Assembly: GCF_001458175.1 (NCBI RefSeq)
Contig: NZ_CYPW01000040.1
Coordinates: 63,800 to 127,799 of the forward strand
From: Shimia marina
Lineage (GTDB): Bacteria > Pseudomonadota > Alphaproteobacteria > Rhodobacterales > Rhodobacteraceae
Direction: 5' to 3'
DNA: 64,000 nucleotides
Position numbers and translations under genes: made by a program. Under the pieces are notes generated by a model. It was not told the DNA's origin. It searched no databases and saw only the letters and a list, made by a program, of their open reading frames with translations. This document shows positions 1 through 64,000 of the stretch, piece by piece (position 1 is the stretch's first letter; every line of letters starts with the position of its first letter).

Positions 1-2
1 AA

Positions 3-1331
3 AGCGGGCTGAGTGGCAAGGTGAGCGTCGCTGTGGCTCGTCAGGGGAGTGCGTCAGTGCTTGAGGGGCATCAGGCCGCATCCGGGCAGCCCCCCGCAAG
101 TGTGACCAAGGTGCTTACGGCGCTTTATGCGCTGCACTATCTGGGCCCTTCACACCGGTTCATCACGAGCCTTGTTGCGGTTGGTGACGTGAGCAATGGG
201 GTGTTGCGGGGCGATCTTGTGCTGCGCGGCGGGGGGGATCCCACGCTGGACACCAATGGTCTTGCTGATCTTGCGCGCACATTGAAGGCTGCGGGCATCC
301 GTGAGGTGAAAGGGCAGTTTCTTGTCTGGGGCGGCGCGATGCCATCTGTGCGGCGGATTGATAAAAAGCAGCCTGATCATGCGGGGTATAATCCGGCGGT
401 GTCCGGTATGGCACTGAACTACAACCGGGTGCATTTTGAATGGAAACGCGCTGGCAGTGGCTATGCGGTCAGCATGGATGCGCGCAGTGATCGGTATCGT
501 CCTGATGTCACCATGGCGCAGATGAAAATCGCAAATCGCCAGCTGCCAGTTTACACCTATAAGTCACAGGGTGGGCGTGACCAGTGGACGGTGGCCAGCG
601 GCGCCTTGGGCAAGGGGGGCGCGCGGTGGCTGCCTGTGCGGGAGCCTGAAATCTACGCTGGTGAGGTTTTCAGAACTCTGGCGCGGGCACATGGCATCGT
701 GATGAAGGCGCCGAAAAAGGCCAATGGTGCGCCGCGTGGTGTGGTCGTGGCGCGGCATCAAAGTGCTGATCTGCGGACCATATTGAAAGGCATGCTGAAG
801 TATTCCACCAATTTGACCGCCGAAATGGTTGGCATGGCGGCCACGCAGGCGCGTGGCACGCCGTTTACAACCCTCAAAACCTCGGCGGGGGCGATGAACC
901 GCTGGGCCCGGGATCATCTGGGTATGCAGGATGCGGCTTTGGTGGACCATTCGGGATTAGGAGAGGCTTCTCGGTTACGTGCGGATGAGATGGCATTGAT
1001 GTTGGCGCGGGCTGGGCAGCAGGCGGTGTTGCGCCCGATTTTGAAGGTCATTCCTTTGCGTGATGCCAATGGCCGGGTAAACAAGAACCATCCCATCAAA
1101 GTGAAGGCCAAAACAGGCACGCTGCATTTTGTGAGCGCGCTGGCTGGCTATGCGACAGCTGCGGACGGAGGCGAATTGGCGTTTGCGATCTTTGAGGCAG
1201 ATGTCAGTGCGCGCAACAGGCTGATTGGTGCCGATCGGGAGAGGCCGAAAGGTGCACGCAGTTGGAATGGGCGTGCGAAGAAGCTTCAACAGAAGCTGAT
1301 TGAGCGCTGGAGCACGGTTTACGGAGCTTAG
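3..1331 (+). CDS. dacB: D-alanyl-D-alanine carboxypeptidase/endopeptidase (PBP4 type), 5' truncated
   Basis: Periplasmic serine peptidase that trims or cleaves peptidoglycan cross-links. All three penicillin-binding motifs are visible: SVTK (SxxK nucleophile) near the start of the visible part, STN (SxN) about two thirds in, and KTG close to the C-terminus. A GTG at 21 could be read as a start. However, the frame stays open to the window edge and SxxK would then lie only about 28 residues in, earlier than in complete PBP4 proteins, and no signal peptide is present. I therefore treat it as cut by the window edge. Peptidase family S13 is established knowledge; the exact activity (DacB-like) is inferred. 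Confidence 0.9.
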   Translation, partial: SGLSGKVSVAVARQGSASVLEGHQAASGQPPASVTKVLTALYALHYLGPSHRFITSLVAVGDVSNGVLRGDLVLRGGGDPTLDTNGLADLARTLKAAGIREVKGQFLVWGGAMPSVRRIDKKQPDHAGYNPAVSGMALNYNRVHFEWKRAGSGYAVSMDARSDRYRPDVTMAQMKIANRQLPVYTYKSQGGRDQWTVASGALGKGGARWLPVREPEIYAGEVFRTLARAHGIVMKAPKKANGAPRGVVVARHQSADLRTILKGMLKYSTNLTAEMVGMAATQARGTPFTTLKTSAGAMNRWARDHLGMQDAALVDHSGLGEASRLRADEMALMLARAGQQAVLRPILKVIPLRDANGRVNKNHPIKVKAKTGTLHFVSALAGYATAADGGELAFAIFEADVSARNRLIGADRERPKGARSWNGRAKKLQQKLIERWSTVYGA

Positions 1332-1568
1332 TCAAAAAAATTCAACTCAGCCTTGTAAAATTGGTGTTTTAAGGGGCTGGTGCGACATTTTGGCTTGAAT
1401 TTCTGGACAAAGATACGAACTGATGGCTGCCGGTATCGCGACGGTGCCAAATGTTGGGGCACGCGGCGAGCGGCGTTCTGGCAAGGGTTCGGTAACCAGT
1501 TTTCGTTAGGACATGGAAAATTGCTCACACCTCCAAAAGTTGGAGGGCAAGGTGCGAAACGGCGCGGC

Positions 1569-3158
1569 ATGGAATTCGACTTCCCAAATCCTCATGATCT
1601 TCTGGATGCCATTTCGGTGGGTATCTTCTTGCTGCAGGTCTGTGACGACGGGATGCCGCGGTATATTGCCATCAATGACATCGGGGCAGCCCGCATTCGA
1701 AAGACCAAAGACGAGGTGCTTGGCAAAACAGCCCTGGAAATCTTTGGTGGCTCAATGGGGGAACGTGCCTTGGCGCAGCATTTGCGTGTTGTTGCCGCTG
1801 CGGAGACCACGACCTATAACACGGTGCTTCCGTTTCCTAAGCGGGTGATGGATATGCGCACCACGCTGACGCCGATCTTTGATGCAAGCGGCAAGCTCAC
1901 GCATCTGCTGGGAACGGCATTGGATGTCACATCAGAGCGCGAGAGAGATACGGCGCTGGAGCTCACGAGACTTGCCAAGGAAAAGGCGGAGCAGGCGGGG
2001 CAGGCAAAAGAGCAGTTCCTTGCCAATATGAGCCATGAGATCCGCACGCCGATGAATGGCATTCTTGGCATGTGTGAGTTGTTGCGTGAAACTGATCTGG
2101 ATGGGACGCAGAGCCTCTATGCGGGTACGATCTTCAATTCTGCGAATGCGCTTTTGGGGATTGTGAATGATGTTTTGGATTTCTCTAAAATTCAGTCTGG
2201 CAAAGCCTCTCTGAAGGAGGTGCCGTTTTCGTTGCTGGATGTTGTGATGGATGTGACCACGCTTTTGCGCACCAGAACAGATGGAAAGGGGCTGGCGCTT
2301 TATGTTGATTATGCCCCGACGGTGCCAACCACGTATCTTGGTGATGCCAGCAAGATCCGGCAGATATTGCTCAACTTGCTGGGCAATGCGATCAAGTTTA
2401 CGGACAAAGGCCATATCGTGGTCAAGGTGGAGCGAGACGCCGAAGATGAGGCGTTTGTGCTGTTGTCTGTGACAGACACAGGTCCAGGTATTGAAGAGAC
2501 GCGTCGCGAGGAGATTTTCTCGGCCTTTGCGCAAGTGGACGGTCCCTCCCATCGCAAGGAAGAAGGCACTGGGCTAGGCTTGGCCATTACGCAGGCTTTG
2601 GTTGAGTTGATGTCTGGACGTGTGGACGTGGTGTCGGAAGTAGGGGTGGGATCAACCTTTACCGCTCGGGTGGCGTTGCAAGGGACCGATGCTCAAGTAG
2701 AAGCACTCATACATGACCCTGATACCGTGGCGGCGGCATCCGTTCACGACACAGTGCCGATTGCCAAGGTCACGCGCCCCACTGCGCCTGCGTTGGCTGG
2801 CGTGCGTGTGTTGGTTGCTGAAGACAATCGCACCAATCAACTGGTGGTGCAAAAGATGTTGGGGCAAACGGGTGCGGATGTGCAGATTGTGCCCAATGGG
2901 CAAGCCGCCGTTGACGCTTATCAAAAAGAGGGCTGGGACATGATCCTGATGGATTTGTCTATGCCGATCATGGGCGGTTTGGAAGCGACCCGTGTCATTC
3001 GTCAATTTGAGAAAGACACGGGCCGGGACGCCTGCCGGATTGTGGCTTTGACGGCAAATGCACAGCCCCGCGATGCTGTGGCCTGTCGGGAGGCCGGAAT
3101 GGATGAATTCCTGACCAAGCCGTTTCGCAAAGACGAGCTTTTTGCGGTTATCTCATAA
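1569..3158 (+). CDS. Hybrid sensor histidine kinase/response regulator (PAS-HisKA-HATPase-REC)
   Basis: About 529 aa. An N-terminal PAS-like segment is followed by a HisKA dimerisation helix with the phospho-acceptor His (NMSHEIRTP, about H156), an HATPase domain with N-box (NLLGNAIKF) and G-boxes (DTGPGI, GTGLGLAI), and a C-terminal receiver with the acceptor Asp in MDLSMP (about D462) and a conserved Lys in TKPF. No transmembrane segment is evident, so it is probably a cytosolic or PAS-sensing kinase. The frame is open further upstream to 1380, but that stretch reads like non-coding DNA, so ATG 1569 was chosen. No cognate regulator or output gene is adjacent; the signal is unknown. An intrinsic terminator follows directly. 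Confidence 0.88.
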   Translation: MEFDFPNPHDLLDAISVGIFLLQVCDDGMPRYIAINDIGAARIRKTKDEVLGKTALEIFGGSMGERALAQHLRVVAAAETTTYNTVLPFPKRVMDMRTTLTPIFDASGKLTHLLGTALDVTSERERDTALELTRLAKEKAEQAGQAKEQFLANMSHEIRTPMNGILGMCELLRETDLDGTQSLYAGTIFNSANALLGIVNDVLDFSKIQSGKASLKEVPFSLLDVVMDVTTLLRTRTDGKGLALYVDYAPTVPTTYLGDASKIRQILLNLLGNAIKFTDKGHIVVKVERDAEDEAFVLLSVTDTGPGIEETRREEIFSAFAQVDGPSHRKEEGTGLGLAITQALVELMSGRVDVVSEVGVGSTFTARVALQGTDAQVEALIHDPDTVAAASVHDTVPIAKVTRPTAPALAGVRVLVAEDNRTNQLVVQKMLGQTGADVQIVPNGQAAVDAYQKEGWDMILMDLSMPIMGGLEATRVIRQFEKDTGRDACRIVALTANAQPRDAVACREAGMDEFLTKPFRKDELFAVIS

Positions 3159-3160
3159 AA

Positions 3161-3191
3161 AACGCGCCCGGATCGGGGCGCGTTGGTTTTT
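3161..3191 (+). terminator. Intrinsic terminator of the hybrid kinase gene
   Basis: Perfect 9-bp stem (3161-3169 with 3176-3184), 6-nt loop, then a run of five T at 3187-3191. It lies 2 nt after the kinase stop codon. Confidence 0.8.
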
Positions 3192-3212
3192 GCTTTAACG
3201 GCAGACGTTTGC

Positions 3213-3635
3213 TTAGGTCATATGGCGGGCGCGGGCGCCACGTTCGATGGCCGCCGCGTGCAACCGGTCGATATCCAGCTCATAGCGGATTTCCTCTAGA
3301 ATGCGCAGCTCTGGTTCCTGAAGCGTGCCATCGGCTGCGGCAACGTCACAGGCCAACGCATAGGCGGTTTCATAGAGGTGTTCGGGCAGATCATGGCGCA
3401 CGAGGCCAAAGAGAGCGGAAAGGCCGTCTTCTTGTTCAAACAGGTCAAAGACCATTTGGCTGATGTGTTTCAACCGGTCGATGTCATACTCACCAAACAC
3501 TGGCAGGTTGTTCACAGCCACCTGGATTTTGACCAGTTCTGCGGTGCGGATGTTCTCATCTGAGGCCGAAACGGCGATCATCACCGCCACCAGACAATCC
3601 TGCGGGGTGAGCGTTGTTGGGGTCTTATCCGGCAC
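3213..3635 (-). CDS. TerB-like (tellurite resistance TerB family) protein
   Basis: 140 aa, all-helical acidic protein resembling the TerB/DjlA N-terminal fold: repeated acidic helices, with an ADGTLQEPELRILEEI segment typical of the second half of this domain. Start chosen at GTG 3635 because AAGGA sits 7 nt upstream. The frame stays open further upstream through 3824, into the divergent lysK gene, but that extension does not look like protein. TerB-like domains are often found in stress or metal-response proteins; the specific function is unknown. No other ter gene is nearby, so a role in tellurite resistance is not supported by context. Confidence 0.75.
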   Translation of the reverse strand: MPDKTPTTLTPQDCLVAVMIAVSASDENIRTAELVKIQVAVNNLPVFGEYDIDRLKHISQMVFDLFEQEDGLSALFGLVRHDLPEHLYETAYALACDVAAADGTLQEPELRILEEIRYELDIDRLHAAAIERGARARHMT

Positions 3636-3778
3636 GGGGGCATCCTTTGAAATAACCTTGTTGCGGTGCAGAATATTGACTGACAGGGCAAGGAGCAATA
3701 GGAAGCGGCGGATTGTCGGGCGCAATGAGGCGCTTGGCATGATTTTGCTGAAACCAATCCCGACATCGGAGATGGACA

Positions 3779-5428
3779 ATGTCTGACCTGCGCGACGCAG
3801 CCCTCGTATCCAAAGCCTGGCCATTTGAAGAAGCGCGCAAGCTTCTCAAACGCTACGCAAAGGGCGCGCCGGAAAAGGGCTATGTTCTGTTTGAAACCGG
3901 CTATGGCCCTTCTGGTCTGCCGCATATCGGGACATTTGGCGAAGTCGCCCGGACCACGATGATCAAAGTGGCCTTTGAGGCGATCAGCGACATCCCAACC
4001 AAGCTGATCTGCTTCTCTGACGATTTAGACGGGCTGCGGAAAGTGCCGTCGAATGTACCAAACCCCAATACGCTTGAGCCTTATCTGCAGATGCCTCTGA
4101 CGGCTGTGCCTGATCCGTTTGGCACCCATGACAGCTTTGGTGAGCACAACAACGCCATGCTGCGCCGGTTCCTAGACACTTTTGGCTTTGAATATGACTT
4201 CTACTCGGCGCGGGAATTTTACAAATCCGGTCAGTTTGACGAGGTGCTGAAACGTGCGGTGGACAACTATGACGCCATCATGGCGATCATGTTGAAATCC
4301 CTGCGTGAAGAGCGCGCGGCCACCTATTCGATCTTCCTGCCGCTGCACCCGGAAACCGGCCGTGTGCTGTACGTGCCGATGAAAAAGGTCTGTGCAGAGA
4401 CCTACACCGTCACCTTTGACGATGAAGACGGCAAAGAATGGACCGTGCCGGTGACCGGCGGCAATGTGAAGCTGCAGTGGAAGCCGGATTTCGGGGCACG
4501 CTGGGCCGCGCTGGGCGTGGACTTTGAGATGTATGGCAAGGAGCATGCCACCAACGAAAAGATCTATGATGCGATCTGTCGCGCTTTGGGCGGACGTGCG
4601 CCAAACCACTTCTCCTACGAGTTGTTCCTGGATGAAAACGGGCAGAAGATTTCCAAGTCTTCTGGCAATGGCGTGTCGATTGATCAGTGGCTGACTTATG
4701 CCTCTACTGAAAGTCTTGCGTATTTCATGTACCAGAAGCCCAAGACAGCAAAGCGCATGCATTTTGATGTGATCCCCAAGGCGGTAGATGAGTATCACCA
4801 GCAGTTGCGCGCCTATCATGGGCAAGACATTAAGGCGCAGCTCAACAATCCGGTCTGGCACATTCACGGGGGTGACGTGCCGCAGTCAGATATGGTGGTG
4901 CCCTATTCGATGCTGCTCAATATTGCCTCGGTGTCAAACGCAGAGGACAAAGAGACGCTCTGGGGTTTCATCCAGAAATATGCGCCAGAGGCAACCGCAG
5001 AGACCCATCCAGGTATGGATGCAGCGGCAGGCCATGCTGTGCGCTATTTCAATGATTTTGTGAAGCCTGCAAAAACCTATCGTGCGCCCACAGATCAGGA
5101 GCGCGCGGCGCTGGAAGATTTGGCTGGCGCTTTGAGTTCTGCAGAAACCGCTCTGGCGGTGATTGCGGCCAAAAACGCGTTGGTGGGCAATGAGGAACCG
5201 CTACCAGAGCCTGATTTTGGTGATGAGGAATTCCTGCAGTCCATCGTTTTTGCGATTGGTAAAACCCATAAATTTGATCCGCTGAGGGATTGGTTCAAGG
5301 CCATTTATGAGGTGCTTCTGGGGGCCTCACAGGGGCCGCGCTTTGGGGGCTTCATTGCGCTTTATGGCGTGGAAGACACCGTGGCCCTGATCCATAAGGC
5401 GCTCGCTGGCGAACTTGTGGCTGGGTGA
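3779..5428 (+). CDS. lysK: Lysine--tRNA ligase, class I
   Basis: 549 aa cytosolic enzyme charging tRNA-Lys. It has the class I signature sequences: PHIG at residues 48-51 (HIGH motif) and KISKS at about 290-294 (KMSKS motif), and resembles the archaeal-type LysRS rather than the usual bacterial class II LysS. Length matches the family. ATG 3779 is preceded by a weak GGAG. Class I LysRS is known in archaea, spirochaetes and many Alphaproteobacteria including Rhodobacterales, which supports the taxonomic reading. It is a single gene ended by a terminator at 5476. Confidence 0.95.
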
Positions 5429-5475
5429 TGCGGCGTTGATTCAGCGGACTGCGCCTGCGGGCGCAGACAGATTTC

Positions 5476-5509
5476 ACAAGGCCCCGTTTTGCGGGGCCTT
5501 GTCCATTTT
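5476..5509 (+). terminator. Intrinsic terminator after lysK
   Basis: Stem of 11 bp (5476-5486 with 5492-5502) around a 5-nt loop, followed by a weak T-rich stretch. Located about 50 nt after the lysK stop. Confidence 0.65.
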
Positions 5510-5582
5510 GAGGTTGGTGTGACGCTGATGTTTTGATCTGGTTTCCTGTTGAAGGCGTATCTTCAGCAAGGGAGGAAAGATC

Positions 5583-6014
5583 ATGAAACATGTGTTACTG
5601 GCCCTTGTGGTTGTGATGGAGTTTTCTCGCAGTGGGTTTGCTCAGGCGCAGGTCTCGCGTCAGGAGATGGGCGCAGCGGCTGATATTCAGGCGGTGATCA
5701 GCGCACAGATGGACGCTTTTCGCGGAGATGATTTTGTGCAGGCCTTCAGTTTCGCAGCGGAAAACATTCAACGTCTGTTTGGGACGTCGGAGAATTTCGC
5801 TGTGATGGTAAAGCGGGGCTACCCGATGGTGCACCGTGCGGAGGATGTGCGGTTTGGTGCGTTGCGCCCTGACGGTAATGCGCTGTGGCAGCGGGTTTTG
5901 ATACGCGATGCCCAAGGTGTTGTGCATGTGCTGGAGTATCTGATGATCAGTGATGGGGAGAGCTGGCGCATTGCGACGGTACAGCTTTTGCCGCCATCAG
6001 ATGTGGGAGCGTGA
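5583..6014 (+). CDS. DUF4864 family secreted protein
   Basis: 143 aa. An N-terminal hydrophobic segment ending at about GFAQA looks like a signal peptide. The mature part (IQAVISAQMDAFRGDD..., ...GYPMVHR..., ...YLMISDGESWRI) has the NTF2/SnoaL-like feel of DUF4864, a family common in Rhodobacteraceae and of unknown function. A strong RBS (GGGAGGAAAG) precedes ATG 5583. It is monocistronic, convergent with the EamA gene. The periplasmic location is inferred from the signal peptide. Confidence 0.8.
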   Translation: MKHVLLALVVVMEFSRSGFAQAQVSRQEMGAAADIQAVISAQMDAFRGDDFVQAFSFAAENIQRLFGTSENFAVMVKRGYPMVHRAEDVRFGALRPDGNALWQRVLIRDAQGVVHVLEYLMISDGESWRIATVQLLPPSDVGA

Positions 6015-6051
6015 CCGGGGTGTTGGCTACGTAAGTCATTGAGGTGATATG

Positions 6052-6942
6052 TTACTTTGACGCGTGGCGTGCCTCTCGCCAAACCAGAATGGCTGCGGCG
6101 CAGAGGATGAGTGCTGTGCCGATCCAGCTCACGCGGTCGGGAATTACACCGAAGATGATGGCATCATAGAGCGCCGCGAAGGCCAGAGCGGCGTAGAAAA
6201 ACGGCGCGACAAAGCTGGCGTCGGCGAGACGCATGGCATTGATGAAACAGGTTTGCGCAGTGGCCATCAAGAGCCCGATGCCTGCAAGCCCTGCCCATTG
6301 AGCGGGCGTGGGAGTTTGCCAGACAAAAATCACCACAGCAGAGGCGATGGTGAGTCCCAGCGCGTTGTTGATCAGCAGGATTTGAAAAGGGCGCTCCCGG
6401 CCCGTGAGTTTTTTCATGAAGATGACCTCGCCGCCCAAAAAACAAGCCGCGCAGAGGGCCAGAATGGCGCCAAGTTCCAGCGCGCCTGCACCGGGGCGGG
6501 TGAGGACCATGGCCCCCGTGAAGGCCAGTGCGGCGGAGCCCCAGCGCCATGGGCCGATCTTTTCGCCCAAAAAAGGAATCGCGAGCAACATGCCCACCAC
6601 AGGGTTGAGGAAGCTGATCGCGGTGGCGTCTGAAAGTGGGATAAAGGCGGCGGCTGCGAACATGAGTGTCACACCGCCCCAGCCCAGAGAAGATCGGCCG
6701 ATATGCAGCTTCCAATTGGGGCGTTGCAGTGTAGGTCGTAGGATCATCGCCGCAGTTGCAAAGCCCAGAAAGGCAAACAGGAACCGCCCGTGGCTGATCT
6801 GTAGCGGGTGCATCGCAGGGCCCAGCGTGCCTGTGCCGAGCGCCTTGGCCAGCAGTGTTGTGCCAGCGACAAAGGCGGAGGCCAAAAGGGTCAACCCAGC
6901 AGCGAGCGGCGGGTTTTGGGAGGTCGCGGCATTATTATCCAT
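6052..6942 (-). CDS. DMT-superfamily (EamA) transporter
   Basis: About 296 aa, ten predicted hydrophobic segments in two five-helix EamA repeats. A Pro-X-Leu-X-Gly-Glu-Lys type loop (FLGEKIGPWRW) lies between helices, as in drug/metabolite exporters. The substrate cannot be told from sequence. Start ATG 6942 was chosen because the 29 codons upstream in the same frame look non-coding; no clear RBS is seen at either start. It diverges from the argD leader, so 6943-7089 must hold promoters for both directions. Confidence 0.85.
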   Translation of the reverse strand: MDNNAATSQNPPLAAGLTLLASAFVAGTTLLAKALGTGTLGPAMHPLQISHGRFLFAFLGFATAAMILRPTLQRPNWKLHIGRSSLGWGGVTLMFAAAAFIPLSDATAISFLNPVVGMLLAIPFLGEKIGPWRWGSAALAFTGAMVLTRPGAGALELGAILALCAACFLGGEVIFMKKLTGRERPFQILLINNALGLTIASAVVIFVWQTPTPAQWAGLAGIGLLMATAQTCFINAMRLADASFVAPFFYAALAFAALYDAIIFGVIPDRVSWIGTALILCAAAILVWREARHASK

Positions 6943-7089
6943 GCTGGTGTTATGGGGGGTGTTGGCAGGGGGAGCAAGGTGTCGGAAATCATGCCCGATT
7001 TGGTGACCTCTTTGCGCAAAAAGCGCCAAAATGCGCCGTATCGAAATATAGGGGTTCCCATTTGGATGTTTTCATTCTAGGGAGGACAC

Positions 7090-7143
7090 ATGATCAAACG
7101 CTGCGATATCCTTCACCTGCGACGCCGACGCCTGACCGCGTAA
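7090..7143 (+). CDS. Putative arginine leader peptide upstream of argD
   Basis: 17-codon ORF encoding MIKRCDILHLRRRRLTA, with a near-consensus Shine-Dalgarno (AGGGAGGA, 7079-7086) 3 nt before ATG 7090. Codons 11-14 are CGA CGC CGA CGC, four consecutive Arg, and a fifth Arg is at position 4. It ends 113 nt before argD, an arginine biosynthesis gene. Such end-product-codon runs are the hallmark of ribosome-mediated attenuation leaders (trp, his, ilv). Two of the Arg codons are CGA, which could accentuate stalling. I know of no described leader for argD in this group; expression and function are inference from sequence alone. Confidence 0.6.
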   Translation: MIKRCDILHLRRRRLTA

Positions 7144-7256
7144 CCGGCCCTTGATCTCTTGCGCCACAAACTGGCGCAAACATTCTCAAAAACATTGACG
7201 CAAACGCCTCCTGTGATGCAGTCACTGAGGCTCATGATCTAAAGAGGAAGATCGAT
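7144..7256 (+). promoter_or_regulatory. argD 5' leader with hairpins (candidate attenuator)
   Basis: Directly after the leader-peptide stop the RNA is C-rich and G-poor. It then forms a perfect 8-bp hairpin (7159-7166 with 7172-7179, loop CAAAC). A weaker stem occurs at 7207-7230, and a 5-bp stem GATCT/AGATC (7236-7240 with 7249-7253) places the argD Shine-Dalgarno AAAGAGGA in its loop. No U-tract follows the strong hairpin, so a classic intrinsic attenuator is not seen. Rho-dependent attenuation or RBS masking would fit better. All of this is inference from base pairing. Confidence 0.45.
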
Positions 7257-8438
7257 ATGATCCCGTCTATTTTGCCGACGTACAACCGCGCCCCGCTCAC
7301 TTTTGAGAGCGGTGAGGGAAGCTGGATGATCGAGGCGGATGGCCGACGTTTTCTGGATCTGGGCGCGGGTATTGCAGTGAACGTGCTTGGACATGCCAAT
7401 CCGGTGCTTGTTGAGGCGTTGACGGCGCAGGCGGGTAAGCTCTGGCATGTTTCAAATCTCTACAACATCACACAGCAACAGGCGCTTGCAGATAAGCTGG
7501 TGGCCAGCACATTTGCGGATACGGTGTTTTTCACAAATTCCGGCACAGAGTGCTGCGAGCTGGCGGTGAAAATGGCACGCAAATACTGGTACGATAAGGG
7601 GCAGCCCGAGCGCGTGGAGATCATCGCTTTTGAAGGGGCGTTTCATGGCCGCAGCTCCGCTGGTATCGCTGCGGCGGGTTCTGAGAAACTGGTTGCAGGC
7701 TTTGGCCCTTTATTGCCGGGCTTCCACCAGGTGCCTTGGGGGGATGTTGATGCGGCCGAAGCGCTGGTTGGTGACCAGACCGCGGCGATTATTGTCGAGC
7801 CGGTACAGGGGGAGGGCGGTATTCGCCCGCTGCCAGATGCGGATCTTAAGGCACTGCGGGCGCTCTGTGATGCGGCGGGCATTCTGCTGATCATGGATGA
7901 GGTGCAATGCGGTGTGGGCCGGACCGGCAAGCTTTTTGCCCATGAATGGGCCGGTGGGACACCAGATATCATGATGGTGGCCAAAGGCATTGGTGGCGGT
8001 TTTCCACTGGGCTGTGTTCTGGCGACGGAAGAGGCTGCAAGTGGCATGGTCGCAGGCACGCATGGGTCAACCTATGGCGGAAACCCCTTGGCCTGTGCCG
8101 TGGGTGGCGCGGTTATGGACATGGTCGCCAATGATGCATTTCTAGGCGAGGTGAACCGCAAATCCGGACTTTTGCGTCAGAAACTTGAAGGTCTGGTTGC
8201 GGCCCATCCGGAAGTGTTTGAAGAGGTACGCGGTGCAGGGCTCATGTTGGGGCTCAAATGCGCAAAAGTGACCTGTGGCGATGTGGTGGCTGCCGGGTAT
8301 GACAATGAGGTTGTGACGGTGCCAGCGGCGGACAATGTTGTGCGTCTGTTGCCGCCGTTGACAATCAGTGACGAGGAAATTGCCGAGGCCGTGGCGCGGC
8401 TGGAGAAGGCGGCGTCCCAGTTGGACGCAGGGAAATAA
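7257..8438 (+). CDS. argD: Acetylornithine aminotransferase
   Basis: 393 aa, PLP-dependent class III aminotransferase. It converts N-acetylglutamate semialdehyde to N-acetylornithine in arginine biosynthesis. The PLP-binding Lys lies in [12 protein letters not shown] (about K243), the cofactor Asp/Gln segment is [15 protein letters not shown], and [14 protein letters not shown] is typical of ArgD. RBS AAAGAGGAAG. It is followed after 11 nt by argF, so the pair is an arginine operon. The upstream Arg-rich leader peptide suggests control by arginyl-tRNA charging. It might also serve in lysine synthesis (DapC activity), as known for some ArgD enzymes. Confidence 0.93.
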
Positions 8439-8449
8439 GGACCATAGCG

Positions 8450-9373
8450 ATGAAACATTTTCTGGATATCAACACCACCGATGTGGCCGACCTGCGCGGC
8501 ATGATTGAAAGCGCTAAGACCATCAAGAATGCGCGCAACGGACGCCCCAAGGGCGCGCTTGACGACGATCTTCCGCTGAAAGATCACATGGTGGCGCTTA
8601 TTTTTGAGAAGCCTTCAACGCGGACGCGTGTGAGCTTTGATGTGGGTGTGCGTCAGATGGGCGGGCGGACCATGGTGCTGTCAGGCTCAGAGATGCAGTT
8701 GGGTCATGGAGAAACTGTGGCGGACACGGCAAAGGTGTTGAGCCGCTATGTGGATCTGATCATGATCCGGACCTTTGAAGAGGCGACGCTGCTGGAGATG
8801 GCGGAAAATGCCACGGTTCCTGTGATCAATGGTCTGACCAACCGCACGCACCCTTGTCAGATCATGGCGGACATCCTGACCTTTGAAGAAAAGCGCGGCC
8901 CCATCGCGGGCAAAAAAGTGGTCTGGTCTGGGGACGGTAACAATGTGTTTGCCAGCTTTGCCCATGCGGCGGGGCAATTTGGCTTTGACTTGACCTTTAC
9001 TGGTCCGCAGACCCTCGACCCCGAAGCTCTGTTTATTGAAGAAGCGCGTGCCAAGGGCGTCAAGGTGGAGATCGAGCGCGATCCGATCAAGGCGGTACAG
9101 GGCGCTGATCTGGTGGTGACGGACACATGGGTGAGCATGCATGATGCGGCCTCCATGCGGGAGCGTCGGCACAATCAACTGCGCCCCTATCAGGTCAACG
9201 AAGATCTTATGAAAGAAGCTGCGGATGACGCGCTGTTCATGCACTGTCTGCCGGCGCATCGCAATGAAGAGGCCACTGACGCAGTGATGGATGGCCCGGC
9301 CTCTGTGATCTTTGATGAGGCGGAAAACCGGCTGCATGCGCAAAAGGCAGTAATGAAATGGTGTCTGACGTAA
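8450..9373 (+). CDS. argF: Ornithine carbamoyltransferase
   Basis: 307 aa cytosolic enzyme making citrulline from ornithine and carbamoyl phosphate. The carbamoyl-phosphate motif STRTR is at about residues 56-60 and the ornithine-binding HCLPAHR at about 265-271, both intact. Length is normal for an anabolic OTC. It starts 11 nt after argD with its own ATG and a terminator follows at 9400, giving a two-gene argDF operon. Confidence 0.96.
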
Positions 9374-9399
9374 CCCACTGTTGAGGCATCGCAAAACAG

Positions 9400-9429
9400 A
9401 AGGCGCGACCGCAGGGTGGCGCCTTTTTT
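9400..9429 (+). terminator. Intrinsic terminator of argDF
   Basis: 7-bp stem (9400-9406 with 9419-9425), 12-nt loop, six T at 9424-9429, 27 nt after the argF stop. Confidence 0.75.
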
Positions 9430-9558
9430 GCGTTCAGATCAGCGTGGTTTCGGGGGCTTCAATACCGTGGTGAACTTACGAAGGACCCAGATTGCCGCAG
9501 TTTTGCCTCAAACTATCCTTATTCAGCGGGCGGGACAGAAGCAGGGAGTGCGTTGGGG

Positions 9559-10596
9559 ATGCGCGAGGCACCACAAAGGAAAACGCGGCCACGGATCGTG
9601 GTGGCCGGGGCGGGCAGCATTGGCTGTTTTGTTGGCGGTATGCTGGCAGAAGGAGGCCATGATGTGACTCTGCTGCTGCGTGCGGCAACGCGGGAGGAGC
9701 TTTCCAAACATGGGCTCCTGCTGACGGATTTTGCCGGGATGGATACGGCATTGTCACCAGATCAGTTTGCCATGGACACGGATCCCGCCTGTCTGGCTGG
9801 CGCGGACATCGTGTTGCTGACCGTGAAAAGCGCGGCGACAGCGGAGATGGCAGCACAGATTGCGCGCCATGCGCCACAGGGGGCCGTTGTTGTGAGCCTG
9901 CAGAATGGCGTCCAGAATGCGCCTTTGTTGCATGATCTGTTGCCGGAATTTGATGTGCGCGCCGGAATGGTGCCTTTTAATGTGCTTTGGGTTGGTGGCG
10001 GGCGGTTTCATCGGGGCACCAGCGGCGACATTTGCATCGCAAAGGGCAAGGGGCATGTGGCGCGTCATCTCAGTCTGCCGGGGCTGCAGGTGCATGAACA
10101 TAAAAACATGGCTGCGGTGCAATGGGGCAAGTTGCTCATCAATCTCAACAATGCGTTGAATGCCCTTTCAGGTTTGCCGCTGCGCAAACAAATAGGGGAC
10201 ATGCGCTGGCGACGGCTCATGGCGGCGCAGATGGTTGAGGCACTCGATCTGCTGAGGGCGGAGGGGATTGCAACAGTCAATCCGGTTGCTGCCGTGCCCA
10301 TGCGCTGCGTGCCTGTGATCCTGAGGCTACCAACATGGGCGTTCCGGTGGGTGGCCAAGGCCATGCTGTCAATTGATCCAAATGCGCGCAGTTCGATGTG
10401 GGAGAATCTGGATCGGGGCCGCATGACAGAAATCGAAGAGTTGCAGGGCAAGATTGTGGCTCTTGCGGCAGATCAGGGAACCACAGCCCCCATCAATAGT
10501 GCGATTGCAGAGTTGATCCGAGAGGCCGAAGCGGCGGGCGCGGGGGCACCGGTCTTGTCGCCGCGAGAGGTGCGGCAAAGATTGCGGGCGGCGTGA
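9559..10596 (+). CDS. panE: 2-dehydropantoate 2-reductase family protein (PanE/ApbA)
   Basis: About 345 aa. An N-terminal NAD(P)-binding Rossmann fold (VAGAGSIGCFVGG) is followed by the ApbA signature (LTVKSAATAEMA, SLQNGVQN) and a C-terminal all-helical domain with a catalytic-Lys region (QWGKLLINLNNALNAL). It would reduce ketopantoate to pantoate in coenzyme A synthesis. Many genomes carry several paralogs with other 2-keto acid substrates, so the exact role is open. ATG 9559 has AGGGAG 10 nt upstream; an in-frame TTG at 9553 is the alternative. No pan genes adjoin it. Confidence 0.82.
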   Translation: MREAPQRKTRPRIVVAGAGSIGCFVGGMLAEGGHDVTLLLRAATREELSKHGLLLTDFAGMDTALSPDQFAMDTDPACLAGADIVLLTVKSAATAEMAAQIARHAPQGAVVVSLQNGVQNAPLLHDLLPEFDVRAGMVPFNVLWVGGGRFHRGTSGDICIAKGKGHVARHLSLPGLQVHEHKNMAAVQWGKLLINLNNALNALSGLPLRKQIGDMRWRRLMAAQMVEALDLLRAEGIATVNPVAAVPMRCVPVILRLPTWAFRWVAKAMLSIDPNARSSMWENLDRGRMTEIEELQGKIVALAADQGTTAPINSAIAELIREAEAAGAGAPVLSPREVRQRLRAA

Positions 10597-10611
10597 ACCG
10601 CCCGCGCTTTT
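10584..10611. terminator. Terminator hairpin between convergent panE-like and pit genes
   Basis: Perfect 8-bp GC stem (10584-10591 with 10598-10605), loop CGTGAA, then GCTTTTCG. It overlaps the last codons of the panE-like gene and lies 10 nt from the pit stop, so it could act on both strands. Confidence 0.55.
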
Positions 10612-10614
10612 CGT

Positions 10615-12096
10615 TTAGCCAGTGATGCCGTTGAGAATGAAGAAGATCACAGCGGACATAGATGCGGCCGCAGGCACGGTGATGACCCAGGCGGCGACGA
10701 TGGTCATGAAATGACTGCGGCGCACCAGTTTGCGGCGGCGCCGTTCTTCCGGCGCGATGCGGGCTTCTGCTGGGCGTTTGTCGGCGGACTTGCGCAGACG
10801 CCGCTCCGCATCCCACTCGCGGAAGAAGCCAACGCCAAAAATGCCGCCGACGGCGATGTGGGTGGAACTGACAGGCAGGCCGAGCCATGAGGCGACAATC
10901 ACTGTGATGGCGGCAGAGAGTGCCACACAATATGCGCGCATTGGGTTCAGTTTTGTGATCTTCTCGCCGACCATGCGGATCAGTTTGGGGCCAAAGAGAA
11001 ACAGGCCGAAAGAGATGCCAAAGGCCCCGATGATCATCACCCATGTTGGGATCGCCACTTTTGCGGCAATATCGCCAAATTCGGCAGCATGCACGATTGC
11101 GGCCAGTGGGCCGACGGCATTTGCCACGTCATTGGCACCATGGGCAAAGGACAGCAGGGCGGCCGAGAACACCAGTGGGATGCCAAAGAGCACCTTGAGC
11201 GATTTGTTGCGGTTTTCCAGCCCTTCGGATTGCTTGCGAATGAAAGGTTTGGAGACTGCGTAGAACAGTACGCCCGTGCCGAGACCGATCAGCAGAGCAG
11301 TCTGGATGTCGATTTTGATGATCCGCTTGAGGCCTTTGAGGGCCAGATAGGAAGCGAAGGCTGCGGCCATGATGCCGATCAGCACAGGCACCCAGCGGCG
11401 CGCGGCGGCGATTTTGTCATCCTGATAAATGATGCGTGATTTGATGAAGGCGAGGAAGCAGGCTGCGATGACGCCGCCGAGCACAGGTGAAATCACCCAA
11501 GAGGCGGCGATCTTGCCCATGGTGGGCCAGTTCACAGCCGCAAAGCCTGCGGCGGCGATCCCTGCGCCCATGACGCCACCCACAACAGAGTGTGTGGTGG
11601 AAACCGGCGCGCCCACCCAGGTGGCGATGTTGACCCAGAGCGCGGAAGAGATCAGCGCAGCCATCATGGCCCAGACAAAGATCTCAGCCTGACCGATGCC
11701 AGAGGGATCAATGATGCCTTTAGAAATGGTGGACACCACATCGCCCCCAGCCAAAAGCGCGCCTGCGCTTTCAAAAATAGCTGCGATGGCAATTGCACCG
11801 CCCATGGTAAGCGCATTCGCCCCTACGGCCGGGCCCATATTGTTGGCCACGTCATTTGCACCGATGTTGATCGCCATGTAAGCGCCAAAACCGGCTGCTG
11901 CGATGATGATCATGGTGTTGGGCTGTTCGCCCGTGAGCAGGCCTGCGATCCCAGCGGCCAAAACGATGAAGGCGAGGGCGATGCCCAGACCAACCATGGG
12001 GCGCGCGACATAGAGCGTTGCGGATTCAAGATGTGAGATGCGGTGAAGGTCGCGGTCCAGCGTGGACCAGTGCTTGCCGTCGTGAGGCGTAGACAT
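10615..12096 (-). CDS. pit: Inorganic phosphate transporter, PiT family
   Basis: About 493 aa membrane symporter for phosphate (proton- or cation-coupled). Both PiT half-repeats carry the signature GANDVAN: GANDVANNMGPAVGANAL in the N-terminal half and GANDVANAVGPLA in the C-terminal half, each amid many hydrophobic helices. A hydrophilic, Arg-rich loop lies near the C-terminus. ATG 12096 was preferred over an upstream in-frame GTG at 12141, because the extra residues precede a normal soluble N-terminus. A Pho-box-like repeat lies 65 nt upstream. The DUF47 partner gene that often precedes pit is absent here. Confidence 0.93.
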   Translation of the reverse strand: MSTPHDGKHWSTLDRDLHRISHLESATLYVARPMVGLGIALAFIVLAAGIAGLLTGEQPNTMIIIAAAGFGAYMAINIGANDVANNMGPAVGANALTMGGAIAIAAIFESAGALLAGGDVVSTISKGIIDPSGIGQAEIFVWAMMAALISSALWVNIATWVGAPVSTTHSVVGGVMGAGIAAAGFAAVNWPTMGKIAASWVISPVLGGVIAACFLAFIKSRIIYQDDKIAAARRWVPVLIGIMAAAFASYLALKGLKRIIKIDIQTALLIGLGTGVLFYAVSKPFIRKQSEGLENRNKSLKVLFGIPLVFSAALLSFAHGANDVANAVGPLAAIVHAAEFGDIAAKVAIPTWVMIIGAFGISFGLFLFGPKLIRMVGEKITKLNPMRAYCVALSAAITVIVASWLGLPVSSTHIAVGGIFGVGFFREWDAERRLRKSADKRPAEARIAPEERRRRKLVRRSHFMTIVAAWVITVPAAASMSAVIFFILNGITG

Positions 12097-12160
12097 AACA
12101 AAGTTTCCCGGCTTGGTTTGAGCGGGCTGTATCCTTGTCACACAGGCGATGCAATGGGGG

Positions 12161-12190
12161 TGTTACAAAACCGTTACAAAACTGTCACAT
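12161..12190 (+). promoter_or_regulatory. Pho-box-like 11-bp direct repeats (PhoB site candidate)
   Basis: Three consecutive 11-bp units TGTTACAAAAC, CGTTACAAAAC, TGTCACATTTG. The last two read CCGTTACAAAACTGTCAC, which I score as matching 15 of 18 positions of the E. coli Pho-box consensus (CTGTCATAWAWCTGTCAY). The box lies 65 nt upstream of the pit start but is oriented on the opposite strand, and it overlaps the last codons of the Nudix gene. In Sinorhizobium meliloti PhoB represses orfA-pit (established knowledge). A repressive PhoB site here is inference. Confidence 0.55.
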
Positions 12191-12643
12191 TTGCCGCAAA
12201 AGCGCCTGAAGCTCTGGTTCATGCACCATTTCGGCCGCTTCGGCAGGGGCAACCCATTTGCGGGTGCGTTGATCAGCCTCTGGGAAGTCATCTACGATCT
12301 TTTCGACTTTGGTTTCGAAAACGGTGACATCCACGGCAATTTCCAAACCACCGTCTAAGCGCTTGTCATAGCCATATACACCAAAGGGGTCTTCGTTGAT
12401 GTTGGCTTTCTTCACGCCAGCTTCTTCCCAAGCTTCTTGCAGAGCCGCGCCGGCGGCGTCGAGACCTTTGATGGGCCATCCTTTGGGCAGTACCCAACGC
12501 CCGGTGTCACGGGAGGTGACCAAAAGCACCTGACGGCTTCCGTCGTGATCGCGTGTACAGAGCGCGGCCACCTGAATGCGGCGCGGACGCTGCAACATTG
12601 GAGCCAGCACGTTTTCATACGCGATTTTGAGAGGATTGGTCAT
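12185..12643 (-). CDS. NUDIX hydrolase
   Basis: 152 aa. A Nudix box variant is present: PKGWPIKG...AALQEAWEEAG, with the REUXEE core reading QEAWEE, so the first Arg is Gln while both metal-binding Glu are kept. The segment resembles DIPP-type Nudix enzymes that hydrolyse diphosphoinositol polyphosphates or dinucleoside polyphosphates, but the substrate is not predictable. It lies between hrpB and pit on the same strand; its stop codon is within the Pho-like box. The upstream AT-rich region on the minus strand contains a TATAAAT promoter-like element. Confidence 0.85.
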   Translation of the reverse strand: MTNPLKIAYENVLAPMLQRPRRIQVAALCTRDHDGSRQVLLVTSRDTGRWVLPKGWPIKGLDAAGAALQEAWEEAGVKKANINEDPFGVYGYDKRLDGGLEIAVDVTVFETKVEKIVDDFPEADQRTRKWVAPAEAAEMVHEPELQALLRQM

Positions 12644-12719
12644 GGGCTGCTCTGGTCGTTTTTATGTATTTATAATGTCACATTATTTTGTCGTTGCATT
12701 GTATATACGTTTGCTTGTG

Positions 12720-12746
12720 GAAAACGTCAAGGTGTCTCACGTTTTT
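12720..12746. terminator. Weak hairpin after hrpB
   Basis: Arms GAAAACGT (12720-12727) and ACGTTTTT (12739-12746) with a T-run on either strand. It sits immediately downstream of the hrpB stop and could separate hrpB from the Nudix gene. Confidence 0.35.
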
Positions 12747-12747
12747 C

Positions 12748-15189
12748 TTATCTGGCCCGACGTTTGGCGCGCAAAGTGGGATCTGCTTGTGTGGGATCTT
12801 CAGGCCAAGGGTGTTTGGGGTAGCGCCCGCGCATGTCTTTGCGCACATCGGCATAGGAACTGGCCCAGAAACCGGGGATATTCATGGTGGTCTGCACGGG
12901 TTTCTGGCCAGGCGACAGAAGGGTGACGCGCAGGGGCGTGTTGCCAATCATGGGGTGGGTTGTCTGACCAAAGAGCTCTTGGAGGCGCAGGGTGATTTCG
13001 GGGTGCTCCCCCGCGTAATCAATCGGAATTTTGCGGTCCAGAGGTGTTGTGAAATGTGCTGGGGCGAGGCGGTCCAAGAGACTCATCTGGTTCCAGTCAA
13101 GTTGCGCGCGCAGAGCATCAAGGATGTCAAATTTCTTCCAATGTTCCGCCGTTTTGACGCCACCGATATGGGGCAAAAGCCAATCTTCTATGCCCGCGAG
13201 CAGCGCGTCTTCTGTCATCTCTGGTAGTGTATGGCCTGAGGCTCGGATCAATTCCACCCGTGCAACAAAGCGTTTGGCGGCCGGGGAGAATACCAAGCCA
13301 AGATCACGGACACCATCCAGCATGGCCAGAGCGATGGATTCTTCGGGCGCGTCTTGCCAGATGCGGTCATCAAGGGCAATCGCGCCGAAGAATTCTTGGC
13401 GTCTTGCGATTACGCGGCGGTCTCGTTTTGACCATGCGCAATGATCCTGCCACGAAATCTGATCGGGAAAAAGATCGCGGATCTGCGCTTCGGAAATCTG
13501 GATGGCCTGACGAATGCGGGCCTCGCGCGGATTTCCGTCAGTGTCGGTGACCACAATCAGGCGCGTGTTTGCCATCGGGTCGCTGTCATCCATGACGGCG
13601 CCTTTGCCTCCTGAGAGTACAAAACGGGGCGCGTCACCTTTGCGGTGCAGGCCGATCCGGTCCGGATAGGCTAGAGCGGCGAGTTCTGCGGCACTGTGCG
13701 TGGTGTGTTGTTGGTTTGGCGCGGTTTTGGCAAGGCGTTTTGCTTCGTCTCGCAAGGCATGCAAGGCGGTGCGGTTGACCCCATAGGGGCGCCGCTCTGT
13801 GAAGGCTCGCACGTCGGACAAAGCCTCCAGTCTGAGGCTCAGGTCGGTGGGCGCGCCGCGGCTGAGGGGATCGCGGGCTGCCAGAAGGGTAGCCATCTGC
13901 GCAGCCTGCGGCCCTGCGAGGATCAACATATGCGCCAACCGTGGGTGAAGCGGCACTTTGGCGATGGCTTTGCCATGGGCAGTGATGCGGTTGTCGCTGT
14001 CCAATGCGCCCAGCATGCGTAGAACGGTCTGCGCCTCGGCAAAGCTGCCAGCATTGGGGTGGGTCAGGAATGCCAGATCGGTTGGAGAGGCACCCCAGAG
14101 AGCCAGTTCCAGTGCCAGCCCTGTGAGATCGGCGGCTTCAATCTCGGCAGGTGGATATGGCAGGAGCGCCCCTTCTTCGCCCTTTGTCCACAGGCGATAG
14201 CATGTGCCTTCGGCGACACGGCCCGCACGGCCTTGTCTTTGAGTCGCTTCGGCGCGGGTCACACGCTCAGTGACAAGGCGTGACATGCCTGAGCCGGGAT
14301 CGAAGCGCGCGCGGCGCGCGCGGCCGGCATCTACGACGACGCGCACGTCCTGAATGGTGAGAGAGGTTTCCGCAATCGACGTGACGAGCACCACTTTGCG
14401 CCCCTGAGCCGCAGGGCGAATGGCGGCCTGCTGATCCTTGAAGGGCATGGAGCCATAGAGGGGATGGATCGTGCAGTCGGCAGGCAATTTCAGCAAAGCC
14501 TGCGTGCGGCGGATTTCACCTTCGCCGGGCAGAAATACGAGCACACCGCCTTCCGTTTCCTTGACCGCCTGTGCAATCAATTGTGCAGTGGCCTCTTCCA
14601 GATGTGTGTTTTTGGGCAGTGGTTTTTCCAGCCAGCGGGTGGTGACTGGAAAAGCGCGCCCTTCTGAGGTGATGACGGGGGCGTCACCCATCAGCTTTGC
14701 CACCGGTTCGGCATCCAATGTGGCCGACATGGCCAGCAGCAAAAGATCGTCGCGCAGCGCGTCGCAAATCTCCAGACAGAGCGCGAGGCCAAAATCCGCG
14801 TTCAGCGAGCGTTCGTGAAATTCGTCAAAGATCACTGCACCGATGCCAGAGAGTTCCGGATCGGATTGAATCATGCGGGTCAGAATGCCTTCGGTGACGA
14901 CTTCAATGCGGGTGTTTTTTGACACTTTGCTTTCGCCACGCACCCGGTAGCCGACGGTGTCGCCGGGTTTCTCGCCCAATGTCTGGGCCATTCTCTCGGC
15001 GGCGGCGCGGGCGGCAAGACGGCGGGGTTCGAGCATCAGAATGCGTCCATCCGTCAGCCCGGCATCGCGTATGGCCAGAGGCACCACAGTGGTTTTGCCT
15101 GCGCCTGGTGGGGCTTGCAGTACCGCGCGATTGTGGGATTTGAGGGCCTTGAGAAGTGGCTCCAGGGCGTTGTGAATAGGCAGATGCAT
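12748..15189 (-). CDS. hrpB: ATP-dependent helicase HrpB
   Basis: About 813 aa DExH-box helicase. Walker A is APPGAGKTT at about residues 26-34, motif II is DEFHER, motif III is SAT, and motif VI is QRQGRAGR. C-terminal HrpB-specific domains end with an Arg/Lys-rich tail. HrpB proteins are widespread but their cellular role in most bacteria is unsettled; an RNA-helicase function is inferred from the DEAH family. ATG 15189 fits the usual HrpB N-terminus (LPI...LL.AL...AVLQAPPGAGKTT). An upstream GTG at 15234 would overlap the DUF3108 stop by 4 nt and is possible through translational coupling. Confidence 0.92.
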   Translation of the reverse strand: MHLPIHNALEPLLKALKSHNRAVLQAPPGAGKTTVVPLAIRDAGLTDGRILMLEPRRLAARAAAERMAQTLGEKPGDTVGYRVRGESKVSKNTRIEVVTEGILTRMIQSDPELSGIGAVIFDEFHERSLNADFGLALCLEICDALRDDLLLLAMSATLDAEPVAKLMGDAPVITSEGRAFPVTTRWLEKPLPKNTHLEEATAQLIAQAVKETEGGVLVFLPGEGEIRRTQALLKLPADCTIHPLYGSMPFKDQQAAIRPAAQGRKVVLVTSIAETSLTIQDVRVVVDAGRARRARFDPGSGMSRLVTERVTRAEATQRQGRAGRVAEGTCYRLWTKGEEGALLPYPPAEIEAADLTGLALELALWGASPTDLAFLTHPNAGSFAEAQTVLRMLGALDSDNRITAHGKAIAKVPLHPRLAHMLILAGPQAAQMATLLAARDPLSRGAPTDLSLRLEALSDVRAFTERRPYGVNRTALHALRDEAKRLAKTAPNQQHTTHSAAELAALAYPDRIGLHRKGDAPRFVLSGGKGAVMDDSDPMANTRLIVVTDTDGNPREARIRQAIQISEAQIRDLFPDQISWQDHCAWSKRDRRVIARRQEFFGAIALDDRIWQDAPEESIALAMLDGVRDLGLVFSPAAKRFVARVELIRASGHTLPEMTEDALLAGIEDWLLPHIGGVKTAEHWKKFDILDALRAQLDWNQMSLLDRLAPAHFTTPLDRKIPIDYAGEHPEITLRLQELFGQTTHPMIGNTPLRVTLLSPGQKPVQTTMNIPGFWASSYADVRKDMRGRYPKHPWPEDPTQADPTLRAKRRAR

Positions 15190-15230
15190 CATGGGGCCGT
15201 TATCGGTCAGCGCGCGCGTGGCGTCCAGTG

Positions 15231-15983
15231 TCACTCTTGCCGGATGACCTTGGCCTTGCCATGGCGGGACGTCAGATGCACCTCTTGCGCACGCCAGACG
15301 TTGCCTTGCTTTTGATAGACAATCGACAGGGGGGAGGTTTTTAGCTCTGCGAGATCTTCAGCGGAATAGCCGCCGATGCGATCATAGGTGCCTGAACAGG
15401 TCACCCCCTCTGCCGAGGTCCGACGGGTTTTCAATGTGATACGTACTAGGCGCGTTCCATCAAATTGGGTCTGATCGACCGTGCAGAGCGTTTCTTCGGT
15501 TTGGTCTCGCAGGGTGAGCCACATCATGGAAAGCGGATCAAAGGCCCCTTTGAGAGCGCTTGGCTCAATAGGGACATCTGGTTCTTGTAGCCCCTTGGTT
15601 TTGACCATGCGATCTCCTTGCCTGCGCAGGCTGGTTTCAGAGATGCGCTTGCCGGTGTTGATGCGCCCTGTATAGGCGCGCGGCAGGAGGTCGGATCCTT
15701 TCAGGCCGCCACCTCCCTCAATTGAGAAACGGATTTTTTTCAACACGCCTGCAAGGCCGGTGGTTTCAAAAATGCCCTTGCCAGAGTAGTTTTGCGCGGT
15801 CTCTGACATGGTCACGCGCAATTCACCAACCTTGATACCGAATGCATGAACGGACCAGCGTTGTGTGATCTGTTCTGCTGTGGCCGCGGGAGGGGCCATG
15901 ACTGCGGCACAGAGCAGCAGAGCCCATAAAGTGGCATGGCGCAGGAAGCGCTGGGCTAGACAAAGGCAGGTGTCACGCGGCAT
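15231..15983 (-). CDS. DUF3108 domain-containing periplasmic protein
   Basis: About 250 aa with an N-terminal hydrophobic segment ending near PPAATAEQ, consistent with a signal peptide. The body matches the DUF3108 pattern: an outer-membrane-type beta-rich protein beginning with W.V...GI..GEL.V, and a mid-protein FDPLSM...LR motif. Function unknown. Start ATG 15983; an in-frame TTG lies 12 nt upstream. It abuts hrpB (likely one transcript) and is divergent from meaB with only 34 nt between starts, so the meaB and DUF3108 promoters must overlap. Confidence 0.8.
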   Translation of the reverse strand: MPRDTCLCLAQRFLRHATLWALLLCAAVMAPPAATAEQITQRWSVHAFGIKVGELRVTMSETAQNYSGKGIFETTGLAGVLKKIRFSIEGGGGLKGSDLLPRAYTGRINTGKRISETSLRRQGDRMVKTKGLQEPDVPIEPSALKGAFDPLSMMWLTLRDQTEETLCTVDQTQFDGTRLVRITLKTRRTSAEGVTCSGTYDRIGGYSAEDLAELKTSPLSIVYQKQGNVWRAQEVHLTSRHGKAKVIRQE

Positions 15984-16017
15984 GAAGATTTCCAAACAGA
16001 AAACACGGGTACCGGCA

Positions 16018-16989
16018 ATGAATATCGCAGATCTGCGTGACAGAATACTGAAACAAGAACGCCGTGCCTTGGCACGGGCGATTACGCTGGTTGAAAGTGC
16101 ACGAGAGGATCACCGTGCCCAAGCAACGGAACTTCTGGAAGGGCTGAGCGGGGCAGGGCGGCAGTCGCTCAGAATTGGTTTGTCAGGTACGCCGGGCGTG
16201 GGCAAATCTACATTCATCGAGAGTTTTGGGATGATGCTCACAGCGCAGGGGCTCAAGGTCGCCGTGCTGGCAGTGGATCCTTCTTCCGCGCGCAGCGGGG
16301 GATCCATTCTTGGGGATAAGACGCGGATGGAACGGCTGAGCCGGGATCGCAATGCTTTTATTCGACCGTCGCCAAGCCAGACACATCTTGGCGGTGTGGC
16401 ACGTCGTACACGTGAGGCTGTGGCGCTCTGTGAAGCGGCCGGTTTTGATGTGATCTTGATTGAAACTGTCGGCGTCGGTCAGTCTGAAACCGTGGTCGCG
16501 GAAATGTCCGATCTGTTTTTGTTGCTGTTGGCACCAGCAGGGGGCGATGAGCTTCAGGGTGTGAAGCGCGGCATCATGGAAATGGCGGACATCATTTTGG
16601 TAAACAAGGCTGACGGTGCGTTGAAAGCCACCGCCATGCGCACCTGTGCGGATTATGCGGGGGCTTTGCGCCTTTTGCGCAAGCGCCCGCAGGATCCAAA
16701 AGGCTTCCCCAAAGCGATGACCGTCTCCGCGCTGGAAGAAGATGGGCTCAGCGCGGCATGGGATGAAATGACGGAACTGATGGAATGGCGCAAGACCGAA
16801 GGGCATTGGCGCGCGCGGCGTGCAGCTCAGGCACAATTCTGGTTTCATGAAGAGGTGCGTCAGGGTTTGTTGGCGCGGCTCAATCAGATCTCTGCGCGCA
16901 CAAGGATGCAGGAACTGGACGCGCAGGTCGCGGCAGGGGCGATGACCCCGTCACAGGCGGCGTTGAGCATGCTGGAAAATCTAGAATAA
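16018..16989 (+). CDS. meaB: Methylmalonyl-CoA mutase-associated GTPase MeaB
   Basis: About 323 aa G3E-family P-loop GTPase that protects and reloads the B12-dependent methylmalonyl-CoA mutase. The P-loop GTPGVGKS is at about residues 57-64, AVDPSS follows, the metal and switch region is ETVGVGQSE, and the base-specificity motif is NKAD. ATG 16018 was selected by analogy with family N-termini; an in-frame ATG at 15982 would add 12 residues. Its partner mutase is not in the window, which is common for meaB. Confidence 0.92.
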   Translation: MNIADLRDRILKQERRALARAITLVESAREDHRAQATELLEGLSGAGRQSLRIGLSGTPGVGKSTFIESFGMMLTAQGLKVAVLAVDPSSARSGGSILGDKTRMERLSRDRNAFIRPSPSQTHLGGVARRTREAVALCEAAGFDVILIETVGVGQSETVVAEMSDLFLLLLAPAGGDELQGVKRGIMEMADIILVNKADGALKATAMRTCADYAGALRLLRKRPQDPKGFPKAMTVSALEEDGLSAAWDEMTELMEWRKTEGHWRARRAAQAQFWFHEEVRQGLLARLNQISARTRMQELDAQVAAGAMTPSQAALSMLENLE

Positions 16990-17052
16990 GACGCCGCCCT
17001 GCCTCTCGATTTGTGTTAAGATATTGGTCGCACTTGCGCGATAGTCATATTT

Positions 17053-17067
17053 TGTTCAGTCTGAACA
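17053..17067. promoter_or_regulatory. Perfect 15-bp palindrome, operator candidate
   Basis: TGTTCAG-T-CTGAACA, arms of 7 bp around a single T, in the gap between meaB and the DAPG-hydrolase-like gene, 58 nt before that gene's ATG. The size and symmetry fit a dimeric repressor. The regulator is unknown and not adjacent. Confidence 0.45.
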
Positions 17068-17124
17068 GATACCTGCCAGTAGGCATGTTCGAAGTGGCCC
17101 TGATGCAGAGAGGGAGGGTGCCAT

Positions 17125-17823
17125 ATGGATCTTCCAGAGCCGCGCGACTTTGGATGGGACCTGAAGGGTCATGGGGGTGCGTTTTCTACTGTGACGCATC
17201 TTTCTGATGGGCGAACACTCTTTGAAGTGGAGCATTCTCCTGTGCAGGGGGTGACCGCCGAGATGCTGCATTGGTGGTATGGTGTTTATGCGGATCTGAC
17301 TTTGGTGATTGATGGAGAGCGATACCCAGCTTTCTTGGTGGCACACCCAACGGAACATGTCTCACTGACAAGTGAGAAGCACGATGCGGGCGCGCCCCTT
17401 GCGCCGGGCGACCATGTGACTTTGGTGGAAGTCTACGGTGGTGATCTCCGGCGTTTGGTGAACCAACGCTTTGAAGTTACCCATCTGGATGCGTCTCGCT
17501 ATGCTTTGCAGGTCAAAGTCAAAGGTGTGGTGATTGCAGATGTCGAGTTTCGCTACAGGGATGGCGATAATGGTGCCGCAGTGCGCAACACCTTTACCCT
17601 AGGACTGCGCAGAGGGTTGTGGAAACCTTTTGTAAACCGGCTTTTACTGCCGTGGGTTTATCATGAAGACAAGACTTATGCCTGGGTCCAACACAGTATT
17701 GAAGAGATTGGAAATCTCGAGAATTTCCTGCCCGAGATCTACGCCCGGCGGGATCAAGGCATGACGATCTACTGGAATCGTAATCAGCCTCCCGATAGAG
17801 ATCCACATTATGTTGCGACCTGA
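17125..17823 (+). CDS. DAPG hydrolase (PhlG)-like protein
   Basis: 232 aa soluble protein without a signal peptide. The segment AEMLHWWYG followed by AHPTEHVSL resembles the metal-binding region of the 2,4-diacetylphloroglucinol hydrolase (PhlG) family, which cleaves a carbon-carbon bond using a His/Glu-coordinated zinc. Further His and Glu (LVEVYGGDLR, WVQHSIEEIGN) could complete the site. Family assignment is from remembered motif similarity and is moderate. No phloroglucinol biosynthesis genes are near, so the physiological substrate is probably different. Strong RBS GAGGGAGGG. A palindrome upstream suggests dedicated control. Confidence 0.55.
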   Translation: MDLPEPRDFGWDLKGHGGAFSTVTHLSDGRTLFEVEHSPVQGVTAEMLHWWYGVYADLTLVIDGERYPAFLVAHPTEHVSLTSEKHDAGAPLAPGDHVTLVEVYGGDLRRLVNQRFEVTHLDASRYALQVKVKGVVIADVEFRYRDGDNGAAVRNTFTLGLRRGLWKPFVNRLLLPWVYHEDKTYAWVQHSIEEIGNLENFLPEIYARRDQGMTIYWNRNQPPDRDPHYVAT

Positions 17824-17856
17824 GGTGCTATTTCGGTGAACGGCGTGTTGAATCAC

Positions 17857-17885
17857 TTGACGCCCCCTCCAAATGCGCCTAATGA
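17857..17885 (+). promoter_or_regulatory. Candidate sigma-70 promoter of rpmB
   Basis: TTGACG (17857-17862), a 17-nt spacer, then TAATGA (17880-17885). It lies about 90 nt upstream of the rpmB start, leaving a leader that contains the hairpin at 17903-17922. Confidence 0.4.
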
Positions 17886-17902
17886 CGCCAAACGAAATTC
17901 CG

Positions 17903-17927
17903 GGCGCGGCCTTGGCAGCGCCTTTTT
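17903..17927 (+). terminator. Terminator-like hairpin in the rpmB leader
   Basis: GGCGC/GCGCC stem extended by GCC/GGC (17903-17922), then TTTTT at 17923-17927. It may end the transcript of the upstream gene or act as an attenuator in the rpmB 5' leader. A second hairpin ACGGGG/CCCCGT follows at 17935-17952, before the Shine-Dalgarno. Confidence 0.5.
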
Positions 17928-17977
17928 GATTTTGACGGGGCCGTATCCCCGTAGACCGTTAAAACGAGGATGAACCC

Positions 17978-18268
17978 ATGTCGCGCCGTTGCGAACTGAC
18001 CGGAAAAGGCCCAATGTCTGGCAACAATGTCAGCCATGCTAACAACAAAACCAAGCGTCGCTTTCTGCCGAACCTGAACGACGTGACACTGCAGTCCGAG
18101 ACACTGGGCCGTGGCGTTAAGCTGCGCATCTCCGCAGCCGCCCTGCGCACGGTGGATCACCGCGGTGGGCTGGATGCGTTCTTGGCAAAAGCCAAAGACG
18201 AAGAGCTGTCCACAAACGCTCTGAAAGTTAAAAAAGAGATCGTGAAAGCACAGGCCGCAAACGCCTGA
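17978..18268 (+). CDS. rpmB: 50S ribosomal protein L28
   Basis: 96 aa basic protein of the large ribosomal subunit. The N-terminus [20 protein letters not shown], the [11 protein letters not shown] segment and the [17 protein letters not shown] segment are typical of L28 of Alphaproteobacteria. RBS GAGGA upstream of ATG 17978. It is a single gene between its own promoter or leader and a terminator at 18297. Confidence 0.97.
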
Positions 18269-18296
18269 TCGCATGGCTCTTTTTGAGAGTATTGGC

Positions 18297-18328
18297 AGCC
18301 TCGCAGAATTGCGGGGCTGTTTCTTTTT
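18297..18328 (+). terminator. Intrinsic terminator of rpmB
   Basis: 9-bp stem with one G-U pair (18297-18305 with 18310-18318) and a 4-nt loop, then GTTTCTTTTT. Confidence 0.75.
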
Positions 18329-18370
18329 GTCGCTCTTTTCATTCCGTAGAGCGCGTGGCTATATGCGCGC

Positions 18371-18730
18371 ATGGTGAGGATGATCCGGACATATGTGAGC
18401 CTGATGCTTGTGGCGGTGCTTGTGCTGACTGGGCACAGTATGGCCATTGCGCGTGGCATGCCCGGTGCGCAGGGGTACGCAGAGTACTGCATTGGCGAAA
18501 CGCCGGTGATGGTGCCGGTAGATGCCGAGGGTAACCCCACGGGCGCACCGCATCTGTGCCCGGATGCAAGTTTCTCTTTGCTGAATTGGGTGGATGTGGC
18601 TCCGGGTGTGGCCGCAGCTCCGGTGGCATTTGTGCGCCTTGTGCAGATGTCGCCGAACACTCTGCCACCTGTGATTCGAGTGATTGCCTCGACAGCCCGT
18701 GCGCCGCCTACTGGTGTGTCTCTTTCTTAA
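18371..18730 (+). CDS. Small secreted protein paired with a copper chaperone
   Basis: 119 aa with an N-terminal signal peptide (hydrophobic core LMLVAVLVLTG). The mature part has two Cys flanking a short conserved-looking segment (CIGETPVMVPVDAEG ... HLCPD) resembling a DUF2946-type or copper-locus protein, though I cannot assign a family firmly. It lies 35 nt upstream of a PCu(A)C copper chaperone gene and is probably co-transcribed. A role in periplasmic copper handling is inference from that pairing and the Cys pair. ATG 18371 was used; ATG 18380 is a near alternative. Confidence 0.65.
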   Translation: MVRMIRTYVSLMLVAVLVLTGHSMAIARGMPGAQGYAEYCIGETPVMVPVDAEGNPTGAPHLCPDASFSLLNWVDVAPGVAAAPVAFVRLVQMSPNTLPPVIRVIASTARAPPTGVSLS

Positions 18731-18765
18731 ATTCCAACTGACACACTTGCGGACAGGAGAAACTT

Positions 18766-19257
18766 ATGTCCTTCAAAACCATTGCTCTTGCGGCGACCAC
18801 CGCTCTTTCTTTTGCTCTGCCGGCCTTTGCTCAGAGCGCTATCACGGTAGAAGATCCATATGCCCGTGTTGCTGGCAAGATGGCCAAAGCTGGCGCAGCA
18901 TTCATGGTGATCGAAAACAGCGGTGATGAGGATGATCGCCTGATTTCAGCGACATCTGATGTGGCGAAGCGCACTGAGCTGCACACACATAAGGAAAACG
19001 CTGAGGGCCATATGCAGATGCTGCATGTCAAGGAAGGTTTTGTTATCCCCGCTGGCGGGACGCATGCTTTGGCGCGTGGCGGTGATCACGTGATGTTCAT
19101 GGGGCTGACCCAGGGTTTGGATCACGGTGACATTGTGAATGTGACTCTGATCTTTGAAAAGGCTGGTGAGGTTGCGCTGGAGATCCCTGTGGATTTGGAA
19201 CGCAAAGCCGATCATGGCGCGATGAAGCACGGTGACCACGCAGGCCACGGCAACTGA
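18766..19257 (+). CDS. Periplasmic copper chaperone PCu(A)C
   Basis: 163 aa with a clear signal peptide (ALSFALPAFAQ). The copper site motif H(M)-x10-M-x21-HxM is recognisable in the span ELHTHKENAEGHMQM ... GDHVMFMGL. The C-terminal tail is His/Met-rich (DHGAMKHGDHAGHGN), as in chaperones that pass Cu(I) to the cytochrome c oxidase CuA or CuB centre. RBS AGGAGAAAC. It is downstream of the small secreted protein, and the unit ends at two hairpins. Confidence 0.9.
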   Translation: MSFKTIALAATTALSFALPAFAQSAITVEDPYARVAGKMAKAGAAFMVIENSGDEDDRLISATSDVAKRTELHTHKENAEGHMQMLHVKEGFVIPAGGTHALARGGDHVMFMGLTQGLDHGDIVNVTLIFEKAGEVALEIPVDLERKADHGAMKHGDHAGHGN

Positions 19258-19271
19258 GGCTGAAGGCCATA

Positions 19272-19321
19272 AAGGGCGCAGTGTTGCGCCCTTCTGAAGG
19301 TCACCATTGGGTGGCCTTTTT
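19272..19321 (+). terminator. Tandem terminator hairpins after the copper chaperone gene
   Basis: First stem 19272-19280 with 19285-19293 (9 bp). Second stem 19297-19305 with 19310-19318 (one G-T mismatch) is followed by five T at 19317-19321. Confidence 0.65.
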
Positions 19322-19330
19322 CATTGGTGA

Positions 19331-20026
19331 TTAGCGCAGAAGTTCCTGCTGTACCCAAGCTGGGACAATCTCGGTTGCCGGGCCGAGATGGACTTCGGCA
19401 AAGCGTGAGACGCCGGATGATGGCTCCAGATTCAGTTCTACGGTGTGGGCACCGTGGTAGTCTGCCTCCGCGACAAAATTGGCTGCTGGGTAGACTTCAC
19501 CTGATGTGCCAATCGAAACAAACAAATCTGCTTGTGTAAGGGCGTCGCTGATCTGTTCCATATAGTAGGGGATCTCCCCGAACCAGACGACGTCGGGGCG
19601 CGTCGCGGGCGCCGTGCAGGCGGGGCACCTGTCGTCTGGCCGCATGTCCACAGGCGCGCGCCAGCGATGCCCGCAGCTGTGACATAGGGCACCAGCCAGT
19701 GCACCATGCATGTGAAGCACATTCTGGCTGCCCGCTTTCTCGTGGAGGCCATCCACATTCTGCGTGACGATCAACACATTGCCGCTATGTGTTTTTTCGA
19801 GATCCGCAAGCGCCTTATGTGCCGCGTTTGGGGCTGCTTGTGCGGATTGTTTGCGGCGCGCGTTGTAAAAAGCGTGCACCAGCTCAGGGTTGCGGGCAAA
19901 GCCCTCCGGCGTGGCGACATCTTCGATGGCATGCTGTGCCCAAAGACCGCCTTCGTCACGAAATGTGCCCAGTCCGCTCTCCGCGCTGATGCCTGCGCCA
20001 GTCAGGATGACGATGTTGTCGGCCAT
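19331..20026 (-). CDS. cobB: NAD-dependent protein deacylase (sirtuin, CobB type)
   Basis: 231 aa. NAD-binding motif GAGISAESGLGTFRD, TQNVDGLHE, and the catalytic His in HMHG. Four Cys in two CxxC-like pairs bind the structural zinc. The YNARR motif (Y..R) marks class III sirtuins, which prefer succinyl or malonyl lysine over acetyl lysine. It would act on metabolic enzymes in the cytosol. It diverges from the LMW phosphatase gene with 133 nt between starts. Confidence 0.93.
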   Translation of the reverse strand: MADNIVILTGAGISAESGLGTFRDEGGLWAQHAIEDVATPEGFARNPELVHAFYNARRKQSAQAAPNAAHKALADLEKTHSGNVLIVTQNVDGLHEKAGSQNVLHMHGALAGALCHSCGHRWRAPVDMRPDDRCPACTAPATRPDVVWFGEIPYYMEQISDALTQADLFVSIGTSGEVYPAANFVAEADYHGAHTVELNLEPSSGVSRFAEVHLGPATEIVPAWVQQELLR

Positions 20027-20159
20027 GGTGATGTCCTCGTGCCTGATGATCGAAGCCCCTTATTCTTGCGGGTACTGTGCCAAGGCTGGTTTTGGGACAC
20101 AAGACGCTTGACGCAAAGGTCAGACAGAGCACAATCGCGCCAGACATAGGAAGGCCATA

Positions 20160-20591
20160 ATGAAAATACTTTTTGTCTGTCTTGGGAATATCTGCCGGTC
20201 CCCCACGGCGGAGGGGGTCGTGCGACGTTTTGCACCTGAAGCAGAGCTTGATAGTGCAGGGGCCAGCGGCTGGCATGTGGGCGAAGCCCCCTATGCGCCC
20301 ATGCAAGAGGCAGCGATGGCGCGGGGATATGATTTGTCTGATTTGCGCGCGCGCCAATTTGTGGCGACGGATTTTGCTCGGTTTGATCTAATCATTGCCA
20401 TGGACGCGGACAATCTCGCCAATGTTGAGGCGCTGCGACCGGCGGGCAATGAGACGCCTGTGCGCCTTTTTACAGAATACGCACCGCAGAGTGGCGCTGA
20501 GGCGGTGCCGGATCCTTATTATACGCGGGACTTTGACCAGACACTCGATCTGATCGAAGACTGCGCAAAAGGCCTTATAACGACGCTCTGA
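20160..20591 (+). CDS. Low molecular weight protein-tyrosine phosphatase
   Basis: 143 aa. The catalytic P-loop CLGNICRS begins at residue 7 (nucleophile Cys7, Arg13), and the general acid Asp is in VPDPYYT. Length and motif order match the LMW-PTP family, with arsenate reductase-like folds excluded by the DPYY motif. The substrate is unknown; no tyrosine kinase or exopolysaccharide genes are adjacent. RBS AGGAAGG. Confidence 0.92.
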   Translation: MKILFVCLGNICRSPTAEGVVRRFAPEAELDSAGASGWHVGEAPYAPMQEAAMARGYDLSDLRARQFVATDFARFDLIIAMDADNLANVEALRPAGNETPVRLFTEYAPQSGAEAVPDPYYTRDFDQTLDLIEDCAKGLITTL

Positions 20592-20732
20592 GCAGCAGGG
20601 CATGGTTCTATATTTCGTTTTTTGGAATTTGTGGCGTGGAGTTTGTGAAGCAGCAGTCGCGCGCCTTGCACAACACGATGGGGCTCTGAAAGGGTTTGAG
20701 AAACGCTCTCAGGACCCGTGCCCATGTCGCTC

Positions 20733-21698
20733 TCAGCGCTCCAAAACTCGAAAGTCTCTTTCCAGCCAGGGGAATTTCTCGATGGCGGGGCTGATCATAT
20801 GGGCGCGCAGGAGGTTGCGCATGGTTTGGGCCACGTCGCGCGGAACAGTATCGGCCCAGTCCCCGCTGGCCAGAAGAGAAATGGTGCGGCTGAAGGGCGT
20901 GAAAGGCAAAGGGTGGGCCGTGACCTGATCGTGAAAGCGCGCAGCGCGCAGATAACCCAGAGGCGTTGTGATCGCCCAGCCGATGCCGCGCGATACCATC
21001 GCCATAAGGGAAGGATTAGAGCCGATTTCAAAACGCTGCGGAAACTCCAGCTTGCACCGTTTCAAATGCGCTTCGATCTGACGGCCAATCAGTTGTTCCT
21101 GTCCGTAGCGCAGCATGGGCAGGTTTGTGAGTGCGGTCATGGTGTCGCCCTGAGCAGGCAAATACCCCACCGGTGCAACAAGAATAAAAGGATCACGGGT
21201 CAAAGGGTATTCTGTAATGCCGTCAATGACTTCTCCAGAAGAGGCTGTGATGGCAAGGTGCAGATCTCGGGCGCGGATCGCCTCGGTGATTTCGTGGCTT
21301 GGCGCGGTGACAAGGCGGAAGCGACAGCGTGTCATCGACTCCGCCAAAGTGGTCACGAGCCGGGGCGTCAGATCGTTGTCGAAGTCATCAATGATGCCCA
21401 TAGAGAGTTGGGTGAGGTGCGTGAGGTCCATCACCGAGAGTTCGCTTTGGGCAAGGCGCAGTTCGGCGAGCACGGCACTCGCACGGCTGAGGTAGGCGCG
21501 TCCCGCTGGTGTCAACTGCATCGGGCGTTTCCCATGGTCCAGAAGATCTGTGCCAAGGGCGCGTTCCAGATTTTTGATCTGCTGCGACACAGCTGGTTGA
21601 GACAGGCCGGTGATTTCTGCTGCCTGCGCAACAGCACCAGTCGCGGCCAGCGCTTCAAACACTTCAAGCCCCCGCAGGGTGACGCCTTTGTTGAGCAT
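20733..21698 (-). CDS. LysR-family transcriptional regulator
   Basis: 321 aa. The N-terminal winged helix-turn-helix (FEALAATGAVAQAAEITGLSQPAVSQQIKNLE) is followed by a periplasmic-binding-protein-like effector domain. It is divergently transcribed from the HisD-family dehydrogenase gene with 89 nt between starts, the classic arrangement of a LysR regulator and its target. It is therefore likely to control that dehydrogenase in response to its substrate (inference). Confidence 0.92.
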   Translation of the reverse strand: MLNKGVTLRGLEVFEALAATGAVAQAAEITGLSQPAVSQQIKNLERALGTDLLDHGKRPMQLTPAGRAYLSRASAVLAELRLAQSELSVMDLTHLTQLSMGIIDDFDNDLTPRLVTTLAESMTRCRFRLVTAPSHEITEAIRARDLHLAITASSGEVIDGITEYPLTRDPFILVAPVGYLPAQGDTMTALTNLPMLRYGQEQLIGRQIEAHLKRCKLEFPQRFEIGSNPSLMAMVSRGIGWAITTPLGYLRAARFHDQVTAHPLPFTPFSRTISLLASGDWADTVPRDVAQTMRNLLRAHMISPAIEKFPWLERDFRVLER

Positions 21699-21787
21699 TA
21701 TGTCTCTCCCGTAGATTTGCTTTTTGTGAATAGGGATACGGGGTGGGTCAAGACAAGACTTCAGGAAATGTGAGCAAGGAGCCGGTT

Positions 21788-23098
21788 ATGGCGGTGACAT
21801 ATTTGAAAAAAGCGGATCCGGCCATTCTGGCTGCTGGCCAAGCGGAGGCACGCGATACTGTGGAGATCATGCTGACGCGTATCCGGCAGGGCGGTGAGGC
21901 CGTCGTGCGTGACTATGCGCAACGGCTGGATCAGTGGGATGGCGCTCTTGTGGTGGAACGGAATGAAATGGCGGAGGCCGCAGCGCAGGTGGCGCCTGAA
22001 TTGCGTGACGCGCTGCGCTACGCACATGACAATATCCGGCGTTTTGCTGAAGCACAGAAAGCGAGCTTGACGGAGTTTGAAACCGAACTGCGCCCGGGGC
22101 TATTTGCAGGGCAGGGGGTGATCCCATTGCAGGCTGCGGGCTGTTATGTTCCGGGGGGGCGATACAGTCATGTTGCCAGTGCGCTGATGAGCATCACAAC
22201 TGCGCGCGTGGCCGGGGTGGCTGACATCACCGCCTGTTCCCCCCCGCGTTTGGGTGAGGGCATTCCATCAGCAATTTTGTACGCCATGTGGCTAGCGGGC
22301 GCAGATCGGGCCTTGGCTTTAGGTGGCGTGCAGGCGATTGCGGCCATGACAGAAGGGTATTTTGGCGCGGGAAAAGCCGATATTCTGGTTGGCCCCGGCA
22401 ATCAATATGTGGCTGAGGCCAAACGGCAATTGTTTGGTGAGGTCGGAATCGACATGTTCGCAGGACCAACAGATGTGCTCATCGTCGCGGATGAAACGGC
22501 CGATGCGGAAACGGTTGCTTGGGATCTCGTCGGGCAGGCCGAGCATGGGGCCAATTCACCTGTTTGGCTCGTGACCACATCGAAGGCGCTTGCGGCGGAT
22601 GTGCTCGACCTTGTGCCTGCATGTTGTGCGGCGTTGCAAGAGCCTAATCGCAGCGTTGCGAAGCAGGCATGGGAGGAACGCGCAGACGTCATGCTCTGCG
22701 ATACGCGCGAGGAGATGGCGATCTGTGCGGATCGCTATGCACCGGAGCACCTCCATGTTCAGGCGGCTGATTTGGCGTGGTGGCAGGGCAGGTTGCAGTC
22801 CTACGGGTCGTTGTTTTTGGGCGCTGAAGCCTGTGTGACCTTTGGCGATAAGGCGGCAGGGCCCAACCACGTGCTGCCCACGGATCAAGCCGCGCGCTAT
22901 ACGGGGGGACTGTCGGTGCATAAGTTTCTGAAAACAGTGACGTGGCAGCGTGTGGAGGCTGATGCCTTGCCAGATTTGGTGCGCGCCTCCGCCACAATTT
23001 CGCGTCAAGAAGGCATGGAGGGGCATGCCATCAGTGCAGAACGGCGCGGCGATTTGCACCGCCCAGCACCAAATTTGAAAGTCGCTCAGTCTGGCTGA
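21788..23098 (+). CDS. Histidinol dehydrogenase family protein, HpsN-like
   Basis: 436 aa zinc-dependent alcohol dehydrogenase of the HisD fold. Motifs such as AAGCYVPGGRYSHVASA, LVGPGNQYVAEAKR, SQAEHG-equivalent GQAEHGANSP, and YAPEHLHV are present. The CYVPGGRYSH signature and the tail TGGLSVHKFLKTVTWQRV resemble HpsN, the sulfopropanediol 3-dehydrogenase, more than biosynthetic HisD (which has LYVPGGTA). ATG 21788 is preceded by AAGGAG. Neighbours are a divergent LysR and no his genes, which argues for a catabolic role. HpsO/HpsP and sulfolactate genes are absent, so the substrate is not settled. Confidence 0.8.
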   Translation: MAVTYLKKADPAILAAGQAEARDTVEIMLTRIRQGGEAVVRDYAQRLDQWDGALVVERNEMAEAAAQVAPELRDALRYAHDNIRRFAEAQKASLTEFETELRPGLFAGQGVIPLQAAGCYVPGGRYSHVASALMSITTARVAGVADITACSPPRLGEGIPSAILYAMWLAGADRALALGGVQAIAAMTEGYFGAGKADILVGPGNQYVAEAKRQLFGEVGIDMFAGPTDVLIVADETADAETVAWDLVGQAEHGANSPVWLVTTSKALAADVLDLVPACCAALQEPNRSVAKQAWEERADVMLCDTREEMAICADRYAPEHLHVQAADLAWWQGRLQSYGSLFLGAEACVTFGDKAAGPNHVLPTDQAARYTGGLSVHKFLKTVTWQRVEADALPDLVRASATISRQEGMEGHAISAERRGDLHRPAPNLKVAQSG

Positions 23099-23100
23099 TA

Positions 23101-23421
23101 TTAGCGCAGGTGATTGCAGCTTGCGGTGACGTCATTGCCAAAGCTTTTGTAGCGCAGCCAGAAGGTTTCGTGGCTGCGGCGATCTGATTGGCGAATTTCC
23201 TGCGCCTTGTGGGGCTCTTTGATGAAACTCGCAGCCAGTTTTTGATCAGAGCGGGAGAGCGATTGATTTGCCACCTTCTGAATGCAGCGGCACATGGATC
23301 GCGTTGCGCCATCGCGATCTGACCGCAGGCAGGCGCGCGTCATGGTGCCTGCTTCAGTTTCAGAAGGAAGAAATGGTATCAAAATCGCTGCTGCAAGCAG
23401 CGTGCAAAGGATGTTTTTCAT
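23101..23421 (-). CDS. Small secreted Cys-containing protein, conserved type
   Basis: 106 aa with an N-terminal hydrophobic segment (LCTLLAAAILIPFL). The mature part contains Cys in the pattern RACLRS ... MCRCIQKVA ... ASCNHL and an Asp-rich helix FIKEPHKAQEIRQSD. I recall similar small proteins in Rhodobacteraceae but no function. ATG 23421 has GAGGCAG upstream. It is convergent with the HisD-family gene with 2 nt between stops. Confidence 0.65.
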   Translation of the reverse strand: MKNILCTLLAAAILIPFLPSETEAGTMTRACLRSDRDGATRSMCRCIQKVANQSLSRSDQKLAASFIKEPHKAQEIRQSDRRSHETFWLRYKSFGNDVTASCNHLR

Positions 23422-23628
23422 GACTGCCTCGTACTCGTATCCGGGGCCGTGGTTTTCCATCTGTGCGCCCGGTTCTTACCTCGCCTCACTATGATGCAGT
23501 TGCGCAAAGGATGCAATCACAAGCGCGTGGGCTCTCATTTGTACAAATTTGTAGCGCGGATCTTGGGGGAAATATGTGGTCAACGCGGTTTTTGCTGGTC
23601 TAGGCTAAAGAGTATGGAGGAGACATAG

Positions 23629-23949
23629 ATGCCAAAAATCTCTCAGGAGGCGGCCCTTCAGACCGTCATAACAACTTTCGAAATGACACCGGGGACCTGT
23701 CAAGATCTGATGGATGAGCTGACAGAGGCCTATGCGCAATTCATATCTAAGCAGCCGGGGTTTATTGCGGCTGGACTGCATGTGAATGACGCACAAACGC
23801 GCATTGCCAACTACTCGCAATGGCAGCGTCGTGAGGATTTTCAGGCGATGTTGCGCAGCGAAGAGATGCGCATGCGCAATCGCCGTATCACGCAGTTGTG
23901 CCGCAGCTTTGAACCGGTCATGTATGATGTTGTCGCTGCCTTTGATTGA
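23629..23949 (+). CDS. Antibiotic biosynthesis monooxygenase (ABM) domain protein
   Basis: 106 aa single ferredoxin-like alpha/beta-barrel domain (FEMTPGTCQDLMDELTEAYAQFISKQPGFIAAGLHV ... NYSQWQRREDFQAML). Such proteins are usually dimers acting on small quinoid substrates or are of unknown function. RBS GGAGGAGA. It is 47 nt upstream of the universal stress protein, probably one unit. Confidence 0.8.
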   Translation: MPKISQEAALQTVITTFEMTPGTCQDLMDELTEAYAQFISKQPGFIAAGLHVNDAQTRIANYSQWQRREDFQAMLRSEEMRMRNRRITQLCRSFEPVMYDVVAAFD

Positions 23950-23996
23950 CCCTATCTTCTTGAGAAGACACCCAATCCGTTGGTTAGGAGAGTGCT

Positions 23997-24404
23997 TTGT
24001 ATAAACATGTTTTGGTGCCTGTGGCCTTTGATGAAGATCATGATCCTTCTGAAGCGATTGCGGCGGCGGGGCTTTTGGTGAGTGAGGGTGGGAGGGTCAC
24101 ATTGCTGCATGTTATGGCACATGTGCCAAGCTACGTGATCAACTATGTTCCTGAGGGGTTTCAGGCGGAGGCGCAGGCGGCAATAATCGCCAGTCTGGAG
24201 GCCATGGGGAGCGAGTTGCCCCATGCCACTGGCGTTGTCGCCGAAGGCACGGCTGGCAAGACAATTGTGAAATGGGCCGGGCAGGAAGATGTGGATTGTA
24301 TCGTGATCGCCTCTCACCGCCCAGGAATGCAGGATATTGTGCTTGGAAGTACCGCAGCACAGGTTGTGCGCCATGCGGCCTGTGCTGTACATGTGACCCG
24401 GTAG
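23997..24404 (+). CDS. Universal stress protein (UspA family)
   Basis: 135 aa. N-terminal YKHVLVPVAFDE, and a C-terminal ATP-binding signature ASHRPGMQDIVLGSTAAQVVRHAACAV (G-x2-G-x9-G-S/T variant). The start is TTG 23997 with AGGAG at 23986-23990 placed 6 nt upstream; no in-frame ATG precedes it. It probably binds ATP and helps in growth-arrest or oxidative stress, as in the family. Confidence 0.88.
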   Translation: MYKHVLVPVAFDEDHDPSEAIAAAGLLVSEGGRVTLLHVMAHVPSYVINYVPEGFQAEAQAAIIASLEAMGSELPHATGVVAEGTAGKTIVKWAGQEDVDCIVIASHRPGMQDIVLGSTAAQVVRHAACAVHVTR

Positions 24405-24429
24405 AATTGGTTCGGAAAGGCTGACACAT

Positions 24430-24930
24430 ATGAAGATGTTCAAAAGGTTGCGCGGTGTGGCTGCGGTTTTGACGTTTGCTGTTGCGCAGCCGGTGTTGGC
24501 GGAAACGGACTATGGGTTTTCCAATCAGCAGACCAAACGTACAGTAGACACATTCACCTATGGGATTGAGCAATGTGCCACTGTGGATGTGGTGTATCGG
24601 TTGGATTGCTTGCGCCAGACCTACAGTCAAACGGTGCGCGTGATTTCCAAAGCGTCAGTGTATTGGGAGGCGGAAGTAGCGCTTACGCGCGTAAATCGCG
24701 GCCTTTATTCCTTTGTGCGGGCCAACATGGATGCCGAGGTCGGCCGTGCGCGGGTCAATGGTGGACGGATCAAAGCGGTTACCGAGGAGTCGCTGCCACA
24801 AGCGCGTGCCCAGTATATGGCCGCGGTTGATCGCGCTGCAGAGGAGATGCGGAGCGGATCCTCGGTTGAGGCGCGCTATTTTGAGCCCATCGCAGAAGCG
24901 ATTCTTGCCTCTAAAGAGCTCCTTCAATAG
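24430..24930 (+). CDS. Hypothetical secreted protein
   Basis: 166 aa with a signal peptide (AAVLTFAVAQPVLAETD). The mature part is mostly helical, with two Cys (QCATVDVVYRLDCL) and no known motif that I recognise. RBS GGAAAGG. It follows the stress protein by 25 nt and may share its transcript. A terminator at 25017 ends the run. Confidence 0.6.
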   Translation: MKMFKRLRGVAAVLTFAVAQPVLAETDYGFSNQQTKRTVDTFTYGIEQCATVDVVYRLDCLRQTYSQTVRVISKASVYWEAEVALTRVNRGLYSFVRANMDAEVGRARVNGGRIKAVTEESLPQARAQYMAAVDRAAEEMRSGSSVEARYFEPIAEAILASKELLQ

Positions 24931-25011
24931 GCGCTTTCATCGGCGTGTGATCTTGGGCGCACACGTATCAGCGGTGAAGCGCGGTACAAACTGAAGACAA
25001 TTAGACGTAAA

Positions 25012-25175
25012 ACAAAAACGGCGCGTAGGAAAAACCTTGGCGCCGTTTTTTGTAGCTGGCTGGACTGTGTCTTCCTGCGTGCGTGGCTTGCTGTCTTGCT
25101 GGACCTGGCGAATGGCTGGGCCTTGCTGGATTGCTTGCTTCGTACGTGAGTGGGCAGTCTGGCTCGCTCTCTTTT
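25012..25175 (-). ncRNA. Candidate small RNA with repeated AGCAAG
   Basis: On the minus strand a -35/-10 pair (TTGCAA, 17 nt, TATGTA) is followed about 160 nt later by a strong intrinsic terminator (stem 25017-25024 with 25040-25047, U-run on this strand too). No Shine-Dalgarno or credible ORF lies between. The presumptive RNA is A/C-rich and nearly unstructured, and contains AGCAAG four times within about 60 nt. This is a recognisable sRNA gene layout; the 5' end is an estimate and expression is unproven. Confidence 0.5.
25017..25051. terminator. Bidirectional terminator, stem AACGGCGC/GCGCCGTT
   Basis: 8-bp perfect stem with a 15-nt loop. The plus strand continues with T at 25046-25051, and the minus strand reads TTTGTTTT after the stem. 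It serves the hypothetical secreted gene on the plus strand and the candidate sRNA on the minus strand. Confidence 0.7.
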
Positions 25176-25181
25176 GAGATC

Positions 25182-25210
25182 TACATAAGATGATTCAGTG
25201 TGGTTTGCAA
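25182..25210 (-). promoter_or_regulatory. Promoter of the candidate small RNA
   Basis: Minus-strand -35 TTGCAA at 25205-25210 and -10 TATGTA at 25182-25187, separated by exactly 17 nt, in an AT-rich stretch. Confidence 0.45.
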
Positions 25211-25383
25211 GAAAAACGTTTAAAAACAAATAATTGATTAATTTTGTCGGGCATTGGGTGTCGTGAGTATTTTTGTCGGAATTGGCATTGGGTCGCTTCT
25301 GGATCGGTAAATTACTACTCTCACACATGAAATTCGGGAACGGCCTCCTATCTAAAGAGAGTGACGCAGTTAGGAGGAACTTG

Positions 25384-25683
25384 ATGAAATGTCCAATTGA
25401 TGGTGCGACGCTGGTGATCGCGGATCGCAATGGTGTTGAAATCGACTATTGTCCGCAATGTCGGGGCGTATGGCTGGATCGCGGCGAATTGGACAAGATC
25501 ATTGAGCGCGCCGCAGCTTTTGCGGCACCTCCACCACCTCCGTCCTCCGAGGCCGTCCAGCCAGCCCCGCAACGGGGCTATGACGGACGTGGACAGGAAG
25601 CGCACTATGATCCGCGCTATGACAGCAAACGGCGCAAAAAGAAAAAGATGAGCAGCTTTCTGGATGACATCTTTGATTTCTGA
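25384..25683 (+). CDS. Zinc-ribbon (zf-TFIIB) protein
   Basis: 99 aa. MKCPIDGATLV and DYCPQCRGVWLDRGELDKII form the TFIIB-type zinc ribbon, with three Cys and an Asp in place of the second Cys, a common variant. A Pro-rich linker (APPPPPPS) leads to a strongly basic tail (KRRKKKKM) and an acidic C-terminus. Possibly a nucleic-acid-associated or small regulatory protein; function unknown. ATG 25384 has AGGAGG upstream. Confidence 0.85.
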   Translation: MKCPIDGATLVIADRNGVEIDYCPQCRGVWLDRGELDKIIERAAAFAAPPPPPSSEAVQPAPQRGYDGRGQEAHYDPRYDSKRRKKKKMSSFLDDIFDF

Positions 25684-25698
25684 TGCAGGCTAGATTTC

Positions 25699-25721
25699 GG
25701 GGGGCTAAGGCCCCCCCTTTT
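25699..25721 (+). terminator. Intrinsic terminator of the zinc-ribbon gene
   Basis: G-run/C-run hairpin (GGGGGG with CCCCCC) followed by TTTT, 15 nt after the stop. Confidence 0.7.
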
Positions 25722-25746
25722 GTTGCTGTGGATATGATTGTGTAGG

Positions 25747-26130
25747 TTAAGCTTCGGGATAGCTGGCGAAACACTGTTGAGACTGAAGGGCGGCCTGACC
25801 GCGGGTATAGATCAGATCGTCACGCAGCTCGTCGCGCCTTTCACGCTCTGCCCAGATGTCGATTTCTACCGGCACTTCGAGGGTGTGATATTCAGTTTCA
25901 TCACAGCGGTACTTGCGGCCTTTGTCATCGTGGCAGTGTTTGGGGACAACAAATGGTTCTTCGTAGCGGTGGATTGCATAGCCCCTTGCAATATTGGCAT
26001 CTGCTTTGGCGATGGCGTGTTCAATACGTTTTACGCTGCGCTCTGATGTGGCGAGGCACCGCTCCAATGGCGTGGCGCAGGCGGCAATAGAGGAAAGAGT
26101 GAGCAGGGTGAGGGCGCATTTTGCGTGCAT
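25747..26130 (-). CDS. Putative lipoprotein
   Basis: 127 aa. The signal sequence ends in a lipobox-like LSSIAAC, so Cys18 would be lipidated. The mature part is charged and helical (SVKRIEHAIAKADANIARGYAIHRYEE) with a CHDDKGRKYRC loop and no domain that I can name. GGAG precedes ATG 26130. Probably attached to an envelope membrane. Confidence 0.65.
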   Translation of the reverse strand: MHAKCALTLLTLSSIAACATPLERCLATSERSVKRIEHAIAKADANIARGYAIHRYEEPFVVPKHCHDDKGRKYRCDETEYHTLEVPVEIDIWAERERRDELRDDLIYTRGQAALQSQQCFASYPEA

Positions 26131-26229
26131 GTGTGACTCCGTTGTTTGAACGGAGCCATGGTGCAGGGTGGCCTGACAGGCAAAAACGCGATGGTGTTAT
26201 TGGATAGCACGGTCTGCAATGGGCATGAG

Positions 26230-26745
26230 TTACCGTTTGAAGGCAACACGTAAGTCATCAATGGCGCTGATTTGACCTTCTGAGAGCTCGCCCTGCACAA
26301 GTGGATAGAGCACATCCTGAAGTTGATCCCAGGCGGCGCCATTATCGATTTTATTGAGACGTCGTGCCAGACGCGGCACCGCAGCAGCAGGCCCATCACA
26401 TTGGGTCATCAGCCAGCGGCCAAGCACTTCCATTTCTTTGGTCTCTTCCTCGGTGCAGCGCAGCTTTTGACGTAATAAAAAATGGAGCTTGTCGCGCTGT
26501 TCCTGTGTGGGCAGCCCGTCGGCTTCTACGAAGGCCTGCGCGATCGCACAGATCGCAATTCGCGGGTCATCAATTCCCTCAACAGGATGTTGCCCAGTTT
26601 TGCGGCGAAAAGCGAGACGGCGCGGGGCGTTGATTACAGTGGTGCCGATGTCGGCGGCGGTGTCGATGGCTTCGCGCGGGTTCATCCGCACCCACCACCA
26701 TATGGCACCGCCAATAGCGGTAAGAAGAGCGATAAGAATATGCAT
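26230..26745 (-). CDS. Membrane-anchored TerB-like protein
   Basis: 171 aa. One N-terminal transmembrane helix (ILIALLTAIGGAIWWWV) leads to a soluble helical domain (DPRIAICAIAQAFVEADGLPTQEQRDKLHFLL) that resembles the TerB/DjlA-N fold. It is the second TerB-like protein in the window, unrelated in context to the one at 3213. Function unknown; membrane tethering suggests an envelope-stress or scaffold role (inference). Confidence 0.65.
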   Translation of the reverse strand: MHILIALLTAIGGAIWWWVRMNPREAIDTAADIGTTVINAPRRLAFRRKTGQHPVEGIDDPRIAICAIAQAFVEADGLPTQEQRDKLHFLLRQKLRCTEEETKEMEVLGRWLMTQCDGPAAAVPRLARRLNKIDNGAAWDQLQDVLYPLVQGELSEGQISAIDDLRVAFKR

Positions 26746-26843
26746 CGGGAAACAACCCTGGAAGTATTGATGAAAACTACGGTAGTTTAATCAACTTCGG
26801 GTGGTGGTGAGAAGGGGCGTTTCAGTGTGACGTTTGGTCGGCG

Positions 26844-26864
26844 GTGCGCAGTGAATGCGCACCC
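26844..26864. repeat. REP-like hairpin between uvrB and the TerB-like gene
   Basis: Perfect inverted repeat GGTGCGCA-GTGAA-TGCGCACC, followed by CTACGGGG. It resembles the dispersed GGTGCGCA...TGCGCACCCTAC repeats I recall from many proteobacterial genomes. No T-run, so not a classic terminator. Copy number cannot be judged from one window. Confidence 0.4.
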
Positions 26865-26871
26865 TACGGGG

Positions 26872-29064
26872 TTAGCGGCTTCGTTTGCTTCTTGTATTTC
26901 CGCCGCGTTGTCCGGCGCGACCCGCTGTTGAGCGGCCTTTGCTTTTCACAGCCTGTTCTTCGGCGGCTTTGATCGCGTATTGCCGCGCCATGGGGTCGTC
27001 AGCAACGGCGAGGTCCACGGCTTCAAGCCGTTTGATCTCATCGCGTAGGCGGGCGGCTTCCTCAAACTCGAGGTTCTCAGCTGCCTTGCGCATGTCGTCG
27101 CGCAAGCCAGAGAGCACAGCTTCGAGATTGCTACCAGCAAGCGGGGTGTCGATTTTTGCGGTGACGCGGCTTTGGTCGGTGTCGCCCTGATAAAGCCCGG
27201 CAAGCACATCCTCGACGTTCTTTTTCACCGTTGCCGGGGTGATGCCGTGCTCTTCGTTATAGGCGATCTGTTTGGCGCGCCGACGGTTGGTTTCGCCAAT
27301 CGCGCGCTCCATGGACCCGGTCATGCGGTCGGCATACATGATCACCCGGCCATCGGCATTTCGCGCGGCGCGGCCGATGGTTTGTACCAAGGAGGTTTCA
27401 GAGCGCAGGAAGCCTTCTTTGTCGGCGTCCAGAATGGCCACCAGACCACATTCGGGGATATCCAGACCCTCACGCAGTAGGTTGATGCCGACCAGCACGT
27501 CAAAGGCGCCAAGGCGCAGATCGCGCAGGATTTCAATGCGTTCCAGCGTGTCGATGTCGCTGTGCATGTAGCGGATCTTGATACCCTGTTCGTGCAGATA
27601 TTCGGTGAGATCCTCGGCCATCCGTTTGGTGAGTGTGGTCACCAGCGTGCGCAAGCCTTGTGCGGTGACTTTGCGGATTTCATCCAGTAGATCATCCACC
27701 TGCATTTCTACAGGACGGATCTCCACCTCTGGATCCAAAAGTCCGGTTGGGCGGATCACCTGTTCTGAGAAAACGCCGCCGGATTGATCGAGCTCCCAGC
27801 CCGCAGGGGTTGCGGAAACAAAGACGGATTGTGGGCGCATGGCGTCCCATTCCTCAAACTTGAGCGGGCGGTTGTCCATGCAGGACGGCAGGCGGAAGCC
27901 GTGCTCGGCTAACGTGAACTTGCGGCGATAGTCGCCGCGATACATGCCGCCGATCTGTGGCACCGACACGTGACTTTCATCGGCAAAGACAATGGCGTTG
28001 TCGGGGATGAATTCAAACAGGGTGGGCGGCGGTTCGCCCGGTGCGCGGCCAGTGAGGTAGCGGGAGTAGTTTTCGATGCCGTTGCAGAAGCCCTGTGCCT
28101 CCATCATTTCCAGATCAAAGTTGGTGCGCTGCTCCAGCCGCTGCGCCTCAAGCAGTTTGCCTTCGTCCACAAGCTGATCCAGCCGCTGGCGCAGTTCTTT
28201 TTTGATGTTGATGATGGCCTGGTTCAGCGTTGGCTTTGGGGTCACATAGTGGCTGTTGGCGTAGACGCGGATTTGCTCAAACGTATCGGTCTTTTCGCCA
28301 GTGAGCGGGTCAAATTCGGTGATGCTTTCCAGTTCCTCACCAAAGAAGGAGAGTTTCCAGGCGCGGTCCTCAAGGTGGGCGGGGAAGATTTCCAGACTGT
28401 CGCCGCGCACCCGGAAGGAGCCACGCTGAAAAGCTGCGTCGTTGCGGCGGTATTGTTGGGCGACGAGATCGGCAATGACTTGGCGTTGGTCGTATTCGCC
28501 GCCTGCTTTGAGATCCAGGGTCATGGCGGAGTAGGTTTCCACCGAGCCGATGCCGTAGATACAGGAGACCGAGGCCACGATGATCACATCGTCCCGCTCC
28601 AGCAGGGCGCGCGTAGCGGAGTGGCGCATGCGGTCGATCTGTTCGTTGATCTGGCTTTCCTTCTCAATGAAGGTGTCAGAGCGCGCCACATAGGCTTCGG
28701 GTTGGTAGTAGTCATAGAAGCTGACGAAGTATTCGACGGCGTTTTCAGGAAAGAAGCCTTTCATCTCGCCATAAAGTTGCGCAGCCAGGGTCTTGTTAGG
28801 GGCGAGGATGATGGCAGGGCGCTGAGTTTCCTCAATCACCTTGGCCATGGTGAAGGTTTTACCGGTGCCGGTTGCGCCAAGCAGCACCTGGTTGCGTTCG
28901 CCATCGTTCACGCCTGCGGATAGTTCTGCAATCGCGGTCGGCTGATCACCGGCCGGTTCAAACTCCGTATGCATGACAATGCGTTTGCCGCCCTCCAATT
29001 TGGGGCGGCGCGCTGCCTCCGGATCAGGGCCATTGAGAAGCGGGGCGTTGGCGGCGTCACTCAT
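26872..29064 (-). CDS. uvrB: Excinuclease ABC subunit B
   Basis: 730 aa damage-verifying helicase of nucleotide excision repair; partner of UvrA and UvrC. Walker A GATGTGKT is at residues 63-70, the beta-hairpin region is [10 protein letters not shown], the DEAD-equivalent is DESH, motif VI is QTIGRAARN, and the UVR motif for UvrC contact is [17 protein letters not shown]. The C-terminus ends in a basic Arg/Gly/Lys tail. ATG 29064 was chosen over an in-frame start at 29130 on the basis of family N-termini. No alphaproteobacterial LexA box was found upstream. Confidence 0.96.
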
Positions 29065-29583
29065 TTGAGATTCCAATTGCGGGTTGTCTACGCGTCTGGG
29101 TGATTTTGGTCTTCTTTTGTTCTTATGCAAGGGCGAAAGTGCGCTCCGCGCTGCAATAGGCGGTGACTCAAAATTTTGCGACGCAGCAAAAATTTACTTC
29201 GCAAGTGCAGAAGTTTTTGATCGACGAGTCAGTAAAAAACCCAAGAATGACGTAGGGTCATGTGTCTTTGTGCGGTTTTTGGTAAGAAATTCTGGGTGAT
29301 ATTGAAATTTTAGAATAAAAATTACAGCCGTCTCGCAATTAAATATGTGTTGCGCTTGCCAAAGGAATGGGTTGCTCGTTATGGTCATGCAGCAAGCAGC
29401 CGGGTGCAAAGCTCTGTTCAAACCGCACTTACACCCCTCGCTCCCCGCGGGTTGGCCGAGTTTTCTGGTTGCTTGCAAGCTTCCCTTTCCAAAGATTGAA
29501 GATTTACAGCGAGTTCTGCGCTATTCTGTCTCTTGCCGCTGAAGCGAGAATCCTTGATAAAGCAGCAAGCCAAGGAGAGCCTT
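29065..29583. other. Gene-free AT-rich region between uvrB and the NDUFS4-like gene
   Basis: About 520 nt without a credible ORF. It holds the uvrB promoter region, an imperfect inverted repeat AAATTTTGC/GCAAAAATTT (29171-29195) around GACGCA, and GANTC sites (possible CcrM methylation). I see no tRNA or conserved RNA. Confidence 0.5.
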
Positions 29584-29895
29584 ATGATTGCGCGCATCTA
29601 TCAGCCAGCCCGTACGGCCATGTCCTCCGGGACAGCCAAAACTCATCAATGGGTTCTGGAATACGGACCATCGGAAGCCAAGGACATTGACCCGCTGATG
29701 GGGTGGACCGGTTCCGGTGACACGCAAAGTCAAATACGCCTGAAGTTTGACAGCAAGGAAGCTGCTGTCAGCTACGCGCGTGAGCACAATATCGAGGCAG
29801 AGGTGATGGAGCCACATCAGCGCAAGCCCAACATCCGTGCGGGTGGTTATGGTGAGAATTTTGCGACCAACCGCAGGGCCCCCTGGACACACTGA
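29584..29895 (+). CDS. NADH dehydrogenase (complex I) accessory subunit, NDUFS4 family
   Basis: 103 aa. [16 protein letters not shown], then [31 protein letters not shown] and the PYREDEA-like segment [14 protein letters not shown] identify the ETC complex I subunit family (PF04800), homologous to mitochondrial NDUFS4 (18 kDa). It is found mainly in Alphaproteobacteria. It stabilises the peripheral arm of complex I near the NADH module. AAGGAG upstream of ATG 29584. It is encoded apart from the nuo operon, as is usual. Confidence 0.92.
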
Positions 29896-29940
29896 ATTTT
29901 GCATAGAGCGCTGTGAGAGGCGGCTCATCCAGAATTTCTG

Positions 29941-29976
29941 AAACGCCGATGGGGAAACTTTCCGTCGGCGTTTTTT
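29941..29976 (+). terminator. Intrinsic terminator of the NDUFS4-like gene
   Basis: Long stem AAACGCCGAtGG with CCgTCGGCGTTT (one mismatch), 9-nt loop, then six T. Confidence 0.8.
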
Positions 29977-29990
29977 GATGAAGTTCTTGG

Positions 29991-30959
29991 CTAATGGGCG
30001 GAGGACGCGGTTGCACCAGACCTGGTGCGCCGGGACATTGGTACCGTGTATGGGGCCAGACTGTCGGTGAAGGCTTTGATAAAGTCAAAGACCAGTGGCG
30101 AGGCATTTCCCGTAATGGGGCGTAGAATGGACAGACGGTGATCAAGTTGTGGGGCAAACGGACGAATGATCAGGCCCTGATCTCGGTATTGCTCGGCATC
30201 TAGCGCGCTGACGACTGAAACACCGTGGCCCTGTGCCACAATTGTGCATGCGGCGGTGAATTGACGAACTTCGATCCACGAGTTTATTTGGGCACCATCC
30301 TCCGCGAAAGCGCGCTCCAATTGGCGAAAGAACGGGCTGTCTCTGCGAGAATGAATGAGTTTTTCCTGTTGTATGTCGCTTGGTCGCAACAATGCCCGCT
30401 CCGCGAGGGGGTGACCCTCGGGCATGATCAGGACAGAGCGGATTTTTACGTCCGTTGCTTCCGTCGCGGGGTGGCCGGAGAATCCATCAGTGATGGCGCA
30501 GTCATACTGTTCTCCAATGATCCATTCCAAGATGCGTTCGGGGCGGTCGGGCTCCAGTGTGACAGTGACTCCGGGGCGGTCGGCCAGAAAATCCACCAAA
30601 ACGCCGGGCAGGTGACTGGTGGCGAAGCCGGGCAGGCATGCGATACGAATGTGCCCGCTCTTGCGTTCTGCAATGTCGCGGCGCAAGTCATCCAGATGGT
30701 CCAGTCGGTCCAGAATCCGACTGACTTCTGCCAAAAGATAGCGCGAGTCGCTGGTGGGTTCCAGAACACCACGGCGACGTTGGAAGAGCTCAAAACCCAC
30801 AGATTTTGAAAAGTCGGACATCAAGCGACTCACAGCAGGTTGTGAGATGCCTAGAACGGCTGCTGCCTTTGTTATGGAGCCGGTTTCAGCCACGGCGCGG
30901 AAGGCTTCAAGCTGTCGGATTTGGAATTTCAACGCGGTGTTTCCTTCGGTTTTGTCCAT
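29991..30959 (-). CDS. LysR-family regulator next to the ugp operon
   Basis: 322 aa. The N-terminal HTH (FRAVAETGSITKAAAVLGISQPAVSRLMSDF) precedes an effector-binding domain of LysR type. It is divergent from ugpB with 130 nt between starts, so it probably regulates the ugp operon and itself. The intergenic region holds an ATGCAT palindrome (30979-30984) within TTAT...ATAA, which could be part of a T-N11-A LysR site. No convincing Pho box was found. Confidence 0.9.
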   Translation of the reverse strand: MDKTEGNTALKFQIRQLEAFRAVAETGSITKAAAVLGISQPAVSRLMSDFSKSVGFELFQRRRGVLEPTSDSRYLLAEVSRILDRLDHLDDLRRDIAERKSGHIRIACLPGFATSHLPGVLVDFLADRPGVTVTLEPDRPERILEWIIGEQYDCAITDGFSGHPATEATDVKIRSVLIMPEGHPLAERALLRPSDIQQEKLIHSRRDSPFFRQLERAFAEDGAQINSWIEVRQFTAACTIVAQGHGVSVVSALDAEQYRDQGLIIRPFAPQLDHRLSILRPITGNASPLVFDFIKAFTDSLAPYTVPMSRRTRSGATASSAH

Positions 30960-31089
30960 AATTGCATTGCTTTATGACATGCATATAACATTGAGCTATG
31001 TTTGTGTCGCAAAAGTTTAACTTGAATTATTTTTGGGATCGGCGAATTCTCTGCCTGAAATTTAGTCAATTCACCGAGGGACAAGAGAG

Positions 31090-32394
31090 ATGAATTTCAC
31101 TAAAGCAACTTTTTCGGGGGTCGCGCTGGCCAGTTTGATGGCGGGCGCAGGGTTTGCCCAGACTGAAATTCAGTGGTGGCATGCCATGGGTGGTGCAAAT
31201 GGCGAACGTGTGGACAAGATCGCCGCCGACTTCAATGCCAGCCAGTCTGAGTACAAAGTTGTTCCGACCTACAAGGGGAACTACACCGAGACCATGACGG
31301 CGGCAGTTGCGGCGTTCCGTGCCAAAGAGCACCCGCATCTGGTGCAGGTTTTTGAAGTTGGCACAGCGACAATGATGGCGGCCAAAGGCGCGATCTACCC
31401 TGTGGAAAAAATGATGGCGGATGCGGGCGAGAGCTTTGATAAATCTGATTACCTTCCAGCAGTGATTTCCTACTATCAGACGCCGGAGGGTGAACTGCTT
31501 TCCATGCCATTTAACAGCTCTACACCTGTTCTTTGGTACAATGCCGACGCTCTGAAAGCGGCCGGTGTTGAGGCACCAAAAACTTGGGATGACGTCAAAG
31601 CCGCGTCTCAGGCGCTGGTGAACAACGGTATGGAGTGCGGCATCAGCTTTGGCTGGCAGTCCTGGGTGATGGTGGAGAACTTCTCCGCTTGGCACGACCT
31701 TGAAATGGGCACTAAAGAAAACGGCTTTGCTGGTTTTGACACAGAGTTCACCTTCAACAATGAAAAAGTGGCCGCACGTCTGGATGACATCGCAGCCATG
31801 TCTGAAGGCAATCTGTTCAAATATGGCGGTCGTCGCGGCGACTCGCTGCCGATGTTCACCAATGGTGAGTGCGGCATGTGGATGAACTCTTCTGCATACT
31901 ATGGCTCCATCAAAACGCAGGCGGGTTTTGAGTTTGGTCAAACCATGCTGCCATTGGACACCAATGTCGCAGATGCGCCGCAAAACTCTATCATTGGCGG
32001 CGCGACCCTCTGGGCTTTGGCAGGGCATGAGGCTGACGAGTACAAAGGTCTGGCACAGTTCATGACATATCTGTCTTCGCCAGAGGTTCAGGCGTGGTGG
32101 CACCAGGAAACCGGCTATGTGCCGATCACCACAGCGGCCTATGAGCTGTCCAAAGAGCAGGGGTTTTACGATGCAAACCCAGGCACTGATACGGCCATCC
32201 AGCAGTTGAGCCTGAACACGCCAACCGCCAATTCCCGTGGCATCCGCTTTGGTAACTTCGTGCAGGTGCGCGACGTGATCAACGAAGAGATGGAAGCGCT
32301 CTGGGCGGGTGACAAAACCGCTCAGCAGGCGCTGGATGCGGCTGCGGATCGTGGCAACGATCTGCTGCGCAAGTTTGAGCGCGCTGCGAAATAA
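31090..32394 (+). CDS. ugpB: sn-Glycerol-3-phosphate ABC transporter substrate-binding protein
   Basis: 434 aa periplasmic binding protein with signal peptide (ASLMAGAGFAQ). The mature start TEIQWWHAMGGANGERVDKIAADFNASQ and the later MPFNSSTPVLWYN are characteristic of UgpB, which binds G3P and glycerophosphodiesters. RBS GAGGGACAAGAGAG. It is the first gene of ugpBAECQ and supplies phosphate and glycerol from lipid head groups. Confidence 0.94.
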   Translation: MNFTKATFSGVALASLMAGAGFAQTEIQWWHAMGGANGERVDKIAADFNASQSEYKVVPTYKGNYTETMTAAVAAFRAKEHPHLVQVFEVGTATMMAAKGAIYPVEKMMADAGESFDKSDYLPAVISYYQTPEGELLSMPFNSSTPVLWYNADALKAAGVEAPKTWDDVKAASQALVNNGMECGISFGWQSWVMVENFSAWHDLEMGTKENGFAGFDTEFTFNNEKVAARLDDIAAMSEGNLFKYGGRRGDSLPMFTNGECGMWMNSSAYYGSIKTQAGFEFGQTMLPLDTNVADAPQNSIIGGATLWALAGHEADEYKGLAQFMTYLSSPEVQAWWHQETGYVPITTAAYELSKEQGFYDANPGTDTAIQQLSLNTPTANSRGIRFGNFVQVRDVINEEMEALWAGDKTAQQALDAAADRGNDLLRKFERAAK

Positions 32395-32482
32395 AGACGG
32401 GTAACTCCGAGCGCCTGGTGGCTTGTGTAAGCTGCCGGGCGCTTTTGCCGTCTCACGACCTTTCTCCTATAGCCGGGGTAGC

Positions 32483-33364
32483 ATGCTTAAGCGCGTTCAT
32501 TTCCCTTCTTCGGTGCTGCCCTTTTTGCTGGTGGCCCCTCAGATCATTGTCACGGTGGTCTTTTTCCTCTGGCCTGCAGCGCAGGCGATCTATCAGTCGT
32601 TCTTGATTGAGGACGCTTTTGGGCTGTCCACCGAGTTTGTCTGGTTTGAGAATTTCGAACTGTTGTTTGCCGATGCGCATTACCTCGACAGTTTTTGGCG
32701 CACGCTGTTTTTCAGCGCGGCGGTGGCCCTCCTGTCGATGTCAGTGGCTCTGATCCTTGCTGGCTTTGCAGACCGGATCGTGCGCGGAGCCACAGCCTAT
32801 CGCACGCTGTTGATCTGGCCCTATGCGGTGGCGCCAGTGCTGGCCGGGGCGCTGTGGGTGTTTATGTTCAACCCCACGCTGGGCATCTTCCCATATTTTC
32901 TGGACATGCTGGGTGTCGACTGGAACCACTATCTGAACGGGTCTCAGGCGATGGCATTGGTGATCTTTGCAGCCGCCTGGAAGCAGATTGCCTATAACTT
33001 CCTGTTTTATCTTGCCGCGATGCAATCCATTCCTCTATCTCTCATTGAGGCGGCCGCGATTGACGGCGCGGGGCCGGTGCGCCGGTTCAAGGATTTTGTA
33101 TTTCCGCTGATCTCTCCGACGACCTTTTTCCTTCTGGTGATCAATGCGGTCTACGCCTTCTTTGACACTTTTGGCATCATTCACGCCATCACTCAGGGTG
33201 GTCCGGCCAATAGCACCACGATCCTGGTCTACAAAGTCTTCAATGATGGTTTCGTTGGTCTCGATCTGGGCGGATCTGCTGCACAATCCGTGATCCTGAT
33301 GTTCCTTGTCATCATCATGACGGTTGTCCAATTCCGCTATGTTGAAAGAAAGGTGGAATACTGA
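32483..33364 (+). CDS. ugpA: sn-Glycerol-3-phosphate ABC transporter permease UgpA
   Basis: 293 aa inner-membrane permease with six hydrophobic segments. The EAA loop that contacts UgpC reads [22 protein letters not shown]. Start ATG 32483; an in-frame upstream start at 32423 would add a non-membrane stretch. It overlaps ugpE by TGATG-type coupling. Confidence 0.93.
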
Positions 33365-34215
33365 TGGTTGAAAATCGTCCCCTTCTTACGTTTATTTCCC
33401 ATCTGGTGTTGATCCTCGGCGTGGTGATTGTCGCGCTGCCGATCTGGATCACCTTTGTGGCGGCGACGCATGATGCCGTGCGCATGACGCAGGCGCCCAT
33501 TCCTTTGCTGCCTGGGGCGCATTTCTGGCAAAACTTCAAAGACACGCTGTTTGGCTCCGGACTTTCCAGTTCGGCTGGCGCGCCGGTATGGCGTATGTTG
33601 CTGAATTCGCTGGTGATGGCACTTCTGATTGCCTCGGGCAAGATTGTGATCTCCCTGCTGTCAGCTTTTGCGATTGTCTACTTCAAGTTCCCATTCCGCA
33701 TGGGGTTCTTCTGGATGATCTTCATCACTTTGATGCTGCCAGTAGAGGTACGCATTCTCCCGACTTTTGAGGTTGTCGCCAATTTGGGCATGCTCAACAG
33801 CTACTGGGGGTTGTCGGTGCCTTTGATTGCCTCGGCAACAGCGACATTCATGTTCCGTCAGGTGTTTCTGACCATCCCTGATGAGATGCTGGAAAGTGCG
33901 CGGATTGATGGGGCAGGGCCGATGCGGTTTTTCTGGGATATCCTGATCCCACTGAGCCGCACCAATATCGCCGCGCTGTTTGTGATCCTCTTTATCTTTG
34001 GCTGGAACCAGTATCTTTGGCCTTTGCTGATCACAACGGACAGCGACATGACGACCATTGTCATGAGTATCAAGGAGATGCTGGAAGTCGCTGAACAATC
34101 TCCACAGTGGCACATCGTGATGATGACCGCACTTTTGGCAATGATCCCACCGGTGTTTGTGGTGATCGGCATGCAGAAGCTCTTTGTGCAAGGGCTGACT
34201 GAGACAGACAAATAG
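33364..34215 (+). CDS. ugpE: sn-Glycerol-3-phosphate ABC transporter permease UgpE
   Basis: 283 aa permease. The EAA loop is [25 protein letters not shown]. Its ATG overlaps the ugpA stop (TGATG), so translation is probably coupled. Six transmembrane segments. Confidence 0.94.
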
Positions 34216-34226
34216 GCAATACGACC

Positions 34227-35276
34227 ATGGCATCCATTACACTCAAAGACCTTGTGAAGGCCTATGGCGACACAGAGGTTCTGCACCACATTGACGGACA
34301 GATCGCGGATGGCGAATTTGTCGTTATCGTTGGCCCTTCGGGATGTGGCAAATCCACCTTGCTGCGCATGATTGCGGGGCTGGAAACCGTGACAGGGGGC
34401 GACATACAGATCGCGGATCAGGTGGTGAACGATCTGGAACCGGCCGACCGTGATATCGCGATGGTGTTCCAGAACTACGCGCTATACCCCCACATGACCG
34501 TGCGCGAGAACATGGCCTATGGCCTCAAAATTCGGAGAATCTCCAAGGCGGAAATCAATCGTCGGGTGGAAGAGGCTGCGGATATTTTGGAAATCCGTCC
34601 CTATTTGGAGCGTAAGCCGCGCCAGCTTTCCGGTGGCCAGCGCCAGCGTGTGGCCATGGGGCGTGCGATTGTGCGCGATCCGCAAGTCTTCCTGTTTGAT
34701 GAGCCATTGTCGAATCTCGACGCCAAGCTGCGCGTGCAGATGCGTTTGGAAATCCGCAAACTCCAACAGAAACTTGGTGTGACATCAATTTATGTGACCC
34801 ATGATCAGGTAGAGGCCATGACGCTCGGCGACCGTTTGATGGTGCTCAATGGTGGCTATGTGGAGCAGTTCGGCACACCGATTGAACTCTACGATCGACC
34901 GCAATCAATGTTTGTGGGCGGCTTTATTGGCAGCCCTGCGATGAATTTTCTGCCAGCGGATGCCGACGGGGCGACGATCACCTTGGCCAACGGCACAACA
35001 TTGGCCGGCGAAGTACGTGCGGGGGCGGTGACAATGGGTATTCGTCCAGAGCATTTGATCCGTTCTGAGGCAGGCCCTGTGCGTCTAAAAGTCCAGATGA
35101 TGGAACAACTGGGTGCGAACACCTTGCTGCATGGCGTTTTGGAGGGTACGCAGACCGAAATGGTGGCGAGTTTGCCCGGTCACGTGACGGCAGAGCTCGG
35201 TGCTGTTTTGTCTTTTGAGGCGGCCGCAGAGACACTGCATTTCTTTGCGCCTGATACGCAAAAACGGATCGAGTGA
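34227..35276 (+). CDS. ugpC: sn-Glycerol-3-phosphate ABC transporter ATPase UgpC
   Basis: 349 aa. Walker [10 protein letters not shown] at residues 36-44, signature LSGGQ at about 134-138, Walker B VFLFDEP, and H-loop VTHDQ. A C-terminal TOBE domain follows (GIRPEHL). It energises UgpAE from the cytoplasm. It overlaps ugpQ by 4 nt. Confidence 0.95.
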
Positions 35277-36199
35277 TGAGCCAATTTTTACAACTCGCAG
35301 GCTTTCGGGCTGGTCCCGATGGTCCGCGTGTCTCTGGACACCGGGGCGCGCGTGGTGTTTTGCCTGAAAACACCTTGGAGGGTTTTGCCTTCTGTCAGAC
35401 CATCGGCGTGGACTCGATTGAGTTTGATGTGGTGATGACCAAGGATCGTGTGCCGGTTGTTGTTCACAATCACACGCTGGATGGATCGCTGGCGCGAGAC
35501 GCCTCTGGTCTGTGGTTGCCAGATCCTGGGCCTCGCGTTGCAGAAATGACGTTCCAAGACCTGCGCGCCTGTGACATTGGTGCCGCCAACCGCGCGACGG
35601 AATATGGGCGCCGTTACAGCGATCAGGCCAGATTGCCCAGTGCGAGAGTGCCGACTTTGGATGAGGTCTTGGCATTTGCGGCCAAGAGCGATCTGTATCT
35701 TTTCGTGGAAATGAAAACGGATCCGGATGCGCCCGACATGGAGCAGGAACGCCGTGATATGGCGCAGGCGGTGGTTGCCGCCGTGCGCAAAGCCGGAGTT
35801 GCAAATCGGGTGGCCATGCACAGTTTCGACTGGGGCATTCTGGATGTTTGCCGAAAGATCGCACCAGATCTCCCAACCTCTTATCTGTCTTACGTGACAA
35901 AAAATCCGCAGGAAGAGGCGCAATCCGCTGACCGCACAGTTGAGCCAGACTTGACGCAGTTGACCATGTCACTGCCTCAGGCGGTTGCTGATGCGGGGGG
36001 GCAGATGTGGTGCCCCTTTTTTATGGAGGTCACCCAAGAGCAGGTCGAGGAAGCGCATGCGCTTGGCCTCTTGGTGAATGCATGGACTGTCAACAGCGTG
36101 CGAGACATCAATCGGATGATTGATATGGGGCTTGATGGAATCGTGACAGATTTTCCTGGACGCGTGCAAGATTGCCTTCTGCGGCGCAACCTCAAGTGA
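35273..36199 (+). CDS. ugpQ: Glycerophosphodiester phosphodiesterase
   Basis: 308 aa. The GDPD catalytic start [18 protein letters not shown] carries the conserved HR and E/N-T residues, followed by [17 protein letters not shown] with the metal-binding Glu/Asp and His. It hydrolyses glycerophosphodiesters to G3P and an alcohol. No signal peptide, so it acts in the cytoplasm on substrate imported by UgpBAEC. The ATGA overlap with ugpC makes it the last gene of the operon. Confidence 0.93.
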
Positions 36200-36207
36200 G
36201 GATTGGT

Positions 36208-36250
36208 GTTCAAGTGTCTGTTTTTAGTAAAATATAGCGGACACTTGAAC
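36208..36250. repeat. Inverted repeat between ugpQ and the oxoprolinase gene
   Basis: Arms GTTCAAGTGTC (36208-36218) and GACACTTGAAC (36240-36250), perfect over 11 bp, loop of 21 nt that includes TTTTT. It lies in the 68-nt gap between two convergent genes. Most likely a bidirectional terminator or RNA stabiliser, though the T-run lies in the loop rather than after the stem. Confidence 0.5.
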
Positions 36251-36267
36251 GATTAAGTGTTTATTAA

Positions 36268-39200
36268 TCAGACTGGGCCAAAGCCGCCGCCGCCCGGTGT
36301 TTCCATGATGAAGACATCTCCGCAGGTCAGCTCTGTCTGATCATTTCCTTTCAGTGTCTCGACCCGGCCATCTGCCCTTTGGACGCGATTGATACCAATG
36401 CCTCCAGGAGCGCCGCCTGCGGTGCCATGTGGAGGGATGATCCGGTGAGAGGATAGCACTGTCACGGTCATGGGTTCGTTAAATCGCAGACGCCGCAGGA
36501 TGCCCTCACCTCCAGACCACTGGCCTGCGCCTCCTGATCCCTGCCTGATGGAGAACTCCTCCACTTGCACTGGGAAGCGGGTTTCCAGCACTTCAGGGTC
36601 CGTCATGCGGGTGTTCGTCATGTGGCTGTGGACCGCGCTCGTGCCATCAAAGCCTTCCCCTGCACCCGTGCCGCCACAAATGGTTTCGTAGTTTTGATGG
36701 GTGTCATTGCCATAGACAAAATTGTTCATGGTACCTTGGCTGCCGGCGATCACGCCAAGCGCGCCATAGAGTGTATCGGCAATCGCCTGACTGACTTCGG
36801 TGTTGCCTGATATCACGGCGGCAGGCGCTTTGGGGTTGATCATACACCCTTCAGGCACGATCAAAGAAAGCGGCTTCATACAGCCTTCGTTCATAGGAAT
36901 GTCGCTGCCGACCAGTGTCCGGAAGACATAGAGTACCACCGCGCGGCAGATTGCCAGAGGCGCGTTGTAGTTTGTTGGGCTCTGGCCAGAGGTTCCGGTG
37001 AAATCAAGCGTGGCACTTCGATTGGCTTTGTCCACCGTAATGGACACCTCAATTTTGGCCCCACTGTCCAATGGGTAGGAGAAAGCGCAGTCATGCAGCA
37101 CGTCGAGCACGCGGCGCACGCTTTCTTCTGCGTTGTCCTGAACGTGCTCCATATAGGCTTGCACAGTGGCGTGGCTAAACTGTTTGGTGATTTTACGCAG
37201 TTCTGCTGCGCCGGTTTCGTTCGCTGCAATCTGTGCCGCCAGATCGGCCATGTTTTGATCAATGTTGCGGCAAGGGTAGGGGCCCGATGCCAGCAAGGTG
37301 CGCGTGGCCTCTTCCTGTAAGGTGCCTTGGTTCACGAGCAGGAAGTTGTCGATCAAGATGCCTTCTTCTTCGATGTGTCGGCTGTCAGGCGGGGCGGATC
37401 CCGGCGTTTTGCCGCCAATGTCGGCGTGGTGCCCGCGTGAAGCCACCGTGTAGAGGATCTGCTCCCCTTCCGGGGCAAAGACCGGGGTTATGACGGTGAC
37501 ATCGGGGAGATGGGTGCCACCGTTGTAGGGGTTGTTCATCATGAAGACGTCGCCGGGGCGGATCTTGCCTGCGTTCAGGCGCAAGATGGTGCGCACGCTT
37601 TCCGACATGGAGCCAAGGTGCACAGGCACATGCGGCGCGTTGGCCACAAGGTCGCCGTTCTGATCAAAGATGGCACAGGAGAAGTCGTAGCGCTCTTTGA
37701 TGTTCACGGAATAGGCCGTGTTTGCCAGCGTCGCGCCCATCTGCTCTGCGATGGACATGAAGAGGTTGTTGAAAACCTCCAGCATGACCGGGTCTACGGA
37801 AGTGCCAATGGCTTCGGAGCGGGCCAGTGGCACAACACGTTTGAGCACGAGATTGCCACCTTGGGCGCATGTGGCCTGCCAGCCTTCTTCAATCATATTG
37901 GTGCCAGTCGGTTCTGTGAGAATGGCTGGGCCGGTCACAGATTGTCCGAGGCTCAATGTCTCGCGGTCCACCAGCGGGACATCTTGCCAGCGACCTCCAG
38001 TGTAAAGTCGCACGTGGGCTGGGGTGGTGTTTGCGCCTACTGGATCAGGCAGTGTGACGGGCTCGCCGGTTTGGCCAATGGCCTCGGCGACCACCACATC
38101 GATGATCAGATCACTGGTGTCCGGGGCAAAGCCGAAGCGCTGTTTGTGTGCCGAGACAAACGCCGTACGCATGTTTTTGATATCGCCGTAGGGTACGCTG
38201 AGGCTTTGTTGTGCTCCAGCGGGGCGGATATGTGCCGCCTGAGTGACGGTGATGTCCGCATCTGAGACGCCTTGCTCTGCGACCTCTGTGCGTGCCGCCT
38301 GTGCCAAGATGGCCAATTGGGTGGCCGCTTCTGGGGCATCAAGCGCACATCCCAACTGGCTTTCGCGCATGGCGCGAATATCTGCCAACCCCATTCCGAA
38401 AGCCGAAAGAACACCTGCGAAGGGGTGAATGAAGATGCTTTCCATCCCCAGCGCATCGGCAACAAGGCAAGCATGCTGCCCGCCAGCTCCGCCGAAGCAA
38501 TTCATGGTGTATTGCGTCACATCATAGCCACGCTGTACGGAGATTTTCTTGATTGCATTGGCCATATTTTCAACGGCAATCCGCAAGAAGCCTTCGGCCA
38601 ATTCTTCAACAGATTTGTCTGTGCCGATTTCTGTGCGCAGGACGTTGAACTTCTCTCGTACGGCGTCTTCATCCAGTGGCAGGTCTCCATTGGGGCCAAA
38701 GACATGCGGGAAGTGTGCGGCTTGCAGTTTGCCCAGGAGAACGTTGCAGTCGGTGACGGTGAGTGGGCCGCCACGGCGATAGGCGCATGGCCCTGGATTT
38801 GCCCCGGCGCTTTCGGGGCCAACTTGCATGCGGCCATCGCGGAAACTGAGGATGGAGCCACCACCGGCAGCCACTGTGTGGATCGACATCATTGGCGCCC
38901 GCATGCGCACACCGGCGACCTCTGTTTCAAACGAGCGTTCGTACTCACCGGCATAGTGACAGACGTCGGTGGAGGTGCCGCCCATGTCAAAGCCTATGAG
39001 TTTTTCAAAACCGAGTTCGGCCGCAGAGCGCACCATGCCCACTACGCCGCCTGCCGGACCGGAGAGAATGGCGTCGCGCCCCTGAAACAGCCGAGCATCA
39101 GTAAGCCCGCCATTGGATTGCATGAACAACAGCCGTCCACAGCCTCCATTCGCAGTATCCAATGCCGTGGCGACCTGATCCACATAACGGCGCAGGATTG

Positions 39201-39861
39201 GAGAGAGATAGGCATCAACGACGGCTGTGTCGCCGCGCCCGACCAGCTTGATAAGGGGGCTTGTTTCGTGGCTGAGGGAGATTTGCGTGAAGCCCAACGC
39301 CTGAGCAGCTTGGCCCAGAGCCTTCTCATGATCGGGGAAGCGATAGCTGTGCATCAGTGCGACTGCGACAGAGCGGTAGCCGGCCTGATGAGCGCCCTTG
39401 AGCGCGGCGCTGGCCTGCGGCAGATCAAGCGGCGTAAGGATATTGCCATCGGCATCCAAACGCTCCTCGATTTCGATCACCTCGTCATAGAGCAGTTCAG
39501 GCAACTCGATGTTGAGGGCAAAGAGCGAAGGGCGATTCTGATAGCCGATCCGCAGCAGATCCCGCAGACCTTTGGTGATCAACAGTACGGTGCGCGCACC
39601 TTTGCGTTCCAAAAGCGCGTTGGTGGCCACCGTTGTGCCCATTTTAACGGAGTCGATGGCACCGGCGGGAATTGCAGCGTCCGTCGGGAGCTTCAGAAGC
39701 TGTCGGATGCCATGCACGGCCGCATCGTTGTAGCTTTCGGGGTTTTCGGAGAGCAGTTTGTGCGTTTGCAGGTGCCCATCCGGCGCTTTGGCCACGATGT
39801 CTGTGAAAGTGCCACCTCGGTCGACCCAGAATTGCCATGCACCGCTGTGTTCTTTGCTCAT
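36268..39861 (-). CDS. 5-Oxoprolinase (HyuA-HyuB fusion type)
   Basis: About 1197 aa single chain. The N-terminal hydantoinase A/oxoprolinase half begins with FWVDRGGTFTDIVA and contains FDMGGTSTDVCHY and GGGSI nucleotide-binding motifs. The C-terminal hydantoinase B half carries NIKERYDFSCAIFD, NPYNGGTHLPDVTVITP and the ending ETPGGGGFG. Fused length matches OPLAH enzymes, which use ATP to open 5-oxoproline to glutamate in glutathione turnover; hydantoin substrates remain possible. AGGAGAGAG precedes ATG 39861. Upstream on the same strand is a winged-helix regulator, possibly its controller. Confidence 0.88.
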   Translation of the reverse strand: MSKEHSGAWQFWVDRGGTFTDIVAKAPDGHLQTHKLLSENPESYNDAAVHGIRQLLKLPTDAAIPAGAIDSVKMGTTVATNALLERKGARTVLLITKGLRDLLRIGYQNRPSLFALNIELPELLYDEVIEIEERLDADGNILTPLDLPQASAALKGAHQAGYRSVAVALMHSYRFPDHEKALGQAAQALGFTQISLSHETSPLIKLVGRGDTAVVDAYLSPILRRYVDQVATALDTANGGCGRLLFMQSNGGLTDARLFQGRDAILSGPAGGVVGMVRSAAELGFEKLIGFDMGGTSTDVCHYAGEYERSFETEVAGVRMRAPMMSIHTVAAGGGSILSFRDGRMQVGPESAGANPGPCAYRRGGPLTVTDCNVLLGKLQAAHFPHVFGPNGDLPLDEDAVREKFNVLRTEIGTDKSVEELAEGFLRIAVENMANAIKKISVQRGYDVTQYTMNCFGGAGGQHACLVADALGMESIFIHPFAGVLSAFGMGLADIRAMRESQLGCALDAPEAATQLAILAQAARTEVAEQGVSDADITVTQAAHIRPAGAQQSLSVPYGDIKNMRTAFVSAHKQRFGFAPDTSDLIIDVVVAEAIGQTGEPVTLPDPVGANTTPAHVRLYTGGRWQDVPLVDRETLSLGQSVTGPAILTEPTGTNMIEEGWQATCAQGGNLVLKRVVPLARSEAIGTSVDPVMLEVFNNLFMSIAEQMGATLANTAYSVNIKERYDFSCAIFDQNGDLVANAPHVPVHLGSMSESVRTILRLNAGKIRPGDVFMMNNPYNGGTHLPDVTVITPVFAPEGEQILYTVASRGHHADIGGKTPGSAPPDSRHIEEEGILIDNFLLVNQGTLQEEATRTLLASGPYPCRNIDQNMADLAAQIAANETGAAELRKITKQFSHATVQAYMEHVQDNAEESVRRVLDVLHDCAFSYPLDSGAKIEVSITVDKANRSATLDFTGTSGQSPTNYNAPLAICRAVVLYVFRTLVGSDIPMNEGCMKPLSLIVPEGCMINPKAPAAVISGNTEVSQAIADTLYGALGVIAGSQGTMNNFVYGNDTHQNYETICGGTGAGEGFDGTSAVHSHMTNTRMTDPEVLETRFPVQVEEFSIRQGSGGAGQWSGGEGILRRLRFNEPMTVTVLSSHRIIPPHGTAGGAPGGIGINRVQRADGRVETLKGNDQTELTCGDVFIMETPGGGGFGPV

Positions 39862-39959
39862 CACTCTCTCCTGAATGAGGTGTTTTCGATTTATGCGCAA
39901 AACATCGATATTTTGTCAACGTAACCGAATGCAGCGTCCCTGCCGCTGTTGATGCTGGG

Positions 39960-40466
39960 TTAAAGTGAGGCTGCCGCGCGGCTTGCTTGATCGTATTGGC
40001 CAGACAGAGAGCGCAGAGATGAGGCGATTTCGCGCATATCCGCGCCTGAGAGATCCAGCTTGGACAGGCCATCAATGAAACAGCGCTCACGCACTTGGCG
40101 ATAGGCATCACAGGCGGCTTGGCCAGCCTCCGATGTCCGATAGAACACTTCTTTGCCGCGTTTCTCGGATTGGATAAGCCCAATCTTTACAAGCTTTTTC
40201 AAGGCATAGTTCACTGTGTGGCTGTCTTCGATATTGAGCAGGAAGCAGATGTCGGTAAGACGTTTTTCTTTGTTGCGATGATTGACGTTGTGCAATGCGA
40301 GAATTTCCAGAGACGTCAATTCTGCGTGCCCGGCGGCGGACATGCAGCGTGTCATCCACCGGGAGAAGGCATTGTAGGCGATGATCATCCCATATTCGAT
40401 TTCAGAGGCTTCCCAGCCTTCCCCTTCTGCGAGGTGACGGGAAGAGACAATAGGGCGCTTTTCCAT
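39960..40466 (-). CDS. Winged-helix (MarR-like) DNA-binding regulator
   Basis: About 168 aa. A winged-helix segment (TSLEILALHNVNHRNKEKRLTDICFLLNIEDSHTVNYALKKLVKIGLI) is flanked by helices, resembling MarR-type dimeric regulators. Start ATG 40466 (MEKRPIVSSRHLA) fits remembered relatives that begin near PIVSS; upstream in-frame ATGs at 40478 and 40493 are alternatives. It is 98 nt upstream of the oxoprolinase gene on the same strand and may regulate it (inference). Confidence 0.78.
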   Translation of the reverse strand: MEKRPIVSSRHLAEGEGWEASEIEYGMIIAYNAFSRWMTRCMSAAGHAELTSLEILALHNVNHRNKEKRLTDICFLLNIEDSHTVNYALKKLVKIGLIQSEKRGKEVFYRTSEAGQAACDAYRQVRERCFIDGLSKLDLSGADMREIASSLRSLSGQYDQASRAAASL

Positions 40467-40615
40467 GAGGATATCCATCTGTTTTGTCGGCATTACATCT
40501 GTAATCTGTTGGTATCCGATCCGATCCAAGGTGCAAAGAGCGCTGATTTGAGGGACGAACTTTCAGAGTGGAGCGCCGGGCGTTGGCAAAAAAACACAGT
40601 TTTTGTTCAGTGGCG

Positions 40616-40644
40616 TGATCTGCTTTGCAAGTGTCCGCGTAGTA
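40616..40644 (+). promoter_or_regulatory. Candidate RpoE-dependent promoter of rpoE-chrR
   Basis: TGATCT (40616-40621), a 16-nt spacer, then CGTAGTA (40638-40644). It matches, in box sequence and spacer, the element upstream of the DUF1365 gene (44701-44728), and resembles the TGATC-type -35 known for Rhodobacter sphaeroides RpoE. Autoregulation is usual for ECF pairs. Confidence 0.55.
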
Positions 40645-40724
40645 GGGATATGGTGAGTGCAACACTTGATATCCCCCGCGTCCGGCTCAAAGCGCCAAAG
40701 GCGCGCCCGAAAGAAAGGCAGCGC

Positions 40725-41285
40725 GTGACGCAGGCCAAGGCGGAGCCCTCCCGAGAAACCCTGTGGATGATCGCTGTGCGTGATCACCGCGATAAGGCGG
40801 CGTTTTCCGCGCTGTTCGATCATTTTGCGCCCCGGTTGAAGGGCTTTGTGATGCGTAATGGCACGTCTGCTGCTCAGGCTGAAGAGATCGTGCAGGACGT
40901 CATGCTGACCCTGTGGCGCAAGGCACATATGTTTGATCCACACCGCGCACAGGTGTCCGCTTGGGTGTACCAAATCGTGCGTAACCGTCAGATCGACGTG
41001 GCACGTAAGGAAAATCGGCCGATGCCGGAGGCATTGAAGGAAGAGCCTGAAGCAGAGCCGGATGCGAGCCAGATTGTTTCGATTGAGCAGGAAACAGGGC
41101 AGTTGCGCGATGCTTTGCAAAGGTTGAGGCCTGAACAGCGTGAAGTGATAGAAAAGGCCTATTTGGGAGAGCTGACTCATCAGGAGATCAGTACGCAAAC
41201 AGGCCTGCCGTTGGGAACCATCAAATCGCGAATTCGTCTTGGCCTGCAGCGTCTAAGGCATGAGTTGAAAGATCTGAGTGAATGA
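40725..41285 (+). CDS. rpoE: RNA polymerase ECF sigma factor, RpoE (ChrR-associated)
   Basis: About 186 aa. Region 2 (FSALFDHFAPRLKGFVMRNG, EEIVQDVMLTLWRKAHMFDP, WVYQIVRNRQID) and region 4 (LRPEQREVIEKAYLGELTHQEISTQTGLPLGTIKSRIRLGLQRLR) are complete, as in ECF sigma factors paired with ChrR anti-sigma proteins (ECF11 group). GTG 40725 was chosen because AAAGG sits 7 nt upstream and the resulting N-terminus matches RpoE length; an ATG at 40650 is the alternative. It overlaps chrR by ATGA. In Rhodobacter RpoE drives the singlet-oxygen response (established for that genus). Confidence 0.93.
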   Translation: MTQAKAEPSRETLWMIAVRDHRDKAAFSALFDHFAPRLKGFVMRNGTSAAQAEEIVQDVMLTLWRKAHMFDPHRAQVSAWVYQIVRNRQIDVARKENRPMPEALKEEPEAEPDASQIVSIEQETGQLRDALQRLRPEQREVIEKAYLGELTHQEISTQTGLPLGTIKSRIRLGLQRLRHELKDLSE

Positions 41286-41917
41286 CCTCGATTAGCCATC
41301 ATATCCCGGAGCCGATGCTGGCGGCTTACGCGGCAGGTACGCTGCCGCATGCCTTTTCCGTGGTTGTAGCAACCCATATTTCAATGTGTTCTGAATGTCG
41401 GGCCGTTGTGGAGGCACATGAAGCCGTGGGCGGCATTGTGTTGGACGACATGCTGCGCGCTGATGTTTCGAGTTCCATGAAGTCCAACGTGCTTGCGATG
41501 TTGGATGATCCTTTCCAAGATACGCCGGTTTATCAGCGGCGTGGTCCTTACCCGGGGCCTGTGATGGAGGCGCTGAAAGGTCAGGAGCCACGCTGGAAGA
41601 AGCTTGGCATGGGGGTTAGACAGGATATCTTGTCGGAAGATAAACACGGGAGCGTCCGGTTGCTTTACATTCCGCCAGGCCAAGCCGTACCAGATCATGG
41701 GCATAACGGCTTGGAGTTGACGCTTGTGCTGCAGGGTAGCTTTTCGGATGAAACCGGTCAGTTCGGCGTTGGCGATGTCGAGGTCGCAGATGAAACCTTG
41801 GAGCATACGCCGATTGCGGGCATGGAGGATGTTTGCATCTGCCTTGCGGCAACGGACGCGCGTTTGCGTTTCAATGCGTTTGTGCCACGGCTTTTGCAGC
41901 CGATATTCAGGATTTAA
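41282..41917 (+). CDS. chrR: ChrR-type zinc anti-sigma factor
   Basis: 211 aa. The N-terminal anti-sigma domain has the zinc motif H-x3-C-x2-C (H32, C36, C39) plus an upstream His (HHIPE). The C-terminal cupin domain contains DHGHNGLELTLVLQGSF, the metal-binding part that senses singlet oxygen or peroxides and triggers turnover in Rhodobacter sphaeroides. It is translationally coupled to rpoE. A hairpin terminator follows. It holds RpoE inactive until stress; this role is family knowledge. Confidence 0.92.
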   Translation: MTSISHHIPEPMLAAYAAGTLPHAFSVVVATHISMCSECRAVVEAHEAVGGIVLDDMLRADVSSSMKSNVLAMLDDPFQDTPVYQRRGPYPGPVMEALKGQEPRWKKLGMGVRQDILSEDKHGSVRLLYIPPGQAVPDHGHNGLELTLVLQGSFSDETGQFGVGDVEVADETLEHTPIAGMEDVCICLAATDARLRFNAFVPRLLQPIFRI

Positions 41918-41961
41918 ACGTCTAAACATCGAGACATGGCCACGCAAAAGGGGCCTTTTGT

Positions 41962-41992
41962 GGCCCTGAGTTTTCTCAGGGCCAGTTTTTTT
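41962..41992 (+). terminator. Intrinsic terminator of rpoE-chrR
   Basis: Perfect 9-bp stem GGCCCTGAG/CTCAGGGCC with loop TTTT, then a T-run. It overlaps the 3' end of the convergent COG0523 GTPase gene. Confidence 0.8.
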
Positions 41993-43094
41993 GTTCAGTT
42001 TTCTGCCAACCCGGAAAGACGTCTGGCTGCGGCGGTGCTTTGGTTGCGCGTAGCATATCAAAGCTGCGTTCCAGCTCTTTTGATGTCATGTCGCGTGCGA
42101 TCACAACAATCCGCGTGGTAGTGTCGTCTTTGGGCCAGTTATTGAGTGGCACCGGCGGATCAAAGATATGCTGCACACCATGAAACACAAAAGGTGTGGG
42201 GATGTCTTTCAGGAACACAATGCCCTTCACGCGCAGGAGGTCAGGGCCTTTTACGGCAACGAGTGTATCCAGCCAATGGTCAAAAACGCGATCATCTAGC
42301 GGAGCCTCCAGCTGCATTGAGGCTGTTTCAATGCGTGCGTCATGGGGAGAGAGCGTTGGTTTGGATGTGGATTGAGACAGGCCGGACAGATTGGCAAGGG
42401 GATCTGCCATCGGTGCGCGTGTTTCGCGAGTCATCCAGGCAAGGACATTCTCGGTTTCCGAGCCGCGACGCATTCCTGAGAGGCCAAAAAGAAGTGCGGG
42501 CGACTGTTTGGCCTCGCGGGTTGTTAGAATTTTTGCAGAAGGGTTCAGGGCCTCAAGTCGTGTGTGCAACGCCTTTACATCACGACGATGTGCCAAATCG
42601 GTTTTGCTGATCAGTAGGAGGTCCGCTGTCGCTGCCTGAGACACAGCCTCAAACTGCGCATCAAGTGTAGCTTGACCGTTGATGGCATCTACAAGGGTCA
42701 CAACACCATCCAGCATTGTATTGCGGGCGAGGTAAGGATCGACGATCAGCGTTTGTCGGATTGGTGCGGGGTCTGCAAGCCCGGTGGTTTCGATGACAAT
42801 CCGGTCAAAGTCGAGACTGCCACTTTCGCGGCGTTCCATCAGGCCAGCGAGCGTATCTGACAGGTCTCCGCGGATGGAGCAACACAAGCAGCCCGAAGAC
42901 ATCAGAACCACTTCTTCGTCTGTGGCTTCGATTAGATCATGGTCTAGGCCGACTTCGCCAAACTCATTCACAACAACAGCAATTTTGCCTGCACAGTTGT
43001 CAGAGAGCACCGCATTTAGGAGGGTTGATTTACCGGCCCCCAAGAAGCCCGTGAGCAATGTGATTGGAAGGCGGGTTTCGGCCATTACGATCAT
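41976..43094 (-). CDS. COG0523 (CobW/P47K) GTPase, putative zinc metallochaperone
   Basis: About 372 aa. The P-loop GFLGAGKST, the metal-binding GCLCC (CxCC) motif, VIETTGLADPAP and the SKTD base motif identify a G3E GTPase of the COG0523 group, with a C-terminal CobW-C domain (RVKGIVFLKD...). A Zur-like palindrome lies 36-48 nt upstream, which favours a Zur-controlled zinc chaperone (ZigA/ZNG1 type) over a cobalamin role. ATG 43094 is used; ATG 43085 is equally possible. It is convergent with chrR. Confidence 0.82.
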   Translation of the reverse strand: MIVMAETRLPITLLTGFLGAGKSTLLNAVLSDNCAGKIAVVVNEFGEVGLDHDLIEATDEEVVLMSSGCLCCSIRGDLSDTLAGLMERRESGSLDFDRIVIETTGLADPAPIRQTLIVDPYLARNTMLDGVVTLVDAINGQATLDAQFEAVSQAATADLLLISKTDLAHRRDVKALHTRLEALNPSAKILTTREAKQSPALLFGLSGMRRGSETENVLAWMTRETRAPMADPLANLSGLSQSTSKPTLSPHDARIETASMQLEAPLDDRVFDHWLDTLVAVKGPDLLRVKGIVFLKDIPTPFVFHGVQHIFDPPVPLNNWPKDDTTTRIVVIARDMTSKELERSFDMLRATKAPPQPDVFPGWQKTEQKNWP

Positions 43095-43129
43095 TTCTTA
43101 TCAGCGCAAACGATACGTAGCCACTTAAT

Positions 43130-43142
43130 GGTATATTATAAC
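43130..43142. promoter_or_regulatory. Zur-like palindrome upstream of the COG0523 GTPase
   Basis: GGTATATTATAAC, symmetrical except for one base pair, centred 42 nt upstream of the gene's ATG. It resembles the GTTATAATATAAC core of alphaproteobacterial Zur sites. A Fur-family or other AT-rich-site regulator cannot be excluded. Confidence 0.55.
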
Positions 43143-43186
43143 AATATCAAGCGCTGGGTTTGAGCCTCTCTGGGATCACCATTATA

Positions 43187-43912
43187 TCATTTGCCGCGAT
43201 AGATTATCCAATCTGGCAGAATGTGCAGCAATTTGAGCGCCCAAGAGAACGGGCGTGGAAAATCTGTGCGAAACCGGCGCCCGCGCATGGCGCGCAATAC
43301 GTGTTCTGCGGCTTCGTCTGGCGTCATCAGCATCGGCATTTTGAATGCGTTTTTATCCGTAAGGCGCGTTTTGATGAAGCCGGGGTTTGCAAGCCGCACC
43401 GTGATGTTTAAATCCTTGAGATCATGGCGCATGGTTTCCGCCAAACTGACAATGGCCGCTTTGCTGGCACCGTAGCCAATTGCTTTTGGCAGACCGCGAT
43501 AGCCAGCCAAAGAGCCGATAAGGGTAATGTCACCGCTGTTTTGGGCGACAAATTTTGGCATCACGGCTCCCAAGACACGCATCGCGCCCGTGAGGTTGAC
43601 ATCCACGACCCGCAGGGCGGTGTCCTGCTGCCATTGCTGTGCCGACATCGGCTCATAAGCTCCAGCATTGTAGATCACGCCATCCAAGCCTCCGATCGAG
43701 TTGGCGGCGGCTTTGACAGCGGCATCATCCGTGACATCCAAGATCAACACACGTGTGTTTGGCAGTCCAGCCGCAAGGGAGGCAAGGCGAGGACCATTGC
43801 GCGCGGAGATGACCAAATGTGCGCCTTCAGCGCTCAGCTTCTCAGCCAATGCGCGGCCCAGGCCTTCACTTGCCCCCACAAGCCAGAAGGTTTTGTCTTT
43901 GAAATGGGTCAT
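43187..43912 (-). CDS. SDR-family oxidoreductase
   Basis: 241 aa. N-terminal nucleotide motif GASEGLGRA (TGxxxGxG variant), NAGAYEP, catalytic Ser near LIGSLAG, and YGASK (YxxxK). It belongs to a DUF1365/FAD-oxidoreductase gene set found next to ChrR-type sigma factors. It overlaps the upstream DUF1365 gene by 4 nt, so the two are co-translated. The substrate is probably a fatty-acyl or membrane-lipid intermediate (inference from context). Confidence 0.85.
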   Translation of the reverse strand: MTHFKDKTFWLVGASEGLGRALAEKLSAEGAHLVISARNGPRLASLAAGLPNTRVLILDVTDDAAVKAAANSIGGLDGVIYNAGAYEPMSAQQWQQDTALRVVDVNLTGAMRVLGAVMPKFVAQNSGDITLIGSLAGYRGLPKAIGYGASKAAIVSLAETMRHDLKDLNITVRLANPGFIKTRLTDKNAFKMPMLMTPDEAAEHVLRAMRGRRFRTDFPRPFSWALKLLHILPDWIIYRGK

Positions 43913-44694
43913 TTTTGGGTCACCGGCGAAGAGGAACCTTCAGACAGAAGTCCGTCTGGCGGGGCTTTGCGTTTGTGAAAGCGAGCTCCTTTCAACTTAA
44001 GGATTAGAGCTTGCCACAAGATAAGAGCGACAACACGCCCTGCACCCAGTGGCCGCCGCAATGCGCCCCACAAAAGGCTGCGGTTCGAAACCGGCGCACG
44101 TGGGCCAAAGAGCGTGGCAATCACACCTTGGTCGCGATTCTCATAGGCAATGCGAATATGTAGGTCTTTGTCTGTCAGGGAAAAGTTGAAACGGTAGGCC
44201 CCCTCAACTGTCTGAAACGGGGATACATGCATGAGTTTTTCGGCGTGCATTTGATCTGAGGGCGTGATGGGGCGGAAATCGTCATGCGCACAGAAATAGC
44301 AATGGCGATCACCTACCGTATTGTTCACCTCCGCGACAAAGGCACATGGCTCTCCGTCGATCAGCGCAATCCAGAAGCTCACCGGATTGAAGTGGAACCA
44401 TAGAAAATTTGGCTGCGTCAAAAGCAAGATTTCGGCGTTGGCCACGGGGAAGTCACGTGCGCTTAGGACGTCGTGGAACCACGACATCCCGATCCCCTGT
44501 CCGCGTTCGCCTCCATGATGACGATCGTGGATCGACCACAGGTTAAAGTGATTGCGAGACAGTAGAGCTGCCGGTGCATCGGTTGCATGCTCAGCGAGGT
44601 CAATCAGCACATAGTCCACGCTGTAGCGAAACGCATTTTTCAGCGCGCCGCGTCGTGCATGTGTGGTATGGCCCTGAATATGATCTATGGTCAT
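43909..44694 (-). CDS. DUF1365 domain-containing protein
   Basis: 261 aa. HIQGHTTHARRGALKNAFRYSVDYVLIDL at the start and WFHFNPVSFWIAL in the middle are typical of DUF1365 (COG3496), a family that nearly always travels with an FAD oxidoreductase and a cyclopropane-fatty-acid synthase-like methyltransferase. Its biochemical activity is unknown to me. It is preceded by a TGATCT-N16-CGTA promoter so close to the ATG (8 nt) that the mRNA would be leaderless or nearly so. Confidence 0.88.
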   Translation of the reverse strand: MTIDHIQGHTTHARRGALKNAFRYSVDYVLIDLAEHATDAPAALLSRNHFNLWSIHDRHHGGERGQGIGMSWFHDVLSARDFPVANAEILLLTQPNFLWFHFNPVSFWIALIDGEPCAFVAEVNNTVGDRHCYFCAHDDFRPITPSDQMHAEKLMHVSPFQTVEGAYRFNFSLTDKDLHIRIAYENRDQGVIATLFGPRAPVSNRSLLWGALRRPLGAGRVVALILWQALILKLKGARFHKRKAPPDGLLSEGSSSPVTQK

Positions 44695-44700
44695 GGTTGT

Positions 44701-44728
44701 TTTACGTTACCTGCATCGTGACAGATCA
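44701..44728 (-). promoter_or_regulatory. Candidate RpoE promoter of DUF1365-SDR
   Basis: Minus strand: TGATCT (44723-44728), 16-nt spacer, CGTAAA (44701-44706). Both boxes and the spacer match the rpoE upstream element. The -10 element ends 6 nt from the ATG. Confidence 0.6.
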
Positions 44729-44799
44729 CAAGTTACGGGGAAGTTGGGGGAATTTCGATGTCGTTGTTGGCCTGATCAGCTATTGCGGCTGTGGCAGAA

Positions 44800-44827
44800 T
44801 GAACCAAGTTGCTCATCGCGTCGTATC
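44800..44827 (+). promoter_or_regulatory. Candidate RpoE promoter of the FAD oxidoreductase operon
   Basis: TGAACC (44800-44805), 16-nt spacer, CGTATC (44822-44827). It lies 31 nt before the gene's ATG, with AGGA as Shine-Dalgarno between. It differs from the other two in the fourth and sixth -35 bases. Confidence 0.5.
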
Positions 44828-44858
44828 TGCCTCAAAAGGACCAAAAAACGAGGATTTC

Positions 44859-46205
44859 ATGTTTGATCAGACAACGAATTTGCGCCGCAAGATTGCAATT
44901 GTTGGCTCGGGTATTTCGGGCCTCTCTGCTGCTTATGCCTTGTCTGAGCATCATGATGTGACTGTGTTTGAGGCAGAAGGGCGGCTTGGGGGGCATGCTC
45001 GTACTGTGCTTGCGGGGCGCAATGGCGACCAACCCGTGGATACGGGGTTTATCGTCTTCAACTATGCGACCTATCCTCATTTGACCAAGCTTTTCGATGA
45101 GTTGAAAGTGCCTGTGGCCAAGAGTGAAATGAGCTTTGGGGCCTCAATTGACAATGGCTGGCTGGAATATGGCCTGAACAATCTGAGCGCGATTGGAGCG
45201 CAGAAACGTAATCTTCTACGGCCCAAGTTTTACGGCATGATCGCTGACATCCTGCGATTTGGAAAACGCGCGGAGCAAGCGGCTCAAAATGATGATAAAA
45301 CCATTGGCGAATTGGTCTCTGAACTGGGGTTGGGTGAGTGGTTCCGAAATTACTACTTGATGCCAATGTGTGGGGCGATTTGGTCCACACCAACGCAGGA
45401 CGTCGATCAGTTTCCCGCCAAGTCCCTTGTGCAATTCTTCAAAAACCATGCGTTGCTGGCTGGTAACAAGCAGCATCAATGGTGGACGGTTGATGGCGGC
45501 AGCATTGAATACGTAAAGCGTCTGGAGACTGCGCTGCTGCAGCGTGGATGCAGCTTACGCCTCAATGCGCCCGTGCAGTCCATTAAGCGCGGCTTCCTGG
45601 CAGGGCGCGTTGTTCCGGGCGTCATGGTTAAGGCACAGGGCAGTGATGAAGAGGTGTTTGATGAGATCATTCTCGCCTGTCACTCAGATCAGGCGCTGCG
45701 TATCCTTGGTCAGGATGCAACGCCAGCAGAGAGCGCGGCACTTGGCGCTATCCGCTATCAACCCAACCGGGCCGTGCTGCATCGAGACCCTTCCTTGATG
45801 CCAAAGAACCGCAAATGCTGGTCCAGCTGGGCGTATCGCTCTCAAAATGGGGCTATCGGCGTGACTTATTGGATGAATCGTTTGCAGAACATCGCGGACA
45901 GTGATCCACTTTTCGTGACTCTCAATCCAACGCAGGACATTCCAGCCGATCTCATTTACGATGATGTGAACTTTGCACATCCTGTCTTTGATAAAGCGGC
46001 TTTGAGGGCGCAGCGCGAGATTGCAGCCATGCAGGGAAGTAACAATACTTGGTTTGCAGGGGCCTACAACCGCCATGGGTTCCATGAAGATGGCATTCAT
46101 AGTGCGATGCAGGTTGTGGCGGGCATGGCGGAGAAACAACAAGTTCTGAAAGCCGGTGTTGTCGATGTGGCCGCCAATGAAACCTGGCTGCGAGACAGTG
46201 CCTGA
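44859..46205 (+). CDS. FAD/NAD(P)-dependent oxidoreductase (COG2907-like)
   Basis: 448 aa. FAD-binding IAIVGSGISGLSAAYAL with GLGGHARTV-type EAEGRLGGHARTV, and a C-terminal FAGAYNRHGFHEDGIHSAMQV closing the FAD site, as in amine-oxidase-like flavoproteins. It belongs to the cluster type that in Rhodobacter sphaeroides includes genes for furan fatty acid synthesis (UfaD/UfaO). A fatty-acyl desaturase or oxidase role is therefore a good guess, not proof. First gene of the plus-strand unit with the MFS and DUF3833 genes. Confidence 0.85.
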   Translation: MFDQTTNLRRKIAIVGSGISGLSAAYALSEHHDVTVFEAEGRLGGHARTVLAGRNGDQPVDTGFIVFNYATYPHLTKLFDELKVPVAKSEMSFGASIDNGWLEYGLNNLSAIGAQKRNLLRPKFYGMIADILRFGKRAEQAAQNDDKTIGELVSELGLGEWFRNYYLMPMCGAIWSTPTQDVDQFPAKSLVQFFKNHALLAGNKQHQWWTVDGGSIEYVKRLETALLQRGCSLRLNAPVQSIKRGFLAGRVVPGVMVKAQGSDEEVFDEIILACHSDQALRILGQDATPAESAALGAIRYQPNRAVLHRDPSLMPKNRKCWSSWAYRSQNGAIGVTYWMNRLQNIADSDPLFVTLNPTQDIPADLIYDDVNFAHPVFDKAALRAQREIAAMQGSNNTWFAGAYNRHGFHEDGIHSAMQVVAGMAEKQQVLKAGVVDVAANETWLRDSA

Positions 46206-46221
46206 ACGGAGGCCTGCCAAC

Positions 46222-47475
46222 TTGGACGTTAAGCCCACGCGTGGGGTTTATTCCCGCGTCAGCCTATACGCGTTTGTTTTGGCGGCAGCGGGCATCCCCC
46301 TTTATATTCATTTGCCGCGGTTCGTGTCTGTCGAACTTGGAATCAGCCTTGCTTCGCTTGGCGCAATCTTGTTGGCGATACGCGTTGTGGACCTGGTACA
46401 AGACCCGTTTTTGGGGTGGCTGATTGACCGGTTTCCCAAGGCACAGTTGTATTTTGGCATGGCCGCGATTGTCGGTCTTGCGGTGGGCTTTCCTTTACTT
46501 TTCAGTCGCGCAGATGTGTTGGCCGCCGGTGGTTTGGGCGCACTTGCTCTGGTTTTGGTGCTGTTGTTTTCAGCCTATAGCCTCGGCATGATCCTTCTGT
46601 ATGGGCGCAGCGCGACCCTCGCGCGTGTCCCCACATCAGCAGAACTTCTGAAACTCGCAGGCTGGCGGGAAGCGGGGATGTTGCTGGGCGTGATTTTTGC
46701 CGCGCTTTTGCCAACCATCTTGGTCAGCTTGGGCGCCTCAGGGCAAGGCTACGGGCCCTTCGGTTGGGTGTTGGCAGTCGCAGCGCTAGCTTTGGGGGTT
46801 CTGAGTGCCCCGATATGGTTGCGCCCCGTGGTGCAGGGGGAGCGGTTTTCGCTTGTGGAACTTCGGCAAGCCGGCGCAATACGGTTGTTGCTTTTGGCAC
46901 TCGTGAACAGTTTGCCTGTGGCAATCACCTCAACACTTTTCTTGTTTTTTGTGGAAGATCGCCTTGCGCTACAGGGGCTGGCAGGGCCGCTTCTGGTGTT
47001 ATTCTTTCTGAGCGCCGGGATCAGCGTGCCGCTTTGGACCAGAGCAGCGGCACGTTTTGGTGGGCGGATGACGCTTTTGATAGCCATGCCGTTGGCAATA
47101 GGGGCGTTTGTTGGTGCGGCTTTTCTGGCTTCGGGAAGTGTTTTGGCTTTTGCCGCGATTTGCGTCGCCTCAGGGGCGGCGCTTGGTGCAGATATGGTGA
47201 TCCTCCCAGCGCTCTTTTCCGTATCCCTCACAAAGGCACGGCTGAGTGCTGCATTGGCATTTGGGATCTGGTCCTTCGCTGGAAAACTGGCATTGGCCCT
47301 GGCGGCTTTTCTGGTGTTGCCTGCCTTGCAAGTGAGCGGGTTTGAACCAGGCGCACCCAATACGCCGGAAGCGTTACAGGCCTTGAATATCGCCTACGCG
47401 GTTGTGCCCTGCGTGTTGAAACTTTTTGCGTTGGCTTTGATGTTAACGCTCCCTGCCGAGGAGGCGGATGTATGA
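46222..47475 (+). CDS. MFS transporter, GPH/MelB-like
   Basis: 417 aa, about 12 hydrophobic segments. RVVDLVQDPFLGWLID is the glycoside-pentoside-hexuronide family signature (LR..D...DP..G...D). The start is TTG 46222 with GGAGG about 8 nt upstream; the frame is open further upstream but overlaps the preceding gene. It is 16 nt after the FAD gene and overlaps the DUF3833 gene by 4 nt. I recall a GPH-type transporter in the Rhodobacter RpoE-controlled cluster. The substrate may be a lipid or sugar; unknown. Confidence 0.85.
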   Translation: MDVKPTRGVYSRVSLYAFVLAAAGIPLYIHLPRFVSVELGISLASLGAILLAIRVVDLVQDPFLGWLIDRFPKAQLYFGMAAIVGLAVGFPLLFSRADVLAAGGLGALALVLVLLFSAYSLGMILLYGRSATLARVPTSAELLKLAGWREAGMLLGVIFAALLPTILVSLGASGQGYGPFGWVLAVAALALGVLSAPIWLRPVVQGERFSLVELRQAGAIRLLLLALVNSLPVAITSTLFLFFVEDRLALQGLAGPLLVLFFLSAGISVPLWTRAAARFGGRMTLLIAMPLAIGAFVGAAFLASGSVLAFAAICVASGAALGADMVILPALFSVSLTKARLSAALAFGIWSFAGKLALALAAFLVLPALQVSGFEPGAPNTPEALQALNIAYAVVPCVLKLFALALMLTLPAEEADV

Positions 47476-48050
47476 AACTCTTGACGATCCTATTGGTGCT
47501 TGTGGTTGGAGTATTGATTGCCAAAAATCGACTGTGGAGTTTTCGTGCTCAACAGTCGAGTGATTACGCGGGGCTCGGCCCCAGTATTTCTCTTATGGAG
47601 CATCTGAATGGAGAAATACTTTCAGAGGGTTTGATCTATGGTCCGAACGGGCGCGTTGCCAATAGTTTCGTGGCGCGCATGCATGGGGTTTGGAATGGAA
47701 ATACAGGCACGTTGACTGAAAATTTCACCTATTCTAATGGCAAAGAACAGGCCAGAAAGTGGAATTTGACGATTATCGATGACACTCGGTTTACGGCCAT
47801 CGCAGATGATATTGTTGGCGTTGCTACCGGGGAAGTTTCGGGGGCTACGATCCGTATGGACTACACAATCGTGCTGCCGGAAGATGCTGGTAGCCACAGG
47901 TTAAACGTCACGGATTGGCTATATTTGACCAACAGTGGTGTGATCTTGAACCGCTCGGAAATGCGAAAGTTCGGACTAAAAGTGGTTGAGTTGGTTGCTA
48001 CCATGCGCCCAGACCCCGAAGCACTGATGCAACAGGAAGCTGCGGAATAG
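47472..48050 (+). CDS. DUF3833 domain-containing protein
   Basis: 192 aa with an N-terminal membrane or signal segment (LTILLVLVVGVLIA). The pattern LNGEILSEGLIYGPNGRVANSFVARMHGVWNGNTGTLTENF and LNRSEMRKFGLKV matches DUF3833, a lipocalin-like family regularly found in ECF/ChrR-linked lipid clusters. Third gene of the FAD-MFS-DUF3833 unit. The function is unknown; an envelope lipid-binding role is inference. Confidence 0.85.
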   Translation: MKLLTILLVLVVGVLIAKNRLWSFRAQQSSDYAGLGPSISLMEHLNGEILSEGLIYGPNGRVANSFVARMHGVWNGNTGTLTENFTYSNGKEQARKWNLTIIDDTRFTAIADDIVGVATGEVSGATIRMDYTIVLPEDAGSHRLNVTDWLYLTNSGVILNRSEMRKFGLKVVELVATMRPDPEALMQQEAAE

Positions 48051-48060
48051 GGCGCAAGGA

Positions 48061-48180
48061 TTAGGGCACAGGCACGCGCCCATCGTTCACAACCAGATAC
48101 TCGTTACCCAATAGGACGCGTGCCCGCTCGGCGGTAAGAGGCTCACCGCCTTCTGTGCGTGGCGCAATTACGCACGCCAC
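48061..48180 (-). pseudogene. Coding-like fragment, possible gene remnant
   Basis: A 39-codon minus-strand stretch from GTG 48180 to TAA reads like the C-terminus of a real protein (segment TAERARVLLGNEYLVVNDGRV). It is directly preceded by an in-frame TGA, has no RBS and no continuation upstream in any frame that I can follow. Probably a decayed gene end or a recombination scar; a very small genuine ORF is less likely. Confidence 0.35.
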
Positions 48181-48440
48181 TCATTCCAAACCTACAAACG
48201 ACGCAACTTACACGCCGCCGCGACATAAAAGTTTTGTCAGAGTTCTTCCGGCTTCAATTCTGCCTGGAGTGTCTCGCCAAAAGGCGGAGTGTATTGCATC
48301 GAAAATTTAGCTGGCGCCTTATACTCAAAATAGGCAGACGCGCGCTCTTGGCCTCTTATTCAAAGTAAATTTAGTTTAGTTGAAGTGTGGAAATTATGCC
48401 GCAGAGCAGCATTTTGGTCAAGTTAGGTTTGTAGGACTTG
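48181..48440. other. Gene-free AT-rich gap before plsY
   Basis: About 260 nt between the remnant and the plsY terminator. No ORF with RBS, no hairpin with T-run and no repeat that I can see. Base composition is more AT-rich than the flanking genes. Confidence 0.4.
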
Positions 48441-48465
48441 AAAAATAGGGCGATCTATTCGCCCT
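48441..48465 (-). terminator. Intrinsic terminator of the pyrB-plsY operon
   Basis: AGGGCGA/TCGCCCT stem (48447-48453 with 48459-48465), 5-nt loop. On the minus strand it is followed by ATTTTTC, and it lies 21 nt after the plsY stop. Confidence 0.7.
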
Positions 48466-48486
48466 TTAATTGATTTTACTTTTGAA

Positions 48487-49098
48487 TCAGCTTTTCTTTG
48501 AGCCGATTTTAGGTTCTGTGCCGGAGCGTAGGCGCGTCAGGTTTTCACGGTGTCTCCAAAGAATGATCCCGGTCAAAGCCAGCGACAGGCAGGCCGCAGA
48601 TGAAAATCCCAATACCAACATCCAAAGTGTGCTTGCGCAGGCGGCAACCAGTGCTGAGAGCGACGAGATACGGCTAACAGCGGCAGTGGCCAGCCAGGTC
48701 AGGCAGCAGGCGATGCCGACAGGCCATGCCAATGCGAGCAACAGGCCGAGGAACGTGGCGACTCCTTTGCCACCTTTGAAGCCAAGCCAGACTGGATAAC
48801 AATGACCCAGAAATGCCATGAGACCGGCCAACTGTGCCGCATCTTCCCCTGCCACGCAGCGCGCCATAAGCACCGCGACAGCCCCTTTGCCGCCATCCAG
48901 CAAAAGGGTTAGCGCGGCTGCTTTCTTGGAGCCGGTGCGCAGAACGTTGGTGGCACCGATGTTGCCAGACCCAATGTCACGTAAATTGCCGAGCCCCATG
49001 AGCTTGGCCAATACCATGCCAAAGGGAATGGAGCCGAGCAGATAGCCGAGCACGGCCCAGAGGGTCAGCCCAAAGGGCGCAGTTTCAATGATTGGCAT
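48487..49098 (-). CDS. plsY: Glycerol-3-phosphate acyltransferase (acyl-phosphate dependent)
   Basis: 203 aa inner-membrane enzyme that adds the first acyl chain to G3P using acyl-phosphate. PlsY motifs are intact: GSIPFG, GSGNIGATNVLR and FKGGKGVAT, with five hydrophobic segments and a basic C-terminal tail. Start ATG overlaps the upstream stop (TGATG). Last gene of the pyrB operon. Confidence 0.94.
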   Translation of the reverse strand: MPIIETAPFGLTLWAVLGYLLGSIPFGMVLAKLMGLGNLRDIGSGNIGATNVLRTGSKKAAALTLLLDGGKGAVAVLMARCVAGEDAAQLAGLMAFLGHCYPVWLGFKGGKGVATFLGLLLALAWPVGIACCLTWLATAAVSRISSLSALVAACASTLWMLVLGFSSAACLSLALTGIILWRHRENLTRLRSGTEPKIGSKKS

Positions 49099-50372
49099 CA
49101 GTCTCTCCGATAGACGGCTTCGCCCGCCACATAGGTTGCCAGAACTTTACCCTGCATCCGGGCACCATCAAACGGGGTGTTCTTGGATTTGGACTTGAGC
49201 TTGAAGCGGTCCAAGACAAATGGTGCATCCGCATCAAACAGGACGAGATCGGCAGGCGCTCCTTCTGCGATGCGGCCAGATACCAGTCCCAGGCGTTTGG
49301 CCGGATTGAGCGCGAGGGCGCGGAAGAGCTCGGGCAGGGTGAGGTCACCGTTGTGATAGAGCCGCATCGCTGCTGGCAGAAGCGTTTCCAACCCGACGGC
49401 ACCAGCGGCCGCTTCTTCGAACGGCAGGCGCTTGCTTTCTTCATCCTGCGGTGTGTGCATGGAGCAGATAACGTCGATCAAACCGCTTTTGACGGCTGCG
49501 ATCAGCGCAAGACGGTCATCCTCTGACCGCAGCGGCGGTGTCACTTTGAAAAAGGTGCGATAGTCCGCAACATCCAGATCGTTCAGCGTCAGATGATGGA
49601 TGGATGTGCCCGCCGTGATATCCAGCCCGTTCTCCTTGGCGCGTTTAAGTGCGGGCAGCGCGCGTGCGGTTGTGATCTGATCAGCGTGGTAGCGTGCACC
49701 GGTCATTTCTATCAAGGCAATGTCGCGGTCTAGCCCCATACGCTCTGCCATTGGAGATACCGCCGGCAAGCCGCGTAGCGCGGCAAATTTGCTGGCTGTG
49801 GCAGCGGCACCTTTGGACAGGATCGGCTCTTGAGGATGGGCAATGACCAATGCGCCGCACGTGCGCGCATAGGTGAGCGCGCGAGAAAAGACCTTGGTGT
49901 CGGCAGTCACATGCTCACAATCGGTGAAGGCCACGGCACCTGCGTCCATCAGGAAGCCGATTTCGGTCATTTCGCGGCCGTCACGGCCTTTGGTCAGGGC
50001 AGCCATGGGCACGACGTTGACTGGCGCAGCTTCATTGGCACGTCGTCCAACAAATTCCAGAACTTCTGGTGTATCAATTGCGGGCTGCGTGTCTGGGCGG
50101 GTGACCATGGTGGTGATACCGCCTGCTGCGGCAGCCGCGCCTGCGGTCTTATAGCTTTCTTTGTGCCGTTCTCCCGGTTCGCAGACTTTGACGCCAATGT
50201 CGACGATGCCCGGCGCGAGACATTTGCCATGGCAATTCACCACTGTTGCGGCTTCTGGCGGTTCCTGCGTGCCACAACCTGCGATTATCCCGCGATCTAC
50301 CAGCAGCCAGCCCAAGGCATCGGTGTCCAGCTCCGGGTTGATGATGCGTGCGTTTGTGAAGAGAGTGCTCAT
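49098..50372 (-). CDS. pyrC: Dihydroorotase-like protein, metal ligands lost (pseudo-DHOase)
   Basis: 424 aa amidohydrolase fold. In active dihydroorotases the first strand reads D-x-H-x-H-x-R-E-P; here it is DIGVKVCEP, so both metal-binding His and the substrate Arg are missing. The catalytic Asp of the S-D-H-A-P-H segment is also replaced (SMHTPQ). One later His (SIHHLT) remains. It is encoded with pyrB, as the inactive PyrC' partners of aspartate carbamoyltransferase are in pseudomonads (established). I infer a structural role with PyrB and an active DHOase elsewhere. Confidence 0.85.
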   Translation of the reverse strand: MSTLFTNARIINPELDTDALGWLLVDRGIIAGCGTQEPPEAATVVNCHGKCLAPGIVDIGVKVCEPGERHKESYKTAGAAAAAGGITTMVTRPDTQPAIDTPEVLEFVGRRANEAAPVNVVPMAALTKGRDGREMTEIGFLMDAGAVAFTDCEHVTADTKVFSRALTYARTCGALVIAHPQEPILSKGAAATASKFAALRGLPAVSPMAERMGLDRDIALIEMTGARYHADQITTARALPALKRAKENGLDITAGTSIHHLTLNDLDVADYRTFFKVTPPLRSEDDRLALIAAVKSGLIDVICSMHTPQDEESKRLPFEEAAAGAVGLETLLPAAMRLYHNGDLTLPELFRALALNPAKRLGLVSGRIAEGAPADLVLFDADAPFVLDRFKLKSKSKNTPFDGARMQGKVLATYVAGEAVYRRD

Positions 50373-50806
50373 AGCGGGCCTCCGTGTTGTCTTTTTATGG
50401 CGGCCATAGTGGCCTGAGGGTCGGCTTGATATTTGATCAGGTGTTTGTCACCGGATTTGGTGATGACCTGCACGAAGCTGCCGAGCTTGTTCAACTGATC
50501 CATGTCTTCCAGGGGGATTGCGCGTCCGCCCGGCCCCAAGAGGCGTAGGTTGGTCAAATCCCAGCGCACAGCCAGTTCATCGGACATGAGATACGCCCCG
50601 CGTACCAGAACGGCTGCGAGGCCACCGACCGCACCGGTCCAGACAAACGGGTTTCCAATTGCCCAGAGAATGCCCATGCCTGCGGCCATGGCTCCGGCTG
50701 CAATCCAAGCGTTTGTGCGGATATAGCTGCTGCGGTTGCCTTGGAAGCTCTCCAGCACGGTTTCATCTTCATGAAGGTCAGCGGTTGGGGTCAGAAGGTC
50801 TGCCAT
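50369..50806 (-). CDS. Small membrane protein in the pyrB operon
   Basis: 145 aa. A charged N-terminus, two hydrophobic helices (AAGAMAAGMGILWAIG, TGAVGGLAAVLVRGAYL), then a soluble beta-rich part (WDLTNLRLLGPGGRAIPLEDM) that recalls bacterial PH-like domains. Its ATG overlaps the preceding stop (TAATG) and its stop overlaps the DHOase-like start by 4 nt, so expression is tightly coupled. Function unknown. Confidence 0.7.
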   Translation of the reverse strand: MADLLTPTADLHEDETVLESFQGNRSSYIRTNAWIAAGAMAAGMGILWAIGNPFVWTGAVGGLAAVLVRGAYLMSDELAVRWDLTNLRLLGPGGRAIPLEDMDQLNKLGSFVQVITKSGDKHLIKYQADPQATMAAIKRQHGGPL

Positions 50807-51366
50807 TACAAGATCCACCAAAGAAACAGGCCAAAAAGGAGCGCCGCAAGCGGCAGGGTGAAAAGCGCGAGTAGTAGGGTGAGATGCGGGTTGCCTTGAG
50901 GTGTAGGGAGCACAGAGCCTTGGGTCGGCGCGCTGCCTTTTGCGGAGGCATCTGGCAGAGCCTCGAAGGAGACGGGCGCGCCTTCTTCTTTGTAGGTGCC
51001 GATCCAGCGAAGAGGGGGTTGTGGTGACAGCGTTTGCGCCGCCCCTTCAAATGCGGAGGACAGCACAACAAGAATCCAACCCTTTTGGGAAGATAGCCGT
51101 GCGGCGTCCTCCTTCACGTCTGCTTCCGCAATGCCTAAGCCCTGTACCATGTAGCCGGTGAGACCAAGATCTTCTAAATCACTGATTGGAAAAATCTCGA
51201 TGAAGTCTTCATCCAAATATGTAAAGCCAAGGGCGCGTTGCAGCGGCCAGTCCGTGATGTCTCCATCGGTATCATAGACGGGTTCACGGAAAGCCGTGAT
51301 CTCCTCAGAGGGCAGGTCAAGGGCGAAGAGCCTGACAAGACCGCGTTCTGAGTCTGTCACCTGCAC
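50806..51366 (-). CDS. C-terminally anchored hypothetical protein in the pyrB operon
   Basis: 186 aa. A soluble acidic N-terminal domain (DLPSEEITAFREP, GFTYLDEDFIEIFPISDLEDLGLTGYM) is followed by one C-terminal transmembrane helix (LTLLLALFTLPLAALLFGLFLWW). GTG 51366 has GGAGG 8 nt upstream. No family recognised. It shares the operon with pyrB and the microprotein. Confidence 0.7.
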   Translation of the reverse strand: MQVTDSERGLVRLFALDLPSEEITAFREPVYDTDGDITDWPLQRALGFTYLDEDFIEIFPISDLEDLGLTGYMVQGLGIAEADVKEDAARLSSQKGWILVVLSSAFEGAAQTLSPQPPLRWIGTYKEEGAPVSFEALPDASAKGSAPTQGSVLPTPQGNPHLTLLLALFTLPLAALLFGLFLWWIL

Positions 51367-51370
51367 GGTC

Positions 51371-51475
51371 TCAGCCTCCGATCCAGATCATCAGTCCGAC
51401 AAAAGCGAACATGACAATAAGGGCAACTGTTGCCACCATGCCGGACATGCGGGGATCTTTGGGATCTTCGCTCAT
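51371..51475 (-). CDS. 34-aa membrane microprotein between pyrB and the anchored protein
   Basis: [20 protein letters not shown] begins a 34-residue protein: a hydrophilic N-terminus and one hydrophobic helix ending in WIGG. The ATG (51473-51475) overlaps the pyrB stop by 4 nt (ATGA) and the stop lies 4 nt before the next start, the spacing of a real operon gene. It is too short for most gene finders. Single-pass membrane protein by hydrophobicity; function unknown, perhaps a subunit or anchor for its neighbours. Confidence 0.65.
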
Positions 51476-52425
51476 GAGGTTTCCCCATATTGACGAATTG
51501 CGCGGAGGTTGCGCGCCAGAAGGTCCATCGCAGCCATACGCACAGCGACGCCCATTTCCACCTGCTCCTGAATGACAGAGCGGTTGATATCGTCTGCAAT
51601 CTCCCCATCAATTTCCACGCCCCGGTTCATTGGTCCGGGATGCATGACAATGGCATCGGCTTTGGCATGGGCGAGTTTCGCGGCATCCAGACCGTAGCGA
51701 TGATAGTATTCACGTTCAGAGGGGATAAAGCCGCCATCCATGCGTTCTTTCTGAAGGCGCAGCATCATCACCACATCCACGTCCTTCAGGCCTTCCTCCA
51801 TGTCTTCGTAGATTTCGGCACCAAACTCGGCAAAGCTGGCAGGCACCAGTGTTGGTGGGCCGATCAAGCGCACACGGTTTTCCATTTTACCCAGAAGGAT
51901 CAGGTTTGAACGTGCGACACGGGAGTGGGTGACATCTCCGCAGATGGCGATGTTCAAACGATGCAGGCGTCCCTTGGCGCGACGGATGGTCAGCGCATCC
52001 AGCAAAGCTTGTGTGGGGTGTTCATGCTTTCCATCACCTGCGTTGAGCACTGCGCAATTCACTTTTTGCGCAAGCAGATCCACCGCGCCCGAATGGGGAT
52101 GGCGTACCACCAAGAGATCAGGGTGCATGGCGTTGAGTGTCATGGCGGTATCAATCAGGGTTTCTCCCTTTTTGATCGAACTCGCCTGCATGGCCATATT
52201 CATCACATCTGCGCCCAGTCGTTTGCCAGCGAGTTCGAAACTGGCCTGCGTACGGGTGGAGTTCTCAAAGAACATATTGACTTGGGTTAGACCGGTCAGA
52301 GCATCAGAATGCTTAATGTCGCGGCGGTTTAAATCCACATATTCATCAGCAAGGTCCAGCACGGTGGTGATTTCATCGGGCCGCAGTTGCTCGATCCCCA
52401 GAAGGTGCTTTTGGTCAAAGCTCAT
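51472..52425 (-). CDS. pyrB: Aspartate carbamoyltransferase catalytic subunit
   Basis: 317 aa, makes carbamoyl aspartate in pyrimidine synthesis. Carbamoyl-phosphate motif [12 protein letters not shown], then the HPTQALLD and [10 protein letters not shown] motifs. It heads an operon with the microprotein, two membrane proteins, the DHOase-like protein and plsY. No pyrI gene adjoins; a dodecameric complex with the pseudo-DHOase is plausible by analogy with pseudomonads. Confidence 0.95.
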
Positions 52426-52572
52426 GGCCTGCTCCTTATGCCGGTGTCGGCCCGCTTATAAGAAGCACAGCGGGGCGGGGCAAGCGGGCGCAGCTATTCT
52501 GATAAGACCGCGACGCATTGAACGCGGCAACTGGCCTTTCCCCTGCCGTGGGGAGGGGGTAGTCTGGCGGTC

Positions 52573-53376
52573 ATGGAATCGGGATTTGACACTCAGGCGC
52601 TGGACTATCACACCGCGCGGGCCTTGCTGGAATGGCAAGTGGAACTGGGGGCAACCGAGGCTATACTTGATGCGCCCTTTAATCGATATGAAACTCCCAA
52701 GGAGACCCCCAAAGCCAAGAAGGCGGCACTTCCACCGGCCGATGCGCCAGCGGTGCCTCAGCCCGCATTCGATCCCGTTGCTGAGGCAAAGTCTGCTGTT
52801 AAACCCGTCAAGACGTTGGAAGAGCTGCGGGGCGCCATGCATGCGTTTGAGCATTGTCAACTTAAGAAAGGCGCGCGCAATCTTGTGTTCTCGGATGGAA
52901 ATCCTGCGGCGCGAGTCATGATTATTGGCGAGGCACCGGGGCGTGAGGAAGACCGCATTGGCAAACCTTTCGTTGGGCGTGCGGGACAATTGCTTGATCG
53001 CATGTTTGAGGCCATCGACATGGGGCGTGAGGTGCCTTTGTCCAAGGATGCCATCTACATCACAAATGTGCTGCCGTGGCGCCCGCCACAAAATCGTGAT
53101 CCTAAGCCTGATGAAATTGCCATGCTCAAGCCTTTTCTGGAGCGGCATGTGGAAATCGTGGCTCCAGATGTGATTGTTTTGATGGGTAATATTTCTTGTA
53201 TGGCCGTCCTTGATAAGAAAGGCATCACACGTCTGCGCGGTCAGTGGCATGAGGCTTTCGGCAAGCCAGTCCTACCCATGTTTCATCCGGCCTACCTGTT
53301 GCGTCAGCCTCACGCCAAACGGGAGGCCTGGGCAGACCTTCTGAGTTTGAAATCCAAGCTGGAGGAGAGCGTTTGA
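52573..53376 (+). CDS. Uracil-DNA glycosylase, family 4-like without full Fe-S ligands
   Basis: 267 aa. The UDG superfamily core is clear: IIGEAPGREEDRIGKPFVGRAGQLLD (motif A) and HPAYLLRQP (motif B). In family 4 enzymes four Cys bind an Fe-S cluster. Here the CxxC is reduced to FEHC, the Cys before RPP is Trp (LPWRPPQNR), and the Cys in the next helix is absent (AML), leaving one of four. The N-terminal ~90 residues are Pro/Ala/Lys-rich linker. Likely removes uracil from DNA, but cluster-free. It diverges from pyrB. Confidence 0.82.
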   Translation: MESGFDTQALDYHTARALLEWQVELGATEAILDAPFNRYETPKETPKAKKAALPPADAPAVPQPAFDPVAEAKSAVKPVKTLEELRGAMHAFEHCQLKKGARNLVFSDGNPAARVMIIGEAPGREEDRIGKPFVGRAGQLLDRMFEAIDMGREVPLSKDAIYITNVLPWRPPQNRDPKPDEIAMLKPFLERHVEIVAPDVIVLMGNISCMAVLDKKGITRLRGQWHEAFGKPVLPMFHPAYLLRQPHAKREAWADLLSLKSKLEESV

Positions 53377-53978
53377 GGGTCCTTGCTTTTTCTGATCTGC
53401 ACCGTGCGCGTCATGCGGCAGGCCAATTGGTTGAAATGAGCCGAGATGCCGATCTTGTGATCGGGGCAGGGGACTTCACAAATCATCGCCAAGACTTGTC
53501 CGGAGCGCTGGATCTGATTGCGGATATCAAAGCGCCTATGGTTCTGGTGCCGGGAAACAACGAAAGCGAAGATGAGTTGCGCGCGACTGCGCCTGCGGCG
53601 GTGACAGTGTTGCACGGCGAAGCTTTTGAGTTTGGAGGACTTCAAATCTTTGGCCTTGGCTATGCTGTACCAGAAACGCCGTTTGGAGAATGGTCCTGTG
53701 ATTTGAGCGAAGTCACAGCGGCTGCCATGCTGGAACAGTGCCAGCGTGCCGACATTCTGATCAGCCATTCGCCGCCCAAAGGTGTGGTCGATGTTTCCTC
53801 TGCGGGACAGTCTTTTGGCTCCACCGCAGTGCTCTCCGCCATTGAACGTATCGGTCCTCGGCTTGTGGTCTGTGGCCATATCCATGACAGTTGGGGGCAA
53901 AGCGCGATGGTCGGGCAGAGCCGCGTTGTCAACCTTGGGCCATCGGGCACCTGGTTTGACTTAGAGCCTCTGTCTTGA
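53373..53978 (+). CDS. Metallophosphoesterase
   Basis: 201 aa calcineurin-like fold. FSDLHRA, GAGDFTNH, PGNNE, SHSPPKG and CGHIHDS supply the two-metal ligand set. The start is TTG 53373, overlapping the UDG stop (TTGA), with GGAGGAG upstream, so it is coupled to the UDG gene. The substrate is unknown; such short members are often phosphodiesterases or nucleases. Confidence 0.85.
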   Translation: MRVLAFSDLHRARHAAGQLVEMSRDADLVIGAGDFTNHRQDLSGALDLIADIKAPMVLVPGNNESEDELRATAPAAVTVLHGEAFEFGGLQIFGLGYAVPETPFGEWSCDLSEVTAAAMLEQCQRADILISHSPPKGVVDVSSAGQSFGSTAVLSAIERIGPRLVVCGHIHDSWGQSAMVGQSRVVNLGPSGTWFDLEPLS

Positions 53979-54021
53979 GCCCGCATAGCATCCCATCCGA
54001 CACAGCGCACTTTCAGGAGAG

Positions 54022-54570
54022 ATGACATTGAACCGCATTGATGAAGACAAAGAGTTCATTCCAGTCAGGGTCGCTATCTTGACTGTCAGCGACACGCGGG
54101 GACTGTCAGAAGATCGTTCTGGTGACACGCTTGTGCAACGGGTGGAAGCCGCCGGACATCTGCTGGCCGACCGTAAGATTATTCGGGATGAACGAGACGA
54201 AATTGCCGCGCAACTGCGTGCCTGGTGTGAGGATGAGGCCGTTGATGTGGTGATTTCGACGGGTGGCACAGGACTGACGGGGCGCGACGTGACCGTCGAA
54301 GCGCATCGAGATGTTTATGAGAAAGAGATTGATGCCTTTGGCACTGTCTTCACCATGGTCTCCATGCAGAAAATCGGCACCAGTGCCGTGCAAAGCCGCG
54401 CGACCGGAGGCGTGGCCAATGGGACCTATCTCTTTGCGCTGCCCGGTAGCACGGGGGCCTGCAAAGACGCTTGGGATGAAATCTTAAAATATCAGCTCGA
54501 CTATCGTCACAGGCCGTGCAACTTCGTGGAAATCATGCCGCGGCTGGATGAACATATGCGTCGCAAGTAA
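54022..54570 (+). CDS. moaB: Molybdenum cofactor biosynthesis protein B
   Basis: 182 aa. VAILTVSDTRGLSEDRSGDTL, ISTGGTGLTGRDVT and FALPGSTGACKDAWDEIL are typical of the MoaB/MogA molybdopterin adenylyltransferase fold. It adenylylates molybdopterin before metal insertion, or is an inactive paralog as in some species. AGGAGAG precedes ATG 54022. Not in a larger moa operon here. Confidence 0.9.
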   Translation: MTLNRIDEDKEFIPVRVAILTVSDTRGLSEDRSGDTLVQRVEAAGHLLADRKIIRDERDEIAAQLRAWCEDEAVDVVISTGGTGLTGRDVTVEAHRDVYEKEIDAFGTVFTMVSMQKIGTSAVQSRATGGVANGTYLFALPGSTGACKDAWDEILKYQLDYRHRPCNFVEIMPRLDEHMRRK

Positions 54571-54709
54571 AAGCGTTCCGTTGTTTTGGGGCTGTCCAAA
54601 ATAAATGTGACGGAAATTTATACGCGCTGCGTATCATATGTGTGTTGTCTTGGACATTGAGCGCGGCGTGCGCATTATTGAGCGTGAGCCACGCATGGAG
54701 ACGTAGCCA

Positions 54710-56164
54710 ATGAGATTTTTGCGCCAGAGTTTGACAGGGTTGTTTTTGCTCGCAGTGACCGCTGTGTTTCTGCTGTACGCGGGGCATCTGGTGCACGGCG
54801 CAATTCAAGATCGCTTGGCGCAAGACACAAAAGGTCCTCCTGCGCGCGAGCGGGTATTTTCCGTTAATGTTCAAACCGCCACGCATGGTGCAGAAACGCC
54901 CGAGCTGGTGGCGTTTGGGGAGGTGCAGAGCCGCCGCTCGCTCGAAGTTCGGGCCGCTGCCTCGGGCAGAGTGGTGCAGCTGTCTGAGACCTTTGAAGAT
55001 GGGGCAGAGGTCTCGGTGGGAGAGGTTCTTGTGAAAGTGGATCCGACCAAGGCACGCTATGCTTATGATCGCGTATCCAATGATCTTCTGGATGCACAGG
55101 CCGAACAGAGAGATGCGGATCGTACACTTGTGCTCGCGCAAGACGAGCTTGCCGCAGCACAGGCGCAGTTCGCGTTGCGGCAAAAAGCCTATGACCGGCA
55201 AACGGATTTGCGGGAACGCGGCGTTGGCACGGCCGCAGCAGTGGAGACCGCAGAGCTGGCTCTTGCGGGTGCCCGGCAAGCGGTTTTGTCAAATCGTCGT
55301 GCTCTGGCGCAGGCTGAGGCGCGCGTTGATCAGGCGATAACCCGTTTGGAACGCACAAGTATTCTTTTGGCAGAGGCGCAAAAAGACCTTGATGATACAG
55401 TTATTACTGCTGGCTTCAGCGGTACACTGTCGGAGGTATCGGTGGTCCAAGGGGGGCTTGTGTCGCTGAACGAGCGCCTCGCCACCCTGATTGACCCCAA
55501 TGCTCTTGAAGTGGCGTTTCGGGTATCCACCACACAGTACGCGCGATTGCTGGATAGCAATGATGATCTGCATCGTGCGGAGGTCACCGTTTCGATGGAT
55601 GTGCTTGGCGCGGATTTGTCCTCAACCGGCGTGATTACACGCGATGCCGCAGCTGTAGGAGAGGGGCAGACGGGCCGGGTGCTTTATGCACGATTGGATA
55701 GTGCACGGGGGTTGAAGCCCGGAGACTTTGTCACGGTGCGTGTGAAAGAACCGGAACTTGAAGATGTTGTGCGGTTGCCAGCCTCGGCTCTGAATGCGGC
55801 TGGAGATCTATTGTTCGTGGGTGAGGGCAACCGTCTGCAAAGTTTGAAGGTGCAGCTTGTGCGGCGTCAGGGGGATGAAATTCTTGTGCGCGGGGAAGGG
55901 CTGGCTGGACAACAGATCGTGACCCGGCGCACGCCCCTGCTGGGGGAAGGCATTGCCGTCAAGCCGCTGTCTGCGACCATATCAGAAATTGTGGCACCGG
56001 AGATGGTTGCGTTGAGCGCGGAGGAGCGTGCCAAGTTTGTGGCTGCGATCGAAGCCAACGGGCGCATGCCATCAGACGCCAAGCAACGTATTCTTGAGGC
56101 GCTTGATAAACCCGAAGTGCCTGCGCAGATGGTGGAACGTCTCCGTCATCGAGTGGGGGGCTGA
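54710..56164 (+). CDS. RND efflux periplasmic adaptor (membrane fusion protein)
   Basis: 484 aa. One N-terminal membrane anchor (TGLFLLAVTAVFLLYAG), a lipoyl/barrel-sandwich segment (RSLEVRAAASGRVVQLSETFEDGAEVSVGEVLVKVDP), a long coiled-coil hairpin, and beta-barrel parts as in HlyD/AcrA-type adaptors. It bridges the RND pump to an outer-membrane channel, which is not encoded nearby. 3 nt separate it from the RND pump gene. Confidence 0.88.
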   Translation: MRFLRQSLTGLFLLAVTAVFLLYAGHLVHGAIQDRLAQDTKGPPARERVFSVNVQTATHGAETPELVAFGEVQSRRSLEVRAAASGRVVQLSETFEDGAEVSVGEVLVKVDPTKARYAYDRVSNDLLDAQAEQRDADRTLVLAQDELAAAQAQFALRQKAYDRQTDLRERGVGTAAAVETAELALAGARQAVLSNRRALAQAEARVDQAITRLERTSILLAEAQKDLDDTVITAGFSGTLSEVSVVQGGLVSLNERLATLIDPNALEVAFRVSTTQYARLLDSNDDLHRAEVTVSMDVLGADLSSTGVITRDAAAVGEGQTGRVLYARLDSARGLKPGDFVTVRVKEPELEDVVRLPASALNAAGDLLFVGEGNRLQSLKVQLVRRQGDEILVRGEGLAGQQIVTRRTPLLGEGIAVKPLSATISEIVAPEMVALSAEERAKFVAAIEANGRMPSDAKQRILEALDKPEVPAQMVERLRHRVGG

Positions 56165-56167
56165 CCC

Positions 56168-59100
56168 ATGCGGGAGATTGGAGCACGCGCCACGGGAATT
56201 CTCAGCTATTTCACCCGGCACAGCACTGCGGCCAATCTTCTTCTGGTGATTTTGCTGATTGCGGGCATTGCCGCGATGCCGCGCATGCGCGCGCAGTTTT
56301 TTCCCGATGTTGTAGTCGACAATGTGCGAGTCAACGTGCAGTGGGAAGGCGCCGGAGCCGAAGATGTGGATGCGGCGATTGTGCAGGTTCTTGAGCCTGC
56401 TTTGCTGGCGGTTGAGGGTGTTGAGAGCACGTCTTCACGGTCTACCGAAGGCAATGCTCAACTTACCATGGAGTTTGAGCCCGGTTGGGATATGGCCCGC
56501 GCGACTGACGATGTTCAGGTGGCGGTGGATGCTGTCACAACCCTTCCGCAAGAGGCCGATGACCCTGTTGTGCGCCGTGGCGCATGGCGCGATCGCGTGA
56601 CGGATGTGGTGCTGACTGGACCTGTGAATGTGGATCAGCTGGCGCGCTATGCAGATGAATTTGTAGCACGTCTGTATGCGGAAGGGGTCACGCGGACCAC
56701 CATTCGCGGACTGGCAAAGCGGCAAATTATCATCGAAGCCTCATCCGTTGATTTGATATCACATGATGTCTCTATTGCGGAGATCGCGGATGTGGTGTCC
56801 CAGGAGGTCAATGCAGATCCCGCCGGCGACGTCACTGGGGCATTTGCAAGGGTGCGCACCGGTGTGGAAAAGCGGGCACCTGACGAAATTGCGGCCATTG
56901 TTTTGCGCTCAAATCCCGGTGGCACAAAGCTGACTGTGGAGGATGTCGCCAACATTCGGCTTGAAGGCGTTGATCGTAATCGATCTTATTTTGTCGGTGA
57001 AGATCCAGCCATTTCTATCCGTGTGGATCGATCCAACAGTGGGGACGCCATTGAGATCCAAAGGCAGGTGGAAGCGGTGGTCGCAGAGATGCAGGCCACC
57101 CTGCCACAAGGGGTGCGACTGGAGTTGATCCGTACGCGTGCAGAAGCGATTACGGGGCGGCTTAACCTTTTGGTGGACAATGGCCTGATGGGGCTTGCGC
57201 TTGTGCTTGTGCTGCTTTTTTTGTTTCTCAACGCGCGCACGGCTTTTTGGGTCGCGACCGGCATTCCAACGGCTATGTTCGCGGCCATTGCATTGATGTA
57301 TGCGGCGGGCCTTACGATCAACATGATCTCGCTTTTCGGGCTGATTATTACGCTGGGGATTGTTGTTGATGATGCCATTGTGGTTGGTGAGCATGCAGAC
57401 GCCCGCGCGCGACGGCTCTCCGAGACGCCTTATGTGGCTGCCGAGAATGCCGCGCAGCGGATGGCAATGCCGGTGTTTTCCTCGACGCTGACCACAGTCA
57501 TTGCATTCTTGGGGCTGACGGCAATCGGTGGCCGCTTTGGGGATTTGATCGCAGACATCCCCTTCACGGTGGTCGTCGTTTTGATTGCCTCTTTGGTGGA
57601 GTGTTTCCTGATCTTGCCTCACCACATGGCCCATGCCATCAAACATTCCGCCAAAGAGCATTGGTACGACCTGCCCAGCAAATATGTGAACCGCGGCTTT
57701 CGCTGGGTACGTGAGACTTTGTTTCGTCCTTTCATGCGTTTTGTCATCCTTGCCCGCTACCCTGTGTTGGCGCTGGCGGTGGTTGCTCTAGCATCTCAGG
57801 CGGCCTTGTTTATCAATGGGGATGTGAAATGGCGTTTCTTTAATGCGCCTGAGCGTGGCTCCGTGACGGCCAATTTTGCCATGTTACCAAGTGCCACGCG
57901 AGAAGACAGCCTCGCGATGATGCGTGAAATGCAGCGTGCGACGGAGGAGCTGGGGCAAGAATATGAAGGGCGCTATGGCACCAATCCCCTCGACTATGTG
58001 ATTGCAGAGATCGGTGGCAACTCAGGTCGTGCCCTTCCTGGAGCAGAGTCTCTTGATCCTGACTTGTTGGGGGGCATCGCCATTGAGCTGATCGATGCGG
58101 ATCTTCGGCCCTATTCCAGTTTTGCCTTCGTGGGAGAGCTACAAGATCGCGTCGCGCGCCATCCGCTGGTGGAAACCGTCAGCTTCCGTGGCTGGCGCTC
58201 TGGTCCCGGTGGGGATGCGCTGGACGTGGAGTTCTACGGCGCAGATAGCGAAACGCTGAAGGCCGCCAGTGAGGCTTTGAAAACAGCACTTGAGGAGTTT
58301 GCGGAAGTTTCAGCAGTGGAGGACAATCTCAGCTATGACAAAGAAGAGTTGATTTTGGAACTTACGCCGCAAGGTCGCGCTTTGGGCTTTTCGATTGATG
58401 CGCTGGGCCGTGAGTTGCGCCATCGCCTGAACGGGCTTGAAGCGGCCACCTTCCCAGACGGGCCTCGCAGTGCAGAAATCCGGGTGGAGTTGCCAGAAGG
58501 TGAGCTGACAGCTGATTTTCTGGAAGGCAGTTTGATGCGAACACCTCAGGGCACATATGTGCCTCTGGCGGATGTGGTGACCGTCGAGAGCCGCACAGGA
58601 TTCAGCACGGTGCGACGTGAAAATGGCATACGCCTGATCAATGTAACAGGGGACATTTCCGAAGACGATCCTGCGCGGGCGGAGGCGATTCTGGAACAAT
58701 TGCGTAATGAAATATTGCCTGAGATTGCGAGCGCCAAACAAGTTGAGTGGCGTCTCTCGGGACTTTCCGAGCAGGAGGATGATTTCCTCAAAGACGCGCG
58801 CACGGGTTTGATCCTATGTCTGACTGGGATCTACCTTGTGCTGGCTTGGGTGTTTTCAAGCTGGACACGGCCTGTGGTGGTGATGGCGGTGATCCCCTTT
58901 GGCCTCGTGGGGACGATTTATGGGCACTACATGCATGCCGTGCCGCTCAGCATGTTTACTGTTGTGGGGTTGTTGGGGATGACGGGGATCATCATCAATG
59001 ACAGCATTGTTTTGGTCACGACGATTGATGACTACGCTAAAGAGCGTGGCATTATTCCGTCAATTGTTGACGGAGCGGCAGATCGTTTGCGCCCGGTGTT

Positions 59101-59566
59101 CTTGACCACTGCCACCACTGTGCTTGGCCTTGCGCCCTTGTTGTTTGAGCGCAGCGCGCAGGCTCAGTTCCTCAAGCCTACTGTGATTACTTTGGTCTAT
59201 GGTCTTGGTTTCGGCATGGTGCTTGTGTTGATTGTGGTGCCCGCTCTGATGGCGATTCAGCGAGATGTGGCGCGTCAGGTTCAAGCCTTTGGGCGTGGGC
59301 GGCGTGCCAAACGGCTCAGAGCTCCAATCTGGTTTGCGGGAAGTGCCATGACTCTTTGGGCGGGGGCGACCGTTGGTTGGTTGGTCGTTCAGGGAAACAC
59401 CATGCCTGCGCTCTCTGCATTCCTTCCGGCGTCAGCACGCGAAAGTGCACCGCTTGTGAGTCTCGCCTTGTTTGTTTTAGGGGCGATGATCATTGCCTGC
59501 GTGGCGTACGGTGTGAGTGCTGTAATACTAAGGCGGAAGGCGCGCAGGAGCGCGATTTCAACCTGA
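56168..59566 (+). CDS. RND-family efflux permease (AcrB-like)
   Basis: 1132 aa inner-membrane proton-driven pump. TM1 LLLVILLIAGIAAMPRM and the AcrB-type GLAILLDDAIVVGE-like segment GIVVDDAIVVGEHADARARRL with proton-relay Asp pair are visible; a second half repeats the topology (GLLGMTGIIINDSIVLVTTIDDY). The C-terminus has extra hydrophobic helices beyond the usual 12. The substrate is unknown. Its end overlaps the convergent DsbD-N gene by 9 nt. Confidence 0.9.
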   Translation: MREIGARATGILSYFTRHSTAANLLLVILLIAGIAAMPRMRAQFFPDVVVDNVRVNVQWEGAGAEDVDAAIVQVLEPALLAVEGVESTSSRSTEGNAQLTMEFEPGWDMARATDDVQVAVDAVTTLPQEADDPVVRRGAWRDRVTDVVLTGPVNVDQLARYADEFVARLYAEGVTRTTIRGLAKRQIIIEASSVDLISHDVSIAEIADVVSQEVNADPAGDVTGAFARVRTGVEKRAPDEIAAIVLRSNPGGTKLTVEDVANIRLEGVDRNRSYFVGEDPAISIRVDRSNSGDAIEIQRQVEAVVAEMQATLPQGVRLELIRTRAEAITGRLNLLVDNGLMGLALVLVLLFLFLNARTAFWVATGIPTAMFAAIALMYAAGLTINMISLFGLIITLGIVVDDAIVVGEHADARARRLSETPYVAAENAAQRMAMPVFSSTLTTVIAFLGLTAIGGRFGDLIADIPFTVVVVLIASLVECFLILPHHMAHAIKHSAKEHWYDLPSKYVNRGFRWVRETLFRPFMRFVILARYPVLALAVVALASQAALFINGDVKWRFFNAPERGSVTANFAMLPSATREDSLAMMREMQRATEELGQEYEGRYGTNPLDYVIAEIGGNSGRALPGAESLDPDLLGGIAIELIDADLRPYSSFAFVGELQDRVARHPLVETVSFRGWRSGPGGDALDVEFYGADSETLKAASEALKTALEEFAEVSAVEDNLSYDKEELILELTPQGRALGFSIDALGRELRHRLNGLEAATFPDGPRSAEIRVELPEGELTADFLEGSLMRTPQGTYVPLADVVTVESRTGFSTVRRENGIRLINVTGDISEDDPARAEAILEQLRNEILPEIASAKQVEWRLSGLSEQEDDFLKDARTGLILCLTGIYLVLAWVFSSWTRPVVVMAVIPFGLVGTIYGHYMHAVPLSMFTVVGLLGMTGIIINDSIVLVTTIDDYAKERGIIPSIVDGAADRLRPVFLTTATTVLGLAPLLFERSAQAQFLKPTVITLVYGLGFGMVLVLIVVPALMAIQRDVARQVQAFGRGRRAKRLRAPIWFAGSAMTLWAGATVGWLVVQGNTMPALSAFLPASARESAPLVSLALFVLGAMIIACVAYGVSAVILRRKARRSAIST

Positions 59567-60382
59567 TGAGCATCCTTTGATATCGACAGCATCCCCAGAA
59601 CTGAGCACCGTGAAGCGCAGATCATTGCGGTTCACCATGAAGGAACTTTCGGAAACATGTAGCATTTCGGTTTCCGTCACCAAGGTGTTGCCAGATCTTT
59701 GTGTCGTGCCCTCTGCAATCCAAATTTCTGGATTGGAGGTTTCAATGATGGTCACCTCATCCGCCCCGGCGCGTGGCATGGCAATATGTGCCTTAAGTTT
59801 GACGCCTTGGTCGGTGGGCGACAGGGTGCAGGTCACCGATTTGACACCAGCCTCGTCTGCTGAGAGCGGTTGATCGACCAATGCTGCAGCAATACGCGCA
59901 TCACGCGTGCCTTCGTTTGGCAGCTCCGCTTTGACTTTCAGGCGTTGAGGAACGCAGATGTCGCGACATACACCGATATCAAGCTGTGCTTTCAGACGTA
60001 TCGGCGCGTCTGCCGATTTTGGGGTGATCTCGATCGGTAAGACCAATTCCTCGGAATAGCCAATGGAACGCAATCCATTTTCCCAGAACACGTCGGGAGT
60101 GGGCCAGGCGACTGTGGCGTTGGCCAAGTTTCGGGACCCTTGCCATGATATTTGCGGAGGAATGCCCGCATCGCCGGGCGCGCGCCAATAGGTTTTCCAG
60201 TTCGGATTGAGTGTAATGCGCACAGCAGCTGTATGGGTGCCATCGGCATTGCGCCATCCTGGAAGCACCTCCGCCTGAACCACCTGATCAAAGGACTGTG
60301 CTGACGCAGTAGAGAGCGTTAGCGCGCAGGTCGCTGCGGAAAGTGCGGTGGTGAGCAAAGTGGAGCGTATGGTCATAGGCAT
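59558..60382 (-). CDS. Stand-alone DsbD N-terminal (DsbDN) domain protein
   Basis: 274 aa with signal peptide (LTTALSAATCALTLSTASAQ). PNWKTYWRAPGDAGIPPQ and the Cys pair CRDICVPQ define the DsbD N-domain. No transmembrane domain or C-terminal thioredoxin domain follows, unlike DsbD. It may pass electrons to periplasmic thiol partners from a separate CcdA-like protein (inference). Confidence 0.82.
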   Translation of the reverse strand: MPMTIRSTLLTTALSAATCALTLSTASAQSFDQVVQAEVLPGWRNADGTHTAAVRITLNPNWKTYWRAPGDAGIPPQISWQGSRNLANATVAWPTPDVFWENGLRSIGYSEELVLPIEITPKSADAPIRLKAQLDIGVCRDICVPQRLKVKAELPNEGTRDARIAAALVDQPLSADEAGVKSVTCTLSPTDQGVKLKAHIAMPRAGADEVTIIETSNPEIWIAEGTTQRSGNTLVTETEMLHVSESSFMVNRNDLRFTVLSSGDAVDIKGCSSG

Positions 60383-60526
60383 GACATGAGGGATTTGGCG
60401 CTAAAATCCAACTCACAAATGGGCGAGAACTGCGCGATCAATTGAAACAGATTGCTTACCTCTTGCGCATAGGCTGTGTGCAGCACATGTTGGTGTGATG
60501 CAACAGCGTACGCGCGAGGAGGCCGC

Positions 60527-61111
60527 TTGGATAGCACCGAAGATAGCAGCCAAACTTTGGATTTAACAGGACAATTACTGGTCGCTATGCCCGGTATGTC
60601 GGACCCGAGATTTGCCCATTCCGTGGTGTTTCTCTGTGCCCATTCCGAGGAAGGGGCCATGGGACTGATCGTCAATAAAGCCATCGACGGGGTGAACCTT
60701 GCAGATCTTTTTGAACAGCTGTCCATTACGCCGAAGCATCGTGAGATCCGTTCCAAGCTCTATTTTGGTGGTCCCGTTGAAACGGGGCGTGGGTTTGTTC
60801 TGCACTCTCCTGAATATCAGTCTGGATTGAGCAACCTGCGCGTTGAAGACGATTTTGCCCTGACCACGACGCAGGATATCCTCGATGACATGGCGCAGGA
60901 CCAAGGGCCGACAAAGTCGTTGACCTTACTGGGCTACAGCGGTTGGGGGCCTGGTCAATTGGAGCGGGAACTCGGCGAAAATGGTTGGTTGGTGGCACAA
61001 GCGACGCCGCAACTGATTTTTGAAACTGATACGGCGGACAAATGGGCCGAAGCCCTAAAGAGCATCGGTGTTGATCCTCTGACGCTTAGTGCGGCGGCAG
61101 GGCGGGCCTGA
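60527..61111 (+). CDS. YqgE/AlgH family protein
   Basis: 194 aa. LTGQLLVAMPGMSDPRFAHSVVFLCAHSEEGAMGLIVNKAI is the YqgE signature; LYFGGPVETGRGFVLHS follows. Start is TTG 60527, preceded by AGGAGG; an upstream in-frame ATG at 60476 gives an odd Cys-rich extension. Cytosolic, function not well understood (AlgH affects alginate expression in Pseudomonas). Divergent from the DsbDN gene. Confidence 0.88.
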   Translation: MDSTEDSSQTLDLTGQLLVAMPGMSDPRFAHSVVFLCAHSEEGAMGLIVNKAIDGVNLADLFEQLSITPKHREIRSKLYFGGPVETGRGFVLHSPEYQSGLSNLRVEDDFALTTTQDILDDMAQDQGPTKSLTLLGYSGWGPGQLERELGENGWLVAQATPQLIFETDTADKWAEALKSIGVDPLTLSAAAGRA

Positions 61112-61167
61112 ACGCCGTTAAAATCCGGCGCTTTTAACGCGGGAACGGATTGGCATTGCAAACTGCT

Positions 61168-62115
61168 TTACATGTCTCTCGGTGCCGCTGCGCGTTTGAG
61201 GCGGTCGTTGATTGCGCGCCCTAGGCCTGTATTCGGAATAGGGGACACGGCGATGGGACTGTCGCCTGCGGCGTCCAGCGCGTGCAGGTGCCCAAACAGG
61301 TTGGCTGCGGCTTCTATGAGATCGCCCGAGGCGCTGAGGTTCAGTGCTGCGTTTTTCACATCCCCAAAGCCCAGAAGGCGCTCCTCATTCCGTATCTCTG
61401 TAGCATTCAGACGAACCGCAGCGCCGGGTGCATAGTGAGATAACATTTGTCCCGGTGCTGTTAGTGGATCAGCTTCCTGACGCGTTTCAAGTCCTTGCCC
61501 CAGAGCTTGTTCCAGCGCTTCTTGGGGGAGGCCGCCGGGGCGCAGCAGGGTGGGCTTGCCAAAGGCCCCTAAGATGGTGCTTTCGACGCCAACATCGCAG
61601 GATCTGCCATCCAGCACGGCTTCAATACGCCCAGAAAGGCCATTGATAACATGTGCGGCCTGTGTCGGGCTAATCTTCCCGGAAGGATTGGCGGATGGGG
61701 CAGCCACGGGGCCATCGAAGGCTCTGAGCAGAGCCCGTGCCACGGGATTTGCGGGCACGCGGATTGCCAATGTGGGCAAATTGGCCGTGACGAGAGGGGA
61801 GAGGCCGGAATCAGAGCGCAGTGGCAGAACCAAAGTGAGTGGTCCGGGCCAGAAGGTGCTGCTCAGCCGCTCTGCAAGATCATTCCAAACGACGTAGCGT
61901 TTTGTCGCAGAGACATCGGCAACATGGACGATGAGTGGGTTGAATGTGGGGCGATTTTTCGCCTCAAAAATACGTGCAACTGCTTTATCCTGACGCGCGT
62001 CTGCGCCAAGCCCATATACGGTTTCGGTGGGAAAAGACACCAATCCGCCTGCCTGAAGAATGTTTGCCGCCTGCGTGTAACCCCTTTGATCCGGGGAGAG
62101 GATTTCAGTATGCAC
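61168..62115 (-). CDS. tsaC: L-Threonylcarbamoyladenylate synthase (Sua5 form)
   Basis: 315 aa. YrdC-domain motifs PTETVYGLGADA, FNPLIVHV and APSANPSGKISPTQAAHV, then a C-terminal Sua5 domain (GQMLSHYAPGAAV), so it is the long Sua5/TsaC2 form. It makes the threonylcarbamoyl-AMP used for t6A37 of tRNAs. GTG 62115 has AGGAG 9 nt upstream; the frame continues upstream without RBS and lacks protein character. Confidence 0.92.
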   Translation of the reverse strand: MHTEILSPDQRGYTQAANILQAGGLVSFPTETVYGLGADARQDKAVARIFEAKNRPTFNPLIVHVADVSATKRYVVWNDLAERLSSTFWPGPLTLVLPLRSDSGLSPLVTANLPTLAIRVPANPVARALLRAFDGPVAAPSANPSGKISPTQAAHVINGLSGRIEAVLDGRSCDVGVESTILGAFGKPTLLRPGGLPQEALEQALGQGLETRQEADPLTAPGQMLSHYAPGAAVRLNATEIRNEERLLGFGDVKNAALNLSASGDLIEAAANLFGHLHALDAAGDSPIAVSPIPNTGLGRAINDRLKRAAAPRDM

Positions 62116-62232
62116 GGGCTCGGCTCCTGTGACGCTGCGTTCTTCTATGATAGGGTGCTTGTGACCCTTACCGTAAGGCCAAATGCTGCATACAAGCGCC
62201 AGCACTCAATGCCAAGCCTGCCGGAGAAACAG

Positions 62233-63954
62233 ATGCCCTTTCGCGCCCCAGTAACCGATTTCCAATTTCTCTTCGATCACGTCGTCGATTTTGCTCAGAT
62301 CATCGAAACTGAACGTTTCGCGGAGACGGACAATGACACCCGCGATGCCATTCTGCTGGAAGCTGGGAAAATGGTTGAAGAAGTCATGGCACCGCTTCAG
62401 CGCGTTGGCGACCTGCAGGGCGCTGTGCTTGAGAATGGTGTCGTGCGCACGACACCGGGTTTCAGTGACGCCTACCAACAGATCGCGGAAGGTGGCTGGA
62501 TTTCCATGAGCGCGCTGCCTGAAAATGGCGGCATGGGCTTACCCCATTCTGTGACGACCGCTGTAAATGAGATGATGGGTTCAGGCTGTCTGTCCCTGCA
62601 GCTCAATCCGCTGATGACACAGGGACAGATTGAAGCGCTGGAGCATCACGCCTCTGATGAGGTCAAGGAGATGTTCCTTTCCAAACTGGTCACTGGTGAG
62701 TGGTCCGGCACCATGAACCTGACAGAGCCCGCGGCCGGATCGGATGTGGGCGCGCTGCGCACCAAAGCGGAGCGCAATGACGATGGCACGTATTCCGTGA
62801 CCGGTCAGAAGATTTACATCACCTGGGGCGACAATGATTTTACATCAAATGTGTCGCATCTGGTCCTTGCGCGCCTTCCTGATGGTGGCAACGGCACCAA
62901 GGGCATCAGCCTGTTCATCGTGCCGAAATTCCTGCCGGATGAGAATGGCGATTACGTGGTGCCAAACACGCTTAAAGTGGTCAGCCTCGAACACAAGCTT
63001 GGCATCCATGGCTCGCCAACAGCTGTGATGCAATATGACGGTGCTAAGGGTTGGCTTGTGGGCAAAGAGCACGACGGCATGAAAGCCATGTTCACAATGA
63101 TGAACAATGCCCGTCTTGGCGTTGGTGGTCAGGGTGTTGGCGTTGCCGAGGCAGCCTATCAACACGCGCTCGCCTATGCCATGGACCGCGTTCAGGGGCG
63201 GAGCCCGATCCAAGGCGGCACTGGTTCGATTATGGATCATGCGGATGTGCGCCGCATGCTGACCGGCATGAAGGCCGATATTTTTGCTGCGCGCGCCATT
63301 GAGATGGCCTGTGCTGTGGCGCTGGATATGGGCACGGCGACAAATGCCAAAGACTGGCACGCCCGCGCCGCCTTCCTGACGCCAATTGCCAAGGCCTTTG
63401 GCACGGATACCGGAATCAAGGTGGCCGAAGACGGTGTGCAGGTGCATGGCGGCATGGGCTTCATTGAAGAAACCGGTGCGGCGCAATTCTCCCGCGATGT
63501 GCGCATCACTGCTATCTATGAAGGCACCAACGGGATCCAGTCTATGGACCTTGTCGCGCGTAAGCTGATGGACGGTGGTGACGCGGCCTATGCGATCCTT
63601 GATGAGATCGAAGACTGCGCGGAGAAAGTGCGCGAAAGCATGGCAGATTTGGCCGAGCCGCTTTGGCAGGCGACAGAAACGCTGCGCGAAGCCACGGAAT
63701 GGATGGTCGCGCAGGGCGATCTCAATGACCGCTTTGCTGGTGCGGTGCCGTTCTTGCGCGGTTTTGCACGCGTGCTTGGCGGGTATTATCACTTGCGTGC
63801 GGCGATTGCAGAAGGTGGAGAAGGCCCACGCAGCAAGCTTGCCAAATTTTACATCAAGCGCTTGCTGCCTGAACATGCGGGGCTTCTGGCGCATGCCATG
63901 GAAGGCGCAGGCGACCTCTACGCCTTGAGCCCGGAAGAATTGGGCGCCGCTTAA
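62233..63954 (+). CDS. Acyl-CoA dehydrogenase (DmdC/FadE-type long form)
   Basis: 573 aa flavoprotein. FAD/substrate motifs TMNLTEPAAGSDVGALRTKA and YITWGDND, the active-site Glu region AIYEGTNGIQSMDL, and a C-terminal extension typical of acyl-CoA dehydrogenases such as DmdC (3-methylmercaptopropionyl-CoA dehydrogenase in DMSP demethylation). No other dmd gene is in view, so a general fatty-acyl role is equally likely. GGAG precedes ATG 62233. Confidence 0.88.
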   Translation: MPFRAPVTDFQFLFDHVVDFAQIIETERFAETDNDTRDAILLEAGKMVEEVMAPLQRVGDLQGAVLENGVVRTTPGFSDAYQQIAEGGWISMSALPENGGMGLPHSVTTAVNEMMGSGCLSLQLNPLMTQGQIEALEHHASDEVKEMFLSKLVTGEWSGTMNLTEPAAGSDVGALRTKAERNDDGTYSVTGQKIYITWGDNDFTSNVSHLVLARLPDGGNGTKGISLFIVPKFLPDENGDYVVPNTLKVVSLEHKLGIHGSPTAVMQYDGAKGWLVGKEHDGMKAMFTMMNNARLGVGGQGVGVAEAAYQHALAYAMDRVQGRSPIQGGTGSIMDHADVRRMLTGMKADIFAARAIEMACAVALDMGTATNAKDWHARAAFLTPIAKAFGTDTGIKVAEDGVQVHGGMGFIEETGAAQFSRDVRITAIYEGTNGIQSMDLVARKLMDGGDAAYAILDEIEDCAEKVRESMADLAEPLWQATETLREATEWMVAQGDLNDRFAGAVPFLRGFARVLGGYYHLRAAIAEGGEGPRSKLAKFYIKRLLPEHAGLLAHAMEGAGDLYALSPEELGAA

Positions 63955-64000
63955 TGAAAGACGGCACTGCAGGCATTCGATATCCTTGGCAGACACCCCC
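63954..64000 (+). CDS. Start of a following gene, cut by the window edge (MBL-fold hydrolase?)
   Basis: ATG at 63954-63956 overlaps the preceding stop (TAATG). The visible residues MKDGTAGIRYPWQTP resemble the starts of MBL-fold metallo-hydrolases (..LRYPWETPP..) that I recall in roseobacters. Only about 15 codons are present, so the assignment is weak. Confidence 0.4.
   Translation, partial: MKDGTAGIRYPWQTP

Follow-up and report, generated by a model that had tools for sequence, protein, structure and literature searches.

Does the short open reading frame upstream of argD in Shimia marina, with its run of arginine codons, couple arginine supply to the expression of the arginine genes that follow it? 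A preliminary description of the window (the whole 64,000-nucleotide stretch of DNA that was analysed) had proposed arginine attenuation of argDF. We find this to be the best reading of the locus, with the Arg run conserved in 113 of 142 genera, and consider it probable that the leader acts in cis as a ribosome-mediated attenuator through which arginine controls argD(F). The leader, carried by bacteria of the Roseobacter group, is present in most of the related genera sampled and therefore very probably senses arginine shortage without ArgR, the usual arginine repressor.

ArgR (PF01316) was found in none of 149 Rhodobacteraceae genomes, that of the window included, and in nine of 14 control genomes. 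A survey of regulons describes ArgR as conserved in gammaproteobacteria but lacking in every other proteobacterial class that it analysed (PMC5343134; papers identified by PMC number are, here and below, cited from extracts). The absence of ArgR gives an Arg leader a reason to exist.

Organization of the locus

The leader and the genes downstream of it are arranged as follows.

7090..7143, forward strand: leader ORF MIKRCDILHLRRRRLTA, 17 codons, assigned from the sequence and by comparison with relatives
7120..7131, forward strand: sensor Arg run CGA CGC CGA CGC, codons 11-14 of the leader
7244..7249, forward strand: argD Shine-Dalgarno sequence GAGGAA, assigned from the sequence and from its recurrence in the family
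7257..8438, forward strand: argD, acetylornithine transaminase (profile NF002325, E 1.4e-182)
8450..9373, forward strand: argF, ornithine carbamoyltransferase (TIGR00658, E 8e-108)

The leader reads ATG ATC AAA CGC TGC GAT ATC CTT CAC CTG CGA CGC CGA CGC CTG ACC GCG TAA. It holds five Arg codons, four of them consecutive, and its stop lies 113 nt before the argD ATG; all of this is as first described. The gap between argD and argF is 11 nt and the two genes likely share one operon. Curated Rfam models, T-box or other, gave no match to positions 6900-7400 up to an E value of 1.

In this genome the 350 nt upstream of each of argG and argJ contain no short ORF with an Arg-Arg pair; only argD, of the three loci compared, seems to have such a leader. 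The sequence CGACGYCGACGY is found twice in the 4.0-Mb genome, the second place, viewed by eye, being locus L338.

Conservation of the leader in the Rhodobacteraceae

The family sample comprised 142 Rhodobacteraceae genomes with argD, one per genus, with the window's own excluded; the argD upstream regions of 80 named loci formed a further sample. A leader was scored strictly as an ATG-initiated ORF of 8-25 codons including the stop, placed 95-260 nt 5' of argD and containing an in-frame CGA followed by CGA, CGC or CGT (CGA-CGH). Such a leader is present in 113 of the 142 genera, against a mean of 1.8 and a maximum of five in 40 rounds of dinucleotide shuffling. When a -10-like TA is also demanded the count is 101 (shuffles: mean 0.2, maximum 3), and it is again 101 when any Arg codons are allowed and the -10 is kept. 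Among other alphaproteobacterial families the leader occurs in three of 54 genomes (shuffles: mean 0.5, maximum 2), and in none together with a -10-like TA; these 54 were taken from 125 non-family genomes with argD, mostly by highest argD score and not at random. The named loci carry it in 78 of 80 cases.

Relative to the ATG associated with the -10 element, the run falls into the three frames in the ratio 98:1:2 (n = 101), at start-to-run spacings of 18-60 nt. The peptide bodies drift and share little while the Arg run is kept, which is the pattern that the alignment proposed in the preliminary description was meant to reveal. Recurrence far above the shuffles, together with the codon bias described below, rules out a chance ORF. 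On sequence grounds the leader appears to be an ORF rich in codons for the end product of the pathway, as is characteristic of ribosome-mediated attenuators.

The strict test is failed by 29 of the 142 genera, and by 41 when the -10 is required. Fourteen of the 29 were viewed by eye: L228 has an Arg leader with a GTG start, L255 has a run of CGC CGC CGA, and the upstream region of L202 is short because its contig ends there. Of the two misses among the named loci, L049 has the run CGA AGA CGC and L061 is without a leader.

Outside the run, family leaders often have His-Ile (CAT ATC) as codons 6-7, the corresponding positions 7105-7110 of the window being GAT ATC. His at codon 6 (27/113) and Ile at codon 7 (37/113) are the commonest residues there, so that conservation of the pair is partial.

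Codon choice in the Arg run

In the 113 leaders, for which a CGA-CGH pair was required, the runs contain CGA 198 times, CGC 172, CGT 17, CGG twice and AGG once; CGA, CGC and CGT thus supply 387 of 390 codons and CGG with AGR only three. The first codon of the run is CGA in 107 of these 113 leaders. Dropping the codon requirement leaves CGA at 178 of 360 run codons (49%), CGG at 0.6% and CGA as first codon in 95 of 101. We took the background from 38 ORFs of the window, in which CGA makes up 7.0% of Arg codons, and from 80 argD genes, in which CGA accounts for 7.6% and CGG for 22.8%. At 78 of 78 loci the CGA share is higher in the run than in argD, a comparison in which detection itself required CGA; CGG is absent from the 248 run codons of the 78 named loci.

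Thirty of the 41 tRNA loci were scanned, and tRNA-Arg species with anticodons ACG, CCG and CCT are present among them. The ACG species has inosine at the wobble base and decodes CGU and CGC and, inefficiently, CGA. The Arg run looks as if it sensed one tRNA, at the codon which that tRNA reads most slowly. Published evidence on codon identity points both ways. Stalling in the Salmonella his leader was greater at CGA than at CGC or CGU (PMC4046918), whereas rare and frequent Arg codons were equally effective in the Salmonella speF leader orf34 (PMC6386406), so that the use of CGA need not matter.

Promoters and the predicted leaderless start

7055..7083, forward strand: promoter P1, with -35-like TTCCCA (7055-7060), a 17-nt spacer and -10-like TAGGGA (7078-7083), the hexamers being our own assignment
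7090..7090, forward strand: predicted transcription start, the A of the leader ATG

The base frequencies at the corresponding positions of the 113 family leaders include T at 0.87 in the -35 region, A or T at 0.96 at -12 and A at 0.62 at -11, and a C lies immediately 5' of the leader ATG in 82%. A Shine-Dalgarno-like motif occurs 4-14 nt 5' of the leader in three of the 113, compared with 109 of 113 for the 4-16 nt 5' of argD. Covariation with downstream sequence is strong for leader nucleotides 1-14, weak for promoter positions -14 to -1 and absent for -30 to -16. The distance from the -10 element, the C at -1, the scarcity of Shine-Dalgarno motifs and the limits of covariation together suggest, from sequence comparison, that the leader mRNA is leaderless and starts at its own ATG.

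The GGGAGG of the window sits between the -10 element and the predicted start and is thus probably outside the mRNA. It had initially been taken for a strong Shine-Dalgarno sequence of the leader; within the family it is a local exception, and we reject Shine-Dalgarno-led initiation as a conserved feature of these leaders. As a separate observation, the sequence GGGGTTCCCATTTG at the P1 -35 (window positions 7051-7064) is almost identical in several Shimia loci.

A second candidate promoter lies closer to argD.

7195..7224, forward strand: P2, with TTGACG (7195-7200), 18 nt and CAGTCA (7219-7224), identified by recurrence of TTGAC
7206..7231, forward strand: S3, an inverted repeat GCCTC/GAGGC around the P2 -10, identified by covariation

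Of the 142 family upstream regions, 130 have TTGAC no more than 130 nt from argD (115 no more than 72 nt), as do 41 of 54 from other families. The element resembles a class-wide argD promoter of the form TTGACA-N17/18-GATACT. In the Rhodobacteraceae its -10 takes the form CACCAAT/CACTCA, inside the covarying inverted repeat S3 (z 6.2; in a second test 5.5, with a control of 0.6). In other families a comparable pairing gives z 2.5, not above its own control of 2.3.

RNA structure and covariation

For the predicted transcript 7090-7194 the folding energy is -30.8 kcal/mol (z -4.97, reached by none of 200 shuffles), and the fold consists of three named elements and a small hairpin within the ORF; the longer stretch 7080-7290 has a folding z of -1.98.

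7092..7156, forward strand: P0, the start-codon helix, in which GATCAA (7092-7097) pairs with TTGATC (7151-7156), present in the minimum-free-energy and centroid folds and indicated by covariation
7124..7148, forward strand: S1, in which the Arg-codon arm GCCGACGC (7124-7131) pairs with GCGT (7138-7141) and CGGC (7145-7148), flanking the stop codon, from the fold
7159..7179, forward strand: S2, a perfect 8-bp hairpin TTGCGCCA-CAAAC-TGGCGCAA, from the sequence
7180..7194, forward strand: an unpaired stretch without G, ACATTCTCAAAAACA, a possible Rho entry site, from the sequence and the predicted fold

Covariation was assessed by comparing the best pairing of matched arms with that of arms swapped between genera in 200 permutations. 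The main tests used 100 of the 113 leaders, selected for a TTGAC no more than 72 nt from argD. The strongest signal is that of P0, with z 11.0 for pairing of the first 14 nt of the leader with the segment 3' of the stop (0/200 permutations). Its controls gave z 1.9 for promoter positions -14 to -1 (reached in 5/200), -0.5 for -30 to -16 and -1.1 for leader nucleotides 15-28. A strong P0 helix is present in 39 of the 100 leaders, where 11.5 are expected, and 38 different 5' strands occur among those 39.

S1 covaries with z 5.7 and 4.1 in two tests and 1.6 when a wider 3' region is used. It appears to be a conserved hairpin with the regulatory codons in one arm, as attenuators have, though on weaker grounds than P0. 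We looked for alternative partners of the 3' strand of P0, of the run and of the stop region and found none, all values being z 1.3 or below, which leaves a switch between two states conjectural. A weak hint of one, a match between the region after the run and one half of S2 (z 2.6), comes from windows that may overlap.

RNAalifold was applied to 20 Shimia-like leaders from the 80 named loci and the window, chosen by us for similar length. It returned nine pairs, missed P0 and paired the GCGT of the stop region with the 3' arm of S2, a pairing that may be genuine. In our opinion the variable distance of its 3' strand, and the misalignment of that strand, caused P0 to be missed.

The proposed mechanism and its alternatives

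Our model is as follows. P1 would make the A of the leader ATG the first transcribed base, leaving a bare 5' end for a ribosome to load on. When charged tRNA-Arg ACG is available the ribosome would pass the Arg codons and leave. The leader would then close on itself, with S1 inside P0, hiding the start codon and stopping further initiation; P0 and S1 would constitute the arginine-sufficient fold. On the ribosome-free, C-rich and G-poor RNA, transcription would end prematurely, ahead of argD, with Rho as the most likely agent. When the charged tRNA is scarce, the ribosome would stall at CGA and keep S1 open, and the polymerase would continue into argDF. Basal expression would be supplied by P2.

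As regards Rho, we note the composition of the 60 nt before TTGAC, where the median C:G ratio is 1.83 for the 100 genera with a leader, as compared with 1.21 for 28 family members whose upstream regions lack the leader ORF and 1.10 for 50 members of other families. This C excess is compatible with Rho entry. The folding of 100 leaders with positions blocked as by a ribosome altered mainly P0, S1 and the pairing of the stop region. A ribosome placed on the Arg codons lowers the S1 index from 0.94 to 0.00 and the P0 index from 0.61 to 0.33; for one placed at the stop the two values are 0.03 and 0.40. One estimate of ours counts against the attenuator, namely that in long forms of the leader a stalled ribosome should not quite cover the 5' strand of P0.

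A stricter version of this mechanism is that each transcript gives a single reading of Arg-tRNA charging, after which the sensor locks itself. Only the first ribosome would read the Arg codons, since the RNA would begin with its start codon, which is later buried in P0; the RNA that buries it would be made about 50-100 nt downstream of the start codon. We put this forward tentatively and rather doubt it. If true, such a one-shot design would differ from leaders initiated at a Shine-Dalgarno sequence and would be the main arginine control of a family without ArgR.

We weighed two other routes from the leader to argD. The preliminary description had favoured an RBS-masking or Rho-based switch over a classic terminator, in view of the missing U-tract. 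Masking draws on a GATC..GATC stem around the argD RBS at 7236-7253, which is indeed present in the window with the RBS in its loop and is shared by 11 of 26 Shimia rows (the window counted twice), yet it occurs in only two of 113 family leaders. Moreover, the argD Shine-Dalgarno and start covary with no part of the leader (z at most 0.9), and accessibility of the Shine-Dalgarno stays at 0.39-0.40 at all simulated ribosome positions, which makes output through the argD RBS unlikely as far as the folding model goes. That leader folding masks the RBS in a translational switch is accordingly the account to which we give least credence, and it can be set aside almost entirely. A classic intrinsic-terminator attenuator, with S2 as the terminator, seems to us very unlikely as well. 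The perfect hairpin reported earlier does exist in the window, and the RNAalifold pairing of the stop region with S2 hints at a competitor, but the hairpin is not conserved: its 8-bp type is found in two of 100 leaders, covariation of the S2 region is weak (z 2.1), and a test of the stop region against S2 gives z -1.5. Between the stop and TTGAC, 73 of the 100 have a perfect hairpin of one kind or another, 5 bp or longer. Viewed by eye, S2 is followed by no U-tract in the window, just as had been noted, and terminator-like sites with a U-tract occur in five of 100 family leaders, above the 0-3 of ten shuffles; with so few leaders, and none in the window, we reject a U-tract terminator as the general case.

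Two further explanations concern what is sensed and where the leader acts. The nascent peptide might itself arrest the ribosome in response to arginine or ornithine, with codon identity secondary. The speF leader peptide, elsewhere called SpeFL, is an ornithine sensor. In favour of a peptide sensor are the common His and Ile at codons 6 and 7, short forms that read ..HIRR, and the core HIRRT*HIMM with Arg-dependent control in speF orf34 (PMC6386406). The residues before the run drift, however, and by eye the His-Ile pair keeps a fixed distance from the 5' end and not from the run; the preference for CGA and avoidance of CGG are also unexpected from selection on the peptide alone. We regard a peptide sensor as improbable, if somewhat less so than the terminator. 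Alternatively, mRNA decay or an action in trans could be the main way in which the leader works, with P0 as a shield for the 5' end of a small RNA. The paired 5' end would suit this, and there are precedents in S. meliloti rnTrpL, a trans-acting leader RNA whose 5' end is its ATG (PMC7298713), and in the speF leader, which controls decay by RNase G (PMC6386406). A conserved trans partner would be expected to hold its peptide and RNA constant, and here both drift. As the principal role of the leader this has, in our judgement, as slim a chance as the terminator, and it is compatible with the attenuator reading.

We therefore retain the ribosome-mediated attenuator. Its sensing side appears well supported by sequence comparison, which covers the ORF, its frame, codon choice, the geometry of the 5' end, P0 and, less strongly, S1; we infer the transcription start, stalling, termination, the part of Rho and the direction of the response.

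A side observation concerns other alphaproteobacterial families, in which seven of 54 genomes (L143, L146, L156, L158, L167, L285 and L298) have terminator-like hairpins with a U-tract just 5' of argD, against 0-3 in ten shuffles. They may represent another kind of argD attenuator, one that lacks an Arg leader.

Significance and comparison with known systems

The leader offers a concrete, widespread and testable answer to how arginine synthesis might be controlled in alphaproteobacteria that lack ArgR. It is also a natural case in which codon choice looks tuned to one tRNA, and its covarying start-codon helix suggests how a leader can switch itself off. The preliminary description knew of no Arg leader for argD in Alphaproteobacteria, and none described for argD appeared among the matches listed by our full-text searches of open-access papers.

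Arginine is sensed at the RNA level elsewhere by other means. T-boxes bind tRNA directly, without a translated leader. The system proposed here would share with them an RNA-level response to the charging of Arg-tRNA, and differs in its translated leader and in the lack of an Rfam match. Before arginine operons of Actinobacteria, according to the extract used, no RNA element was seen, and arginine T-boxes are mentioned from elsewhere (PMC1262725). Two further papers, PMC5089854 and PMC3616915, concern other leaders or promoters in the parts available.

The closest case with Arg codons is speF orf34, which likewise has consecutive Arg codons in a leader ORF. There the Arg codons sense arginine, low arginine favours expression, and Rho and long-range structure are involved (PMC6386406). 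It differs in that it precedes a gammaproteobacterial ornithine decarboxylase gene of polyamine synthesis, encodes a conserved peptide (DUF2618) and has had RBS masking and the action of RNase G demonstrated (PMC6386406). We do not assign the present leader to the orf34 (DUF2618) group since, by eye, its peptide body drifts and the gene is argD and not speF.

Within the Rhodobacterales the nearest published case, on the extract consulted, is uORFC-8-2, of the same order, which lies 5' of cysS, has tandem cognate codons within a first stem, as here, and for which attenuation has been proposed (PMC8632094). Its codons are for Cys, its gene is cysS and its two stems end in an intrinsic terminator with a U run (PMC8632094); argD does not occur in the main text of that paper. 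In S. meliloti the trpL leader ORF is leaderless, its ATG being the 5' end of the RNA (PMC7298713, PMC10117765). It resembles our system as an alphaproteobacterial leader ORF, with the ATG at the 5' end (predicted here), before a biosynthetic gene. It differs in responding to Trp, and in this transcription attenuator the peptide and the RNA have actions in trans as well.

The trp, his, ilv and thr attenuators have a short ORF with codons for the end product before a biosynthetic gene, these codons lying inside a hairpin. The argD leader is like them in both respects. It is unlike them in its predicted leaderless start, in its start-codon helix and, in the window, in having neither a U-tract terminator nor a demonstrated antiterminator. 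We conclude that the system is a known type of attenuator in a new form, defined by arginine, argD and a predicted leaderless start.
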